In this document: positions 1 through 64,000 of the stretch, one piece after another
Position numbering within the stretch: position 1 is the stretch's first letter
Layout: each line of letters begins with the position of its first letter
Origin: an uncultured Archangium sp.
GTDB lineage: Bacteria; Myxococcota; Myxococcia; Myxococcales; Myxococcaceae
DNA length: 64,000 nt
Assembly: GCA_903905455.1 (NCBI GenBank)
Contig: CAIVGN010000106.1
Location: forward strand, 1-64,000
Direction: 5' to 3'
Position numbers and translations under genes: made by a program
The notes under the pieces: model-generated
Told to the model about the DNA's origin: nothing
The model's input: the letters and a program-made list of their open reading frames with translations, nothing else
Database searches by the model: none

Positions 1-956
<956 letters not shown>

Positions 957-998
957 GTCCCCCCTTCTAACGCATCAAATCGCCACGCGCCCGCGCCT

Positions 999-1970
999 TC
1001 AGGGTGAAGTTGCGTGAAGAACCCGGGGGGGGGCTGACCGAACAGTCACCCGGCCATTCATGGAGGCGAGGAGCCGATCGCCCGGTAACGTGGCGGTCCC
1101 CCTCGTCTCGATGGCCTTGAGCCCATCGGCGATGAGCTCCGCGTCCAGCTCCACGCCCTGCGCCGCGAGCCACCTCGCCAACACCCGCCGGGCGATCGGC
1201 CGCTCGAGCGCGGTGATCGCCTCCGCCTCGAGGGAGCCGTCTTCCCACCGCACCCGCGACAGGGCCTGCGTCGCCTGGGCCTCGAGCAGCGCGTCGTCTT
1301 CGGCCGCGAGCGCCGAGAAGCGGGCCAGCGCCCGCGCCACCTGGGGCCCGGCCGCCTTCTCGAGCGCAGGGAGCACCTCGCGCCGAACCCGAACGCGCAG
1401 GAACTGACGGTCGTCATTCATCGGGTCACGCTCCACGGGCAGCGCGAGGGCCGCCACGTAGGCCTCGATGTCCGCCCGGGTCGCAAACAACAGGGGCCGA
1501 ATGACCCGGTCGCGACGCGCCTCGTGAATGCCGCTCGCCCCCGAGAGCGCCGCGCCTCGCGCCAGCCGCATCAGCAGCGTCTCCGCCTGGTCGCTCGCGG
1601 TGTGCGCCGTGACGATCTGCTCCAGGCCGCGCTCGACGCGCAGACCCGCCAGGGCGGCATACCGGGCCTCTCGCGCCGCGGCCTCGACCCCGCTTGTCGC
1701 GGTGACCGGGGCGAGGAGCACGTGGTGGCGCAGGCCCAGCGACGTGGCCTGCACACCCACCCGTACCGCTTCGTCGGAGGACTCCGCCCGGAGTTGGTGA
1801 TCGACGGTCGCGGCCTCGATGCGGAAGCCGAGGCGCCCCGCCAGCCGGGCCGTCGCTGACATCAGCGTCATGCTGTCCGGGCCGCCCGAAACGGCCAGCA
1901 ACACGGGCGCTCTCGCCGGGACCAGGCGCCGGTAGGACCGCCACAGCGCCTCTTCCAACCCTTGAACCAT
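999..1970 (-). CDS. tilS: tRNA(Ile)-lysidine synthase TilS
   Basis: Converts C34 of the CAU-anticodon tRNA-Ile to lysidine with ATP, so the tRNA reads AUA. The PP-loop ATPase signature SGGPDS is at about residues 28-33, followed by the typical VDHQLR and HTASDQAETLLMRLARG motifs of the N-terminal N-type ATP pyrophosphatase domain, then a substrate-binding helical region. At about 323 residues it is shorter than the E. coli enzyme and seems to lack most of the C-terminal extension, as in other short TilS proteins. I chose the ATG at 1970, preceded by GAGAG; a TTG four codons upstream (1982) is possible. It probably forms an operon with ftsH. Confidence 0.95.
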   Translation of the reverse strand: MVQGLEEALWRSYRRLVPARAPVLLAVSGGPDSMTLMSATARLAGRLGFRIEAATVDHQLRAESSDEAVRVGVQATSLGLRHHVLLAPVTATSGVEAAAREARYAALAGLRVERGLEQIVTAHTASDQAETLLMRLARGAALSGASGIHEARRDRVIRPLLFATRADIEAYVAALALPVERDPMNDDRQFLRVRVRREVLPALEKAAGPQVARALARFSALAAEDDALLEAQATQALSRVRWEDGSLEAEAITALERPIARRVLARWLAAQGVELDAELIADGLKAIETRGTATLPGDRLLASMNGRVTVRSAPPRVLHATSP

Positions 1971-2018
1971 TTGATCTCTCAAGTGATCTGCCTCATTCCT
2001 TTTTCACTTGACGTCGGC

Positions 2019-2047
2019 TTGCTGGGTTCGTTGGAGGGCCTTATAAT
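2019..2047 (+). promoter_or_regulatory. sigma-70-type promoter of the putative small RNA
   Basis: TTGCTG at 2019-2024 is separated by exactly 17 bases from a perfect TATAAT at 2042-2047. Transcription would begin near 2054. A perfect -10 box is rare in this GC-rich DNA. No plus-strand protein gene follows before the terminator at 2191-2228. Confidence 0.7.
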
Positions 2048-2053
2048 TTCGAT

Positions 2054-2228
2054 ACCATTCCGCAGGCCGGTGGAATGCAGCGACGCGCAGGTTCGTTGGG
2101 CCGAATGCATACCGAAGTTGGACCCTGGGGTCCCCCCTCCCCCTCAGGGTTCACGGGATCGGGTCGGTTCGCCGGCCCCTCCCTCTTTTGGGGCGCTCCA
2201 TGATGTCGGTGGAGCGCCCGTTTTTTTT
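2054..2228 (+). ncRNA. putative structured non-coding RNA, about 175 nt
   Basis: The stretch between the promoter and the terminator folds by eye into consecutive hairpins. CATTCC (2056-2061) pairs with GGAATG (2072-2077). CAGCGA (2078-2083) pairs with TCGTTG (2093-2098). GGACCCTG (2120-2127) pairs with CAGGGTTC (2145-2152), extended by GGG/CCC inside. GGGTCGG (2161-2167) pairs with CCGGCCC (2172-2178) around a TTCG loop. The terminator stem comes last. I do not recognise it as 6S, SRP, tmRNA or RNase P RNA: there is no long closing stem and no SRP GGAA-loop core. Its existence is inferred from the promoter-terminator pair; its function is unknown. Confidence 0.6.
2191..2228 (+). terminator. 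rho-independent terminator of the putative small RNA
   Basis: GGGCGCTCC (2191-2199) pairs perfectly with GGAGCGCCC (2211-2219), extended by an A-T pair, and is followed by eight T residues (2221-2228). The orientation is plus, so it cannot serve the minus-strand genes on either side. Confidence 0.85.
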
Positions 2229-2240
2229 CTCGGGCCCCGC

Positions 2241-4322
2241 TCACGGTTGCAGCGAGTACCAGGCCAGGCCGTTGCCCTGCGTCGAGTCAGGCTCGCACAG
2301 CAGACTCCCCGAAGGCCGGGTGCCGAAGCGCTTGATCGACGGGCTGGTGATGCGTCCCGACACGTCCGCGCCGATCACCGTGACCACCGGGGGCGGCGTG
2401 CCTCCATCGGGCAGCGATCCGATCGCCGAGCGGGCCGGCCACGCCACGTCGGCGACGTGCCACAGCTTGCACGGCGCCCCGAGCGCGACGTCGTCGGCCG
2501 GCACCAGGTTCTGGAGCGGGATGACGTTGGCCGGCGCCGGGTTGCCCTTGAAGAACAGCCGCACCACCGGCCGGGGCGCCTCGTAGCAACGCCCTGAACC
2601 GCCCGGCGCGACCCCGGCGGGCGCGCTCGCCGCCACGCACCGGAAGTCGGTGGCGCAGGCACACTGCGTCCCATCCAGGCAGCCCACGCCCCCGTCGACG
2701 AAGCACGAAGGCGGCGCCGCCGGCGCGCGCTTGTCGGCGAAGGCATGCACCAGCACCCGGTAGGTGCAGGCGCTCGTCACACAGAGGGCGTCGTTCTCCG
2801 GGTAGTTCAGCGAGGCGATCTCCAGCAACTGGCCGTCGCCTACGTCGTCGCGGTTGAGCGTCGGGTCGTCGGCCGAGCCCACGTCGCCCCAGTCGAAGTC
2901 GTAGCCCGCGGTGGCGTTCATGTCGCGGGTGCGCCGCGCGTAGCCGTTGAGATCGCCCGAGGTCTTGTTGGCCGGGCCGGCGCTGAAGAACGAGAACGCG
3001 CCGGTGAAGGCGTCGCCACCGGTGACCGCCGTCGGCCGCACGAGGTGGAGATCGAGGTCGACGCCGGCGAACCCGTCCCACTCGAGCTGGGCCACGAAGT
3101 CCTGCTTGAGCGCGACCGAGAAGCGCATCGTCACCGTGGTGGCGCCCTGGTGGGCGTCGGTGACCGTCAGCTCGAGCGTGTAGTCGCCCGTCGCCACGGG
3201 GCGCAGCTGGGCCTGCGCAGTGGTGGCTCCACCAATGGCCAGCCCCAGGGCTCCGCGCGGCGCGCTGACCAGCCGCCAGCGGTAGGTGAGCCCGGTGCGC
3301 CCGTCTTCGGGGTCGGTCGAGCAGCTCGTGAGCTCGGGGCTCGACGTCGCGCTGAAGACCGCCAGCTCGTTGGGCCGCACGTCGCGCCGGCCGGTGAAGT
3401 CGTAGCCGCCCGCCGGGGGCACCAGCAGGGTCGCCCACTCGGCCCCCGTGTTGTACTCGCGGGCCGCGTCTCCGATGGTCTGCGGCACCACGCGCACCAG
3501 GTTCGCGCACACCACGGGCGGCGCGTTGGGCTTGAGCGTGCCGCGCAACTGCACCGTCACCGCGGGCCGTGCCGGGTCGTCGGAGGTGATCACCACCTCG
3601 CCGCTGTAGGCCTGTTGTTGTTCGCTGGTGGGCACGAAGCGGATGGGGAAGTTGAAGCCCGAGGCCGCCTCGAGGCGCACGCCTCCGTCGGGGAACGTGC
3701 TGCCCGCGATGGAGAAGGCGGCCGCGTCGGCGCCTCCGAAGGTCACGCCGCTGACCTGCAACGCCACCGCGCCCGCGTTGACCACCACCAGCGTGGGCAG
3801 CTTCGTGGGGTCGGGCGCCACCGGCCGGGACAGGGGCTCCATGCCGAAGTCGATCGACGGAGGGTCGGCCACCAACGCCGCGGTGCAGCCGCTCGTCGCG
3901 ACGCAGTCGAGGGTGAGCTCCAGCCGGGGCTCGGCGCCCTCCCCCGCCAGCGCCAGCCGCGTCACCGGCCGCTCGGGGTCATCGCTCTTGATCACCAGGC
4001 TCGCGGTGAACGCCTCCACCGCGCTCGGCGCGAAGGTCACCGTGAAGGTCGCCGTGCCCTGGGCCTCGACGACCGTCGGCAGCGCGCCCAGCCGGTACGA
4101 CGACGCCCCGGGGCCTTCGAGGGTGACCGCGGAGATCGCCACCGCGCTGCGCGTCTGCGCCTCCAGCCGCACGGTGCGCTGGGTGGCGTCGCCGACCTTC
4201 ACCTGTCCGAAGTCGAGCCCCGGAGGGCTCACCGCCAGGGAGGGGTTCACCTTCGCCACCGACGGCCCGCACTTGCAGCCCGTCACCGCGCACAGCACTC
4301 CGAGCACGAACAGCGAGCGCAT
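2241..4322 (-). CDS. choice-of-anchor/ASH-domain lipoprotein with PKD-like domain
   Basis: A 693-residue predicted lipoprotein. The N-terminus has a hydrophobic signal and a lipobox ending VTGC with Cys16. Two ASH (ASPM-SPD2-Hydin) immunoglobulin-like modules follow (about 30-120 and 148-255), recognisable by LDFGQVKVG, IDFGMEPLS and the repeated SDDP motifs. A PKD-like domain (about 310-405) carries the YRW and YTLELTVTDA motifs. The last third is an unrecognised domain with several cysteines. The protein is likely exported to the envelope and adhesive or scaffolding. It begins 9 bp after the lipase-like gene, so the two are almost certainly co-transcribed. Function is inferred from domains only. 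Confidence 0.85.
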   Translation of the reverse strand: MRSLFVLGVLCAVTGCKCGPSVAKVNPSLAVSPPGLDFGQVKVGDATQRTVRLEAQTRSAVAISAVTLEGPGASSYRLGALPTVVEAQGTATFTVTFAPSAVEAFTASLVIKSDDPERPVTRLALAGEGAEPRLELTLDCVATSGCTAALVADPPSIDFGMEPLSRPVAPDPTKLPTLVVVNAGAVALQVSGVTFGGADAAAFSIAGSTFPDGGVRLEAASGFNFPIRFVPTSEQQQAYSGEVVITSDDPARPAVTVQLRGTLKPNAPPVVCANLVRVVPQTIGDAAREYNTGAEWATLLVPPAGGYDFTGRRDVRPNELAVFSATSSPELTSCSTDPEDGRTGLTYRWRLVSAPRGALGLAIGGATTAQAQLRPVATGDYTLELTVTDAHQGATTVTMRFSVALKQDFVAQLEWDGFAGVDLDLHLVRPTAVTGGDAFTGAFSFFSAGPANKTSGDLNGYARRTRDMNATAGYDFDWGDVGSADDPTLNRDDVGDGQLLEIASLNYPENDALCVTSACTYRVLVHAFADKRAPAAPPSCFVDGGVGCLDGTQCACATDFRCVAASAPAGVAPGGSGRCYEAPRPVVRLFFKGNPAPANVIPLQNLVPADDVALGAPCKLWHVADVAWPARSAIGSLPDGGTPPPVVTVIGADVSGRITSPSIKRFGTRPSGSLLCEPDSTQGNGLAWYSLQP

Positions 4323-4331
4323 GGTCGGTCC

Positions 4332-7300
4332 TCAGTCCGCCGGCATGGGCGGGACCCACGAGCAGCTGCTCGACTCGAGACAGGCCTCCATGGGGAGCTC
4401 CGCGCCGCTGGTCTGCAGGTAGCGGCCCAGCATGTTGAGCATCACCGCGCCCAGGTTGAACGGGAGCGACGGGTCAGGCGTGTCGAAGCCGTGACGGCCC
4501 GTCGGCACCACCATGGGGAAGATGACGCCGGTCACGCCACCCACGCGCTCCGAGGGCTTCACCAGGCGGAGCGGGGGCGAGAGCCGCGGCACGTCGAACT
4601 TGTCGTCGGTGCCCGAGAGCGCCGAGAGGTGATCGACGTCCATCAGCGTGTTCTCGCCCTTCGAGTTCTGGTACCGGCCCACGCGCTCGACGGCTTCGAT
4701 CACGCCGTTGTCGATGAGCACGCGGTTGGGGGTCTTGCCGTAGCGGGCGTCGACGTTGAAGAGGTCGATGAACCCCGCCGCGCGGGCGACCGCAGTGCCG
4801 CTGGCCACCGGCACGTTCATGTCGCCGATGGTGTTGACCACCACCATGCGCGTCGAGACCTCTTCACCCGTGCCGTAGCGCAGGATGCGGTGACGCTCGG
4901 CGTTGGGGAGGAAGTTGACCGGGTCGCCACGCTCGATGGCCATCTGCGCCAGGCCGAGGAAACGGCGAATCTCCGGAGACTGGCGCCGCAGGCCGAAGCC
5001 GTCACCCAGCGCCTTGAGGGGCTCGCCGGCCTTCTGCTCCAGTCCCTGGAACGTCGAGTCGATGCCGAAGGTGTCCATGGTCCAGTACGGGGTCGCGTCG
5101 GCCGGCACTTCGCAACCGTCGAGCTCCTTCGGAGGCAGGGCCCCCGAGTAGACCTCGAGCTTCCACAGGTCGTTCAGGTCCGAGCTGACCGCCGCCCGGA
5201 GCAGGCCGTTGGCCCCGACCCGCGCGCAACGTTTCTCGCCGCTGGTGAGGTTCGAGAGCACCGCAGTGTCCCCTTCGATCAGCGTGGCGTCGACGGGCCC
5301 GAGCTTCACGCGCCCCAGATCGTTGAGGTCGGGCAGCAACTGCCAGGCCTCGAGCTGACCTGCCTGGTTCCGCGTGGTGGTGAACAGCGGCCCCAGCATG
5401 CGCAGGTTCACCGCTTCGCGGACCCCGCCCTGGATCGAACGAACACCGATGTCCGGAAGCCCCGCGCCACTCGACACGGGCACCGACACGTCGATCGCCG
5501 GTTCGAGGCCCGCCATCATCGCGCTCATGATGCCGCCCAGCGAGCCGCCGGTGATGTGGATGGGCGCGCCGCCGCCGATGTCGAGAACCCCGTCGCCGTT
5601 GAAGTCGCCGACGAGATCGTCCTTCCCGTCACGGTTCGAGTCGTACCGCCACGTCTTGACGCCGTCGAAGCCGCGCACGACGCGAATGAGCTGCATGTAG
5701 TCGAGCGCCGACTGCTTCACGACCTCGCGGGTGTGGAGGATGTAGCTGGTCCAGAAGTCGGCCCCTGAGTCCTTCTTGCCGTCACGGTTCTGGTCGAAGG
5801 CCCGATCGTTCTTCGCGATGGCGTCGAACATCGGCCCCAGCCCCTTGCCGGCGAGCAGGCCGCGCGCGAGCTCGAGGTCCGTGGGGTCGAGGCCCACGCC
5901 GTGGCTCACGTTCTCCATGCCGATGGTCGCCAGCCCGTAGCGGGCGAAGAACCCGCCGTAGAAGAGCGGGTCGAGCTTGTTGCCCGTGTACCCGTGGCCG
6001 AGGATCACGACGGGCGCCGGGCCCGAACCCGCGGGGCGCTTGGGCACCGTGAGCCACACGGTGATCGTCTCTGAACGGTGGAAGGCCGCGCCGGTCACCG
6101 GGTCGATGTCGATGATCTGCTTGTAGAGCGGCAGCAGGTTCTTCTCGCTGTCTTCGCGGGGGAAGAACTGCGGCGCCTCGAACTGGAACACCACGTGGTA
6201 GTCGATGAACTTGTGGTGGTCCGCCACCTGCTGCATCGAGGCGTTGAGCGCACCGCCGCCGTTGAGCTGCTTGAGAAGGTCGAGCGCCGCGCTGCGGAAC
6301 TGCTCGCCCGAGACGATGCGGGTATTGATCGTCGAGCCCGGCATCGAGTCGCGCAGGGCGAAGATCTTCTCGATCTCTGCGGGGTACTTCTCGGCCAGCC
6401 ACTTCATCGGCCCCACGCCGTAGAACCCGTCGCGCACCGCCACGTAGTCCGCCGTGGTGGTCTGCGTGGTGTACGCCCAGGTGAACGCCACGTCTTCCAG
6501 GCCCAGACCCAACGCCGGCAGGCAGCCCGCCAACGGCTCGAGTTGCTTGGTCTGCGAGGTGTGGTTGACGTAGGCGAAGGGCGACTTCACCGGCCGCCCG
6601 TCTTCGTCGACCAGCCGCTTGGTGAGCACCACCGCGTAGGTGGTGTGCTCGCGCAGCGGCGTGACCGGCTTCATGATCAGCGTGTTCGTCTCGCGCTCGT
6701 AGAACGTCAGCGCCTTGAAGCTCGAGTCGCCCGGGTAGAGCGTGTTGGGGTGGTCGAGCACCCCGTCCATGTCGAGGTCTTCACCGAGGTCGAGCTTGCC
6801 GTTGTGGTTGGTGTCCTCTTCGCGATCGTCGAAGAGCAACTGGTCGCCCTCGCGGTCGTTGTCGAAGTAGCCGGGCCGTTCGAGCACGATGGGGAAGTTG
6901 CCCTCGCCCATGTCCAGGGGCATGCGCTGGCAGAAGTCGGGCGAGTCCGGGCTGATGTCGACGAGGTACGCCGCGTCGTCGCGCGCGTCATAGTCGTCGC
7001 CCTGGTGCCGCCGCACGATGTTCAGCACGTCCAGCGGCTTCGAGAAGGCCACCGTGACGCTCTGGTAGGTGCCCCAGCCGTCGAGCTGGTCGAGGGTGTG
7101 CCGGGTCGCCGTCTCCCACTTGGTGGTGGCCACCATCGAGGCGTTGATGCGCCGCTTGGTCGGCGAGCTCGCGTCGAACCGCGTCGCGAAGTCGTTGGGC
7201 ATGGGGATGTTCGCCAGCGGCTTGGCGAACACGTCGAAGGTGACCTCCGAGCCAGACCCGGGGGGCGTCGCCATCAGGCCCTTGCCTTCCGGAGACGCAC

Positions 7301-7346
7301 AGCTCGCAACCACTGCAACGGCAGACAGCAGGGCCAAACGCTTCAT
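4332..7346 (-). CDS. large lipase-like alpha/beta-hydrolase lipoprotein
   Basis: About 1004 residues with a lipoprotein signal (VASC, Cys16). It resembles the large extracellular lipoprotein lipases of the Pla-1/cef/VolA type. An oxyanion-type HGYTGN motif is near residue 452, the nucleophile elbow GGSLGG has Ser near 602, and RHGF near 950 is a candidate catalytic His region. Asp/Asn-rich loops such as DTNHNGKLD and DFNGDGVLD look like calcium-binding loops. The start was set at the ATG at 7346 because AAGGAG lies six bases upstream. It is the middle gene of an operon with an outer-membrane barrel (23 bp upstream) and the ASH lipoprotein (downstream). It probably hydrolyses lipids at the cell surface; the substrate is unknown. 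Confidence 0.8.
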   Translation of the reverse strand: MKRLALLSAVAVVASCASPEGKGLMATPPGSGSEVTFDVFAKPLANIPMPNDFATRFDASSPTKRRINASMVATTKWETATRHTLDQLDGWGTYQSVTVAFSKPLDVLNIVRRHQGDDYDARDDAAYLVDISPDSPDFCQRMPLDMGEGNFPIVLERPGYFDNDREGDQLLFDDREEDTNHNGKLDLGEDLDMDGVLDHPNTLYPGDSSFKALTFYERETNTLIMKPVTPLREHTTYAVVLTKRLVDEDGRPVKSPFAYVNHTSQTKQLEPLAGCLPALGLGLEDVAFTWAYTTQTTTADYVAVRDGFYGVGPMKWLAEKYPAEIEKIFALRDSMPGSTINTRIVSGEQFRSAALDLLKQLNGGGALNASMQQVADHHKFIDYHVVFQFEAPQFFPREDSEKNLLPLYKQIIDIDPVTGAAFHRSETITVWLTVPKRPAGSGPAPVVILGHGYTGNKLDPLFYGGFFARYGLATIGMENVSHGVGLDPTDLELARGLLAGKGLGPMFDAIAKNDRAFDQNRDGKKDSGADFWTSYILHTREVVKQSALDYMQLIRVVRGFDGVKTWRYDSNRDGKDDLVGDFNGDGVLDIGGGAPIHITGGSLGGIMSAMMAGLEPAIDVSVPVSSGAGLPDIGVRSIQGGVREAVNLRMLGPLFTTTRNQAGQLEAWQLLPDLNDLGRVKLGPVDATLIEGDTAVLSNLTSGEKRCARVGANGLLRAAVSSDLNDLWKLEVYSGALPPKELDGCEVPADATPYWTMDTFGIDSTFQGLEQKAGEPLKALGDGFGLRRQSPEIRRFLGLAQMAIERGDPVNFLPNAERHRILRYGTGEEVSTRMVVVNTIGDMNVPVASGTAVARAAGFIDLFNVDARYGKTPNRVLIDNGVIEAVERVGRYQNSKGENTLMDVDHLSALSGTDDKFDVPRLSPPLRLVKPSERVGGVTGVIFPMVVPTGRHGFDTPDPSLPFNLGAVMLNMLGRYLQTSGAELPMEACLESSSCSWVPPMPAD

Positions 7347-7369
7347 GTCCATCTCCTTCAAAGACGAAA

Positions 7370-9043
7370 TCAGAGGCTCACGCCGAGGCGGAGCCGACCG
7401 AACGCGACCGGCGCCATCACCCCGCCACCGGGCAGCGTGTACGCATCACCGGGCAGGAACAAGCCCCCCTCGCCCGTCAGCGTCACCGTCAGCTCGGTGA
7501 TGGGCTTGAACCGGGCCTGCACGCCGAGGTCGAGCTCCGTGCCCAGGTAGTTGCCGGGCCGGCCCCCGAGCGCGTTCACCGACGTGCCACCGCTGATGCG
7601 CGAGTTGAACGGGTCCGTCAGCTTCGCCGTGCTGAAGGCGAAGAGCGGCCCGCCGTAGGCGTCCAGCCAGTCCGCCATGGCGATGCGAATCCGGGGAAAG
7701 AGGTACCACGCGCCCGTCACCGAGCCCGCCGTGCCCAGCAGGTCGGCGCCCTCGGGAGCCACGCCCGCGAGGCTCGGGTCTGCCGCGCGAACGCCCGAGC
7801 GGCCCGACTGGTAGGCCAGCACCTGGTCGAAGAGCACCAGGCCGACCTTGTAGTCGCGGTCGAAGCGGAAGTTCTCGACCCGGTCATCCGACGGGTTCTG
7901 ATCACCCGAGGCGTAGCCGCCGTCGAGGTAGATGAAGGTGCGGCCCACCCGGTAGGTCGTCTTGAGGGCCATGCCGAACTGCGCCAGCTTGAGCAGCGCC
8001 GCGTTCTCGTTGCGCGCCTGGGTGGTGGTGCCGGTGATGCCCACGAACTCCCAGCCCAGCTTGAACTCGCGGTTGCGGCGCTTGAGCAACTGCCAGCGGC
8101 CGGCGAAGTCGACCACCACCGCGTCGGTCGCCTTGCCCCCGTCGGTCACGTAGATGTTCCGCTGGTTGCGGTACACCGCGTAGACGCCGAAGTTGTTCTC
8201 GGGGTCCTTGTTGAAGCGCAGCGCCAGCACGCCCTGGAAGGCGCGGTCGCCCTTGACGAACTCGCCGAAGTTGTCGCGCACGATGAGGTCGGCCGCGATG
8301 GCCACCTCGAAGGCCCGGTACGCCCCGCCCTTCCCGAACAGCGGCCGCGCCGCGAGGATCGCGCGGTAGGTCAGGTTGCCGAAGTGCTGCTGGCCGAAGT
8401 CGCCGGCCTCCGGGTCCTTGTTGCCGTCGTTGGCGAGCAACCCCAGGCCCCACATCGAGGTCTGCTGACCGACGCGGAACGTGCCCGAGGCCCACTTGTA
8501 CTCGAGGTAGATCTTGCGCAGCTCGAGGGCACGAATCGCCGGCACCGGCTGGCGGTCGCCCACGACGCTGTCCGCCGGAATGCCCAGGATGGCGCCCGTC
8601 GCCGCGTCGGCCTCGGCGATCAGCCCCAGGCCCCCGAGGTGGATCTCGGGCGTCACGCGCACGCGGGTCTGCAGCGGCGCGATGGACGAGGTGGTCCGGT
8701 CGGCGTCGAAGGCGAAGAGCGTCGCCCCGCCGTAGTTGAGGCGCAGCGAGGCCGCGAGGTTGGCGCTCAGGTGCCAGCCGCCCTCCTCTTCCTTCTCCTT
8801 CTTCGGCGGCTCGGCCGGAGTGGTGACCGCCGCGGCCTGGGCCGGCGGGAGATCGACCTGCAGCGGCGCGGGCGTGCCGGCGTCTTCGTCGGCCACCACC
8901 AACTCGCGGAGCACCGTGGCTTCACCGTCGCCCGGGTTCACGGCCTTCGGCTCGAGGCCGCCATCGGTCTGCGCAAAGGCCGGTGAGGCCAGAATGAACC
9001 CGGCGCTGAGCACCAGGCTCAGGCTCCTCAAGCTCACAGTCAT
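7370..9043 (-). CDS. outer-membrane beta-barrel protein (alginate-export-like)
   Basis: A 557-residue exported protein with a signal peptide ending AFA before QTDGG (about residue 25). A Pro/Ala/Lys/Glu-rich linker follows (about 45-85), then a long region of alternating amphipathic strands rich in Tyr, Phe, Gly and Arg typical of an outer-membrane barrel. The C-terminal part, with LGTELDLGVQARF and a following FLPGDAY, resembles the AlgE/alginate-export barrel family. It is the first gene of the envelope operon with the lipase-like and ASH lipoproteins. AAGGGG precedes the ATG at 9043. It may be the translocation pore or outer-membrane partner for the two lipoproteins; that is inference. Confidence 0.75.
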   Translation of the reverse strand: MTVSLRSLSLVLSAGFILASPAFAQTDGGLEPKAVNPGDGEATVLRELVVADEDAGTPAPLQVDLPPAQAAAVTTPAEPPKKEKEEEGGWHLSANLAASLRLNYGGATLFAFDADRTTSSIAPLQTRVRVTPEIHLGGLGLIAEADAATGAILGIPADSVVGDRQPVPAIRALELRKIYLEYKWASGTFRVGQQTSMWGLGLLANDGNKDPEAGDFGQQHFGNLTYRAILAARPLFGKGGAYRAFEVAIAADLIVRDNFGEFVKGDRAFQGVLALRFNKDPENNFGVYAVYRNQRNIYVTDGGKATDAVVVDFAGRWQLLKRRNREFKLGWEFVGITGTTTQARNENAALLKLAQFGMALKTTYRVGRTFIYLDGGYASGDQNPSDDRVENFRFDRDYKVGLVLFDQVLAYQSGRSGVRAADPSLAGVAPEGADLLGTAGSVTGAWYLFPRIRIAMADWLDAYGGPLFAFSTAKLTDPFNSRISGGTSVNALGGRPGNYLGTELDLGVQARFKPITELTVTLTGEGGLFLPGDAYTLPGGGVMAPVAFGRLRLGVSL

Positions 9044-9122
9044 GTGCGGTGTCCCCTTGGGTGCGGCGTGCGACGGCCCGCGCGCTTACCACCGACCCCC
9101 GGCCCCTGACTAGGCACGTCGC

Positions 9123-9151
9123 TTGACTCACGGACCCCTGCCACGTAGGAG
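9123..9151 (+). promoter_or_regulatory. candidate promoter of the rpsF operon
   Basis: TTGACT (9123-9128) is followed after 17 bases by TAGGAG (9146-9151). The -35 is good and the -10 weak. It lies in the divergent region between the outer-membrane protein gene and rpsF and would give a leader of about 74 bases. Confidence 0.5.
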
Positions 9152-9170
9152 CGCCGTCCCTCGGTCACAT

Positions 9171-9208
9171 TCCGTGATCGTTTCACCCCGCTCACGGACC
9201 GTTCCGTG
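9171..9208 (+). promoter_or_regulatory. rpsF leader with mutually exclusive hairpins
   Basis: TCCGTGA (9171-9177) can pair with TCACGGA (9192-9198). Alternatively, the CACGGA of that same element (9193-9198) can pair with TCCGTG (9203-9208) around a CCGT loop. The two stems cannot form together, and the second lies close to the rpsF ribosome-binding site (AAGGGG, 9219-9224). This fits autogenous control by S6 or the S6:S18 complex, known for rpsF leaders in several phyla, but I could not confirm the known motif. Confidence 0.5.
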
Positions 9209-9231
9209 GGCAGAACCCAAGGGGATACAGC

Positions 9232-9693
9232 ATGGCCGAAGCAGTGAAGCTCGCAGCGAAGCTGCGTGAGTACGAGACGGTCTTCCTCGTGAAGCCCGAC
9301 CTCACCGACGAGAACGTCGACAAGGTGAAGGAGAAGGTCCGCAACATCGTCAACCGCGATGGCGGCAAGTTCCTTCGCTTCACGATCTGGGGCAAGAAGA
9401 AGACGATGTACCCCGTCGCGAAGCAGCCCCGCGCGATCTACATCCACGCGCACTTCCTCGGCGGCTCGGCGATGGTGGCCGAAGTCGAGCGCAACCTGCG
9501 CAACTTCGACGAGGTCACGCGCTTCATGAGCAAGCGCCTCGCCGATGACGTCAACCCCGAGTCGCACCAGCCGCAGGAAGACTTGAAGCTCTCCGGCGAC
9601 GTGGACGACAACAAGCCCTTCGGTGGCGCCGAGCGTGAAGGCTTCGGCGGCTTCGACAACGACATGGACGACGAGGGTGGCTTCAGCGCGTAA
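9232..9693 (+). CDS. rpsF: 30S ribosomal protein S6
   Basis: Small-subunit protein S6 that binds the central domain of 16S rRNA as a heterodimer with S18. The family core runs from [13 protein letters not shown] through the [10 protein letters not shown] region. The 153-residue length exceeds the usual 95-135 because of an acidic, Gly/Phe-rich C-terminal tail containing NKPFGG and [17 protein letters not shown] precedes the ATG. It heads the classic rpsF-rpsR-rplI operon with 20 bp to rpsR. Confidence 0.98.
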
Positions 9694-9713
9694 GCGCCGC
9701 CAGGAGATCAACA

Positions 9714-10022
9714 ATGAGCACCATGAGTCCTGAGAAGAAGCGCCCCGCGAAGAAGGACAACGACGGGGACATGGAAGGTGGCGACGAGAAGCGTGGCGGC
9801 CGTGGTTTCGCCCGCCGAAAGGTTTGCCGCTTCTGCGCCGACAAGAACGCGAAGGTTGACTACAAGGACCAGTCGACCCTCAAGTACTTCGTGACCGAGC
9901 GCGGCAAGATCATCCCCCGCCGCATTTCGGGCAACTGTGCGCTGCACCAGCGCGCGGTGGCGAAGGCCGTCAAGCAGTCGCGCGGCCTCGCGCTCATCCC
10001 CTACCTCGTCCTCGCGAGCTGA
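9714..10022 (+). CDS. rpsR: 30S ribosomal protein S18 (zinc-ribbon form)
   Basis: Partner of S6 on 16S rRNA. The conserved core contains RRKVCRFC and the C-terminal [10 protein letters not shown]. Cys38, Cys41, Cys75 and His78 suggest the zinc-binding (C+) version of S18. At 102 residues it carries a charged N-terminal extension of about 27 residues rich in Lys, Asp and Gly. AGGAG seven bases before the ATG at 9714 supports this start, so the mature N-terminus would be Ser, not the Ala that RimI acetylates in E. coli. Confidence 0.97.
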
Positions 10023-10033
10023 AGGAGAACGCC

Positions 10034-10486
10034 ATGAAGGTCATTCTGCGAGAAGACGTTTACAACCTCGGCAAGTCCGGTGAGTTGGTCGTGGTCAAGG
10101 AAGGCTACGCCCGCAACTACCTGCTGCCCCGCAACCTGGCGATGCTTGCCAGCTCGGCGAACGTGCACCAGCTGGAGCACGAGAAGAAGGTCATCGAGCT
10201 GCGCCAGGCGAAGCTCAAGGGCGGCGCCCAGGAGCAGGCCAAGAAGCTCGAGGGTGTGAAGATCACCGTCAAGCGCAAGGTCGGCGACCAGGACAAGCTC
10301 TTCGGCTCGGTCACGGCCCTGGACATCGCGGAGGCGCTCGCCGCCGCGGGTCACAAGCTCGACCGCCGCCTCATCCACCTGCCGGAGCCCATCAAGGCCA
10401 TCGGCGCGTTCCCCGTCGAGATTCGCCTGCACCAGGAAGTCACCGCGAAGCTCACCGTGAACGTCGAAGGCGAAGCCCAGGCGTAA
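10034..10486 (+). CDS. rplI: 50S ribosomal protein L9
   Basis: L9 binds 23S rRNA near the L1 stalk and helps maintain reading frame. The N-terminal signature starts [17 protein letters not shown] and includes GYARNYLLP. The connecting helix (about 50-75) and the C-terminal domain with the LFGSVT and [11 protein letters not shown] motifs follow. Length 150 is normal. AAGGAG precedes the ATG by six bases. It is the last gene before a strong terminator. Confidence 0.98.
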
Positions 10487-10516
10487 GCCCGCTTCACCCT
10501 CGTTCTTGCTATTGAG

Positions 10517-10554
10517 CCGTGCGCCCCGTCAAAGGGGCGCACGGTTTTGTTTTT
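10517..10554 (+). terminator. rho-independent terminator after rplI
   Basis: CCGTGCGCCCC (10517-10527) pairs perfectly with GGGGCGCACGG (10534-10544) around GTCAAA, and TTTTGTTTTT follows. It separates the rpsF-rpsR-rplI operon from dnaB. Confidence 0.92.
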
Positions 10555-10571
10555 CCCCACCCAAGGTCGCC

Positions 10572-11927
10572 ATGAGCACGCCAGCGCAATTCCAGGATGT
10601 CGCCGCAGAGCGGGCCGTGCTCGGCAGCGTGCTGATGGACAACTCGGTGCTGGCCAACGTGCAGGAGGTCATCTCCGCCGACGACTTCTCGGTGCCGGCC
10701 CACAGCAACATCTTCAAGTCCATCGTCGCCCTCGACACGCGCAACGAGAAGATCGACCCGCTGACCTTGGCCGAGCAGCTCAAGGCCGACGGCAACCTCG
10801 CCTCCGCCGGCGGCCCCGGTTACCTGGCCCAGCTCGACCAGGCCGTGCCCTTCGCGCAGAACGCCGTGGAGTACGCGAAGATCATCAAGAACCAGGCGAC
10901 CCGCCGCCTGCTGCAGACCGCCGGCCGGGAGATCCTCGATCTCGCCAGCCAGGACACCGGCGACGTCGCCGAGCTGCTCGACGAAGCCGAGCGCAAGGTC
11001 TTCGAGATCGCCCAGAAGCGCCGCACCGGCGACCTCCGTCCGATGTCCGACTTGATGGAGGAGGCCCTCACCCTCCTCGACACGATGAAGAACAGCGGCG
11101 GCGGCATCACCGGCGTCCCGTCGGGCTTCGTCGACCTCGACAACCAGCTCACCGGCTTCCACGGCGGCGAGCTCATCGTGCTCGCGGCCCGCCCCGGCAT
11201 CGGCAAGACCTCGCTGGCGATGAACTTCGCGCTCCACGCCGCGGCCAAGGAAAACCTCGCCGTCGCCGTCTTCAGCCTCGAGATGCCCGCGGTGCAGCTG
11301 ATCACCCGGCTCCTCGCCCAGCACGCGAAGATCGACATGAAGAAATTGCGCGGCGGTCGCCTGTCGCCCGCGGACGAAGAGCGCATCTCCGAGTCGGCCA
11401 ACGAGCTCTTCAAGGCCAAGTTCTACGTCGACGACTCCGGTGGCCTCTCGTCCTTCGACCTCCGCGCCAAGGCCCGCCGCCTCAAGCAGAAAGAGGGGAA
11501 GCTGGGGCTGATCGTCATCGATTACATCCAGCTCATGCACCAGAAGGGCAAGGTCGAGAGCCGCCAGCTCGAGGTGGCCGAGATCTCCCGCGCCTTGAAG
11601 CAGCTCGCCAAGGAACTCGACGTGGCGATCATCGCGCTCAGCCAGCTCAACCGAAAGGTCGAAGAGCGCAAGGGCGGCAAGCCCATGCTCTCCGACTTGC
11701 GCGAGTCGGGCGCCATCGAGCAGGACGCCGACGTGGTGATGTTCATCCACCGCGAGGACGACGGCGGCGAAGAAGGGGCTCCCCCGCCCGAGCAGCGCAG
11801 CACCGTCATCCCCTGCGAATTGATCATTGCCAAGCAGCGCAACGGACCCATCGGGTCGATCGATCTCGTGTTTCTCGCGGAGTACACGCGCTTCGAGAGC
11901 CGCGTGCGTGATTGGCAGCCGGGCTGA
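10572..11927 (+). CDS. dnaB: replicative DNA helicase DnaB
   Basis: Hexameric 5'-3' helicase of the replication fork. The N-terminal primase-interaction domain (about 1-150) begins near AERAVLGSVLMDN. The RecA-like motor contains Walker A ARPGIGKTSL near 205-214, the EMP motif (FSLEMP), DYIQLM (about 317-322) and the C-terminal LSDLRESGAIEQDADVV motif. It has 451 residues and no intein. The ATG at 10572 follows AAGG and lies just after the rplI terminator; upstream in-frame starts would run through that terminator and were rejected. Confidence 0.98.
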   Translation: MSTPAQFQDVAAERAVLGSVLMDNSVLANVQEVISADDFSVPAHSNIFKSIVALDTRNEKIDPLTLAEQLKADGNLASAGGPGYLAQLDQAVPFAQNAVEYAKIIKNQATRRLLQTAGREILDLASQDTGDVAELLDEAERKVFEIAQKRRTGDLRPMSDLMEEALTLLDTMKNSGGGITGVPSGFVDLDNQLTGFHGGELIVLAARPGIGKTSLAMNFALHAAAKENLAVAVFSLEMPAVQLITRLLAQHAKIDMKKLRGGRLSPADEERISESANELFKAKFYVDDSGGLSSFDLRAKARRLKQKEGKLGLIVIDYIQLMHQKGKVESRQLEVAEISRALKQLAKELDVAIIALSQLNRKVEERKGGKPMLSDLRESGAIEQDADVVMFIHREDDGGEEGAPPPEQRSTVIPCELIIAKQRNGPIGSIDLVFLAEYTRFESRVRDWQPG

Positions 11928-11977
11928 GGCTTGCGCCTTGCGCCCCGGGGCGTTCGTGGCCTAGGTGACTTCCGCCC

Positions 11978-13027
11978 ATGACCGTCCCGGCCATCACCGA
12001 TCCCCAGACTGAACCGAAGTACGCGCCGACCGCCTTCCAGAAGTGGATCGAGTCTCGGCTCTACGAGCCACGCGACGCCGTCTTCGTGCGCCTCGCCCTG
12101 CGGAACTTCCTCCTCATCTTCCCGCTCCAGGTCGCGCTCTTCGTGTGGTTCTCGTGGTGGCTGGCCGCGGTGACCTGGGTGCTCCAGATCGCCTGGTTCG
12201 CGCCGCCGGCGATCCTCATGTTGCACAACACGATGCACCGGCCCTTCTTCAAGTCGCCGCGCATCATGAACCGCGTGGTGCCGTACACCATGAGCCTGAT
12301 CCACGGCATCCCCACCGGCTACATCGAGCACCACGTGGGCATGCACCACTCCGAGAACAACCTGCGCAAGGACCTCTCGAGCACCATGCGCTACCAGCGC
12401 GACAACATCTTCCACTGGCTGATGTACCTCTCGCGCTTCCTCTTCCTCGCGCACATCGAGCTGACCCAGTACTTCGTGAAGAAGGGCCGCCCGGCCATGG
12501 CCCGCCGAGCCATCGGCTCCGACTTCGTGCACGTGATGCTCATGGTGGGCCTGGCCTTCGTGAACCTCCGCGCCAGCTTCGCCGCCCTGATGGTCCCGTA
12601 CTTCTTCATGCGCTGCGCGATGATGTGGGGCAACTGGGGCCAGCACGCGTTCATCGACCCGAGCCGCCCCGGCGACAGCTACGTGAACTCGATCACCTGC
12701 ATCAACAGCGTCTACAACCAGCGCTGCTTCAACGACGGGTACCACATCGGCCACCACGTGAAGCAGACCCGCCACTGGACGGAGCTGCCCGGCGACTTCC
12801 TGGCGAACACCGAGCTGTACGCGAAGGAAGGCTGCATCGTGTTCGAGGGCATCGACTTCTTCATGGTCTCGCTGTTCCTCTTCCTGCACCGCTACGACTG
12901 GCTGGCCAAGCGCTTCGTGCGCCTGCCGGGTGACACGCGCACCGACGCCGAGGTCATCGAGTTCCTCAAGGGCCGTACCCGTCGCATCGCCGACGACGTC
13001 CCTGAAGGCGCCGTGCTCAACGCCTGA
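11978..13027 (+). CDS. membrane fatty acid desaturase family protein
   Basis: Di-iron membrane enzyme, 349 residues. The three histidine boxes of the family are visible: HNTMH near residue 83, HHVGMHH near 118 and HIGHH near 256. Two hydrophobic hairpins lie before and between them (about 45-80, and 175-215). It probably introduces a double bond into membrane acyl chains or a related lipid; regiospecificity cannot be read from sequence. It lies 50 bp downstream of dnaB on the same strand, and the response regulator gene begins 16 bp after it. Confidence 0.85.
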   Translation: MTVPAITDPQTEPKYAPTAFQKWIESRLYEPRDAVFVRLALRNFLLIFPLQVALFVWFSWWLAAVTWVLQIAWFAPPAILMLHNTMHRPFFKSPRIMNRVVPYTMSLIHGIPTGYIEHHVGMHHSENNLRKDLSSTMRYQRDNIFHWLMYLSRFLFLAHIELTQYFVKKGRPAMARRAIGSDFVHVMLMVGLAFVNLRASFAALMVPYFFMRCAMMWGNWGQHAFIDPSRPGDSYVNSITCINSVYNQRCFNDGYHIGHHVKQTRHWTELPGDFLANTELYAKEGCIVFEGIDFFMVSLFLFLHRYDWLAKRFVRLPGDTRTDAEVIEFLKGRTRRIADDVPEGAVLNA

Positions 13028-13043
13028 TAAGCTCCGCGACTCC

Positions 13044-13982
13044 GTGGAGCTCCCCAAGAGGAAAGACCTCGACTTCAGCAACCGCCTCGTCCTCGTGGTC
13101 GACGACGACGACCCGACGCGCATGTTGTTGAGGGACCTCTGCGAGTCGTCGAACTTCCGCGTCATCTCCGCGGCCGACGGCATCGAGGCCGTCGAGCAGA
13201 TCGCCGCCCACAGCCCCGACCTGGTGCTGCTGGACCTGATGATGCCCCTCAAGGACGGCTTCTCGGTGCTCAAGTGGGCCCGGGAAGACGCGCGCTTCGC
13301 CGAGCTGCCGATCATCATCCTCACGGCCATGGGCGAGATGGACGGCAAGATCCGCGGCATGGAGCTGGGCGCCGACGACTTCGTCACCAAGCCCTTCAAG
13401 CTCATCGAGCTCCAGACCCGCATCAACTCCGCGCTGATGGTGCGCGAATACCGCCGCCGGCTCTACGACGCCGAAGAAGAGCTCGCCCAGTTTCGCGCGG
13501 TGGACCCGGTCACCGGCGCGGGCACCTACTCGCAGCTCAAGGCCAGCCTCGACGCCGAGCTCGCCCGCAGCCGCCGCTACGGCCGCCCCACCGCCTGCCT
13601 GATGTTCGGTCTCGAGGAGTACGCCGCCCTTCGCTACAAGCTGGGCCGCGAGCCGTGCGACGCGTACCTCACGCGGCTCTTCCAGGGGGTGCTGGCGTGC
13701 CTGCGCGGCGCCGACCGGCTCTTCCGCATCGACACCGACGAATTCGTGGTGCTGCTCCCGGAGACCGACCTGGCCGGCAGCCGCCTCGTCGGGCAGCGCA
13801 TCCTCGACGTGATCAAGGACGTCGTCGCCGACGGCCCCAACGGCCCCCTGGGCGTCACTGCGCGCTGCGGCGGCGCGGTGTTCCCGCTCGAGACCGTGCG
13901 CACCAGCGAAGACCTGCTGCGCGAGGCCAACAAGAGCTACCGGGCCCTCCAGCAGGGCGCCCGGTTGCTGTTCGACCCCTGA
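13044..13982 (+). CDS. response regulator with receiver and degenerate GGDEF-like domain
   Basis: About 312 residues. The receiver domain (about 12-130) has the acidic cluster VVDDDD, the phospho-acceptor Asp in LLDLMMP (about 64) and the switch Lys in TKPF (about 115). The second half (about 160-312) has GGDEF-family architecture, but the GGDEF motif reads as IDTDEF near 231, so cyclase activity is doubtful. No obvious histidine kinase is adjacent. Start GTG 13044 is the first plausible codon after the desaturase stop, with no strong ribosome-binding site. The gene ends 15 bp from the convergent TSP3/VWA gene. Confidence 0.82.
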   Translation: MELPKRKDLDFSNRLVLVVDDDDPTRMLLRDLCESSNFRVISAADGIEAVEQIAAHSPDLVLLDLMMPLKDGFSVLKWAREDARFAELPIIILTAMGEMDGKIRGMELGADDFVTKPFKLIELQTRINSALMVREYRRRLYDAEEELAQFRAVDPVTGAGTYSQLKASLDAELARSRRYGRPTACLMFGLEEYAALRYKLGREPCDAYLTRLFQGVLACLRGADRLFRIDTDEFVVLLPETDLAGSRLVGQRILDVIKDVVADGPNGPLGVTARCGGAVFPLETVRTSEDLLREANKSYRALQQGARLLFDP

Positions 13983-13997
13983 GGGCCCCCGCGGCGG

Positions 13998-16900
13998 CTA
14001 GTTGATGCCGCCGCTGCAGCTGCACGTCGACTGGTTGCAGGTCGTGCCCGTCGCGCAGCCGCCACAGTCCGCCTTGCACCGGCAGCTGCACGACCCAGGG
14101 TCCGCCGCGTAGGTCGGGCCACAGTTCAGCGCCGCCGTGTCACACACGCAGCCGCACACCCCGCCCGTGTTGTCGAAGCGGAAGCCCACCGGGCACGTCG
14201 CCGCCTGGCGGCAGCTGCACCCGCAGGTGCCGACGTCGCAGACCTGGAACTGGCTGCAGGTACCGCCACAGTCGCTGGTGCACACGAAGTCGCAGACCAG
14301 CTTGTTGGTGTCGCAGACCTTGCCCGCCGGCGCGCTCCCGCCGCAATCAGCCGGGCAGGTGCAGGTGTTGGTGGTGCGATCGCACGCCAGCCGGCCACGG
14401 CAGAAGTCCGGGTCCGTGGGATCGTAGAACGTGGTGTCCGTGATGCAGGGCGGCGGGTTGCCGGCCGGGTTCGGGGTGGAGTCGATCCAGTACCGGTACG
14501 ACACCGCCGCCGAGGTCGCGCCCGCACCGGGGCGGCAAGCGCCGAAGAACGAGAGCGAGCGGTTGATGCCGTCGAAGTCGAAGCCGTCCGCGCGGCTGCG
14601 GGGAATGTCGTTCTTGTTGCAGGTGGCGCCGTTCTCCACGACGTCCATCGCGACCTTCACCGACGCGCCGATGGGCGGCTTCTGCAGGCGGTAACCAGCC
14701 GAGGCGATGGCCGAGTTCATGATCAACTGCACCGCGTTGCTGATGGCCGCCGCGTTGCCGATGTCGCCGCGAATGCCGTTGCGCGCGGTGATCACCTGGG
14801 CGGTACGGCGGGTGGGCGTCTGCTGCGTCTCCGCGCAGGTCGAGCCCGCGGGGCAGATGATGCCGTGCACCGCCACCGGCCCGACGCGGTTGACGCGCTG
14901 GGTGTTGCCGGTGCCCAGCGTGGCGCCGAGCGTGCCGAAGAACGTCGAGAGCAGCGTGCCGTTGTAGGCCGACTGGTCGTCAGCGTCGCCCAGCAGCACC
15001 ACCACCACCTGGGCCCCGTTGCGGAACTGGGTGATGGTGTCCGGCGCACCCGCGGCCGGCACCGGCGTCAGGGTGGTCATCGCGCGCGCCGCCGAGTCGA
15101 GGATGCGCTCCGCCGAACTGCCGTTGGTATTGACCCAGCAGCCGCCGTTGGTGCCGCTGGTCCAGCAGGCGGGCACCGCGGGCGCGAGGCCGTTGCACAC
15201 GCCGGCGGCGCAGGTGGAGTTCTGGGTGAGCCACGACCGGAACTGGTCGATGTTGCGGGTGAAGCCGCGCACCGTGTTCTGGTTGTTGGTGTTCGTCGCG
15301 TACGAGTACTCCGAGGTCACCATCGCGATGCGCCAGTCGAGCTGCGAGTTGTTGAGCTGCGCCGCGACCGCCGCGCCGGTGTTCGCCAGCGCCGCCTGGT
15401 AGGTGGCCATCGACCCGCTGTCGTCGACCACGAAGAGGAAGTCGACCTTGCCCGCGCCCGGCGCGAAGACCTCGCACTGGTACGCGTTGGGGTCACCGAA
15501 CTGGGCGAGCGCCGAACCGCCCGCGGTGTCGCTCATGTTGAACAGCGGCGCGCCCGCGTAGGTGGCCAGCGGCGTGATCGCGACGATCACCACCACCGCG
15601 GAGTTGGCGCGGTGGAGGTACTCGACCTGCACCTTGAACGGCCCGTTGACCCCGCCAGTGCCCGAGAGCGCCCCCGCCCCAGCCCCGACCAGGCCATTGG
15701 CGATGGCGTTCGCGCGGTCCTTGAGATCCCCGCCGCCCGCCATGTCGTAGAAGGCCTGCAGCGCCGGGAGGCTGTCCCAGCTGGTGAAGGTCTGGGTGGT
15801 GGCGTTGCTGATCGCCCCCACGCCGTTGAGCAGGGGCTGGAACGCCGCCTCGTCCAACGTCGGGGTGGTCGCGCCGGTGGGCGCCGCCTGCCGCCAGGCC
15901 ACGAAGGCCACGTTGTTCACCGGGTCGTACCCAATGAGCCCCTTCGACTGCCCGCCGACCGTCATCGGCACCACCTCGGTGAACTGCGCCGGGAGCCCGA
16001 GCTGGACGTCGGGCGTGCCCTCGGCCTTGAAGAGCACCGGGCGCAGGTTCATCACGGTGCACACGGCGCCGGCCGGCGCGATGCCGCCGTCAGAGAGCAC
16101 GCCGTCGCTCGGGTTGTTCGGGTTCAGCTCCCCCGGGTCGACGCGGCCGTTCTGGTTGGTGTCCTCGGCACCGTCGGCGATGCCGTCGCCATCACTGTCG
16201 GCGTTGGTCGCGCTGGTGGTGCTCGCGGGGTCGGCGTCGATGGGCACGTTCAGGCAGTTCGTGGGGTCGGCGATGTTCGCGGTGATGAGCCCCGTCTCGA
16301 CGCCGTCAGAGATGCCGTCGCCGTCGGTGTCGAAGCGACGCGGGTCGGTCTCCCCCGTGTCGAGCTGGCCGTTGGCGTTGAGATCTTCGCCGCGCACCAT
16401 GCCGTTGCCCGGGCCGTCGAGCAGCCCGTCGCAGTCGGAGTCCTTGCGCAGGGGGTTGGTCTCGCCGCTGTCACGCAGGCCGTTGCGGTTGGCGTCTTCC
16501 ACGCCGTCGTTGAGACCGTCGCCGTCGGAGTCGGCGAGGTTCGGGTCGGTCTCGCCCGGGTCGATCACCCCGTTGCCATTCTTGTCCTCGAGGCGGTTGG
16601 GGAGCCCGTCCATGTCCGTGTCGGGGTTGACCGCGGCGCCACAGTCCGTCGCGAGGTTGGGGTTCGTCTCGCCCGAGTCGAGGACGCCGTTCTGGTTGAA
16701 GTCCTCCATGCCGTCGGAGCAGGAGTCGCCGTCACTGTCGATCTTCAACGGGTCGGTGTGCGTGACGCTCAACTCGACGCCGTCGTTGACCAGGTCGCCG
16801 TCGGTGTCGCGCTTGCGGGGGTCGGTCTCGCCCGCGTTCACCAGCCCGTCGTGGTTCGTGTCTTCCGCGCCATCGGCCAGGCCGTCCATGTCGGTGTCCG

Positions 16901-17447
16901 GGTTGGTGGCGTCGGTCTCTGCGGGCTCGGCGCGCCCGTTGTGGCTGGAGTCTTCGAGGCCGTCGGAGATCCCGTCTCCGTCGGAGTCGATCGCGGTCGG
17001 GTTGGTCCTGGAGGTCGGGTCGGCGTCGCCGACGTAGGCACAGGCCGCGTCGACCGAGGTCATGCGCCCCGCCTCGATGCCATCGGGGATGCCGTCACCG
17101 TCCGTGTCGGCCACCGCCGGGTCGGTCTTCTGTCCCCCCGGGTAGACCACGCTGAACTCTTCCTGGTCATTCAGGCCGTCGCAGTCGGAGTCCTTGGTCG
17201 CGTTCGCGGGGTCGAACGGATCGACCGCTACGCCCGAGTCGACGCTGGCGCTGCCTCCGCCCACCCCACCGCCCGTCTGGGTGCCACCGCCGGTGCCGCC
17301 CCCCGACGCGCCGCCAGTGCCCGCGCCGCCGCCGCCGTCACCCGTGGCGGGGTTGATCGGGGTTCCGCAGTCACAGCCGGCGATGAAGGCACCCAGGACA
17401 CACGCCAGGAACAGACGCGAGCGCGGAGCAGCGAAGATGGGGGTCAT
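13998..17447 (-). CDS. giant TSP3-repeat / VWA lipoprotein with Cys-rich tail
   Basis: About 1149 residues. A lipobox (FIAGC) opens the mature protein. A Gly/Thr/Ser linker (about 35-70) leads to eleven thrombospondin type 3-like calcium repeats (about 78-450) of DSDGDGISDG type. A domain of unknown function follows (about 460-660). Then comes a von Willebrand A domain from about 668 with a MIDAS motif DDSGSM. The tail (about 1035-1149) is cysteine-rich with repeated CxC and CGG units. The start at ATG 17447 gives a proper lipoprotein signal; an upstream in-frame codon does not. Probably surface-exposed, calcium-stiffened and adhesive. Its partner is unknown. Confidence 0.85.
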   Translation of the reverse strand: MTPIFAAPRSRLFLACVLGAFIAGCDCGTPINPATGDGGGGAGTGGASGGGTGGGTQTGGGVGGGSASVDSGVAVDPFDPANATKDSDCDGLNDQEEFSVVYPGGQKTDPAVADTDGDGIPDGIEAGRMTSVDAACAYVGDADPTSRTNPTAIDSDGDGISDGLEDSSHNGRAEPAETDATNPDTDMDGLADGAEDTNHDGLVNAGETDPRKRDTDGDLVNDGVELSVTHTDPLKIDSDGDSCSDGMEDFNQNGVLDSGETNPNLATDCGAAVNPDTDMDGLPNRLEDKNGNGVIDPGETDPNLADSDGDGLNDGVEDANRNGLRDSGETNPLRKDSDCDGLLDGPGNGMVRGEDLNANGQLDTGETDPRRFDTDGDGISDGVETGLITANIADPTNCLNVPIDADPASTTSATNADSDGDGIADGAEDTNQNGRVDPGELNPNNPSDGVLSDGGIAPAGAVCTVMNLRPVLFKAEGTPDVQLGLPAQFTEVVPMTVGGQSKGLIGYDPVNNVAFVAWRQAAPTGATTPTLDEAAFQPLLNGVGAISNATTQTFTSWDSLPALQAFYDMAGGGDLKDRANAIANGLVGAGAGALSGTGGVNGPFKVQVEYLHRANSAVVVIVAITPLATYAGAPLFNMSDTAGGSALAQFGDPNAYQCEVFAPGAGKVDFLFVVDDSGSMATYQAALANTGAAVAAQLNNSQLDWRIAMVTSEYSYATNTNNQNTVRGFTRNIDQFRSWLTQNSTCAAGVCNGLAPAVPACWTSGTNGGCWVNTNGSSAERILDSAARAMTTLTPVPAAGAPDTITQFRNGAQVVVVLLGDADDQSAYNGTLLSTFFGTLGATLGTGNTQRVNRVGPVAVHGIICPAGSTCAETQQTPTRRTAQVITARNGIRGDIGNAAAISNAVQLIMNSAIASAGYRLQKPPIGASVKVAMDVVENGATCNKNDIPRSRADGFDFDGINRSLSFFGACRPGAGATSAAVSYRYWIDSTPNPAGNPPPCITDTTFYDPTDPDFCRGRLACDRTTNTCTCPADCGGSAPAGKVCDTNKLVCDFVCTSDCGGTCSQFQVCDVGTCGCSCRQAATCPVGFRFDNTGGVCGCVCDTAALNCGPTYAADPGSCSCRCKADCGGCATGTTCNQSTCSCSGGIN
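16105..17205 (-). repeat. DNA-level repeats encoding eleven TSP3 calcium repeats
   Basis: Imperfect 60-120 base units with recurring GTCGCCGTC-type blocks on the plus strand encode D-x-D-x-D-G repeats of the lipoprotein. The units vary in length and in third positions, so this looks like an old protein repeat and not a recent tandem duplication. Confidence 0.75.
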
Positions 17448-17550
17448 GTGGGTTCGACCTCGGGTGAGAAACGCGGCCCAGACAAGAGGGCCAGTATTGC
17501 AGCCGCGACGCGGCGGAGGAACGTGGGTTTGGCTCGTACTCGACGCGTCG

Positions 17551-18312
17551 TCAGTGGCGGCGGTCCCGGGCACGGTGAACGAAGGTTCGGTAGATACCGA
17601 GGTTCGGAGGCACCGTGTCGAGCATCAGCTCAGGGTGCCACTGCACGCCGAGCACGAACTGCTCTTTCGTTGGCATTTCAACGGCTTCGACGACCCCGTC
17701 GGGGGAGATCGCCGACGCGATCAAGCCCGGGCCGACGAGCTTCACGGCCTGGTGGTGGGTGGAGTTGACCATCAGCTGACCCTTGCCACCGACACACTCG
17801 GCGAGCACCGAGTGATCCTTTACCTCGATCGGGTGCTGGGGCTGGGTGCGATCGTGCTTCTGCTCGTGGGGCTTCGCGCCGGCGATCTCCGTCAGGATGT
17901 CCTGCACCAGGGTGCCGCCGAAGGCGACGTTGAGCAGCTGCATGCCCCCGCAGACGCCGAGCACCGGGAGCTTGCGCTGGAGCGCCGCGCGGAGCACCGC
18001 CATCTCGAAGTGGGTGCGCTCGGGCTTGAGCTCGCCCAGGCCCTCTTTCGCGCTCTCGCCGTAGGCCTCGGGTGGAATGTCGAACGCCCCACCGGTGATC
18101 AGCAGCCCGGAGACCCGATCGAGGTACTGGTCGATGACCGACCGATCGTCGGTGTAGGGCAGGATGAACGGGAGCCCCCCGGCGCGCAGCACGCCCTCGG
18201 CGTAGGCCGACTTGAGCTCGTACCGGGGAAACGGGGCCTCGGGCGTCGGCGTGGTCACGTCGGGCGTGATCGCGATCGACGGTCGGCGCGGGTGGCTGTG
18301 GGGAGGCTTCAT
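17551..18312 (-). CDS. class I glutamine amidotransferase-like hydrolase (gamma-glutamyl-GABA hydrolase family, PuuD-like)
   Basis: About 253 residues of peptidase C26 / class I GATase fold. The nucleophile is Cys near 119 in GVCGGMQ, the oxyanion turn lies in LLITGGAFD, HHQAV follows, and the catalytic His-Glu pair is in VQWHPE. The family cleaves gamma-glutamyl bonds, for example gamma-glutamyl-GABA in putrescine breakdown. No other putrescine genes are near, so the true substrate is open. It sits between thiE (47 bp upstream) and the TSP3/VWA lipoprotein gene (103 bp downstream). ATG 18312 was chosen; a GTG one codon upstream is equivalent. Confidence 0.85.
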   Translation of the reverse strand: MKPPHSHPRRPSIAITPDVTTPTPEAPFPRYELKSAYAEGVLRAGGLPFILPYTDDRSVIDQYLDRVSGLLITGGAFDIPPEAYGESAKEGLGELKPERTHFEMAVLRAALQRKLPVLGVCGGMQLLNVAFGGTLVQDILTEIAGAKPHEQKHDRTQPQHPIEVKDHSVLAECVGGKGQLMVNSTHHQAVKLVGPGLIASAISPDGVVEAVEMPTKEQFVLGVQWHPELMLDTVPPNLGIYRTFVHRARDRRH

Positions 18313-18359
18313 CACGAAGCTGGAGAATGCACCCCAACCCTCAGGAGCGCGAGAAATGC

Positions 18360-18983
18360 TCAGCCCGCGAAGGCCGCCTGCAACTGTCTGGCACGCGCCG
18401 CGATGTCCTCGGCCCGCAGGAGATCTCCCACCACCGCCGCGCCCCAGGCCCCTGCCCGCGCGACCTGCCCGATGGTCTGAAGCGTGATCCCCGCGATGCC
18501 CACCACCGGGAGCGGAGACGCCCGGGCGATCTCGGCGAAGACCTCGAGGCCCAGCGGCGCGTGGTCGACCGCCTTGGTGGTCGTCGAGAAGATCGGGCCC
18601 AGGCCCACGTGATCGGCGCCCTGCGCTTGCGCCCGACGAATGTCAGCCAGCGTCCGGGTGGTCGCGCCGATGTACGCCTGGGGCCCCAGCAGCCGCCTCG
18701 CCACGTCGACGGGGAGATCGCCAGCCCCCAGGTGCACGCCATGGGCGCCCCCTGCCAGCGCCAGGTCGACGCGATCATTGACGATCACCACCGTCGGACC
18801 CGCCAGCGCCACGACCTCCCGGATGATCCCCAGGGCCGCGCGATCCGGCGTCTGCTCGAGCCGCAGCTGGATCACGCCGATCTGCGCCGAAATGACCGCG
18901 CGCGCCTTGTCCACCACCGAGATTTCGGGGCGGACCGAGTCGTCGACCAACCCGTACAGGCCACGAGGGAGCTTGTGAGGCAT
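18360..18983 (-). CDS. thiE: thiamine-phosphate synthase
   Basis: Joins HMP pyrophosphate and thiazole phosphate to thiamine monophosphate. The TIM-barrel signatures are present: QLRLEQ, VIVNDRVDLAL, GVHLGAGDLP, IGATTRT, VGLGPIFSTTTK and the phosphate-binding VGIAGI and AVVGD stretches. Length 207 is normal. No other thiamine genes are adjacent and I see no TPP riboswitch before it. It is divergent from the small gene at 19042 with 58 bp between. Confidence 0.93.
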   Translation of the reverse strand: MPHKLPRGLYGLVDDSVRPEISVVDKARAVISAQIGVIQLRLEQTPDRAALGIIREVVALAGPTVVIVNDRVDLALAGGAHGVHLGAGDLPVDVARRLLGPQAYIGATTRTLADIRRAQAQGADHVGLGPIFSTTTKAVDHAPLGLEVFAEIARASPLPVVGIAGITLQTIGQVARAGAWGAAVVGDLLRAEDIAARARQLQAAFAG

Positions 18984-19041
18984 GGTTCGCTGCTATAAGC
19001 CCGCCGCGTCCGTATCCCCAAGTTCCCAAGGAGAAGTACCC

Positions 19042-19233
19042 GTGACCGATCTCGCCCCCCGCTACACCGACAAGCGCACCGTGGAACGCTACATTGGCTT
19101 CGGGCTCGTCGATGAGAAGGTCTTCGAGAAGCACCTCAAGAGCCTCCCGGACGTCGCCGCGAAGGGCGAGAAGCTCCAGGCCGAGGCCGACGAGTACATC
19201 CTCGACGAAGACCTCAACGAGGGCGCAGAGTAA
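19042..19233 (+). CDS. small conserved hypothetical protein (63 aa)
   Basis: A 63-residue acidic, helical soluble protein with a Lys/Glu-rich middle and the C-terminal tail EDLNEGAE. No known domain recognised. The start is GTG at 19042, supported by AAGGAG nine bases upstream. It is the first of three tightly packed genes (5 bp and 0 bp spacings). A TATAAG box at 18994-18999 may belong to its promoter, but no convincing -35 is seen. Confidence 0.75.
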   Translation: MTDLAPRYTDKRTVERYIGFGLVDEKVFEKHLKSLPDVAAKGEKLQAEADEYILDEDLNEGAE

Positions 19234-19238
19234 TTCCC

Positions 19239-19532
19239 ATGGCGGGCACGGCTGGCGAGAGCTTCACGATGGTGCCCGACGAGGGGCTGACCTTCAGCGC
19301 GTTCGTGCTGGGGTTGGCCTCCGCGGCGCTCATTCATCTCGGCGTTCACGAGAACCCGGAGACCGGGGTGCTCACCATCGATCTCGCCCTCGCCCGCCAG
19401 TCGATCGACGTGCTGTCCATGCTGCGCGAGAAAACGCGCGGCAACCTCTCGAGCGATGAAGACCAGCTCTTCGCCTCGATCCTCTCCGATCTCCAGTTGC
19501 GCTTCGTCGAGAAGAGCAACCCCAGGACCTGA
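19239..19532 (+). CDS. DUF1844 domain-containing protein
   Basis: A 97-residue protein of the DUF1844 family, recognisable by FSAFVLGLASAALIHLG, the central DLALARQSIDVLSMLREKT motif and the LFASILSDLQLRFVE end. The family is widespread in Myxococcota and related phyla, and its function is unknown. The stop codon at 19530-19532 is followed directly by the GTG start of the next gene, so translation is likely coupled. Confidence 0.88.
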   Translation: MAGTAGESFTMVPDEGLTFSAFVLGLASAALIHLGVHENPETGVLTIDLALARQSIDVLSMLREKTRGNLSSDEDQLFASILSDLQLRFVEKSNPRT

Positions 19533-20138
19533 GTGGCGCTGCCCGGGTCCTACCGCTGGGCGGTGACGTTGGCGGTGATCGTCGGATTCCAGGTCGCCCT
19601 CTCGGCGGGCTTCGACATCGACGAGGCGCTGCACGTCGACTCCCCGTCGTTGATGGGTGAGGAGACGGCCCTGGTCGGTACGGGCCTCACGCCCCAGGCG
19701 CAGCGGCAGGTGTGGCTCGCCAAGCGCTCCGGGTACCAGACCGCGGTCACGGGCATGTTGCCCTGGCGCCTGGTCAGCTCGGGGCTGCTCGCCGCAGGCG
19801 CGGGCCTCGTCTTCATCTTCGCCATGCGGCTGCGCCTCGCGGCAGAGGGCCGAGCACGGGCTGCCGAGCTGCTGGGCTTCGCGGCCATCGGCGCGGCCTT
19901 CTTGCGCTCGATCGACGGCGCCCAGAACCTGGTCATCGCGCGCACCGTGGCGACTGAGACCGGCCGGGTGTTGATCGCCGAGGGCATTCAAGACGCCCAA
20001 CTGGCGGCCAGCGCACTCTCCACGGCCAGCACGGTGATCAGCATCGCGTGGTCCCTGCTGATGGTCGCGATCTTCATGTCCCTGGCGGGCTACTTCCGCT
20101 CGGAGTCCCTGCGCGCGGCCCTCGGCAAGGAAGGCTGA
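19533..20138 (+). CDS. integral membrane protein of unknown function
   Basis: A 201-residue protein with four likely membrane segments: about 9-25 (AVTLAVIVGFQVALSAG), about 80-98 (LVSSGLLAAGAGLVFIF), about 110-125 (around LLGFAAIGAAF) and about 165-185 (STVISIAWSLLMVAIFM). No family recognised. The GTG start abuts the DUF1844 stop codon. It ends 12 bp from the convergent gene at 20151. Confidence 0.75.
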   Translation: MALPGSYRWAVTLAVIVGFQVALSAGFDIDEALHVDSPSLMGEETALVGTGLTPQAQRQVWLAKRSGYQTAVTGMLPWRLVSSGLLAAGAGLVFIFAMRLRLAAEGRARAAELLGFAAIGAAFLRSIDGAQNLVIARTVATETGRVLIAEGIQDAQLAASALSTASTVISIAWSLLMVAIFMSLAGYFRSESLRAALGKEG

Positions 20139-20150
20139 GCGTTCGGCGGT

Positions 20151-20792
20151 TCAGCGCGCTTCGAAGAGCTCGTGGCGTCGGAGGGCTTGAACCCGCTCCG
20201 GAAAGAGCTGCCACAACGGCTGCGGCTCCTGGGCACGGTTGAGTTCAATCAACGCGGAAGACTTGCGGGGAATGCGCAGGAGCTCGGCCCGATCGATGCC
20301 CAGCACGCGCGCCACGTAGCCCAGCGGCCACTTCTGCTGCAGCTTCTGGAAGGCCGCGTCGTCATCCTCGTCTTCGGGCAGCTCGGCGTCTTCGTAGCGC
20401 AGCATCTCGCCGCCGACCCGACGGCCGTTGGCGTAGGCGATCACCTGCTCCACTTCGTCGGGATCGAAGGCGTACGCGTGCACCGTCACCCGCAGGTGCT
20501 CCGAGAGCCGCCGCGCCAACGCGTGGTGCGTGAGGTACCAGCGAGCCCCCTGCCGGCCGTAGCTGAAGGGTGCGTCCCACGCGAAGCGCGCGATCCGCGG
20601 CCCTCCCAGGACCGTCACCAGGAGCCCAGCGTCATCTGTCGACTGCCCGTCTTCCTCGAGTGACAGGCGGGCAATGTGCTGCAGCCACGCCGCGTCGACA
20701 TCCGAGTACTGGCAGAGATACCCGCCGTGTGATTCCAAGAGAGGTCCCCCCAAGGGCCTTTGCTGCGTGTGCGACCGACGCCGAGGCGCCAT
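20151..20792 (-). CDS. conserved hypothetical protein
   Basis: About 213 residues, soluble, with no signal peptide or membrane segment and an acidic stretch near the middle (ELPEDEDDDAAF). No family recognised. The start is uncertain: ATG 20792 gives a basic N-terminus (MAPRRRSH), while an in-frame ATG at 20825 and GTG at 20840 would add 11 or 16 residues. It is divergent from clpB and convergent with the membrane protein at 19533. Confidence 0.6.
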   Translation of the reverse strand: MAPRRRSHTQQRPLGGPLLESHGGYLCQYSDVDAAWLQHIARLSLEEDGQSTDDAGLLVTVLGGPRIARFAWDAPFSYGRQGARWYLTHHALARRLSEHLRVTVHAYAFDPDEVEQVIAYANGRRVGGEMLRYEDAELPEDEDDDAAFQKLQQKWPLGYVARVLGIDRAELLRIPRKSSALIELNRAQEPQPLWQLFPERVQALRRHELFEAR

Positions 20793-20929
20793 TACATCAG
20801 CCCCGCTCACATCACAATCACGCATCGCGCGGAACCCCACGGATTCGCTTGGATTTAATGACGCGCCGCGCCGTCAGTCGTTTTGCTTATGGAGGCCATG
20901 GGCTCTCTCTGCCGCGGGCCACGGGTTGC

Positions 20930-20944
20930 GTCGAAGGCTTCGAC
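20930..20944 (+). promoter_or_regulatory. perfect inverted repeat upstream of clpB
   Basis: GTCGAAG and CTTCGAC flank a single G, 16 bases before the clpB ATG. It could be an operator or an mRNA hairpin covering the start. It is not a CIRCE element, and I see no clear sigma-32 promoter nearby. Confidence 0.4.
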
Positions 20945-20960
20945 CCTTAGCTTCAGCGGC

Positions 20961-23555
20961 ATGCGGATCGACAAGTTCACGCTCAAGGCGCAGGAAGCAA
21001 TCCAAGAAGGCCAATCGCTCGCCCGTCGCGCGAACCACGGTAGCTACGAACCAGAGCACTTGTTGCGTGCCCTGCTCGACCAGCAGGACGGCGTCGTCGT
21101 CCCCATGCTCCAGAAGATCGGCGCCGACGCGCGGCTCATCGGCCAGCGGGTCGACGAGAGCTTGTCCCGCTTCGCGGTGATGAAGGGCGCGAGCCCCTCT
21201 CTCTCGAACCGCCTGGTGCAGCTGCTCGACCGCGCTGAAGACGACGCCAAGGCGCTCAAGGACGAGTTCACGAGCTCCGAGCACGTGCTGCTCGCCTTCA
21301 CCCAGGACAAGGGCACCGCCGGCGAGCTGCTCAAGAGTTCGGGCGTCACCAAGGAGCGCATCGGCGCGGCCATCAAGGACCTGCGCGGCAGCTCCCGCGT
21401 CACCAGCCAGGACGCCGAGGGCACCTACCGCGCGCTCGAAAAGTACGGCAAGGACCTCACCGAGTTGGCGCGGGCAGGCAAGCTCGACCCGGTCATCGGC
21501 CGCGACGAGGAGATCCGTCGCACCATCCAGGTGCTGTCCCGCCGCACCAAGAACAACCCGGTGTTGATCGGCGAACCCGGCGTCGGCAAGACCGCCATCG
21601 CCGAGGGCCTCGCGCGCCGCATCATCGACGGTGACGTACCCGAGGGCCTCAAGCGCAAGCGCCTCGTCTCCCTCGACCTCGGCGCCCTGGTCGCCGGCGC
21701 GAAGTTCCGCGGCGAGTTCGAAGAGCGCCTCAAGGCCGTGCTCAAGGAAGTCGCTGACGCCAACGGCGAGGTCGTGCTCTTCATCGACGAACTGCACACG
21801 GTCGTCGGCGCGGGCAAGGCCGAGGGATCGATGGACGCAGGCAACATGCTCAAGCCCGCGCTGGCCCGCGGCGAACTGCACTGCATCGGCGCCACCACCC
21901 TCGACGAGTACCGCAAGCACATCGAGAAGGACGCCGCCCTCGAGCGCCGCTTCCAACCGGTGCTGGTCGGTGAGCCCACGGTGGCCGATACCATTTCGAT
22001 CTTGCGCGGCCTCAAGGAGCGCTACGAGGTGCACCACGGCGTGCGCATCCAGGACTCGGCGCTGGTCGCCGCGGCGACGCTCTCGAACCGGTACATCAGC
22101 GACCGTTTCCTGCCCGACAAGGCGATCGATCTCGTCGACGAGGCCGCGTCCCGGCTGCGCATCGAGATCGACTCCATGCCCACCGAGGTCGACGAGGTGC
22201 GTCGCAAGAAGATGCAACTCGAGATCGAGCGCGAGGGGCTCAGGAAGGAGACCGACGTGCACTCCCGCGAGCGCCTGGCGGTCATCGAGAAGGAGATCAG
22301 CCAGCTCTCCGAGCAGTTCTCCACCATGAAGGCCCAGTGGGACTCGGAGAAGCAGGCCATCGCCGCCATCCGGGTGGTGAAGGAAAAGGTCGACGTCGCC
22401 CGCAATGACCAGGTCGCCGCCGAGCGCCGGGGCGATCTCAACAAGGCCGCGGAGATCAAGTTCGGGCAACTCCCCTCGCTCGAGAAGGAACAGGGCCAGT
22501 TGCAGGCCCGGCTCGCCGAGATGCAGCTGCGCCAGAAGTTCCTCAAGGAAGAGGTCGACGCCGAAGACATCGCCGAGGTCGTCGGCAAGTGGACGGGCAT
22601 TCCCGTCTCCAAGCTGCTCGAGAGCGAGCTGCAGAAGCTGGTGAAGATGGAGGAGCGCCTCGGCCTGCGCGTCATCGGCCAGCGCACCGCCCTCGAGGCC
22701 GTGTCGAACGCCGTGCGCCGCGCCCGCTCGGGCCTGCAGGACCCCAACCGCCCGATCGGCTCGTTCATCTTCCTCGGGCCCACCGGCGTCGGGAAGACCG
22801 AGACCGCGAAGGCGCTCGCCGAGTTCATGTTCGACTCGGACACCGCGATCGTGCGCATCGACATGTCCGAGTACATGGAGAAGCACGCCGTCTCGCGGCT
22901 CATCGGCGCGCCCCCCGGCTACGTGGGCTACGACGAGGGCGGCCAGCTCACCGAGACCGTCCGCCGGCGCCCCTACTCGGTGGTGCTCTTCGACGAGATC
23001 GAGAAGGCCCACCCCGACGTGTTCAACGTGCTCCTCCAGATCCTCGACGAGGGGCGGTTGACCGATGGCCAGGGTCGCACCGTCGACTTCAAGAACACGG
23101 TCTTGATCATGACCTCGAACATCGGCTCGCAGGCGCTGCAGGAAGGCGTCGCAGAGAAGAAGGAAATCGACGCCCAGACCCGACGCGCGGTCATGGACCA
23201 GCTCAAGCAGCACTTCCGCCCGGAGTTCCTCAACCGCGTCGACGAGATCGTGATCTTCGAGCCCCTGCGCCAGAGCGACATCGCGCACGTGGTCGATCTC
23301 CAGATGGGACGGCTACAGAAGCTCGCCGCCGACAAGCGGCTCACGCTCGAGCTGACCCCGAAGGGCCGCGAGTTCCTCGCCGCCGAGGGCTACGACCCGA
23401 TGTACGGCGCGCGGCCCCTGAAGCGGGCCATCCAGAAGCACGTGCAAGACCCGCTGGCGCTCAAGATCCTCTCGGGCGAGTTCGTCCCGGGAGACCACGT
23501 GAAGATCGACGCGGGCCCTGCCGGCATCCAGCTCTCGGTCACCCCGAGAGCCTGA
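20961..23555 (+). CDS. clpB: ATP-dependent disaggregase ClpB
   Basis: Hsp104-family AAA+ hexamer that pulls proteins out of aggregates together with DnaK/DnaJ. The N-terminal domain begins [14 protein letters not shown]. The first nucleotide-binding domain has Walker A GEPGVGKT (about 204-211). The coiled-coil middle domain spans about 410-530. The second nucleotide-binding domain has GPTGVGKT (about 607-614). The aromatic pore motif is GYVG, in [12 protein letters not shown]. At 864 residues it is full length. ATG 20961 matches the family start; an upstream in-frame ATG at 20883 does not. It ends 6 bp before the convergent kinase gene. Confidence 0.98.
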
Positions 23556-23561
23556 GGGGCC

Positions 23562-24629
23562 CTACTCGAGCCAGGTGCGCAGCAGGGGGTGCGCGGTCAC
23601 TTCGCCTTGCAGTCCGCGGTCAGGCTTGATCGCGAAGGCGTGGATGCCGCGCGCCGCGTAAGCCTCGAGCAGCGCGCGCTGCGCTGACTCGTCAGGGGCG
23701 CAGAGCACCGCCCCGTCACCGCCCCCTGCCCCGCTCTGCTTCCCGGTGCACGAGAAGGTGCGCGCCAGGCCCAAGAGCCGCTCGAGCCCCTCGCTCTTCG
23801 TGACGCCCAGCTCCCACAATAGCGCCTGCAGTTCTTCGCTCGCCGAGGTCACGGCGGCGAAGTCGTTGCGCAGCAGGCCGTTCTCCAGCGTGTCGCTGGC
23901 CCCATCGGATCGCGCGACGAAGCGCGCCTTCGCCTCGGCGCTCAACTGCTGCTCGACGCTCTTCACCAGCCCCGTGGTGGACGCGCTCTGTCCGCTGAAG
24001 GCGAAGATCATCGGGAACACCGGGTCGCCCATGCGCGCCAACTCCACGGCCGGTGACTGGTCGAGGGCCGCCACCAGGCCGCCGCGCGACGCCCGGGTCA
24101 GCAGCCCCGAGACCTCGTAGCGCCGGTACCGCACCACGCCGCCCGCGAACGAGGCCGCGACGTCGCCCCCGCTCCCCTTGCCACCCTGCGCGTCGGCGTG
24201 GGCCAGCAGCGCGAGTTTCAGGCTGTCGAAGGTGCCACCCAGCGCCACCCGCGAAGCCTCGGCCGCCAACACCGTGGCCCGGGCGCTGCTGCCCAGCCCG
24301 AGCTTGAGGCCGCCGACGGTCGGGGAACTCTCGAAGGCCACCGAGAAACCCGGGCCCTCGGTGCCCACGATGCGCAGCGCGAGATCGATGGTGGTGGCCA
24401 CGAAGCGGAACTCCGGGGGCACCTCCCCCTCCCAGCGGACGCCCGCCGGGGTCGCCGTGCCCGAGAGCCGGCCCTCGGCGAGCACGATGTCCACCCGGCG
24501 ATCGACGCGCGGCCGCACCAGCACGCTCACCCGCGGCCCCACGCCCAGGATCCGCGCCACGCCGCCCCACAGCACCGCGTACTCCCCCGAGAGGAACAGC
24601 TTTCCCGGGGCCGAGAGCGTTCGATCCAC
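23562..24629 (-). CDS. GHMP kinase, probable phosphomevalonate kinase
   Basis: A 355-residue GHMP-superfamily kinase. The N-terminal motif SAPGKLFLSGEYAVL, the ATP-binding GLGSSA (111-116), KGSGGDVA and the C-terminal SGAGGGD match phosphomevalonate kinase better than mevalonate kinase or diphosphomevalonate decarboxylase. It would make 5-diphosphomevalonate for isoprenoids; myxobacteria are known to use the mevalonate route. No other mevalonate gene is in the window. It starts 6 bp after psuG stops, so it is the last gene of the minus-strand operon. Confidence 0.85.
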   Translation of the reverse strand: MDRTLSAPGKLFLSGEYAVLWGGVARILGVGPRVSVLVRPRVDRRVDIVLAEGRLSGTATPAGVRWEGEVPPEFRFVATTIDLALRIVGTEGPGFSVAFESSPTVGGLKLGLGSSARATVLAAEASRVALGGTFDSLKLALLAHADAQGGKGSGGDVAASFAGGVVRYRRYEVSGLLTRASRGGLVAALDQSPAVELARMGDPVFPMIFAFSGQSASTTGLVKSVEQQLSAEAKARFVARSDGASDTLENGLLRNDFAAVTSASEELQALLWELGVTKSEGLERLLGLARTFSCTGKQSGAGGGDGAVLCAPDESAQRALLEAYAARGIHAFAIKPDRGLQGEVTAHPLLRTWLE

Positions 24630-24635
24630 GGGCGG

Positions 24636-25538
24636 CTACTTCCAGCCGAACGCGACCGCGATCTTCGCCGCGTAGCGCGCGTTGTTCTCGAGCAGCGCGA
24701 GGTTGGCCACCAGGGTCTTGCCCTTGGTGCGCGCCACCATCTCACCCAGCAGGAACGGGGTGACCGCCTTGCCCTCGATCTTCTTCTTCTTCGCCAGCGC
24801 CAGCGCGGCCTTGAGGTGCTTCTCGACGTCGGCGCGCTTGAGCGAGGTCTTCGCCGGGGGCGGGAGCGCGAAGATCATGCCCCCCTGGTGCAGGTCGCGC
24901 CGCGCGCGGATCATCTCGGCCGCCTCGAGCGCCTCGTCGATGCGGTGCTCGACGAAGAGCCCCGTCTCGCGGCTGTAGAAGCCGGGCAACTCGTTGGTCC
25001 CCACGCCTACCACCGGGACCCCGAGCGTCTCGAGCAGTTCGAGCGTGCGCGGCAGGTCGAGCACCGACTTCGCGCCCGCACAGACCACCGCCACCGGCCA
25101 GCGGGAGATCGCCGGGAGGTCCTGCGAGATGTCCATGTGATCTTCGACGCCACGGTGCACCCCGCCCAGGCCTCCGGTGGCGAACACGTGAATGCCGGCC
25201 GCTGCGGCCATCTCGCAGGTCGCGCTGACCGTGGTACCTCCGGTCGCCTTGCGGGCCACGGCGATCGCCAGGTCGCGAGAGCCGATCTTCATCAGCCCCT
25301 GGCCCGTCGACAGTCGCAGGGTCTGCGCCTCGTCGAGCCCGACGTGAAGCTGGCCGTCGATCACCGCCATGGGCGCCGGAACGGCTCCCTCTTCACGCAC
25401 CGCCGCCTCGCAGCGCTTCGCCGCCTCGAGGTTGTGGGGGTACGGGAGCCCCTGCGCAAGGACTGACGTCTCCAGGGCTACCAGGGGCTTCAAGGTGCGC
25501 CGTGCTGCCGCGACCTCCGCCGAATACACGAGCTTCAC
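24636..25538 (-). CDS. psuG: pseudouridine-5'-phosphate glycosidase
   Basis: Splits pseudouridine 5'-phosphate to uracil and ribose 5-phosphate. The family is recognised from ALETSVLAQGLPYP at the N-terminus, KIGSRDLA, TTVSATCEMAAAAGI with VFATGGLGGVHRG, VCAGAKSVLDL, and the C-terminal TPFLLGEM. It has 300 residues, close to E. coli PsuG. The GTG start at 25538 overlaps the stop of the FHA regulator gene (GTGA), so translation is coupled. The usual partner, pseudouridine kinase (psuK), is not adjacent. Confidence 0.93.
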   Translation of the reverse strand: MKLVYSAEVAAARRTLKPLVALETSVLAQGLPYPHNLEAAKRCEAAVREEGAVPAPMAVIDGQLHVGLDEAQTLRLSTGQGLMKIGSRDLAIAVARKATGGTTVSATCEMAAAAGIHVFATGGLGGVHRGVEDHMDISQDLPAISRWPVAVVCAGAKSVLDLPRTLELLETLGVPVVGVGTNELPGFYSRETGLFVEHRIDEALEAAEMIRARRDLHQGGMIFALPPPAKTSLKRADVEKHLKAALALAKKKKIEGKAVTPFLLGEMVARTKGKTLVANLALLENNARYAAKIAVAFGWK

Positions 25539-27241
25539 GAACGCCTCTTCTCGACCACGAGGTTGAACTCTTCGATCTTCTTGTCCAGCGTCGGCCGGCT
25601 GATGCCCAGCGCCGCCGCTGCCCGGATCTTCTTTCCGTTGGCCTGGCGCAGGGCCTCGCTGATCGCGTCGCGCTCGAGCCGGGAGATGCGCTCGGCGAGC
25701 GTCTGGGGGGCCTGCTCGGCGGTGCCCCCGCCCTGGATCTCCGGCGGCAGGTGCAGCGCCGTCACCTCCGCGCCCCCGTACAGCAGCGAGAGCCGCTCGG
25801 CGACCAGCCGCAGCTCCTCGACGTTGCCCGGCCAGTGGTGATCGCCCAGCAACCGCTTGGCGTCGGGCGAGAGACTCGGCGGCTCCTTGCGGTGGGTGCG
25901 GGTCAACTCCGAGCAGAACCACTCGAAGAGCTGCGCCACGTCGGGCTTTCGCTCGCGCAGCGGCAGGGTCTCGAGCTCGACGCCGGCCAGCGCGCGCGCC
26001 AACTCGACCTCGAGTTCGCCGCGCGCCTGCATCGCCTCGAGCGAGGCCCGGGCCGTGACCATCACGCGCACGTCGACCTGCTCTTCGCCTCCCTGGCGCG
26101 CCGGGGCGACCTTCTTCGCGATGAGCCGCGCCAGCCGCTCTGCGATGTGCCGGGGCAACGACTCGAGGCTCAGCAGCAGCAGCGAGCCTCCATCGGCCTT
26201 GAGCAACGCCGACGACTGCGGCGGCACGCCCGGGGCGCTGGTGCGGCCAAAGAGCGACTCCTCGGTCTCCACCGCCGCGCGTCGGCAATCGACGACGATG
26301 AACGGCCCGAGCGCCCGTGACGAGCGGCTGTGAATGTACCGCGCGGTCTGGGTACGGCCCGAGCCGATCTCCCCGTGCAACACCACGGTGTCCTGCCCCA
26401 GCGCCGCGCGTCGCGCCGCCTCGACCGTCTTGCGGAACTGGCGGCTGCTCCCGATCAACGACACCGACGGCGCCGAGCCGTCCTGCCGGCCGCGAATGGA
26501 GGTCACCGCTTCGCCGGCGAGCCGGCCGAGCGCGGCGATGGTGCGCTGTTCTTCTTCTCCGAAGGGCTCCGGCCGCTCCGCGTAGAGGATGCCGAACGGC
26601 GCCCCGCCCGACGCGATCAACGGCGCACAGAGCAGGCCCTTGACCCGGCCGGCCTCCTTTCGCTCGAGCGCCCCGCGCACCAGCGAGCGCGGCACCTCGA
26701 CCGACTCGGCGCCCACCACCGCGGCCGTCATCAGGCCCTCGGTGCCACCGAGCAGCGCGGCGGCCTTCTCGGCGTGCACGCTGCGCCCCAGCTCCTCGGC
26801 CGCGCGGCGCAGCACCATGGCCTCGCTGGTCGCCGAGATCAGCGCCACGCCCGCGTGGTACAGCCCGGCGACCGCCCCCACCGCAGGGATCAACTCCTCG
26901 ACGGGGCTGGTGTGTAGCTCGCCGCCAGCCTCGCGATCGGACAGCGAAGCGCGTGCGGTCGGCTCGAAGAGAATCGTGGAGTCGCCGACCTGCAGCCGAT
27001 CGCCCGGCAACAGCACCAGCTCGGCCTCGAGCTTCTCGCCGTTGACCTGGGTGCCGTTTCGCGAACCGAGGTCAGAGACCTTGGCCTGGCCGTCCTCGAT
27101 GACCAGCCGCACGTGGCGACGCGAGACCTTCGCGTCTTCGAGCGAGATGGTGCACGACGGGCTGCGCCCGATGAAGACCTCGCCCTGCACTTCGTGCCGA
27201 CGCCCTGCCTGTGGCCCGGTGAGCAACAACAGCGCTGCCAT
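25535..27241 (-). CDS. FHA-GAF regulator with degenerate sigma-54-activator AAA+ domain and Fis-type HTH
   Basis: A 568-residue protein. The FHA domain (about 21-85) has GRSPSC, SRRH and RNGT, the phosphothreonine-binding residues. A GAF-like domain follows (about 125-255). The AAA+ region (about 265-485) looks like an enhancer-binding protein but is broken: Walker A reads GEIGSGRT (Lys to Arg), GAFTGA is absent, the Walker B acidic pair is lost (GGSLLLLSLE), and the FREDLYYR arginine-finger motif is missing. WPGNVEELR and a C-terminal Fis-type HTH (about 525-568) are intact. It probably binds DNA and phosphoproteins without ATP hydrolysis or sigma-54 remodelling. It is coupled to psuG. Confidence 0.88.
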   Translation of the reverse strand: MAALLLLTGPQAGRRHEVQGEVFIGRSPSCTISLEDAKVSRRHVRLVIEDGQAKVSDLGSRNGTQVNGEKLEAELVLLPGDRLQVGDSTILFEPTARASLSDREAGGELHTSPVEELIPAVGAVAGLYHAGVALISATSEAMVLRRAAEELGRSVHAEKAAALLGGTEGLMTAAVVGAESVEVPRSLVRGALERKEAGRVKGLLCAPLIASGGAPFGILYAERPEPFGEEEQRTIAALGRLAGEAVTSIRGRQDGSAPSVSLIGSSRQFRKTVEAARRAALGQDTVVLHGEIGSGRTQTARYIHSRSSRALGPFIVVDCRRAAVETEESLFGRTSAPGVPPQSSALLKADGGSLLLLSLESLPRHIAERLARLIAKKVAPARQGGEEQVDVRVMVTARASLEAMQARGELEVELARALAGVELETLPLRERKPDVAQLFEWFCSELTRTHRKEPPSLSPDAKRLLGDHHWPGNVEELRLVAERLSLLYGGAEVTALHLPPEIQGGGTAEQAPQTLAERISRLERDAISEALRQANGKKIRAAAALGISRPTLDKKIEEFNLVVEKRRS

Positions 27242-27256
27242 CTGTCATCTCCCCCG

Positions 27257-28447
27257 TCAGGCCGGTCTCTCGAGCTGGAGCAACTGCTCCATCTCTTCCG
27301 GCTCCAGCTGGCGACCTTCGCGCGAGACCGCCAACGCGTTGATCTGTGAGTCGTCGACCTCGACGTGCGAACCCTTGCGCCACTCGGTGGTGCGCGTACC
27401 GCCCTCGACCAGCTTGCCGATGAGGTTGCTGTCGTCCCACTGCACGACCTCGACCCACAGCTGTTCCTGCTCCGGCGAGCCATCGGGGCCCTCGGGGTGC
27501 ACCTCGAAAGGCGCCCGCACCAGGAACTGCAGCGGCTCCATCAGCCCCTTGCGCTGGTAGCGCCCCTTGAAGATCGGCAGCAACCGGTTGGCGACGTTCG
27601 CCTTGAGCTTGGCCTCTTCCGAAGACTCGGCCTCGAAGCGCTCGCGGTAGTGCTTGAGGATGTCCGTCATCCCGTGGCGCCCCTCCGGGCTCACCACCGT
27701 GACGGAGCCCTGGGTGTGCCCGGTGAAGCTCTCGGGGTCGAACTGGTAGAGGTTGGTGCGCGCCTCGTCGGAGGGCAGCAACTGGAAGCCCAGGCCCACG
27801 CTGGTGGAGATCACCTGGCGCACCGCGGGGCCCTGGCCAAACGCCAGGTCGGTGCAGAGTTCCTGGAAGAAGGTCTCGGCCGCGGCCAGGTCGTCTTCGC
27901 TGATGTGGAACATCTCCACGTCGGGCGCCGCGAACTTCGCCATGCCGTGGGTGTGCACCCAGTTGTTGCGCTCGCCGTCGCCCAGCGGCTCGGCGTGGAC
28001 GGTGATGTGATCGCGGATGTCGAAGTCGAGCTCGGTGATCTCCTCGACGTCGGTCGCCGAGTGGAGCTTGAACGCGGTGACGTCGACGGCCACGCCGTCG
28101 GTCAGCTCGAGCAGGGTCCGCACCGCCCACAGCGCCTCGAAGGCCGCGATGCTCGGCTGCGGCATGCCCGGCTCGAAGCTCACCCGGTAGAAGCCGTGCG
28201 CTTGCTGGAGTTGCTCGCGCAGCTCGGCGGTGCCCGTCAGCAACTCGGGCGTCCACCCCAGCGCGGTGAAGCGCGGCTCGAACTTCACGTCGACGCGCGT
28301 CGCCTCGGCGCGCACCGAGAACAAGCAGTCGTCTTCACCGAAGACGAGCTTCACGTCTTCCGCCTCGAACGCCTCGGCGAGCACCTCGGGAGCCAACGGC
28401 TCCGCGGCCTCGGTCGCGACGATGTAGGCCTCCCGCATCCCCGTCAC
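27257..28447 (-). CDS. conserved hypothetical protein with DUF2314-like C-terminus
   Basis: A 396-residue soluble acidic protein. The last ~90 residues, with FLVRAPFEV, LWVEVVQWDDSNLIGKLVE and the GSHVEVDDSQINAL motif, resemble DUF2314 (YegJ-type). The N-terminal 280 residues match nothing I recognise. The GTG start at 28447 overlaps the stop of the deoxynucleoside kinase gene (GTGA); an ATG three codons later is the alternative. Sixteen bp separate it from the FHA regulator gene. Function unknown. Confidence 0.75.
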   Translation of the reverse strand: MTGMREAYIVATEAAEPLAPEVLAEAFEAEDVKLVFGEDDCLFSVRAEATRVDVKFEPRFTALGWTPELLTGTAELREQLQQAHGFYRVSFEPGMPQPSIAAFEALWAVRTLLELTDGVAVDVTAFKLHSATDVEEITELDFDIRDHITVHAEPLGDGERNNWVHTHGMAKFAAPDVEMFHISEDDLAAAETFFQELCTDLAFGQGPAVRQVISTSVGLGFQLLPSDEARTNLYQFDPESFTGHTQGSVTVVSPEGRHGMTDILKHYRERFEAESSEEAKLKANVANRLLPIFKGRYQRKGLMEPLQFLVRAPFEVHPEGPDGSPEQEQLWVEVVQWDDSNLIGKLVEGGTRTTEWRKGSHVEVDDSQINALAVSREGRQLEPEEMEQLLQLERPA

Positions 28448-29058
28448 AGGTGCTTCTCGATCTGCCGGAAGAGATCGACGCGGTCTACGAGGTTGGTCAG
28501 GTAGTCCAGCGTGTCGGTGGGCAGCACCAGCACCGGGCTCATCTTGTAGCGGGTGAACCAGTCCTCGTAGAGGCCGTTGAGCCGGTTGAGGTAGGCGGTG
28601 GGGATGTCCTGCTCCATCTTCCGGCCACGCAGGTGGATGCGCTGCTTGAGCGTCTTCACCGGGCAGCGCAGGTAGATCATCAGGTCGGGGGGCTTGAGCG
28701 AGTCCGCGATGGTCTCGTAGAGCTCCCAGTAGGTCTGCCAGTCACGCTTGTCGATGTAGCGCTGGCGCGAGAGGTTCTTCGCGAAGATCTCCGCGTCCTC
28801 GTAGATCGTCCGGTCCTGAAGCGAGGTGCCGGACTGGCGCTCGAGCTCGCGGTGAAGCCGGAACTTGTGCGTGAGGAAGAAGATCTGGCTGCGGAAGGCC
28901 CAGGTCTTCATGTCCTTGTAGAAGTCGGCGAGATAAGGGTTCTGGTCGTTCGGCTCGTAGAACGGCTTGAGGCCGTACTTCTTGCAGAGAAAGGCCGTCA
29001 ACTCGGTCTTCCCGGCGCCGATGTTCCCAGCGATTGCGATGAACTTTTGCCCGGACAC
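28444..29058 (-). CDS. deoxynucleoside kinase
   Basis: A 204-residue member of the dNK/dGK/dAK salvage kinase family, which phosphorylates deoxynucleosides. The P-loop GNIGAGKTE is at about 11-19. The substrate-site motif EPNDQNPYLADFY and the DRTIYEDAEIFA motif follow, then the LID arginines around RGRKMEQ. The specific base cannot be read from the sequence. GTG start at 29058. It heads the minus-strand operon ending in the phosphomevalonate kinase gene and is divergent from the TPR lipoprotein gene at 29148. Confidence 0.9.
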   Translation of the reverse strand: MSGQKFIAIAGNIGAGKTELTAFLCKKYGLKPFYEPNDQNPYLADFYKDMKTWAFRSQIFFLTHKFRLHRELERQSGTSLQDRTIYEDAEIFAKNLSRQRYIDKRDWQTYWELYETIADSLKPPDLMIYLRCPVKTLKQRIHLRGRKMEQDIPTAYLNRLNGLYEDWFTRYKMSPVLVLPTDTLDYLTNLVDRVDLFRQIEKHL

Positions 29059-29147
29059 GAAGGTACCGACTTATTCCCGTGCGATGCGTCAGTCGAGCCT
29101 TGTCTCCAGCCAGCGAACGGGGCGGCCGTGCTAGATGACCTGGGCCC

Positions 29148-29903
29148 GTGTCGCGCCCCGGTTCTCTCCTCACTGCGCTCTGCTTGTGCTGCGCCTGCCA
29201 GAAGCCGCTCGACGCGCGCCTCCAGGCCGGTGACAGCGCCGCCCTCGCTGGAAAGTGGCCCGGCGCTCGCGACGCCTGGGCCGAAGCCGCGAAGCTCGAC
29301 CCCTCCTCTGCGCCCGCGCAGGCGAAGTGGGGCGTGGCGCTGTGGCAGCTCGGTGAGCGGGGCCTGGCCGCCGAGGCGTGGGCCCGGGCTGCGAGCCTCG
29401 ACCCGGCGCTCGACGTGGCCCTCGAGGGACTCGCGCGCCTCGACCTCGAGGCCGGTGACGCCGGCGCGGCCGCGTCGCGCCTCGAGGCCGTGGCGTCGCC
29501 AGCCGGGTCGCTCCGGCTCGCGCTGGCGCAGGCGCTGCTGGCGCGGGGCGCGCCCGGTGACGCCTCGGCGGCCCTCGCGCACGCCCAGGCCTTCGTCCTC
29601 ACCGCCCCGACCGACGCCGACGGGCTGTACCTCGTAGGCTGCGCGCAGGTGGCGCTGCGGCGGTTTGGCGACGCGCAGGGCACGCTCGACGATCTCCAGC
29701 GTCAGCACCCCACCCTCCCTTTGGGGAGCTACGGCCTGGCCCGCCTCGCCGCGGCGCAGGGCCGGCAGACCGACGTGCTCCTCAACCTGGCCGCGGCGAA
29801 GTCCCGTGCAGGTTCGAGTTGGAAGCCGGCCCGGGTTGCGGCAGATCCCGCATTCGCGTTTATTGCGTCGACGCAGGAATTCATGACGCTCGTAGGGAAG
29901 TGA
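29148..29903 (+). CDS. TPR-type repeat lipoprotein
   Basis: A 251-residue, Ala/Leu-rich helical protein with an N-terminal export signal and a Cys cluster (LCLCCACQ) that may include a lipobox. The body consists of tetratricopeptide-like repeats, for example the paired helices around DAWAEAAKLDPSSAPA and AEAWARAASLDPALD. Likely a periplasmic protein-interaction scaffold. GTG start at 29148. One base separates its stop from plsC, so they are co-transcribed. Confidence 0.75.
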   Translation: MSRPGSLLTALCLCCACQKPLDARLQAGDSAALAGKWPGARDAWAEAAKLDPSSAPAQAKWGVALWQLGERGLAAEAWARAASLDPALDVALEGLARLDLEAGDAGAAASRLEAVASPAGSLRLALAQALLARGAPGDASAALAHAQAFVLTAPTDADGLYLVGCAQVALRRFGDAQGTLDDLQRQHPTLPLGSYGLARLAAAQGRQTDVLLNLAAAKSRAGSSWKPARVAADPAFAFIASTQEFMTLVGK

Positions 29904-29904
29904 C

Positions 29905-30687
29905 ATGTTTCGCAACGTCTTTTGCGTCGTGGTGGCGATCGTGTGGACCACGCTCATGTTCGTGGCCACCCTCTTTGCGATGGGGTTGACGCTCAATCGC
30001 TCGGCCTCGATGTGGGTCGTGCAGCGGTGGTGGTCGCCGGTGCTGATCTGGGCCGGCGGCGGCAAGCTCGAGGTCAGCGGCCTCGAGAACCTCACCAAGG
30101 GCCAGCCCTACGTCTTCGTGAGCAACCACCAGAGCACCATCGACATCCCGGTGCTGTTCTACGCGATCCCCTTCGATTCCCGCTTCGTCGCCAAGAAGCA
30201 GCTGATGTACGTGCCGATGATCGGCTGGTACATGTGGCTGGCGAAGTTCGTGTTCGTCGATCGCGCCAACAGCCGGGAGGCGATCCGCTCGCTCGACGCC
30301 GCCGGCGTCCGCATCCGCGGCGGCATCAGCATCATCGTCTTCCCCGAGGGGACCCGCAGCGAAGACTGCCGGGTGCACCCCTTCAAGAAGGGCCCCTTCG
30401 CGCTCGCCATGAAGGCCCGGGTGCCGGTGGTGCCCGTGGTGATCGAGGGCTCGGGTCGGCTGATGCCCAAGAACTCGTGGAACATCACCCCCGGCCCCAT
30501 CAAGGTGAAGATCGGGGTGCCCATTCAACCCGAGCGCTTCGGCGAGGACCGCGTCGCCCTGATTCACGAGGTGCGCTCATGCATCATCGACCAGAGCCTC
30601 GCCCTGGGGGGCCTGGGGGGCGACAAGGACGACGCCGTCGCCGCCAGGGGCCGCGAGGGCACGTCTTCCTCGGCCGAAGAAGCCTGA
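29905..30687 (+). CDS. plsC: 1-acyl-sn-glycerol-3-phosphate acyltransferase
   Basis: Acylates lysophosphatidic acid to phosphatidic acid at the inner membrane. There is an N-terminal membrane segment (about 1-25). The catalytic HX4D motif is NHQSTID (His76, Asp81), and the acceptor-binding motif is FPEGTRS (about 146-152). It has 260 residues; the tail beyond about 235 is charged and Gly/Ala-rich, probably unstructured. TPR lipoprotein genes lie on both sides. Confidence 0.92.
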   Translation: MFRNVFCVVVAIVWTTLMFVATLFAMGLTLNRSASMWVVQRWWSPVLIWAGGGKLEVSGLENLTKGQPYVFVSNHQSTIDIPVLFYAIPFDSRFVAKKQLMYVPMIGWYMWLAKFVFVDRANSREAIRSLDAAGVRIRGGISIIVFPEGTRSEDCRVHPFKKGPFALAMKARVPVVPVVIEGSGRLMPKNSWNITPGPIKVKIGVPIQPERFGEDRVALIHEVRSCIIDQSLALGGLGGDKDDAVAARGREGTSSSAEEA

Positions 30688-30727
30688 TGACCCATGGGAG
30701 TTGTGGCGCCGGGGCCGGAAGAGCGCA

Positions 30728-32083
30728 ATGAACCGCTGCGTGAAGGTCCGCCTGCTCGTCTCCGCGTTGTCGCTCGCCCCGCTCAGCTTCACCGCGTGCC
30801 GGACGGTCTCGTCGACGTCGGCGGTGCTCACGCCCCGCGAGGAGGCCCAGGTCTTCCTCGCCCGGGGTGACGGGGCCCGGGCGCTTCCCCTGTTGACCGA
30901 GCTCCAGGCGAAGGAACCGAAGGACCTCGGCCTCGCCCGCATGGTGGCCGAGGCCCACGTGAAGGCCAGCAACGCCGATGCCTTCCTCGCCACGCTCGCG
31001 AAGAAGGACACCGCGCTCAGCCACTACCAGCAGGGCCTGGTGCGCTTCGCCAAGGCCGCCGATGCCAGCGCGCCGGCGATCGCGAACTTTCGCCGGGCCG
31101 CCGAGCTCGAGCCCGGCGAGCCGGAGTTCAAGTACCGCCTCGGCGTCGCCCTGCTCGAGTCGGAGCAGTACGAGCCCGCCCGGGTGGAGCTCGAAGCGGC
31201 CGTGAAGCAATCGGCCGACCACGCCAGCTGGTTCCTCCCGCTGGCCAAGGTCCGCTACCGCACCGGCGACAACCGGGGCGCCACCGACGCCATTCGCAGC
31301 GCGGTGATGGGCAACCCGTCACCGGCCGACGTCAAGACGGCGCGCGCGCTGATGGACCAGATCGCCGACCCCTTCGCCGGGTTCCCCCGTTCTGCCCGCG
31401 GGCAGCTCGAGCAGGCGATCCAGTGGCTGGAGGTCGCCGACGTGCCCCAGCAGGCCATCGTGCAGCTCGAGGAGGTCCTCCGCGACCACCCCGACGAGGC
31501 CGTGATCCACGCCCTCCTCGGCCTCTCGTGGGCCCGGCTCGATGACGCCGGGCGCGCCGTGGAGGAGCTCAAGCGCGCCATCGAGCTTGCGCCCGAAGAC
31601 GGCAAGAACCACCTCTACCTGGCCGAGCTCTACGAGGCCCGGCAGCGCACCAAGAACGCCGAGGAGCACTACCTCAAGGCGTTGGAACGAAACCCGGTGC
31701 TGGACCAGGCGTGGCTCAAGGTGGGCGACGTGGCCCTCGAGCGCCAGGACTACGTGGCCGCGCGAAAGAACTTCGAGGTCGCCGCCCACCTCGTCCCCGA
31801 GAGCCCCGCCGCTCGCGGCAAGCTGGCCCTCGTGCACCAGCTCGACGGCAACTGGCCCGCGGCCGACCGGGAGCTCCACGCCGTCCTCGAGCGCGACCCC
31901 GAGAACCTCGAGTTCATGCTTCGCCTCGGCGTGCTGCACACCGAGCGCTTCACCAAGGCGAAGTCAGCCCATGAGCGCGACGAGGCGTCGGCGGAGGCCA
32001 GCAAGTGGCTCACCAAGGTCCTCGAGACCCAGCCGGAGAACGCCATCGCGTCCCGCGCCCTGGAGCGATTGAAGGCCCGCTGA
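30728..32083 (+). CDS. tetratricopeptide repeat lipoprotein
   Basis: A 451-residue protein with a signal peptide and a probable lipobox ending FTAC (about residue 24). At least eight TPR units follow, for example NFRRAAELEPGEPEF, AIVQLEEVLRDHPDEAV and EEHYLKALERNPVLDQA. It is probably an outer-membrane or periplasmic scaffold. ATG 30728 places the hydrophobic signal correctly; upstream in-frame sequence overlaps no ribosome-binding site. It follows plsC by 40 bp. Confidence 0.82.
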   Translation: MNRCVKVRLLVSALSLAPLSFTACRTVSSTSAVLTPREEAQVFLARGDGARALPLLTELQAKEPKDLGLARMVAEAHVKASNADAFLATLAKKDTALSHYQQGLVRFAKAADASAPAIANFRRAAELEPGEPEFKYRLGVALLESEQYEPARVELEAAVKQSADHASWFLPLAKVRYRTGDNRGATDAIRSAVMGNPSPADVKTARALMDQIADPFAGFPRSARGQLEQAIQWLEVADVPQQAIVQLEEVLRDHPDEAVIHALLGLSWARLDDAGRAVEELKRAIELAPEDGKNHLYLAELYEARQRTKNAEEHYLKALERNPVLDQAWLKVGDVALERQDYVAARKNFEVAAHLVPESPAARGKLALVHQLDGNWPAADRELHAVLERDPENLEFMLRLGVLHTERFTKAKSAHERDEASAEASKWLTKVLETQPENAIASRALERLKAR

Positions 32084-32115
32084 CCGGGGCCCCGCTTGGG
32101 CTACACTCTCAGGCT

Positions 32116-32775
32116 GTGACCGAGCCCGACCCGTCGAAGCCACCCGAGCCCGAGTTGGAACTGGAGCTGGCGCGACCGGCCCGTCCGTCCTCGCAGACCC
32201 CCTCGCCTCGACCTTCGGTCAGCAACCCGGGGCTGCAGGCCGTGCGCACCGCGGCGCGCGCCCAACCCCTCGCGCCCGAGCAACAAGGCCCGGCCTCCAA
32301 GCGGCTGCAGGAGGGGGCCGTCGACACGCTCCTCAACTCGGTGTCCATCCTCGGCGAGGTGATCGAGGACTTCAGGAGCTCCGACCGCTTCTTCAAGTAC
32401 AAGGCCCTGGTCCTGGGCCTGTGGCTCCTGCTCGCGGTCGGGGCGTTTGGCGTGGCGTGCCCCACCTCGGGGCCCTCCAACGACATTGCGGCCAGCCTCA
32501 TCGTCAGCGGTGACGCGGCCAAGCCCATCTACATGGTGAAGAACGAGAGCTCCGACGTCTGGCAAGACGTGGAGATCGTCGTCAACGGGTCCTACCGGGC
32601 CACGATGTCCAAGATGCCTGGAGAAGGTGGCAGCGCGACCCTGTCGCCCGCGGTGCTGTTCGACGACCAGGGCAAGCGCGCGCCCTCCAACCTCCGCATC
32701 ACGGAGATCGTCGTCAAGGTGCGCAACCCGGAGGCGGAGGTACCGCTCCTGGCGGGCGGCGTACCGACGAAGTAG
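32116..32775 (+). CDS. single-pass membrane protein of unknown function
   Basis: About 219 residues. The N-terminal ~75 residues are Pro/Glu/Ser-rich and cytoplasmic. One membrane helix (about 100-118, ALVLGLWLLLAVGAFGVA) precedes a likely periplasmic beta-rich domain (about 130-219) containing VWQDVEIVVNGSYRATM. No family recognised. The GTG at 32116 is the first usable start after the TPR gene's stop, 32 bp upstream. It ends convergently with the rplQ operon. Confidence 0.7.
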   Translation: MTEPDPSKPPEPELELELARPARPSSQTPSPRPSVSNPGLQAVRTAARAQPLAPEQQGPASKRLQEGAVDTLLNSVSILGEVIEDFRSSDRFFKYKALVLGLWLLLAVGAFGVACPTSGPSNDIAASLIVSGDAAKPIYMVKNESSDVWQDVEIVVNGSYRATMSKMPGEGGSATLSPAVLFDDQGKRAPSNLRITEIVVKVRNPEAEVPLLAGGVPTK

Positions 32776-32806
32776 CCGGTTCGCTTCCTCGGCCCCGCAA
32801 AGACGA

Positions 32807-32836
32807 CGCCCCGGCTCCATCGAAGGAACCGGGGCG
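32807..32836 (-). terminator. terminator of the ribosomal-protein operon, after rplQ
   Basis: On the minus strand CGCCCCGGTTCC (32836-32825) pairs with GGAGCCGGGGCG (32818-32807), with one G-T pair, and is followed by the T-rich TCGTCTTT. It lies between the convergent ends of rplQ and the membrane protein gene. Confidence 0.65.
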
Positions 32837-32864
32837 AGGTCGCTGCGTCAACTCTGACGAAGAC

Positions 32865-33278
32865 TCAGGCCTTCTTCTCTTCGACCTTCTTCTCGGCTTC
32901 AGGCGCCGCGGGAGCCTTCTCGGGGCGGTCCACCAGTTCGAGAATCGCGATGTCCGCCGCGTCACCCTTGCGGAAACCACCACGCATCAGGCGCGTGTAG
33001 CCGCCCTTGCGCGTCGCGTAGCGGGTCTTCAGGTCGCCGAAGATCTTCTGGAGCAGCACGCGATCCTTCACGATGCGCTGCGCGAGACGAACGTTGTTCA
33101 GGCCACCCTTCTTGCCGAGAGTGATCACCTTCTCCGCCATCTTCCGGGCCTCTTTGGCCTTGGGGACGGTGGTGACGATGCGCTCGTGCTCGATGAGCGA
33201 GGTCACCATGTTGCGCAGCATCGCCAGACGGTGCGCGGTGGTGCGCTGCAGCTTCCGATTACCAACCTTGTGTTCCAT
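32865..33278 (-). CDS. rplQ: 50S ribosomal protein L17
   Basis: Large-subunit protein at the exit-tunnel region. The family signature MEHKVGNRKLQRTTAHR is at the start, followed by LIEHERIVTT and AKEARKMAEKVITLGK. At 137 residues it has a Lys/Glu/Ala/Pro-rich C-terminal tail (EAEKKVEEKKA) beyond the core. ATG 33278 matches the family and follows AAGGAAG. It is the last gene of the cluster, after rpoA. Confidence 0.98.
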   Translation of the reverse strand: MEHKVGNRKLQRTTAHRLAMLRNMVTSLIEHERIVTTVPKAKEARKMAEKVITLGKKGGLNNVRLAQRIVKDRVLLQKIFGDLKTRYATRKGGYTRLMRGGFRKGDAADIAILELVDRPEKAPAAPEAEKKVEEKKA

Positions 33279-33392
33279 GGCTCGTTCTTCCTTCAACCAC
33301 CGTGGCCGTGTGAGGTACCCGATGGACGTAACCCGCTGAAGTCGCCCTCAACGGATTTTGTGACCGGGGCGCGAAATGCGCCCCAGGGTGCA

Positions 33393-34436
33393 TCAGACGC
33401 GGGGGGCGCTGGGAGGCAGCGCGACCGGCGCGGTCTTCGGGGGCCAGTTCTCGAGCTTCATGCCGAGCGAGAGGCCCATCTCTGCGAGGATCTCCTTGAT
33501 CTCCTTCAGCGACTTGCGGCCGAAGTTCTTCGTCTTGAGCATCTCGGCCTCCGTCTTCTGAACGAGGTCACCGATGGTGCGGATGTTCGCCTGCTGCAAG
33601 CAGTTCGCGCTGCGCACCGAGAGTTCCAGCTCGTCGACCGAGCGGAAGAGGTTCTCGTTGAGCTTCGCTTCCTGCATCGGGGTCTCGGTGGCGACCGGCT
33701 CCTCGGTCTCCTCGAAGTTCACGAACACCGTGAGCTGCTCCTTGAGGATCTTCGCGGCGTAGGCCACGGCGTCCTGGGGGCTCACGGAGCCGTCCGTCCA
33801 GACCTCGAGCGAGAGCTTGTCGTAGTCCGTCTGCTGACCGACGCGCGCGTTGGTGACGAGGTAGTTCACCTTCGAGACGGGCGAGTACAGCGAGTCGATG
33901 GCGATGGCGCCGATGGGCGAGCCCGCGACCTTGTTGTTCGTCGCCGGCACGTAACCGCGGCCACGGCGGCAGGTGAGTTCCATGCGGATCTTGCCGCCCT
34001 CGCCGAGGGTGCAGATGTGGTGGCCCGGGTTCAGCACCTCGACCTGGTCGTCGGTGATGAGATCGCCAGCCTTCACTTCCTTGGGACCCTCCGCCTCGAT
34101 GCGGATCGTCTTCACCTCGTTGGTGTGCATGCGCAGACGCACTTCCTTGAGGTTCAGCACGATGTCCGTCACGTCTTCCGACACTTCGGGGATCGTCGTG
34201 AACTCGTGCTCGACGAGGCCACCGTTGCCCTCGACCTTCACCGTGGTGATGGCCGCGCCCTGAAGCGACGACAACAGCACGCGGCGCAGCGAGTTGCCCA
34301 GCGTCGTGCCGAAGCCGCGCTCGAGGGGCTCGGCGACGAACTTGCCGTAGGTGCCAGTGCTCTCGGGATCGACGTCGATCTTCCGGGGCTTGATGAGGTC
34401 ACGCCAGTTCTTCGCGATCAGGGATGCTTCAGCCAT
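33393..34436 (-). CDS. rpoA: DNA-directed RNA polymerase subunit alpha
   Basis: Scaffold subunit that dimerises to start RNA polymerase assembly. The N-terminal domain (about 1-235) contains [21 protein letters not shown]. The C-terminal domain binds UP elements and activators, with [20 protein letters not shown] and the [10 protein letters not shown] motif. It has 347 residues. The ATG at 34436 matches the family N-terminus. rplQ follows after 114 bp; rpsD precedes it across 151 bp containing a strong hairpin. Confidence 0.98.
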
Positions 34437-34530
34437 GTGTGTTGCCTCGTGACGAGCCGCCACCAACGTACCCACCAGGACAGTGGGAGGACGGATCGGG
34501 AGATTGAAATTTGAAGTCTTGAAAAGCCAA

Positions 34531-34565
34531 GGAGCAGACCGGCCACGAAGGGCACGGCCTGCTCC
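34531..34565 (-). terminator. hairpin between rpsD and rpoA (possible attenuator)
   Basis: GGAGCAG (34531-34537 on the plus strand) and CTGCTCC (34559-34565) form a stem, with inner GGCC pairing. On the minus strand TTGGCTTTTC follows. This resembles a partial terminator that could lower rpoA-rplQ expression relative to the upstream ribosomal genes. Confidence 0.5.
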
Positions 34566-34587
34566 GGTGCGGCGGGAGCGTCGACGC

Positions 34588-35214
34588 TTACTTCGAGTAC
34601 AGCTCGACGATCAACTGCTCCTGGATCGGCATCGTCAGGTCCTCGCGGTTGGGGACCGTCTTCACGGTGCCCTTGAGGCCCTTCTTGTCGACCTCGAGCC
34701 ACTGCGGAATGCCGCGGCGGTCCACGGTCTCGATGGCCTCCTGGATGCGGAGGATCTTCTTCGACTTCTCGTGAACCTCGACCACCGAACCCGGCTTGAC
34801 CGAGAAGGAGGGGATGTTCACCCGCTTCGCGTTCACCGTGAAGTGACCGTGGCGCACCAACTGACGCGCCTCAGCGCGCGTGTCGGCGAAGCCCATGCGG
34901 AAGACGACGTTGTCGAGGCGCAGCTCCAGCATCTGGAGGAGCGTCTCGCCGGTCTTGCCCTTGGCGGCAGCGGCGCGGTGGAAGTACCCGCGGAACTGGC
35001 TCTCGAGCAGGCCGTACATGCGCTTGACCTTCTGCTTCTCGCGCAGCTGGACGCCGTAGTTCGAGAACTTCACGCGGCCCTGGCCGTGCTGGCCGGGGGG
35101 GTAAGGGCGGCGCTCGATGGCGCACTTGTCCGTGTAACAACGGTCGCCCTTCAGATACATCTTCAGGTTCTCGCGCCGGCAGATGCGGCAGACGCTTGCG
35201 GTGTAACGAGCCAA
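34588..35214 (-). CDS. rpsD: 30S ribosomal protein S4 (zinc-binding form)
   Basis: Primary 16S rRNA-binding protein and translational regulator in other bacteria. The N-terminus has Cys9, Cys12, Cys26 and Cys31, the zinc-binding C+ form. The S4 RNA-binding domain with [20 protein letters not shown] and the [11 protein letters not shown] motif is intact. The 208-residue length is normal. It lies between rpsK and rpoA as in most alpha operons. Confidence 0.98.
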
Positions 35215-35245
35215 AGTCAGTTCTCCAGTTCTAGAAGTTCGGGAC

Positions 35246-35701
35246 TCAGACGCGACGGCGCTTGGCCATCCGGCATCCGTTGTGCGGGATCGGGGTCACG
35301 TCTCGGATGAGCGAAATCTTGAGACCTGCCGCCGCGATTGCACGCAGAGCAGACTCACGACCGGCGCCCGGGCCCTTGACGAACACCTGCACGTTCTTGA
35401 GGCCGTGCTCCATGGCCTTCGCCGCAGCGTCACCCGCCGCGACCTGGGCCGCGAAGGGGGTCGACTTGCGCGAACCCTTGAAGCCACGCGAGCCAGCCGA
35501 CGACCACGAGATCACGTTGCCCGAGACATCGGTAAACGTGATGAGCGTGTTGTTGAAGCTCGACTGGATGTGAACGATCCCGTTGAGGATGTTCTTCTTG
35601 TTCTTCTTCTTCTTGTCGCCGGACTTCTTGTCGCCAGCCTCCGGGGTCGCCGGGGCAGCAGAAGCAGGGGCAGCAGGTGCGGTGATCGTCTCTTCGGCCA
35701 T
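35246..35701 (-). CDS. rpsK: 30S ribosomal protein S11 with N-terminal extension
   Basis: Platform protein of the small subunit that binds 16S rRNA near the mRNA exit. The core runs from [18 protein letters not shown] to the [14 protein letters not shown] motif and the C-terminal [13 protein letters not shown]. At 151 residues it has an extra N-terminal segment of about 38 residues, first Ala/Pro-rich and then Lys-rich (DKKKKNKKN), compared with the usual ~129-residue protein. It is the middle gene of the rpsM-rpsK-rpsD trio. Confidence 0.97.
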
Positions 35702-35753
35702 TTCGTTCGGTCCCTACAGGTGATCAACCCCACTCGCGTGGGGCCAGTGGAAA

Positions 35754-36140
35754 TTACTTCGCCGCCGGAGCCGCCGGTTTGACGCGCTGCACGCCACGCT
35801 TCGGACCCTTGCGGGTGCGCGCGTTCGTGTGGGTCCGCTGGCCGCGCACAGGCAGGCCCTTGCGGTGACGGAGGCCGCGGTAGCAACCGAGGTCCATCAA
35901 GCGCTTGATGTTCATCGTCACTTCGCGGCGGAGGTCACCCTCGACCTTGTAACTCGCCTCGATGACCTCGCGGATCTTGCGGGTCTGCTCTTCGGTCAGG
36001 TCCTTCGTCCGCGTGGTGAGGTCGATGCCAGCCTCAGCGACAATGTTCTGCGCGGTCTTCGAACCGATCCCGTAGATGTACTGAAGCGAGATGACAATCC
36101 GCTTCTGAACCGGGAGATCAACGCCTGCGATACGAGCCAT
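35754..36140 (-). CDS. rpsM: 30S ribosomal protein S13
   Basis: Head protein contacting P-site tRNA and bridging to the large subunit. [19 protein letters not shown], the [11 protein letters not shown] motif, and the [21 protein letters not shown] block are diagnostic. It has 128 residues with a short basic Ala/Pro-rich tail. It follows rpmJ by 42 bp. Confidence 0.98.
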
Positions 36141-36182
36141 GGTTGTTTCGTTCCTTCTTGGAGTTGGTCTGGAGCTGAAAAA

Positions 36183-36299
36183 TCAGCCCTGGCGCTGCTT
36201 GTGACGGGGGTTGGCCGGGCAGATCACGCGAATGGTGCCCTTGCGACGAACGACCTTGCACTTGTCACAGATCTTCTTGACGGACGGACGGACCTTCAT
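36183..36299 (-). CDS. rpmJ: 50S ribosomal protein L36 (zinc-binding form)
   Basis: A 38-residue protein starting [15 protein letters not shown]. Cys11, Cys14, Cys27 and His33 form the zinc ribbon of the C+ type. It sits between infA and rpsM, the standard location. Confidence 0.97.
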
Positions 36300-36330
36300 G
36301 GGGTATTCCTCGTGATTCGAACTTCGTGAC

Positions 36331-36549
36331 TTACTTGGCGCGGTACGTGATGCGGCCGCGAGTCAGGTCGTAAGGCGAGAGCTCCACCTTGACCTTGTCA
36401 CCGGGGAGAATGCGGATGAAGTGCATCCGCATCTTACCGGAGATGTGCGCGAGCACCTCGTGACCGTTCTCCAACATGACTTTGAACATGGCATTGGGAA
36501 GCGGCTCTTTCACCGTTCCCTCAACCTCGATCGCGTCTTCCTTCGCCAA
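36331..36549 (-). CDS. infA: translation initiation factor IF-1
   Basis: A 72-residue OB-fold protein that occupies the A site during initiation. The family sequence is intact, with [18 protein letters not shown], the [19 protein letters not shown] block and the end [11 protein letters not shown]. It lies between adk and rpmJ. The map gene, often found here, is absent. Confidence 0.98.
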
Positions 36550-36572
36550 TGAAAACCTCGTGACAACGACAC

Positions 36573-36590
36573 AAAGCCCTTGCGGGCTTT
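36573..36590 (-). terminator. small hairpin between adk and infA
   Basis: AAAGCCC and GGGCTTT form a perfect 7-bp stem with a 4-base loop in the 95-bp adk-infA gap. No long T run follows on the minus strand, so it is more likely a processing or stabilising hairpin than a full terminator. Confidence 0.4.
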
Positions 36591-36644
36591 ACAGGAGCGG
36601 CGGCCACTACCACCTCCGCCGGATGTATGCAAGCGAAGGCGGAC

Positions 36645-37196
36645 TTACCGACCAATGCTCTTGCGGATAGCCGCGAAAATCTCGTCCAGGGCCCCTACCC
36701 CATTGATGGTTCGGAGCAAACCCAACTTTTCGTAGTGGGCCTTCAGCGGCGAGGTCTGCTGACGGAACACGTCGAGGCGCTTCTGCACCGTCTCGGGGCT
36801 GTCATCGGCCCGGCCGCGGCCCTTCATGCGCTCGTGAATCACGGCATCTGGCACCTCGAGCGAGACCACGTGCTCGATGTGCTTACCCTGCTTTTCCAAG
36901 GCCTTGGCCAGTGCCTCCGCCTGGGGAATGGTGCGGGGGAAGCCGTCGAGCAGGAACCCCTGCGCGCAGTCGGCCTCCTTGAGGCGCTCTTCGACAATTC
37001 CGATGACCAGGTCGTCGGGGACCAGCTTCCCCGCCGCCATCAACGGCCCGGCCTGCTTGCCGAGCTCGGTACCCTTCGTCACGGCGGCCCTCAAGATGTC
37101 ACCGGTCGAGATCTGAGGGATCCCGAACTCCGTGACCATCTTCAGTGCCTGCGTGCCCTTCCCCGCTCCAGGCGGGCCGAAGAAGACGAGATGCAT
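36645..37196 (-). CDS. adk: adenylate kinase (short-LID form)
   Basis: Interconverts AMP, ADP and ATP. The P-loop GPPGAGKGT is at 7-15, followed by [11 protein letters not shown], the core-domain [16 protein letters not shown] and the arginines around [15 protein letters not shown]. At 183 residues it is a short-LID type without the zinc LID insertion. It is co-transcribed with secY, 17 bp upstream. Confidence 0.96.
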
Positions 37197-37213
37197 ACGT
37201 GCCCCCAGGGGAC

Positions 37214-38572
37214 TCAGACGGTGGCCGCGTTACGGATGCGACCGCGGATGCGCGGGCCACGCGGGCCAGCGAACCCTTCGTAGTTGCGGCTGATCAGGTG
37301 CTGTTCAATCTGCTGAACAGTGTCGAGGGCCACACCCACGACAATCAGCAACGCCGTGCCGCCGAAGTAGAACTGCACGGACAGAACGCCCGCGATGACC
37401 GTGGGCAAGACGCAGATGGCCGCCAGGTACAGCGCGCCACCAAAGGTGAGGCGGTTGAGCACGCGCTCGATGAAGTCGGCCGTCTGGCGACCCGGGCGGA
37501 TGCCAGGGATGTAGCCGCCCTGCTTCTTGATGTTGTCGGCGACGTCGTCGGCACGGAAGGTCAGCGAGGTGTAGAAGTAGGCGAAGAAGATGATCAGGGC
37601 GACGAAGAGGCCGCTGTAGATCCACTGGTTCGACTGCAGCGCCCGCTGGAGACCGGCCATGCCGGGCACCCAGGTGGACAGGGTCGCAGGGAACGAGAGC
37701 AGCGCGCCGGCGAAGATCGGGGGAATCACACCCGACGCGTTCACCTTCAGGGGGAAGTACGTGGCCTGGCCGGCGAACATCTGCCGACCCGAGACGCGCT
37801 TGGCATACTGCACCGGAATGCGTCGCATGCCGCGCTCGACGAACACCACGGCGCCAATGATGAGCACCATCACGAACAGCAGGCCGACGACCGCGCCGGC
37901 GCTCACCGTCTCCGCGTCGACCGCGCGGTACAGCTGCTGCGCCGCGGGAGGAATGCCCACCACGATGCCCGAGAAGATGATCAGCGAGATGCCGTTGCCG
38001 ATGCCGTTCTCGGTGATGCGCTCGCCCAGCCACATGATGAACGCGGTGCCGGCGGTCAGGGTGATGACGGTGATGAAGGAGAACCACACCGTGTTCACGC
38101 TGTCGGGCACGACGATCTTGTCGAGAGCCGAGTTGTCGCCCGTGGAGCGACCGAAGGAATACAGGTAACGGGAGATGCCCACGCCCTGGACCACGGAGAG
38201 GACGATGGACCCGTAGCGGGTGTACTGGTTGATCTTCTGCCGGCCCGCAGCGCCCTCCTTCTGGAGTCGCTCCAAGCTGGGCACGACGACCGCGAGCAAC
38301 TGCATGATGATGCTCGCAGACACGTACGGCATGATGCCCAGGGCGAAGATCGACGCCTGGTTCAGCGCGCCACCCGAGAACATGTTGAAGAGGCCGAGGA
38401 GCCCGCCATCCTTCAGGCGCGCCTCCATGACGGCGTTGAGCGCGACGCGATCCACCCCGGGCGTGCTGATGAAGATGCCCAGGCGGTAGATGGCGAGCAG
38501 CACCAGCGAATACACGATTCGCGCGCGGAGCTCGGCGACGCGGAAGATGTTGGAGATGGCGTTGAGGGCCAA
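37214..38572 (-). CDS. secY: protein translocase subunit SecY
   Basis: Channel-forming subunit of the Sec translocon. The 452 residues contain about ten membrane helices. Family motifs include the [11 protein letters not shown] segment, [19 protein letters not shown], the [21 protein letters not shown] block and the plug-lateral-gate regions. It follows rplO by 110 bp across a strong hairpin and precedes adk. Confidence 0.98.
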
Positions 38573-38611
38573 GGCAGCTTCCTCGAAAAAGTGGGAATCA
38601 GAAACGACGAA

Positions 38612-38643
38612 CGCCCCTCGACCCGTAGACGGTTCGAGGGGCG
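38612..38643 (-). terminator. strong hairpin between rplO and secY
   Basis: CGCCCCTCGA (38612-38621) pairs perfectly with TCGAGGGGCG (38634-38643), and inner CCG/CGG pairs extend the stem. The minus strand continues TTCGTCGTTTC, which is only moderately T-rich. A partial terminator or processing site that sets secY expression below that of the ribosomal proteins is plausible. Confidence 0.55.
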
Positions 38644-38682
38644 CGGCACACTAGCCTTTTTGACGGGCGGTGTGCACCGAAC

Positions 38683-39219
38683 TCAGGCCTTCGGGGCCTT
38701 CGCAACCTTCGCGACCTTCAGACCCTTACCAGAGTGGGCCTTCGCGGCCGCCTCGGGCTTGTGCGCCACGAGCGGGAGCTCTTCAAACGTGCCGCCGGTC
38801 GCAGTGATCGAGGTCTTGGCGCCTGCCGAGATCTGGTTCACCTTGATGGTCAGCTTCTTGGTCAAGACGCCCTCACCGAGCACCTTGATGCCGTCGTACA
38901 CGCCCTTGACCAACCGGGCGGCACGCAGCGAGGCCTCGTCGACGATCGCGTCGGCCTTGAAGTGGGCCTCGAGTTCGTGGAGGTTGACGATGGCCAGATT
39001 CAACGCGTTGGGCGCGGTGAAGCCGAACTTGGGGAGCCGGCGCTGGAGCGGGCTCTGACCGCCTTCGAAACCTTCGAAGCGCATGTTGCCGGAGCGGGCC
39101 TTCTGGCCCTTGGCACCACGACCAGCGGTCTTACCGAGGCCTGAGCCCTGGCCACGACCCACGCGCTTCTTGCGGTGCGTGGAGCGGTGCGGAGCCTTGA
39201 GCGTATGCAGTGTCACCAT
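38683..39219 (-). CDS. rplO: 50S ribosomal protein L15
   Basis: Large-subunit assembly protein. The Gly/Arg-rich N-terminus with GRGQGSGLGKTAGRGAKGQ and the FEGGQSPLQRRLPKFGF motif is typical. At 178 residues it has an Ala/Lys-rich C-terminal tail (KVAKVAKAPKA) beyond the usual ~145. ATG 39219 matches the family start and lies 10 bp after rpmD. Confidence 0.97.
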   Translation of the reverse strand: MVTLHTLKAPHRSTHRKKRVGRGQGSGLGKTAGRGAKGQKARSGNMRFEGFEGGQSPLQRRLPKFGFTAPNALNLAIVNLHELEAHFKADAIVDEASLRAARLVKGVYDGIKVLGEGVLTKKLTIKVNQISAGAKTSITATGGTFEELPLVAHKPEAAAKAHSGKGLKVAKVAKAPKA

Positions 39220-39229
39220 GGTGTGTTCC

Positions 39230-39496
39230 TCACTTCTCCTGCGCGGCGGCCTTCGCACGCGCGGCGTCACGCACGCGGATCTTCCGCGGCTTCTGGCGGG
39301 CCCGGGTCTTGGGCTCGTCCTTGACGATTTCGAACGCCACCAGGTGGCGCACCTTGTCCAGCATCCCACGGATGGCCGGCGTGTCCTTCAGCAGGCGCTC
39401 CGAGCCGAACTTCCACACACCGAGACCCTTGACCGTCGCGACCTGCTTGGTCGACGCGCTCGAGGGGCTCTTCACCAGCTTGATCTTGATGCCCAT
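39230..39496 (-). CDS. rpmD: 50S ribosomal protein L30 with C-terminal extension
   Basis: The L30 core (about 1-60) has IKLVKSPSSASTKQVATVKGL and the DTPAIRGMLDKVRHLVAFE region. The 88-residue length exceeds the usual ~60 through a basic, Ala/Arg-rich tail. Three bp separate it from rpsE. Confidence 0.95.
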   Translation of the reverse strand: MGIKIKLVKSPSSASTKQVATVKGLGVWKFGSERLLKDTPAIRGMLDKVRHLVAFEIVKDEPKTRARQKPRKIRVRDAARAKAAAQEK

Positions 39497-39499
39497 GAT

Positions 39500-40015
39500 T
39501 CAGCCCTCCGACTTGCGGCCGAAGTGGACTTCCTTGCCGCGCAGCCGGCTGACCTGCTCAGGCGACTTGAGCTGCTTGAGGCCATCGACCACGGCCTTCA
39601 CCACGTTGTGCGGGTTACGCGAACGCTGGCTCTTGGTGAGGATGTTGCGGATACCCGCAGCCTCCAGCACCGCGCGCACCGGGCCACCGGCGATGACGCC
39701 AGTACCTTCGGAAGCGGGCTTCAGGAGCACCTGGCCGGCGCCGAAACGACCGAGCACTTCGTGCGGGATCGTGTGGCCCATGAGGGGCACCTTGAAGAGG
39801 TGCTTCTTCGCGTTCTCGCCGCCCTTGCGGATGGCTTCGGGAACTTCGTTCGCCTTGCCCAGGCCGATGCCGACGTGACCGTTGCCGTCACCGACGACGA
39901 CGATGGCGCCAAAGCTGAAACGGCGGCCACCCTTCACGACCTTCGTGGGGCGGTAGATGTTGACGACGCGGTCCTGGAGATCCAGGTCATTCGCGTTGAT
40001 GGGAGTCGTGCTCAT
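39500..40015 (-). CDS. rpsE: 30S ribosomal protein S5
   Basis: Decoding-fidelity protein. The N-terminal double-stranded-RNA-binding fold has [20 protein letters not shown], and the [13 protein letters not shown] and GHTIPHEV motifs follow. The C-terminal half includes [17 protein letters not shown]. It has 171 residues, and the spectinomycin loop region near KVVKGG looks wild type. Confidence 0.97.
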
Positions 40016-40032
40016 TTAGGTAGTCCTTTCGG

Positions 40033-40389
40033 TCAGAACTGCAGACCGCCCTCTCGTGCGCCGTCGGCGACTGCCGCGATGCGTCCGTGGTACGGGTTGC
40101 CGTTGCGATCGAAGACCACTTTCTCGATCTTCGCGCCCTTGCACTTCTCGGCGATCAGCAGGCCGACCTGCTTGGCGGCGGCCTTCTTGTCGCCCTCGTC
40201 AAGCTTGCCCTTGAGCTCCTTGGAGAGCGTGGAAGCAGCCACGAGGGTACGACCGGTGCCGTCGTCGATGACCTGCGCGTGCAGGTGCTTGAGCGACTTG
40301 TAGACCGTGAGACGGGGACGCTCGGTGGAACCCGAAACCTTCTTGCGGATTCGCTCTTTGCGATGGAGTCGTGATTCGGTGTTGGCCAT
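40033..40389 (-). CDS. rplR: 50S ribosomal protein L18
   Basis: 5S rRNA-binding protein, 118 residues. Recognised from [20 protein letters not shown], the HLHAQVIDD segment and the C-terminal [21 protein letters not shown]. It lies 18 bp upstream of rpsE. Confidence 0.97.
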
Positions 40390-40452
40390 GGTGTTTTCCT
40401 TTCCTTCCGCGCGAGATGCGGACTTCCCCGCGCGGATGAACGAGTATGCGGT

Positions 40453-41022
40453 TTACGCAGTACCCGTTTTGCCCTCCTTGCGGCGGACAACTTCGTCGGA
40501 CAACTTGATGCCCTTGCCCTTGTACGGCTCCGGCGGGCGAAGGTCACGAATCTGGACCGCGGTCTGCCCCAGCATGTGCCGGTCGACCGAACGCAGGGTC
40601 AGGTCGAGGGTAGGGAGCGAGTCTTCGGTGCGCGGCGCCTTGCCGACCTCAGCCGTGACGCCCTCCGGGAGGCTGTAGACGACCGGGTGCGAGAAGCCGA
40701 GCGAGAAGTGAATCTGCTTGCCCTTGACTTCGCAGCGGAAGCCGACGCCACGGATGGCGAGCTTGCGCTCCCAGCCCGAGTCGACACCCTTCGCCGCGTT
40801 GGCGAGGATGGCGCGGGTCAGGCCGTGCGCAGAGCGGTGCGTGCGGTGGTCGCTGGGGCGGGTCAGGAGGAGCTCCCCGGCCTTCAGTTCGACCTTGATG
40901 GCGGCGACCGGCAAGGTGATCGAGAGCTTGCCCTTGGGCCCCTCGAAGTTGACCTTGTCGCCCTGGATGACGGCCTTCACCTTGTCACCCAACTTGATCG
41001 GCATCTTTCCAATGCGGCTCAT
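40453..41022 (-). CDS. rplF: 50S ribosomal protein L6
   Basis: L6 sits near the factor-binding centre. It starts MSRIGKMPIKLGDKV, and ANAAKGVDSGWERKL and the C-terminal PEPYKGKGIKLSDEVVRRKEG motif follow. Length 189 is slightly long. It is separated from rplR by 63 bp and follows rpsH by 10 bp. Confidence 0.97.
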   Translation of the reverse strand: MSRIGKMPIKLGDKVKAVIQGDKVNFEGPKGKLSITLPVAAIKVELKAGELLLTRPSDHRTHRSAHGLTRAILANAAKGVDSGWERKLAIRGVGFRCEVKGKQIHFSLGFSHPVVYSLPEGVTAEVGKAPRTEDSLPTLDLTLRSVDRHMLGQTAVQIRDLRPPEPYKGKGIKLSDEVVRRKEGKTGTA

Positions 41023-41032
41023 GGTCGGGACC

Positions 41033-41431
41033 TCAGTAAACCGTGCAGATGAGCTCGCCGCCCACGTTGGCCTTGCGGGCCTCGTGGTCGACCATCACAC
41101 CGCGGGAGGTGGAGAGAATCGCGACGCCCATGCCGCCGCGCACGCGCGGGATGTCACGGACGTTCACGTAGCGGCGCAGGCCAGGCTTCGACTCGCGCTT
41201 AATGCCGGTGATCACGGGCTCGCGGCTCGGGCCATACTTCAGCACGATCGTCAGCTCGTTCTGCGGCGCCTTCTCGTGGACGATGAAGTCAGCCACAAAA
41301 CCCTCACTCTTCAGGGCCTTGGCAACTTCAACCTTCAACTTCGAGGAGGGCAGCGTCAGCTTGTCGTGACGCACCATCTGGGCGTTACGGATGCGGGTGA
41401 GCATGTCACCCACGGGATCATTGATGACCAT
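41033..41431 (-). CDS. rpsH: 30S ribosomal protein S8
   Basis: Central-domain 16S rRNA binder and known autoregulator of the spc operon. It starts [18 protein letters not shown], and the C-terminal [18 protein letters not shown] and ICTVY motifs are intact. It has 132 residues. ATG 41431 matches the family; an upstream in-frame codon at 41515 would add an unrelated sequence. The 117-bp gap before it is where rpsN would normally be. Confidence 0.97.
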
Positions 41432-41548
41432 CTTGAGACAACTTCCGGTGAGGCGCTGTCCGCGCACTCGCTGGAGGTCTTGACGCCTTCCGGGCCCATC
41501 CCGGTGGTTCGCCAAGACCAGTTCTTCACAGCACTACCACAACTTTGG

Positions 41549-42235
<687 letters not shown>

Positions 42236-42295
42236 GACTCGGTACCGACCTTCGTAATTACAGGGAGCGGCGCGCCTTAGCGCACCGCGGAAGCA

Positions 42296-42622
42296 TCAGT
42301 CAATGGTCGCTTCGCACTCTTTGCAGAAGCGCTTCTTTTTCTCGCCCTCGGTGCGGACGCCCACTCGGGTCGCCTTGTCGCACTTGGGGCACACCAGGGA
42401 GACGTTCGAGAGCTGGATGCTGCCCGTCTTCTCGACGATGCCGCCCTCGGGATTCGCGCGGTCCTTGCCCTTGCCAACGTGACGCTTGACCATGCGCAGA
42501 CCCTCGACCCGAACACGGCCCTTGGTCTTGTCGATCTCGATGATCTTGCCGCGGTTCGACTTCTGCGCGCGCTCCTCACCGGAGGTCACCTGCACCGTGT
42601 CGCCAACTTTAAGCTTCTGCAT
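42296..42622 (-). CDS. rplX: 50S ribosomal protein L24 with zinc-ribbon C-terminus
   Basis: Assembly-initiator protein with a KOW domain. [17 protein letters not shown], the [10 protein letters not shown] motif and [10 protein letters not shown] mark the core. The C-terminus has [11 protein letters not shown] and FCKEC, a four-cysteine zinc ribbon seen in some L24 proteins. 108 residues. It lies 3 bp after rplN. Confidence 0.97.
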
Positions 42623-42625
42623 GAC

Positions 42626-42994
42626 TCAGAGCACCTCAGGCGCGAGCGAGATGATCTTCATGAACTTCTTGGCGCGGAGCTCGCGGGCCACCGGTCCGAA
42701 GATGCGGGTACCGACCGGCTCGAGCTCCTTGTTGATGAGCACAGCCGAGTTCCCGTCGAACTTGATGTAGCTGCCATCAGCACGGCGAACCTCTCGAGTG
42801 GTGCGGACGACCACGGCCTTCGCCGTGTCACCCTTCTTCACCTTCGAGTTCGGGAGCGCCTCACGAATGGAGACGACGATGACGTCGCCAATGGACGCGT
42901 ACTCGCGATGCGAGCCGCCCATCACCTTGATGCAAAACACCTTCTTGGCACCCGAGTTATCTGCAACATCGAGCACACTGGTCATCTGGATCAT
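42626..42994 (-). CDS. rplN: 50S ribosomal protein L14
   Basis: Highly conserved intersubunit-face protein of 122 residues. [32 protein letters not shown] and the C-terminal [12 protein letters not shown] are diagnostic. It lies between rpsQ and rplX. Confidence 0.98.
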
Positions 42995-43027
42995 GACTGA
43001 TTTTCTCCCGGTTCTTTCAGATACTGG

Positions 43028-43330
43028 TCAGACGTTTGACGCCTTTTCCAGGACCTTCACCACGCGCCAGCGCTTGTCTTTCGACGTGCGCCGCGTCTCG
43101 GCGATGAGGACTTTATCGCCCTCGTTAATGGTCGGCTTCTTCGGCTCGTGATCCTCGACGTGCGCCTTGTACTTCTCGCGGCGGGACATCACCTTGCCGT
43201 AAGCGGCGTGCGAGGTACGACGGCGCACGGTGACAGTCACCGTCTTCGACATCTTGTTGGACGTGACGATGCCGATGCGCGTCTTGGGACGGCCGCGGGC
43301 TTCTGCAGTCTGGGTCTGGGTCTCAGCCAT
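43028..43330 (-). CDS. rpsQ: 30S ribosomal protein S17
   Basis: OB-fold 16S rRNA-binding protein. IGIVTSNKMSKTVTVTVRR and the EGDKVLIAETRRTSKDKRW block are typical. 100 residues with a short polar N-terminal extension. It lies 11 bp after rpmC. Confidence 0.97.
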   Translation of the reverse strand: MAETQTQTAEARGRPKTRIGIVTSNKMSKTVTVTVRRRTSHAAYGKVMSRREKYKAHVEDHEPKKPTINEGDKVLIAETRRTSKDKRWRVVKVLEKASNV

Positions 43331-43341
43331 GGTTCACTTTC

Positions 43342-43542
43342 TCACTTCTTCGTCGACTGCTTGGCGGTCAACACCGTCAGCACCCGCGCGAGGTCGCGCT
43401 TGTGCGTCGTGCGTTCCGACGGGTTATCCAGCGCGCCCGTGCGCAGCTTGAGGTTGTCCTGGACCAGAGTCGCGCGCAGCTCGGTGGCGCGGCGGCCCAG
43501 GTCTTCAACAGAGAGGTCGCTCAGTTCTTTCGCGGTAGCCAT
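43342..43542 (-). CDS. rpmC: 50S ribosomal protein L29
   Basis: Helical exit-tunnel protein of 66 residues. MATAKELSDLSVEDLGRRA, the LRTGALDNPSERTTHKRDL region and ARVLTVLTAK fit the family. It sits between rplP and rpsQ. Confidence 0.96.
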   Translation of the reverse strand: MATAKELSDLSVEDLGRRATELRATLVQDNLKLRTGALDNPSERTTHKRDLARVLTVLTAKQSTKK

Positions 43543-43554
43543 GTTTCGATCTCC

Positions 43555-43974
43555 TTACAGGCTCTGCTCGGCGCGGTTCACGACGCGCGTCATGACCGGG
43601 AGCTTGGCCGCGGCGAGGCGGAAGGCCTGGCCAGCGGTAACGGCATCCATGCCGCCCATCTCGTAGAGGATGCGGCCCGGCTTCACAACGGCCACGTAGT
43701 ACTCCACGTTGCCCTTGCCGGTGCCCTGTCGGGTTTCAGCCGGCTTCTTGGTGATGGGCTTGTCCGGGAAAATACGGATCCAGATCTTGCCGCCGCGCTT
43801 GATCTTGCGGCTCATCGCGATACGCGCGGCCTCGATCTGACGCGACGTGATCCACCCGGGCTGGGTGGTCATCAGGCCGAACTCGCCGAACGCCAGCGTG
43901 TTGCCACGGTGCGCGGCGCCGGGGTTCCGGCCCTTCTGCATCTTGCGGTACTTGGTGCGTGCAGGCTGAAGCAT
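43555..43974 (-). CDS. rplP: 50S ribosomal protein L16
   Basis: Peptidyl-transferase-centre protein of 139 residues. [19 protein letters not shown] and [21 protein letters not shown] are diagnostic, along with the [21 protein letters not shown] region. It lies between rpsC and rpmC. Confidence 0.98.
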
Positions 43975-43999
43975 GACGTTCCTCGATCAGCGGCCGCGC

Positions 44000-44659
44000 T
44001 TAGCGGGCCTGGACGGCTTCTTTGCCGCCCTTGGTGGGGAGGATCTCGCCGCGACACACCCACACCTTGCAACCGATGGTGCCGTAGGTGGTGCGCGCAA
44101 TGGCGTACCCGTAGTCGATGTCGGCGCGGAGCGTGTGCAGAGGCACCCGACCCTCGCGGTACCACTCGTACCGCGCCATTTCGGCGCCGCCGAGACGGCC
44201 CGAGCAGGCCACGCGAATGCCCTTCGCGCCGAACTTCATCGCGGTCTGGATGGACTTCTTCATCGCGCGGCGGAAAGCAATTCGCCGCTCGAGCTGCGTG
44301 GCGATGTTCTCGGCCACGAGCTGGGCATCGGTCTCGGCCTTGCGGACCTCGACGATGTTGAGGAAGACCTCGTTCTTGGTGAAGCGCTGCAGTTCCTTCT
44401 TCACCGTCTCGATGCCCGCGCCGCGCTTGCCGATGACAATACCGGGGCGAGCCGTGTGCACGTTGACCTTGACCTTGTTCGCCGCGCGCTCAATCTCGAC
44501 CTTCGAGACGCCCGCGTGGTTCAGGCTCTTCTTGACGTGCGCGCGGATCTTGATGTCCTCGTGCAGCCACTGAGCGTAGTTACGCTCCTCGAACCACTTC
44601 GAGTCCCAGGTGCGGATGACGCCGAGCCGGAAACCAATCGGATGAACCTTCTGACCCAA
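44000..44659 (-). CDS. rpsC: 30S ribosomal protein S3 (TTG start)
   Basis: mRNA-entry-channel protein with a KH domain ([18 protein letters not shown]). The N-terminus [12 protein letters not shown] is the canonical S3 start when the TTG at 44659 is read as Met. AGGAG lies nine bases upstream and no ATG in frame fits better. The C-terminal domain runs through [19 protein letters not shown]. 219 residues. It follows rplV by 28 bp. Confidence 0.96.
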
Positions 44660-44687
44660 GGTGTTTTCTCCTAAAAAAGTATGGCGG

Positions 44688-45044
44688 TTACTTCTTCGCC
44701 TTGAGTGACTCGTCGGACAGCACGACGTGAATGTGGCTCGTCTTCTTGTTGATGCGCGTCGCACGACCCATCGCGCGAGGCATGTAGCGGCGGCCCGTGG
44801 GGCCCTGGTCGACCGAGATCATCTTCACCCAGAGCTTGTCGATGTCGACGGAGCCCTTGGAACGATCGGTCGCATTGGCCATGGCGCTCTCGATGAGCTT
44901 CTTGACCGGGGCCGCAGCAGCGCGGCGAGTGAACTGAAGCGTGCTGATCGCCTTGGCGACCGGCATGCCACGAACGAGCGCCGCGACCACCGTGATCTTC
45001 CGGGGGGCCATGCGCAGGTGACGGAGGTGAGCAATCGATTCCAT
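44688..45044 (-). CDS. rplV: 50S ribosomal protein L22
   Basis: Exit-tunnel-lining protein of 118 residues. [19 protein letters not shown] and the tunnel loop [21 protein letters not shown] are intact. It follows rpsS by 5 bp. Confidence 0.97.
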
Positions 45045-45049
45045 GACCC

Positions 45050-45343
45050 TTAACCCTTCTTGCCCGGAGCGGGAGCAGCCTTTTTCTCGGCGCTGTGCCC
45101 ACTGAACGTGCGCGTCGGCGCGAACTCACCCAGCTTGTGACCGACCATGTTCTCGGTCACGTACACGGGGATGAACTTGCGGCCGTTGTGAACCGCGAAC
45201 GTGTGACCCACCATCTCGGGGATGATGGTCGAACGTCGCGACCAGGTCTTGATGACCGACTTCTTGTTGCCCTTGTTCATCGCATCAACCTTCTTGCTGA
45301 GGCTGATGTCGACGAAGGGACCCTTCCAGGTTGAACGAGCCAT
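45050..45343 (-). CDS. rpsS: 30S ribosomal protein S19
   Basis: Head protein contacting S13 and the A-site finger. [19 protein letters not shown] and the [20 protein letters not shown] block identify it. 97 residues, with a short Ala/Pro/Lys tail. Confidence 0.98.
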
Positions 45344-45357
45344 GGTTCAGGAGCTCC

Positions 45358-46200
45358 TTACTGGCTGCGCACGCCCTGACGGCGCGGCGAAACGATGAAT
45401 TTGTCAGTGCGCTTGTTCTTGCGCGTGGTGAGGCCCTTGGTCTTCTTGCCCCAGGGCGAAACCGGGTGGGGATTGCCCTGGCCGGACTTACCTTCGCCAC
45501 CACCGTGCGGGTGATCGACGGGGTTCATCGCGAGACCACGGACAGTCGGGCGGATGCCGAGCCAACGGCTCTTGCCGGCCTTGCCGATGCGGATGATTTC
45601 GTGATCGATGTTACCGAGCTGACCGATGGTCGCGCGGCAGACGATCAAGACGCGGCGCACCATGCCCGAGGGGAAACGGACCTGGGCGTAGTCGCCTTCC
45701 TTCGCCATCAGCTGGCCCCAGCTACCGGCCGAGCGGATGAGCTGGCCACCGCGGCCCGGCTTGAGCTCGATGTTGTGCACCACGGTGCCTACCGGGATGT
45801 TCTGCAGCGGCAGCGTGTTGCCCGGGCGGATGTCGACCGAGTCACCCGAGAACAGGGTGTCGCCGACATTGAGGCCAACCGGCGCGAGGATGTAGCGCTT
45901 CTCGCCGTCAGCGTAGTGGAGCAGCGCGATGTTGGCAGTGCGGTTCGGGTCGTACTCGACCGAGAACACCTTGCCAGGAACGCCGTCCTTGTTCCGCTTG
46001 AAGTCGATGACGCGGTAGCGGCGCTTGTGGCCGCCACCCTGGTGACGGCGGGTGATGTGACCATCACCGTTGCGGCCACCGGAGCGCTTCATCGACTCGG
46101 TGAGGCTCTTCTCGGGAATGTCGTGCGTGATCTCGGCGAAGTCGGACACCGTCATGAAACGGCGTGCAGACGACGTCGGCTTGAACTTTTTGACGCCCAT
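45358..46200 (-). CDS. rplB: 50S ribosomal protein L2
   Basis: One of the most conserved 23S rRNA-binding proteins, near the peptidyl-transferase centre. [21 protein letters not shown], the [19 protein letters not shown] stretch and the C-terminal [19 protein letters not shown] identify it. 280 residues; ATG 46200 matches the family. It begins one base after rplW stops. Confidence 0.98.
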
Positions 46201-46201
46201 T

Positions 46202-46495
46202 TTAGACCGTGCCTCCCTCGAACAGCTCGATCTTGTCCCCCTCCTTGAGGGTGACAAAGGCCTTCTTGAAGTTCGAGCGCTTACCCATCGACGTGCCCAC
46301 GCGCTTGATCTTGCCGCGCATGATCAGCGTACGAACATCCTGGACCGTGACCTTGAACTGGGCCGCAACCGCGCGGGCCACATCGTGCTTCGACGCCTTG
46401 CGGTCGACGACGAACGAATACTGGCGCTGCGCTTCACGAGCCTTGTCCAGCTTCTCGGTGATCAGCGGACCCTTGATGACAGAATTGATATCCAT
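46202..46495 (-). CDS. rplW: 50S ribosomal protein L23
   Basis: Exit-tunnel protein and docking site for trigger factor and [20 protein letters not shown] and [20 protein letters not shown] are diagnostic, as is the [20 protein letters not shown] end. 97 residues. Confidence 0.97.
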
Positions 46496-46506
46496 GGTCG
46501 GTTTCC

Positions 46507-47154
46507 TTAGCCCTGCGCCTTGGAGCCACGGGGCTTGAGCAACGCCTCGTTGAGCGCCTTGGCGGCAGCCACGGTGATCACCAGCGTCGAGCGACGAAGC
46601 ACCGACTCAACGTTCACACCCTCGACGGGCAGGACGTCGAACTTCTCCATGTTGCGGACCGCGCGGAGGAGCTTGTCGTTCTTCTTCTCATCGACGACGA
46701 GCGCGTTCACCAGCTTCAGACCCTTGGTGAGCGACTCGTACGCCTTCTTCGACTTCCCGTCAGACGGGAACTCGTTGATGAAGACGATCTTCTTCTCGCC
46801 GGCACGAAGGGAGATGGCCGAGGAGAGCGCTGCACGACGAACGCCACGCGGCGGTCGGTACGTGTAGTCGCGCTGCTTGGGGCCCATCGCCTTGCCGCCG
46901 CCGACCCAGTGCGAAGCGCGGGACGAACCCTGGCGCGCACGGCCGGTACCCTTCTGCTTCCAGGGCTTCTTACCGCCGCCGGAAACGAGGGAGCTGTTCT
47001 TGACCGCGACGGTACCCGCGCGGCGATTGATCTGCTGCATCTTCGCGCCTTCGTACAGAAGGTGCGGGTTGGGCGTAGCAGCGAAGACATCGTCCGAGAG
47101 CTCAATCTCGGCGACCTTCTTGTTGGACAAATCAACGACGTCGAACTTGGCCAT
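46507..47154 (-). CDS. rplD: 50S ribosomal protein L4
   Basis: Exit-tunnel protein and autoregulator of the S10 operon in E. coli. [24 protein letters not shown] and the [22 protein letters not shown] loop identify it. 215 residues. It begins 11 bp after rpsJ, with its own GGAT-type ribosome-binding site. rplC, normally between them, is absent. Confidence 0.97.
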
Positions 47155-47165
47155 GGTCGTTATCC

Positions 47166-47477
47166 TCAGCTCTTGATCTCGACGTCGACACCGGCCGACA
47201 AGTCGAGCTTCATGAGCGCGTCGAGCGTCTGCTGCGTCGGCTCGAGGATGTCCAGCAAGCGCTTGTGCGTGCGGATCTCGAACTGTTCGCGGCTCTTCTT
47301 GTCGACGTGCGGGGAACGCAGAACCGTAAAACGGTTGATGCGCGTGGGGAGCGGAATGGGCCCGGAAACCCGAGCACCAGTGCGCTTGGCCGTCTCGACA
47401 ATCTCCGTGGCACTCTGGTCCAGGAGCTTCGAGTCGTACGCCTTGAGACGAATACGAATTTTCTGTGTTGTCGCCAT
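47166..47477 (-). CDS. rpsJ: 30S ribosomal protein S10 / NusE
   Basis: Head protein of the small subunit; also the NusE partner of NusB in antitermination and of NusG in coupling. [42 protein letters not shown] and [15 protein letters not shown] are diagnostic. 103 residues; ATG 47477 matches the family. It heads the S10 cluster behind its own promoter. Confidence 0.98.
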
Positions 47478-47591
47478 GCTCAGTTGATCCCTCTTTTTTG
47501 CGACTACCAACACAACGCCAAACGGCTTGTTACGACCCAGATGCCCCTGGTTTTCACAGAGCGACGTGCGGCGAAGACGAAGACGGCGCGG

Positions 47592-47620
47592 CGTTTACAG
47601 CGAGAGGCTCAGTACGTCAA
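47592..47620 (-). promoter_or_regulatory. promoter of the S10 cluster
   Basis: On the minus strand TTGACG (47620-47615) is followed after 17 bases by TAAACG (47597-47592). Transcription would start near 47585, leaving a leader of about 108 bases before rpsJ. It has the same layout as the promoter before rpsL. Confidence 0.65.
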
Positions 47621-47636
47621 GCACCTCATGTACGAT

Positions 47637-47662
47637 TTCGTAGGAAGCGCCATCCCTACGAA
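47637..47662 (-). promoter_or_regulatory. inverted repeat upstream of the S10 promoter
   Basis: TTCGTAGG (47637-47644) and CCTACGAA (47655-47662) form a perfect 8-bp inverted repeat with a 10-base spacer, between the fusA stop and the -35 box. It could be a regulator site or a hairpin at the end of the fusA mRNA. No T run follows. Confidence 0.4.
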
Positions 47663-47685
47663 GCGAAACCAAAGACGAAGGCGAC

Positions 47686-49779
<2,094 letters not shown>

Positions 49780-49820
49780 GACGGCGCGCCTTTAAGGGGT
49801 ACGACAGGGCTTCGGAAAGC

Positions 49821-49851
49821 AAAAAGGCCCCGAGCAGAATGCTCGAGGCCT
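49821..49851 (-). terminator. rho-independent terminator between rpsG and fusA
   Basis: On the minus strand AGGCCTCGAGCA pairs with TGCTCGGGGCCT around a 3-base loop, followed by TTTTG. Stem of 12 pairs with one G-T. It lies inside the str operon and would uncouple fusA from rpsL-rpsG unless read through. Confidence 0.85.
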
Positions 49852-49875
49852 CTTCAGAACCAACCGCTGAAGCAA

Positions 49876-50346
49876 TTACCAGCGGTAGTGAGCGAAGGCC
49901 TTGTTGGCCTCGGCCATCTTGTGCGTGTCTTCGCGCTTCTTGACCGCGTTGCCACGGTTGTTGGCGGCGTCCATGATTTCGCCAGCCAGCTTCTCCATCA
50001 TGGTCTTCTCGCCGCGGCCCTTGCCGTAGGAGATGATCCAGCGCATGCCGAGGGCCACGCGGCGGTCCTGACGGACCTCGACGGGAACCTGGTAGGTGGC
50101 GCCACCGACGCGGCGGCTCTTGACCTCAAGCACCGGCTTGACGTTGTCGAGGGCCCGCTTGAACACCTTGAGGGGCTCTTCCTTCGCCCGCTCCTCGATG
50201 AGCGCGAACGCGCCGTAGACGACCTGCTCCGCGGTGGACTTCTTGCCCTTCCGCATGAGGTCGTTCATGAACTTGGCAACGAGCCGGTCCTGGAACTTCG
50301 GGTCCGGGTTGATCTTTCGCTTATTTGGTACGCGGCGGCGGGGCAT
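49876..50346 (-). CDS. rpsG: 30S ribosomal protein S7
   Basis: Primary assembly protein of the 30S head and regulator of the str operon in E. coli. [18 protein letters not shown], the [20 protein letters not shown] block and the [22 protein letters not shown] region identify it. 156 residues. It follows rpsL by 24 bp. Confidence 0.98.
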
Positions 50347-50370
50347 GGATGAGTCTCCGAAAAGTGGTGA

Positions 50371-50742
50371 TTACTGGGGACGCTTCGCGCCGTACTTGGA
50401 GCGGCTCTGCTTGCGACCCTGGACGCCGACCGAGTCGAGCGTGCCGCGGATGATGTGGTAACGAACGCCAGGAAGGTCCTTGACGCGGCCGCCACGAATC
50501 AGAACAACCGAGTGCTCCTGCAGGTTGTGACCGACGCCAGGGATGTACGAGGTGACCTCGATCCCGTTGGTCAGGCGGACACGGGCAACCTTGCGAAGGG
50601 CCGAGTTCGGCTTCTTCGGGGTCGTGGTGTACACGCGCGTGCAAACGCCACGCTTCTGCGGGTTGGACTTCAGAGCGGGGCTCTTCGACTTGTACTTGAG
50701 CTGCTCTCGGCCCTTACGGATGAGCTGATTGATGGTCGGCAT
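50371..50742 (-). CDS. rpsL: 30S ribosomal protein S12
   Basis: Decoding-centre protein. [35 protein letters not shown] and the [20 protein letters not shown] motif are present. The Lys residues commonly altered in streptomycin resistance (TTTPKKPNS and GRVKDLPG) look wild type. 123 residues; ATG 50742 matches the family. First gene of the str operon. Confidence 0.98.
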
Positions 50743-50782
50743 GAATTCCTTGAAGACAGCTGGAATACGAAAAAGGGTGGCC

Positions 50783-50811
50783 CGCTTACATTCCGCGCCA
50801 AGGGGTGTCAA
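50783..50811 (-). promoter_or_regulatory. promoter of the str operon (rpsL-rpsG)
   Basis: On the minus strand TTGACA (50811-50806), a perfect -35, is followed after 17 bases by TAAGCG (50788-50783). Transcription would begin near 50776, about 34 bases before the rpsL ATG. The promoter lies just after the rimI stop codon. Confidence 0.72.
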
Positions 50812-50814
50812 GCG

Positions 50815-51282
50815 CTACAGGTCGAGAATCATGATGACCGCGTCTTCGCGGTTGTCCTGGTAGTAGCTGGGCCTCATCCCAACCGGCCGGAATCCCAGAG
50901 ACGTATAGAGCGACTGGGCTGCGAGGTTGCTCCGGCGGACCTCCAGAGTGGCCAACCCGCACTTCTGCGTTTTGCCTGTCGCGAGGACGGCGTCCATCAC
51001 TTTTCGGCCGAACCCGCGTCGCCGCACGGCGCCGTCGGTGGCCACGTTGAGGATGTGCACCTCGTCGGCGACCAGCCAGAAGATGGCGAAGGCGCGGATC
51101 TGCCAGCCGGCCGGCGACGACTCTTCGCACAGGAGCACCGTGGACCAGTCCTGCGTCAGCTCCTTGCGGACCATCTCGGTGGACCAGGGGTTCGAGAAGG
51201 CCTGGTGCTCGATGGCCATGACCGCCGGGAGGTCGGCGAGGGTCATCTTGCGGATGCGCGCTTCCGGAGCGAGCTCTCTCAC
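50815..51282 (-). CDS. rimI: ribosomal protein S18 alanine N-acetyltransferase-like GNAT
   Basis: A 155-residue GNAT acetyltransferase. The RimI pattern is visible: AIEHQAFSNPWSTEM at the N-terminus, VHILNVATDGAVRRRGFGRKVM (acetyl-CoA loop RRRGFG), LEVRRSNLAAQSLYTSLGF, and the tail GMRPSYYQDNREDAVIM. In E. coli it acetylates the N-terminal Ala of S18. The GTG at 51282 overlaps the stop of the SurA-like gene (GTGA). Confidence 0.9.
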   Translation of the reverse strand: MRELAPEARIRKMTLADLPAVMAIEHQAFSNPWSTEMVRKELTQDWSTVLLCEESSPAGWQIRAFAIFWLVADEVHILNVATDGAVRRRGFGRKVMDAVLATGKTQKCGLATLEVRRSNLAAQSLYTSLGFRPVGMRPSYYQDNREDAVIMILDL

Positions 51283-51959
51283 GGGGCGGCCCCCTGGCGC
51301 GGGGCGAAGGGGCCCAGGAGCCGCACGTCGACCAGGCGGCGTTGGTCGGCGAGCTCCTTCTTCACGAGGTCGCCGAAGCGCTGTTGCACGAGCATGGCCC
51401 TGACCTTCTCGAGGGGAACGTCCTTGAGTTCGGGGTGACCGGCCCGGTGCACGCGGGCCTCGCCCTCGCTGACCTGGGCGCGAAGGCGGAGCTTGCCCTC
51501 GAGGGCCCGCTGGGCCCGCAGCGAGCGCTTGAGGACCTCGGAGAGATCACCGAGGTCGGCCTCGTGCGTGGAGAGGAAGGTGGAGAACCGGGTCTCATTC
51601 TCGAAACGGCCGCGGAAGGCGGCGATGGCCCGCTCGAGTTCGCCGGCCTCGAGGGCGTAGGCCTCGAGCTTGTCTGCCTCGAGGAGCGCCAGGCGCTGGT
51701 CGACCACGGCATGGAGGCTGGCCTCGAGGACCTCCTGGTCGAGGGGCGCGAAGGCCGCCTGGACCCCGCCGGCCGCGATGAGGAGCACCCGGGCCTCGAA
51801 CTGGAGCTGAGAAAAGGCGATCACCCTGCCCTCGATCGACGCCACGGCGCGATCGATCACCCGCGGCTCAGGCTGCGCAAACGCCGCAAACGCAAAGAGA
51901 ATCAGCGCAAGGCCGCAGTGGCGCTCTTTGAAGGGCTGGTTAGTGTGCGAAGCGAACAT
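51279..51959 (-). CDS. exported SurA-N-like protein (no PPIase domain)
   Basis: A 226-residue protein with an N-terminal export signal (about 16-28, [12 protein letters not shown]). A SurA/PrsA-type N-terminal chaperone region follows, recognisable from [20 protein letters not shown] and the [14 protein letters not shown] helix. No parvulin peptidyl-prolyl isomerase domain is present. Probably a periplasmic chaperone-like protein. The ATG at 51959 has no ribosome-binding site, and its codon overlaps the start codon of the divergent J-protein gene, so the true start may differ. It is coupled to rimI. Confidence 0.7.
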
Positions 51960-52896
51960 GGCGCAGGATTACTACCAACGACTCGGTGTGACGCGCGGCG
52001 CATCTGCCGACGAGATCAAGAAGGCCTACCGCAAGTTGGCCAAGCAGTACCACCCCGATCACAACCCGGGGGACAAAGGCGCCGAGGACAAGTTCAAGCA
52101 ATTGAACGAGGCCTTCGAGGTGCTGTCCGAGCCGAAGAAGCGTCGGATGTACGACGAGTTCGGCGACGACGCCGCGAAGCTCGGGTGGGACGAGAAGAAG
52201 GCCGAGCAGTTCCGTTCCTACCGGAGCGGAGGCACCACGGGGCGCACGCCCGGTGACAGCGGCTTCCCCGGTGGTGGCGGCTCGAGCACGGCCTTCGACT
52301 TCGAAGAGATTCTCTCGCAGATGTTCGGGGCGCAGCAGCGCGGTCGACGTGGTGGCCCCCGGGCGGGCGGCGACATGAACGCCGAACTCGAGGTCTCGTT
52401 GGCCGACGCGGTGCTGGGCGGCGAGAAGACCGTGTCCATTCACGGCAAGCGGCTGTCGGTGAAGATCCCCGCGGGCGTGGAGACGGGCTCGCGCATTCGC
52501 CTCGCGGGCCAGGGAGAACCGGGGGAGCGCGGCGGGCCGGCCGGTGACCTGTTCATCGACGTCAACGTGGCCGAGCACCCGCTGGTGCGCCGCGAAGAGC
52601 AGGACCTGTACCTCGAGGTGCCGGTGACCATCGGCGAGGCCGCGTTGGGCGCCGAGGTGCGCGTGCCGGTGTTCGGGGGGTCGGTGACCGTGACCCTCAA
52701 GCCGGGCACGCAGTCGGGCACCAAGTTGCGGCTGCGCGGCAAGGGCGTGCCGGCGCTGCGCGGTGGGGCCCCGGGCGATCTCTACCTGGTGGTGATGGTG
52801 AAGCTGCCCGAGGCCCTCGACGAGGCCGCCAAGAAGGCCGTGCACGTGCTCGAGAAGCATTACGAGGGCGACGTGCGGGCGAAGTTGACGCTGTGA
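51958..52896 (+). CDS. DnaJ/CbpA-type J-domain co-chaperone without zinc finger
   Basis: A 312-residue Hsp40. The J-domain (about 4-70) has HPD at 32-34. A Gly/Ser-rich linker (about 90-140) leads directly to the two C-terminal beta-barrel domains with [19 protein letters not shown] and the [19 protein letters not shown] motif. The four CxxCxGxG zinc motifs of DnaJ are absent, so it is a type II (CbpA-like) protein. ATG 51958 matches the family start. It is followed by the HEAT-repeat gene after 30 bp. Confidence 0.9.
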
Positions 52897-52926
52897 AGTT
52901 CACCACTGGCTGCTAAGGCGCACGAC

Positions 52927-53658
52927 ATGGGTTTGCTCAATCTGTTCGGTGGTGGAACGCCCGCTGAAAAGGCGCAAAAGCTGAAGTCGAAGGCGACGCA
53001 GAAGTACGGCGATCCGGCCACCCGGCAGAAGGCGCTCCAGCAGCTCTCGGAGATCAAGCACGCGGACGCGGTGCCCGTGCTGCTCCAGCGCTTCACCTTC
53101 GTGGTCGAGCCCCAGACCACCGACGCCGAAGAGAAGCAGCACGTCTTCGACGCGATCTGCGACCTCGAAAAAGACGCGGTCGAGCCGGTGCGGAGCTTCC
53201 TCACCAGGAGCGACACGGCCTCGAGCTGGGCGCTGCGCATTCTCGACGCGGTGCTCACGCCCGACGAGGTGATGCAGATCGTCACCGAGGAGCTCAAGCG
53301 CCTGGGCGCCGAGTACACGCGCGACCCCGAGAAGAAGGAAGTGCTGCTGCGCTTCGTCGAGGGGAAGCAGGACGACCGGGTCGGCCCGGTGCTGGTGCCC
53401 TTCCTCAACGACATGTCGGACGACGTGAAGATGGCGGCGCTCAAGACGCTGGCGAGCCTGAAGTACGCGCCGGCGAAGGACGTGCTGCTCGAGCTCCTCG
53501 TCACCGAGGAGACCGCCAAGCGGGTGCAGACGGCCTGCGTGCAGACGTTGGTGGAGACGGGCTTCGAGGTGCAGGGCTTCCGCGAGAAGGTCGAGAAGCG
53601 CCTGCCCGAGGGCTACGTCGTCGACAAGTCGGGCCTCGTGAAGAAGCGCGGGGGCTGA
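52927..53658 (+). CDS. HEAT-repeat protein
   Basis: A 243-residue soluble protein made of helical pairs of the HEAT/PBS-lyase kind. Examples are ALQQLSEIKHADAVPVLLQRF, the VGPVLVPFLNDMSDDVKMAAL unit and AAKDVL-like motifs near 185. There is no signal peptide. Likely a cytoplasmic interaction scaffold. It is followed after 32 bp by the first MuiA-family gene, and probably belongs to one transcription unit with the J-protein. Confidence 0.8.
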   Translation: MGLLNLFGGGTPAEKAQKLKSKATQKYGDPATRQKALQQLSEIKHADAVPVLLQRFTFVVEPQTTDAEEKQHVFDAICDLEKDAVEPVRSFLTRSDTASSWALRILDAVLTPDEVMQIVTEELKRLGAEYTRDPEKKEVLLRFVEGKQDDRVGPVLVPFLNDMSDDVKMAALKTLASLKYAPAKDVLLELLVTEETAKRVQTACVQTLVETGFEVQGFREKVEKRLPEGYVVDKSGLVKKRGG

Positions 53659-53690
53659 GCTTCAGCTTCACCCACATTCCAGGAGGTCGA

Positions 53691-55868
53691 TTGAGCGCCC
53701 TGCCCTCGTCGTTGGATGCCGTGACGGTGTACCGCGAAGGCGCCATCTGCCGGCGGGTGGCGAAGGCCGGAGCCAGCGCCGATCGCCAGGTTCGACTGGG
53801 AGGCCTGCCGCTGTCGCTCGAGCCCGCGTCGTTGCGAGCCCGCGTGCTCTCCGGGGGCAACCGCGTGGTCGACGTGCGCCCGCAGTTCGACGTGCAGTTG
53901 GCCGAAGAGGTCGACGTGCCGACGGAACAGCGGGCCTGGGAAGAGGCCGGCGCGGCGCTCGCGCAGCTCGAGCTCCAACGCCAACGCGTCCACGCCGAGA
54001 TCGGCGAGCTGCAGGCGCTGCGGCCGTCCTTCCTCGAGCCCAAGCCCGGCGACCCGCCCCGCGCGGCGCCGGTCGACGCGATGCTGTCCCTGGGTGACTT
54101 TTCGGAGTCGGAGCTCGGCGGCCGCCTGGAGCGACGTCGCCAGCTCGATCAGCAGATCGTCGACGCCAGGGCGGAGCAGTCGTTGCGGCAGCGGCGCATG
54201 CAGGAAGCCTCGACCTCGAAGCGCGCCGAGCGGGCACGGTTGTCGCGGGTGGCGGTGGTGACGCTGGCGGAGGCCCCCACGGGCCCGGTGGAGCTGGAGC
54301 TCGAATACCGTGTTCCGGGGGCGCGCTGGGTGCCGAGCTACTCGCTCACCCTCGAGCGCGGGCTGACCAACGGCGCGCTGCAGATGCGGGCCTCGATCGC
54401 GCAGGACACCGGCGAAGATTGGGGCCAGGTGCGGCTCTCGCTCTCGACGGCCTCGACGTCGCGCCGGGCCGACATGCCGGAGCTCAAGGCCCTCAAGATC
54501 GGCCGCAGCCAGGAGGAGCCGCCTCGCTCGGGCTGGCGAGAACCGCCGCCGGGTCTCGAGGCGCTCTTCGAGTCGTACGACGCGGCGATGGGCAGTCTGC
54601 CTGCAGCGCCCACGGGCGGAGCCTTCGGTGGGCTCAAGGGCGGAAAGGCCGACTCCGATTCCCGGCCGACGCCGCGCCCCCCGCCTGCTCCTCGGTCTGC
54701 GCCGATGATGCAGCCGATGCCCATGCCCGTGGCCATGGCGCCGGGAGGCCCGCCGAAGGCGTCCCTGGCGGTGTCTGCCTCGAACGCACCGATGAGACGA
54801 ATGGAGGTCGGGGCGGCGAGGGGGGGCGGCGGCGAGATGATGAAGAAGAGCCGCAGCATGATGAAGGACCTGGAGATGGCCGAGGAGTCGGACATGGCCC
54901 CCATGGAGGACATGGCCTCGATGGACGAAGGCGGCAGCTTCGACGAGCCCGCCCCCGAGCCCATGGGCGCGCCGGCCGCGGCGCTCGACTCGAGCTTCGG
55001 CGACTACGCCCGCCTGGTGATGGGTGCGCCGGAGTCGCACGCCCAGCGGGGCAAGCTGACCTCGGCCTCGGAGTGGGACTTCGCCTTCGTGGCGGGGATC
55101 TCGGTGCAGATCGACGTGGTGATGGCCATCGTCTCGAGGGCCCAGTACGCGGCGAGCGCCGTGCAGCACCTGGGGCTCCCGGCGATGTGCAACCCGGTCA
55201 GTTCGGTGAAGTCGTTCGACTACCGCTACGACTGCGGCGCGCGCCTCGACGTGCCTTCGACGGGCAAGTGGGTGCTGGTGCCGGTGATGTCGTGCGCGGT
55301 GGGGCTGACGCCCGAGTACGTGTGCGTGCCGTCGGTGGAGCAGAAGGTCTACCGGACGCTGACCATCGCGAACCAGAGCCCGCACGCGCTGCTGCCGGGG
55401 CCGGTCGACGTGACGGCCGGCGACGAGTTCCTGATGACCACCGCCCTGCCGGCGATCGGCCCCGGGGCGGACCAGTCGCACCGCCTGGGACTGGGCGTGG
55501 AAGAGGCGATCAAGGTCGCGCGCAAGACGCAGTTCAAGGAGACCAGCGGCGGCTTCCTGGGCGGCTCGACGGTGCTCCCCCACGACATCGAGATCGAGCT
55601 CAACAACCGCCTCGCCGCGCCGGCGCTGATCGAGGTGCGCGAGCGCGTGCCCTGGGCCGACCCGAGCGACAAGGACGTGAAGGTGGAAGACGCCCAGTCG
55701 GTGCCGCCCTGGGAGAAGGTCGAGACGCCCGTCGACGGGGAGTTGGTCAAGGGCCTGCGTCGTTGGCGGGTGACCGTGCCCCCGGGGCAGACGATGAAGC
55801 TCACCGCGCAGTTCGCCATTCGCATGCCTGCCGACAAGATGCTCGTCGGCGGAAACCGGAGGAACTGA
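53691..55868 (+). CDS. MuiA-family (DUF4140/DUF4139) protein with methionine-rich insert
   Basis: A 725-residue member of the mucoidy-inhibitor A family, starting at a TTG (53691) with AGGAGG four bases upstream. The N-terminal DUF4140 domain contains SSLDAVTVYREGAICRRV; a coiled coil follows (about 85-190). The DUF4139 domain starts near 195 with ELEYRVPGARWVPSYSLTLE. It is split by a ~135-residue low-complexity insert (about 302-436) with about 17 Met residues, plus Pro, Gly and acid. The C-terminal half resumes near 460. No signal peptide seen. The family's biochemical role is unknown. Confidence 0.88.
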   Translation: MSALPSSLDAVTVYREGAICRRVAKAGASADRQVRLGGLPLSLEPASLRARVLSGGNRVVDVRPQFDVQLAEEVDVPTEQRAWEEAGAALAQLELQRQRVHAEIGELQALRPSFLEPKPGDPPRAAPVDAMLSLGDFSESELGGRLERRRQLDQQIVDARAEQSLRQRRMQEASTSKRAERARLSRVAVVTLAEAPTGPVELELEYRVPGARWVPSYSLTLERGLTNGALQMRASIAQDTGEDWGQVRLSLSTASTSRRADMPELKALKIGRSQEEPPRSGWREPPPGLEALFESYDAAMGSLPAAPTGGAFGGLKGGKADSDSRPTPRPPPAPRSAPMMQPMPMPVAMAPGGPPKASLAVSASNAPMRRMEVGAARGGGGEMMKKSRSMMKDLEMAEESDMAPMEDMASMDEGGSFDEPAPEPMGAPAAALDSSFGDYARLVMGAPESHAQRGKLTSASEWDFAFVAGISVQIDVVMAIVSRAQYAASAVQHLGLPAMCNPVSSVKSFDYRYDCGARLDVPSTGKWVLVPVMSCAVGLTPEYVCVPSVEQKVYRTLTIANQSPHALLPGPVDVTAGDEFLMTTALPAIGPGADQSHRLGLGVEEAIKVARKTQFKETSGGFLGGSTVLPHDIEIELNNRLAAPALIEVRERVPWADPSDKDVKVEDAQSVPPWEKVETPVDGELVKGLRRWRVTVPPGQTMKLTAQFAIRMPADKMLVGGNRRN

Positions 55869-55871
55869 CCG

Positions 55872-57389
55872 ATGGCCTCGTTCCCGGTGAAAAAGGTCGT
55901 GGTGATGGAGGACCGTGCGCAGATCGAGCGGCGCGGCACGCTGGCGCTCTCGGGCGTCACGAAGTTCGAGATCGAGGGTCTGCCGCTGGTCGCGGTGGAC
56001 CGTTCCCTGAAGGTGGAGGTCAAGGGGGGAACGCTCATCGACGCCAAGTTCGAGCGCCGGTGGAAGGAGCAGCCCAGGGGCGGGCTCCCGGCCGACGCGA
56101 GCGCGCTGCGCACCCGGGTGCACGAGCTCGAGCAGCAGAAGCTGGCCCAGGCCGACACCGTGGCCCGGCTGGACGCGCGGGTCGAGGTGCTGGCCACCAC
56201 GCGGGCTGACCTGCTGCGGGCGATCTCCGAGTTCACCGGGCACGGCACCAGCGACGTCGCGACGTGGAAGGCGCAGCTGGGCATGCTCTCCGACCGGCAG
56301 GCCGGGCTCGACGAGGAGCGCCGCGTGGCGCGGCAGGCCCTGGCCTTCACCGACAAGCGGCACCAGGAAGCGCGAGCCACGCTCAACGCCGCCGAGGAGC
56401 CCACGCGGAAGTTCGAGAGCGTGTTGGCGCTCACCCTCGACGGCAGCGGCGACGCCCAGGTGCGCGCGAGCTACCTCGTGCCCTGCGCCGTGTGGCGGCC
56501 GGCCTACCGGGCGACGCTCGCGGGCGACCAGGTGACGCTCGAGGCGGAGGCCGTGGTCTGGCAGCGCACGGGCGAGTCGTGGGACGAGGTGGAGCTGGCC
56601 TTCTCCACGGCGCGGCCGACCCTGGGCACGACGCCGCCCACGCTGGTGGCCGACTGCCTGTCGACGCGCCCCAAGCAGCAGATCGAGAAGCGCGTGGTGA
56701 GCGTCTCGGTGCGCGAGGAGACGATCCAGACCGCGGGGGAGACCGGTGGCGAGGCCGAGCTGCCCGGGCTCGACGACGGCGGCGAGACGCGGCTGTTGCA
56801 GGCCGCGGGCGCGACGACGGTGCGCAGTGACGGGCAGCCGCAGCGCGTGGCGCTCTTCCAGTTCGAGGCGAAGGCCGTGGTCGAGCGGGTGTGCCCGGCC
56901 GAGCTGACGAGCCTGGTGTTCGTGATGGCGCGGTTCCCCAACTCCAGCGGGCAGGTGTTGCTGGCCGGGCCGGTGGACCTGGTGCGCAACGCGGGCCTGG
57001 TGGGCCGCGCGCAGCTCAAGTTCGCGGCGCCGGGTGAGCCGGTGAAGCTCTCGTTCGGAAACGAGGACGGCCTGCAGGTGGTGCGCGACACGACCGAGCG
57101 GGTGGACGAGGCGCGGCTCACGGGTCGGCGCACGACGACCCGGTCGGTGCAGCTCTTCATCTCGAACACGCGGCCCGAGCCGGTGCGCCTGGTGATCGAA
57201 GAGCGCGTGCCCGTCTCCGAGGTCAAGGAGGTGGAGGTGCAGGTGCTGACCCGGGACTGCGCGCCGCCCCCGTCGGTGGTGACGAAGGACGGCGTGGCGC
57301 GGCTCGAGGTGGAGCTGGGCCCCAACGGCACGAAGACGGCGAAGTTCGCGTGGGAGCTCAGCGCCGCGGCCAAGGTCGCGGGCGTCTGA
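55872..57389 (+). CDS. MuiA-family (DUF4140/DUF4139) protein, second paralog
   Basis: A 505-residue relative of the upstream protein. It shares the N-terminal DUF4140 pattern (PVKKVVVMEDRAQIERRG), a coiled coil (about 75-175) and the DUF4139 pattern (SYLVPCAVWRPAYRATL, then SWDEVELAFSTARP). It lacks the methionine-rich insert. Three bases separate it from the first paralog, so they probably form a heteromeric pair. It ends three bases from the convergent folD. Confidence 0.88.
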   Translation: MASFPVKKVVVMEDRAQIERRGTLALSGVTKFEIEGLPLVAVDRSLKVEVKGGTLIDAKFERRWKEQPRGGLPADASALRTRVHELEQQKLAQADTVARLDARVEVLATTRADLLRAISEFTGHGTSDVATWKAQLGMLSDRQAGLDEERRVARQALAFTDKRHQEARATLNAAEEPTRKFESVLALTLDGSGDAQVRASYLVPCAVWRPAYRATLAGDQVTLEAEAVVWQRTGESWDEVELAFSTARPTLGTTPPTLVADCLSTRPKQQIEKRVVSVSVREETIQTAGETGGEAELPGLDDGGETRLLQAAGATTVRSDGQPQRVALFQFEAKAVVERVCPAELTSLVFVMARFPNSSGQVLLAGPVDLVRNAGLVGRAQLKFAAPGEPVKLSFGNEDGLQVVRDTTERVDEARLTGRRTTTRSVQLFISNTRPEPVRLVIEERVPVSEVKEVEVQVLTRDCAPPPSVVTKDGVARLEVELGPNGTKTAKFAWELSAAAKVAGV

Positions 57390-57392
57390 CGA

Positions 57393-58247
57393 TCACGTCG
57401 AGAGGCGGGCCTTCGCGGCGATCACGGTGTTGCCCATCAACATCGCGATGGTCATGGGGCCGACGCCGCCGGGCACCGGGGTGATCCACGCGGCGCGTTC
57501 CTTCGCGGTCTCGAAGTCCACGTCGCCGCTCAGCTTGCCGTCGGCGCCGCGGTTCATGCCCACGTCGATCACGATCGCGCCGGGCTTGATCCACTCACCC
57601 TTGACGAGCTTCGACACGCCGACCGCGGCGATCACCACGTCGGCGCGGCGCACCTCGGCGGCCACGTCGCTCTTCGAGTGACAGATGGTGACGGTGGCGC
57701 TGGCGTTGAGCAGCAGCATGGCCATGGGGCGGCCGACGATGTTGCTGCGGCCGATCACCACGCAGTTCTTCCCCGCGACGTCGCAGCCGATCTCCTGGAG
57801 CATGCGCATCACGCCAAACGGCGTGCAGGCGACGAGCGTGGGCCGGCCCTGGAAGAGGTGCCCTGCGTTGACCGCGTGAAAGCCGTCGACGTCTTTCGCG
57901 GGATCGATCGCCTCGAGCACCGCGTTCGCGTCGACGTGCTTCGGCAACGGGAGCTGCACGAGGATGCCGTCGACGGCGTCATCGGCGTTGAGCTTCTGCA
58001 CCAGGGCCAGGAGCTCGGCCTGGGTCACGGTAGCGTCGAGGTGGTGGTGCCACGAGGCGAAGCCGAGCTCGAGGGCGGTCTTCTCTTTCGAGGTCACGTA
58101 GACCTTCGAGGCGGGATCTTCGCCCACGCGCACCACGGCGATGCCCGGGGCCCGCCCGTACTTCGCGCGGATCGCATCGACCTCGACCTTGAGGCCCGCC
58201 TTCACCTTCGCCGACAACGCCTTCCCATCGATGATCTGAGCTGGCAT
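57393..58247 (-). CDS. folD: bifunctional methylenetetrahydrofolate dehydrogenase/cyclohydrolase FolD
   Basis: Interconverts methylene-, methenyl- and formyl-tetrahydrofolate. The catalytic region has [14 protein letters not shown] (active-site Lys), QLPLPKHVD, and PAKDVDGFH. The NADP-binding part has [14 protein letters not shown] and the [16 protein letters not shown] signature. 284 residues; ATG 58247 matches the family. It is convergent with the second MuiA gene and divergent from the J-domain membrane protein. Confidence 0.97.
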
Positions 58248-58274
58248 GGCCGGGGCATGTAACACTGGCCCTGA

Positions 58275-59087
58275 ATGTTGGGAAAAGTCCTCGGCGCGAT
58301 GATCGGCGCGGCGCTCGGAATGCTGCTCGCGTGGTCAGCGCCGCTGGCGGCGGTGCTCTGCGGGGTGGGGGCGTTGATCGGCCACTTCGTCGTCGATCGC
58401 GAGGTCGCGCCCCAGCCCAAGGTGCTGCGTGCCCCGTCGAAGGACGAGCTGCTCGAGCGCCCGGTGCGCAAGGCGGTCCCGGCGCGCCGGGTCGCGCCGC
58501 CTCCGAAGCAGAAGGTGAGCCTGGACGACCTGCTGCTGTTGCAGGCGCTCTGCCCGCTGTTCATCGAGGTGGCGCGCGTGGACGCGGCGCCGGTGCAGAT
58601 GGAGATCCGCGTCATCCGCGAGTTCTTCGAGCTGCAGCTGCGGTTCAACGAGGCCGCGATGGACGAGGTGAAGGACGCGCTCAAGGCGGCCATCGCCTCC
58701 CCGCCGGGGGACATCGAGCCGATGACGGTGCGGGCGCGGACCCTGGTGAAGCCCTCGGTGCGGGTCGAGGTGGTGCGCAGCCTCTACGACCTGGGCATGG
58801 TCGACGGCGACCTGCAGAAGAGCGAGCAGGAGATCTTGAAGCGCATCGTCGGGCTCTTCAACCTGGGCGACGAGCAGTTGCAGCAGATCACCGCCGAGTA
58901 CTTCGGCAAGGGCGACGGCTCGTACGCGGCGCTGGGCATCGCAGCGAGCGCCACCGACGACGAGGTGAGGACCGCGTACCGCAAGCTCGCCTCCGAGCAC
59001 CACCCGGACCGCGCCACCGACGGCGGCGACAGGTTCCGGGCGATCAAGGAAGCCTACGAGGCGCTCAAGAAGCTGCGCGGGTTCTGA
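58275..59087 (+). CDS. DjlA-like membrane protein with TerB and J domains
   Basis: A 270-residue protein. One or two N-terminal membrane segments (about 4-40) anchor it. A TerB-like helical domain (about 85-205) follows, with the ADG-type turn [11 protein letters not shown]. The C-terminal J-domain (about 213-270) has HPD at about 242-244. This matches DjlA topology, a membrane-bound Hsp70 co-chaperone. It is 27 bp from folD and convergent with the aminotransferase gene (7 bp). Confidence 0.87.
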
Positions 59088-59094
59088 AGGCCGC

Positions 59095-60294
59095 TCAGCT
59101 CAGCTGCGAGACGAAGTCGGCGAAGCGGGCGATGCCACGCTCGATGTTCGCGTCACCGGTGGCGAACGAGAAGCGGATGAAGCCCTCGGCGCCGAAGACC
59201 TCGCCGGGCATGGCCGCGACGAGGAAGTCATCGATGAGGATCTCCGAGAGGCGCATCGAGCCGCTGACCATCGCGCCCTTGTACGACTTACCGATGAGTT
59301 CCCCGACGTCGGCGAAGCAATAGAAGGCCCCGTCGGGCAGGCGGCACTTCACGCCGGGGATCTTGTTGAGCAGCCCGGTCATCAGCAGGCGGCGGCGGGC
59401 GAAGGCCTTCACCATCTCGTCGATGGGCGCGGTGGGGCCGGTGAGCGCAGCGAGGCCGCCCTTCTGGATCACCGAGGACGCGTTCGAGGTGGACTGGTCC
59501 TGGATGAGCTGCATGCCCGCGATGACTTCCTTCGGGCCGGCGGCGTAGCCCAGGCGCAGGCCGGTCATCGAGAAGGCCTTGGAGAAGCCGTTGACCACCA
59601 GGGTGCGCGGCGCGAGATCGGGCGCGACGTTGGCGATGTTGAAGAACGGCTCGTCGATGTAGAGCAGCCGCTCGTAGATGTCGTCGGTGATGATCAGGCA
59701 GTCGTGGCCGCGCAGCACCTCGGCCAGGGCCTCGAGGGCGGGCCGGGAGATCACCGCGCCGGTGGGGTTGCTCGGCGAATTGAAGACCACCGCGCGGGTG
59801 CGGGGCGAGAGCGCGCGCCGCAGTTCCTTCGGGTCGGGGGTCCAGTTGTCGGAGGCCTGGGTGTCGACGATCTTCGGCTCGCCGTCGGCGAGGCGGACCA
59901 TCTCCGGGTAGCTGACCCAGTACGGCGAGAAGATGACCACCTCGTCGCCGGGGGACAGCAGCGCCTGGAAGCAGTTGGAGAACGCCTGCTTGCCGCCGGT
60001 GGAGACGATCACCTGGTCGGGGGTGAAGGTGAGCTGGTTCTCGCGCAGGAGCTTGTCGCAGATGGCGCTCTTGAGCTCGGGGATGCCGCCCGTCGCGGTG
60101 TACTTGGTGAAGCCCGCGTCGAGGGCGGCCTTGATGGCGTCCTTGATGTGCGTGGGGGTGTCGAAGTCGGGTTCGCCGGCGGCGAAGCTCAGGACGTCGG
60201 CGCCCTTCGCGGCGAGCGCGCGGGCCTTGGCGTTGAGAGCGAGCGTGGGCGACGGCTTGACGGTCTTCAGACGCCTGGCGAGCTGCTGCGACAT
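59095..60294 (-). CDS. aspartate/aromatic-type aminotransferase (class I)
   Basis: A 399-residue PLP-dependent aminotransferase of fold type I, subgroup I-gamma, close to aspartate aminotransferase. SFAAGEPDFDTPTHI, the FNSPSNPTGAVIS motif and the PLP Lys in GFSKAFSMTGLRLGY (about 239) are visible, with the C-terminal RFSFA motif. Prephenate transamination is also possible in this subgroup. ATG 60294 matches the family start. It follows coaD by 7 bp. Confidence 0.93.
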   Translation of the reverse strand: MSQQLARRLKTVKPSPTLALNAKARALAAKGADVLSFAAGEPDFDTPTHIKDAIKAALDAGFTKYTATGGIPELKSAICDKLLRENQLTFTPDQVIVSTGGKQAFSNCFQALLSPGDEVVIFSPYWVSYPEMVRLADGEPKIVDTQASDNWTPDPKELRRALSPRTRAVVFNSPSNPTGAVISRPALEALAEVLRGHDCLIITDDIYERLLYIDEPFFNIANVAPDLAPRTLVVNGFSKAFSMTGLRLGYAAGPKEVIAGMQLIQDQSTSNASSVIQKGGLAALTGPTAPIDEMVKAFARRRLLMTGLLNKIPGVKCRLPDGAFYCFADVGELIGKSYKGAMVSGSMRLSEILIDDFLVAAMPGEVFGAEGFIRFSFATGDANIERGIARFADFVSQLS

Positions 60295-60301
60295 CAGGTC
60301 C

Positions 60302-60805
60302 TCACTTCTTGGCGTACTTCGCCTTGAGCTTCTCGAGCACGTTCGGAGGCACTGCGCCCTCGACGTTGCCACCGAACGAGGCCACTTCGCGGACCAGGTT
60401 CGAGGAGATGTAGAAATAGTCTTCGCCGGTCATCATGAAGACGGTCTCGAGCTCGGAGCTCAGGCGCCGGTTCATGTTCGCCAGCTGGAACTCGAACTCG
60501 AAGTCGCTGACGGCGCGCAGGCCGCGGAGCACGACGTTGATCTGCCGCTTCTTGGCGTAGTCGACGAGCAGGCCCTCGAAGTCGTCGATCTCGACGCGGG
60601 GATCATCGCCGACGGCTCCCCGGATGAGCGCCTTGCGCTCCTCCACCGAGAAGAGCGGGGTCTTCTTGGGGTTCACCGCGATCGACACGATGAGGGAATC
60701 GAACATCTTGAGGCCACGGTGAATCAGCGACAGGTGGCCGTTCGTGAGAGGATCGAACGATCCCGGGTAGATGGCTGAGCGCACGGGGTGCGCAGAGTGG
60801 GTCAT
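60302..60805 (-). CDS. coaD: phosphopantetheine adenylyltransferase
   Basis: Transfers AMP to 4'-phosphopantetheine in coenzyme A synthesis. The nucleotidyltransferase motif is [12 protein letters not shown] (about 14-25), with [15 protein letters not shown] and [11 protein letters not shown]. 167 residues. The ATG overlaps the rsmD stop (ATGA), the common rsmD-coaD coupling. Confidence 0.96.
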
Positions 60806-61368
60806 GGTCCCTCGACGGTCAACCGGAAGATCGAAACGATGGTCGCGCCCATCTCGCGTTGATCGATGCGCTCGAAGGCGCCGACCTTCTCCGGGAGCAG
60901 CTCGTCCTCGCCGGTCTCGATGACCGCCACGCCTTCCGGGCTGACGATCTTCGCCGCCAGGAGGGCCTCGAGCAGGGCCACGCCGGCCTGATGCTTGTAC
61001 GGGGGATCGGCGAACACCAGCTCGAAGACCCGCTTCTTGAGGCCCAGCGACTTGATGGTCGAGATCGCGTCGGCGGCGATGATCTCGACGCGATCGGTGA
61101 ACTTGAGGGCGTCGGTGTTGGCCCGGCACAGGGCGAGCGCCTCGCGGCCGCGGTCCACCAGCACCACCTTCACCGCGCCCCGGGAGGCGGCCTCGAGACC
61201 CAGCGCGCCGGTGCCCGCGAAGAGGTCGAGCACCGTCAGCCCGTCACAGCGCTGGCCGAGCACGTTGAAGATCGTCTCGCGCACCCGGTCGGCCGTGGGC
61301 CGAATCACATCGTCCGATAGTGGTGCGGCGAGCACCCTGCCCTTCGCTGATCCTGAGACGATTCGCAT
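60802..61368 (-). CDS. rsmD: 16S rRNA (guanine966-N2)-methyltransferase
   Basis: Methylates G966 of 16S rRNA. The SAM-binding motif is [14 protein letters not shown] (about 47-60), and the catalytic motif is DPPY (121-124). The N-terminal [16 protein letters not shown] and [13 protein letters not shown] motifs are diagnostic. 188 residues. It is coupled to coaD and divergent from the activator gene. Confidence 0.95.
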
Positions 61369-61484
61369 GCGACCTCCGGGGCGTCTCTCGCACGTCTGCC
61401 CACGGTTCCGCCCATCAAATCGTCGCGAATCGAGACGATCGCGGGCGTAGAGTGTCCTCCTTCGCGACGATCAAAGGGGCCGCA

Positions 61485-63088
<1,604 letters not shown>

Positions 63089-63092
<4 letters not shown>

Positions 63093-63979
63093 CCTCGACG
63101 TACTTTCATCAGGGCCTGTTCGAGACCGAAGACGGGGCGCCGCTGTGGTTCGAGTCGCGCGGGGAGCCCGGCGGCGTGCCGGTGGTGCTCAACGACGGGC
63201 TGGGCTGTGACGGCTTCATCTGGCGCTACCTGTGGGAGCCGCTGACGGCCAAGCGCCGGGTGCTCCACTGGAACTACCGCGGGCACGGGCAGTCGGGCGT
63301 GCCCCCCGACGATTCGCGCATCGGCATGGAGTACATCACCGACGATCTCGCGCGCCTGATGGACGCGCAGCAGGTCGAGTCAGCGGTGATCTTCGGGCAC
63401 TCCATGGGCGTGCAGGTCTCGCTCGAGTTCCACCGCCGCCACCGCGACCGGGTCAAGGCGCTGGTGCTGATCTGCGGCTCCTACGGCACCCCGCTCGACA
63501 CCTGGCACGATCACACCCTGATGCGCGTGGCCTTCCCCTACCTCCAGCGCGCGGTGGAGAAGGCGCCGGCCCTGGCCAAGGCGTTGATGGGGCGCATCGT
63601 GAACACCCAGCTCGCCGTGGAGTTCGGCATTCGCACCGAGCTCAACCCGGCGCTGATGAAGCCCAACGACTTCGCGCCCTACATGGAGCACCTGGCGAAG
63701 ATGCACCCGCTGTACTTCATGCGGACGCTCGACTCGCTCAAGGACCACTCGGCGTGGGATCACCTGCCCTACGTCGACGTGCCCACCCTGGTGATCGGCG
63801 GCGAGGGCGATCGTTTCACCCCGGTGTGGCTCAGCCAGCGCATGGCCGAGTTCATCCCCGGCTCCGAGTACGTCTACGTGCCCGGGGGCACGCACACTGC
63901 CCCGCTCGAGCGCCCGGGCCTGGTCAACGCGGCCATCGACCGGTTCCTGCGCGAGCGCGTGTCGGTGCACCCGCGCTGA
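63089..63979 (+). CDS. alpha/beta hydrolase
   Basis: A 296-residue alpha/beta-hydrolase-fold protein. The nucleophile elbow is GHSMG with Ser105. The Asp candidate is in GGEGDRFTP, and the His is in VPGGTHTAPLE. The cap region (about 135-210) is moderately hydrophobic. The substrate is unknown. The GTG start overlaps the stop of the PocR activator (GTGA), suggesting coupled expression. The window ends 21 bases after its stop. Confidence 0.88.
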
Positions 63980-64000
63980 AGTTCACGCGGTGGGCTGGGC

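Follow-up and report, generated by a model that had tools for sequence, protein, structure and literature searches.

The paired MuiA-family genes of this locus, here called ML (long) and MS (short), most likely form a self-contained two-gene cassette, a unit separate from the J-protein gene (J) and the HEAT-repeat gene (HEAT) that precede them in the window, i.e. the whole stretch of 64,000 nucleotides that was analysed (probability about 0.7). J and HEAT are a gene couple of their own, found across the order. It is likely that these units, which differ in origin and age, adjoin here, and that the order of the four genes is a local arrangement inherited within part of the family. Features of the locus are listed in Table 1.

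Table 1. Genes and sequence features of the J-HEAT-ML-MS locus (positions in the window)
Feature	Position	Strand	Description	Evidence
J	51958-52896	+	class B (type II) J-protein, 312 aa	Pfam DnaJ 99 bits, DnaJ_C 155 bits
HEAT	52927-53658	+	HEAT-repeat protein, 243 aa	Pfam HEAT_2 48.2 bits vs cut-off 27.7
ML ribosome-binding site (likely)	53681-53686	+	AGGAGG	comparable site at the corresponding position in relatives
ML	53691-55868	+	long MuiA-family paralog, 725 aa, TTG start	DUF4140 34 bits, DUF4139 115 bits
ML insert, Ala/Pro/Gly/Met-rich	54588-54995	+	residues ~300-435	alignment, composition, low model confidence
MS ribosome-binding site (likely)	55858-55863	+	GGAGGA in final ML codons (..CGG AGG AAC TGA)	
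MS	55872-57389	+	short MuiA-family paralog, 505 aa	DUF4140 55 bits, DUF4139 126 bits

The initial annotation described four plus-strand genes separated by 30, 32 and 3 bp, an arrangement that open reading frames and translations reproduce. Its assignment of a type II Hsp40, a HEAT protein and two DUF4140/DUF4139 proteins is borne out by Pfam and TIGR02231 scores above cut-off. DUF4140 precedes DUF4139 in both ML and MS, all matches exceeding Pfam cut-offs, and both proteins are members of TIGR02231, the MuiA family of NCBIfam (177.6 bits for ML and 246 bits for MS; cut-off 112.6). The J sequence contains HPD and is devoid of cysteine, and so of a zinc finger; having a J domain with HPD, a DnaJ_C domain and no zinc finger, it agrees with class B J-proteins of the CbpA/DNAJB type. 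It differs from them in scoring below the NCBIfam equivalog cut-offs (DnaJ 277 vs 377 bits, CbpA 191 vs 403 bits) and in that its usual neighbour in the order is a HEAT gene. The position homologous to the TTG start of ML is GTG in relatives, with a similar leader before it. A scan of 51200-58400 detected neither a sigma-70-like promoter nor a terminator-like site, a result of little weight since shuffled sequences are expected to yield only 0.1 promoters (and 2.6 terminators).

HEAT orthologs are present in 58 of 60 relatives. In 51 of these 58 genomes J lies upstream of HEAT on the same strand, at most 450 bp away; in six of the remaining seven it shares contig and strand with HEAT at a distance of 0.5 to 13 kb, and in one it is on a different contig. 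DUF4139 was detected in only 44 of the 60 relatives, so J-HEAT also occurs without a detected DUF4139 gene (e.g. in G024, G038, G045 and G054). In many fetched loci without MuiA in this position, the genes after J-HEAT encode a hybrid histidine kinase, arginyl-tRNA synthetase and a glycerol-3-phosphate acyltransferase. Upstream of J the window carries genes which we take, from their sequences, to be rimI, rpsL, rpsG and fusA, and same-sized genes recur in relatives. Outside the order, no J was found beside HEAT in 26 of 28 fetched loci (a near-neighbour test, with flanks of about 1.5-4 kb); in the other two, both from members of the class, J adjoins HEAT but is convergent to it. A PADLOC search for defence systems returned a weak match of HEAT only.

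A profile search retrieved HEAT relatives from 181 of 195 Myxococcota genomes. The family is near-universal and mostly single-copy in this phylum, genomes of 0.5 to 2 Mb included. Divergently from J, the minus strand of the window encodes a 226 aa protein with a leader-like start (51279-51959), overlapping J by 2 bp in its longest reading. A relative of this protein adjoins J in many relatives, and it matches no Pfam family above cut-off.

How often the two units meet was determined in 78 genomes with window-type MS (at least 690 bits). HEAT is located upstream of MS, on the same strand and within 12 kb, in 8 of them; in 20 both genes share one contig but are more than 100 kb apart, and in 50 they are on different contigs, some of these at contig edges and hence possible further meetings of the two units. 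All four genes occupy one contig in the window and in G003, G004, G005, G022, G159, G160 and G161, and J-HEAT-X-ML is found on truncated contigs of G002, G007, G009 and G010. X denotes a fifth gene for a Cys-rich, lipoprotein-like protein of 420-447 aa, which is placed between HEAT and ML in genus relatives and is missing in the window. A protein search of the window's genome gave no match to it, which is weak evidence, and X has no Pfam match. In G022, X-ML-MS is set apart from HEAT by four genes on the opposite strand. The four-gene order thus characterizes only some members of the family. In the branch that includes the window it is maintained across several genera, and the genes could be co-expressed there.

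Many relatives carry X (L041:4614-5876, L042:7328-8656, L048:3826-5088 and L046:10126-11460), either between HEAT and ML or on the downstream side of HEAT. Just downstream of MS, the window encodes a TerB protein with a C-terminal J domain and hydrophobic N-terminus, resembling DjlA in layout (58275-59087, plus strand); a counterpart is also found near ML-MS in G003 and G005.

We wondered if ML and MS form a pair wherever they occur. A collection was scanned with an MS alignment and the best 80 of 331 confirmed loci were taken, the selection being based on MS only. By record title these 80 loci belong to myxobacteria, a few "Deltaproteobacteria", one member of Nannocystaceae, one probably mislabelled "Comamonas", and to Streptomyces, Kitasatospora and Embleya. 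ML directly precedes MS in all 79 informative loci of this set, the remaining one starting at a contig edge. In 78 loci the two genes are spaced by -4 to +8 bp; gaps of at most 8 bp account for 28.8% of all same-strand neighbours in the set, ML-MS pairs included. The single spacing of 60 bp (L139) is probably a start miscall, since GTG directly follows the ML stop. J and HEAT occur near the pair in 6 of these best 80 of 331 loci, and in the Streptomycetaceae loci of the collection no relatives of J or HEAT were found near ML-MS. No third neighbour specific to the pair in both phyla was detected either, only generic kinase and ABC families being common. According to its annotation, a Streptomyces linear plasmid typed as mobilizable carries adjacent ML and MS, 6 bp apart; a second plasmid match is without usable annotation. 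Exceptions among the 60 relatives are G029, with a broken MS remnant and ML not called, and G014, where both genes are fragmented.

The genome of the window (8.6 Mb in 251 contigs) harbours two more long-short MuiA pairs, on contigs C81 (4205-7053) and C173 (7106-10202). All three pairs are alike in that the long gene is immediately followed by the short one. The C81 type differs from ML-MS in leader-like N-termini, and its first gene falls outside the ML group. The same genome encodes a 678 aa protein with a leader-like start and a partial DUF4139 match below cut-off (C121:24110; L040:5499-7535).

These distributions bear on the proposal, made in the initial annotation, that chaperone, HEAT protein and MuiA proteins make up one module. 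In this reading J and HEAT would help the MuiA proteins to fold or assemble, and the four genes would form one operon. The short gaps, the eight contigs with all four genes and the J-HEAT-X-ML arrangements on four truncated contigs speak in its favour. However, the four genes are not kept together in the genomes that have them: HEAT is near MS in a small minority of window-type genomes and more than 100 kb away in others, J and HEAT are rarely near the pair in the collection, Streptomycetaceae pairs dispense with both as neighbours, opposite-strand genes intervene in G022, and at least one gene separates HEAT from ML in the fetched relatives having both. The co-occurrence analysis proposed at the time thus shows independent distribution, one of the two observations that the initial annotation itself named as refuting its proposal; HEAT and DUF4139 also differ in their incidence among the 60 relatives. 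We consider a single functional module quite unlikely; no specific help from J or HEAT would be needed to account for the locus.

The junction of ML and MS has peculiar features. In the window ML ends with CGG AGG AAC TGA, followed after 3 bases by the ATG of MS. In 77 of the 79 loci ML has AGG as its final arginine codon, and in the other 2 AGA; the loci are related by descent, so that these counts are not independent draws. Among the 9111 other arginine codons of the same genes only 3.2% are AGG, and where Arg-Arg occurs internally its second codon is AGG in 42 of 923 cases. The arginine codon before the final one varies (CGC 39, CGG 36, AGG 3, CGA 1). These figures fit selection at the RNA level for a ribosome-binding site. 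The protein motif GGNRR is retained also in L049 and L059, whose codons for it yield no such site, so RNA and protein levels may both matter. The embedded Shine-Dalgarno sequence is not universal, because the intermediate type L049 has it between the genes. As the Shine-Dalgarno sequence of MS sits in the final codons of ML, MS is probably translated by ribosomes handed on from ML. The two subunits would then be made together and in ratio.

To estimate the evolutionary relationship of ML and MS, a tree of 68 proteins was constructed. Window-type ML and MS each form one clade (support 99 and 97), as do C173-type ML and MS (support 100 each), and the branching within the clades largely agrees. 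The ML and the MS side each contain Myxococcus-like, Streptomyces and window subclades; the intermediate type is poorly resolved, and C81-type first genes are placed outside ML. Patristic distances of ML and MS are strongly correlated (Mantel r 0.944 for 25 pairs), none of 2000 permutations being as high (best 0.417). The mirrored trees partly reflect shared species history.

ML and MS profiles align end to end with 21% identity. The AlphaFold2 model of MS (mean pLDDT 85.7) consists of a beta domain, an antiparallel helical hairpin (residues 78-123 and 129-174) and a beta-sandwich; a loop at about 251-298, beside an invariant PG-DDGGE stretch, is modelled with low confidence. The ML model (mean pLDDT 75.2) follows the same plan, supplemented with the long insert, whose pLDDT is below 50 for most of residues 303-432. 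Structural alignments of both models against PDB revealed only generic coiled-coil hairpins and beta-sandwiches. Foldseek with MS gave nothing at E 0.001 or better, its best hits being oligosaccharyltransferase subunits (E 0.0037, TM 0.13-0.15), and a sequence search of PDB with MS gave nothing significant. N-termini were scored as leader-like when mean hydropathy reached at least 2.0 over 12 residues within the first 40, a crude test. By this test leader-like N-termini are absent from 31 of 32 window-type proteins (0/16 ML, 1/16 MS) and from most C173-type proteins; they are present in 10 of 16 C81-type proteins and in both single MuiA proteins.

From these sequence and model data we infer that ML and MS are likely to constitute a co-translated heteromer, and a cytoplasmic location of such a complex appears highly probable. 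Assembly would probably involve the coiled-coil hairpins and beta domains predicted for the two proteins, and the Pro-rich stretch inserted in ML may serve as a flexible arm. Coupling for dosage only, with both proteins acting in a common process and no mutual binding, is unlikely in our opinion. Coupling and co-inheritance by themselves suggest a fixed ratio, not contact, as this explanation holds; but paralogous origin, shared domain order, the end-to-end profile match and hairpins predicted in both proteins make a pseudo-symmetric dimer the likelier outcome. In the suggestion of a chaperone-assisted complex of the paralogs, the chaperone part is not sustained. The paralog complex is plausible and better founded than before, being well supported, though indirectly, by the constant tandem order, the embedded Shine-Dalgarno sequence and the mirrored trees.

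Pseudomonas aeruginosa has a single exported MuiA, with which ML and MS share TIGR02231, DUF4140 and DUF4139; a search with P0004 retrieved muiA-annotated records (24% identity, E 2e-15). Here, in contrast, two diverged, coupled paralogs are found, without leader-like N-termini and with a long Pro-rich insert in ML. P. aeruginosa MuiA is reported to belong to the SbrI envelope-stress response (PMC10418997); effects on mucoidy, swarming and biofilm are reported for it, and its role in alginate production is said to need re-evaluation (PMC10418997, PMC7603352). Family membership, this envelope-stress role and the C81-type pairs with leader-like N-termini in the same genomes would be consistent with ML-MS being an exported envelope-stress system of that kind. 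We regard this as very unlikely, because window- and C173-type proteins mostly show no leader-like N-termini in the crude hydropathy test. Whether the presumed cytoplasmic ML-MS complex acts as a scaffold, structural or related to stress, or instead as an enzyme seems to us about evenly balanced; we lean, on weak indications, towards a scaffold.

A link to Streptomyces contractile injection was also considered, SCO4256/4257 being candidate MuiA homologs. It was rejected on the published domain description: the SCO4256 type is reported to have a transmembrane helix and a ricin-type domain, which does not fit MuiA (PMC10066040, PMC10020575). The Streptomyces neighbours checked with Pfam are unrelated genes. 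In the open-licence papers searched we found no description of paired MuiA.

Myxococcota and Streptomycetaceae are two groups with multicellular development. In a more tentative reading, less likely than not, the cassette, with a second ribosome-binding site written into the conserved C-terminus of its first protein, might have been passed as a unit between these groups. It might encode a MuiA heteromer dedicated to the cytoplasm, which would differ from exported MuiA and serve both groups as a scaffold in stress or development.

Proteins of the MuiA family are widespread, and one branch of the family is a constant coupled pair. This constancy suggests that ML and MS are best expressed, purified and deleted together, Myxococcus and Streptomyces offering tractable hosts. 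Their neighbours J and HEAT merit study as a couple of their own.
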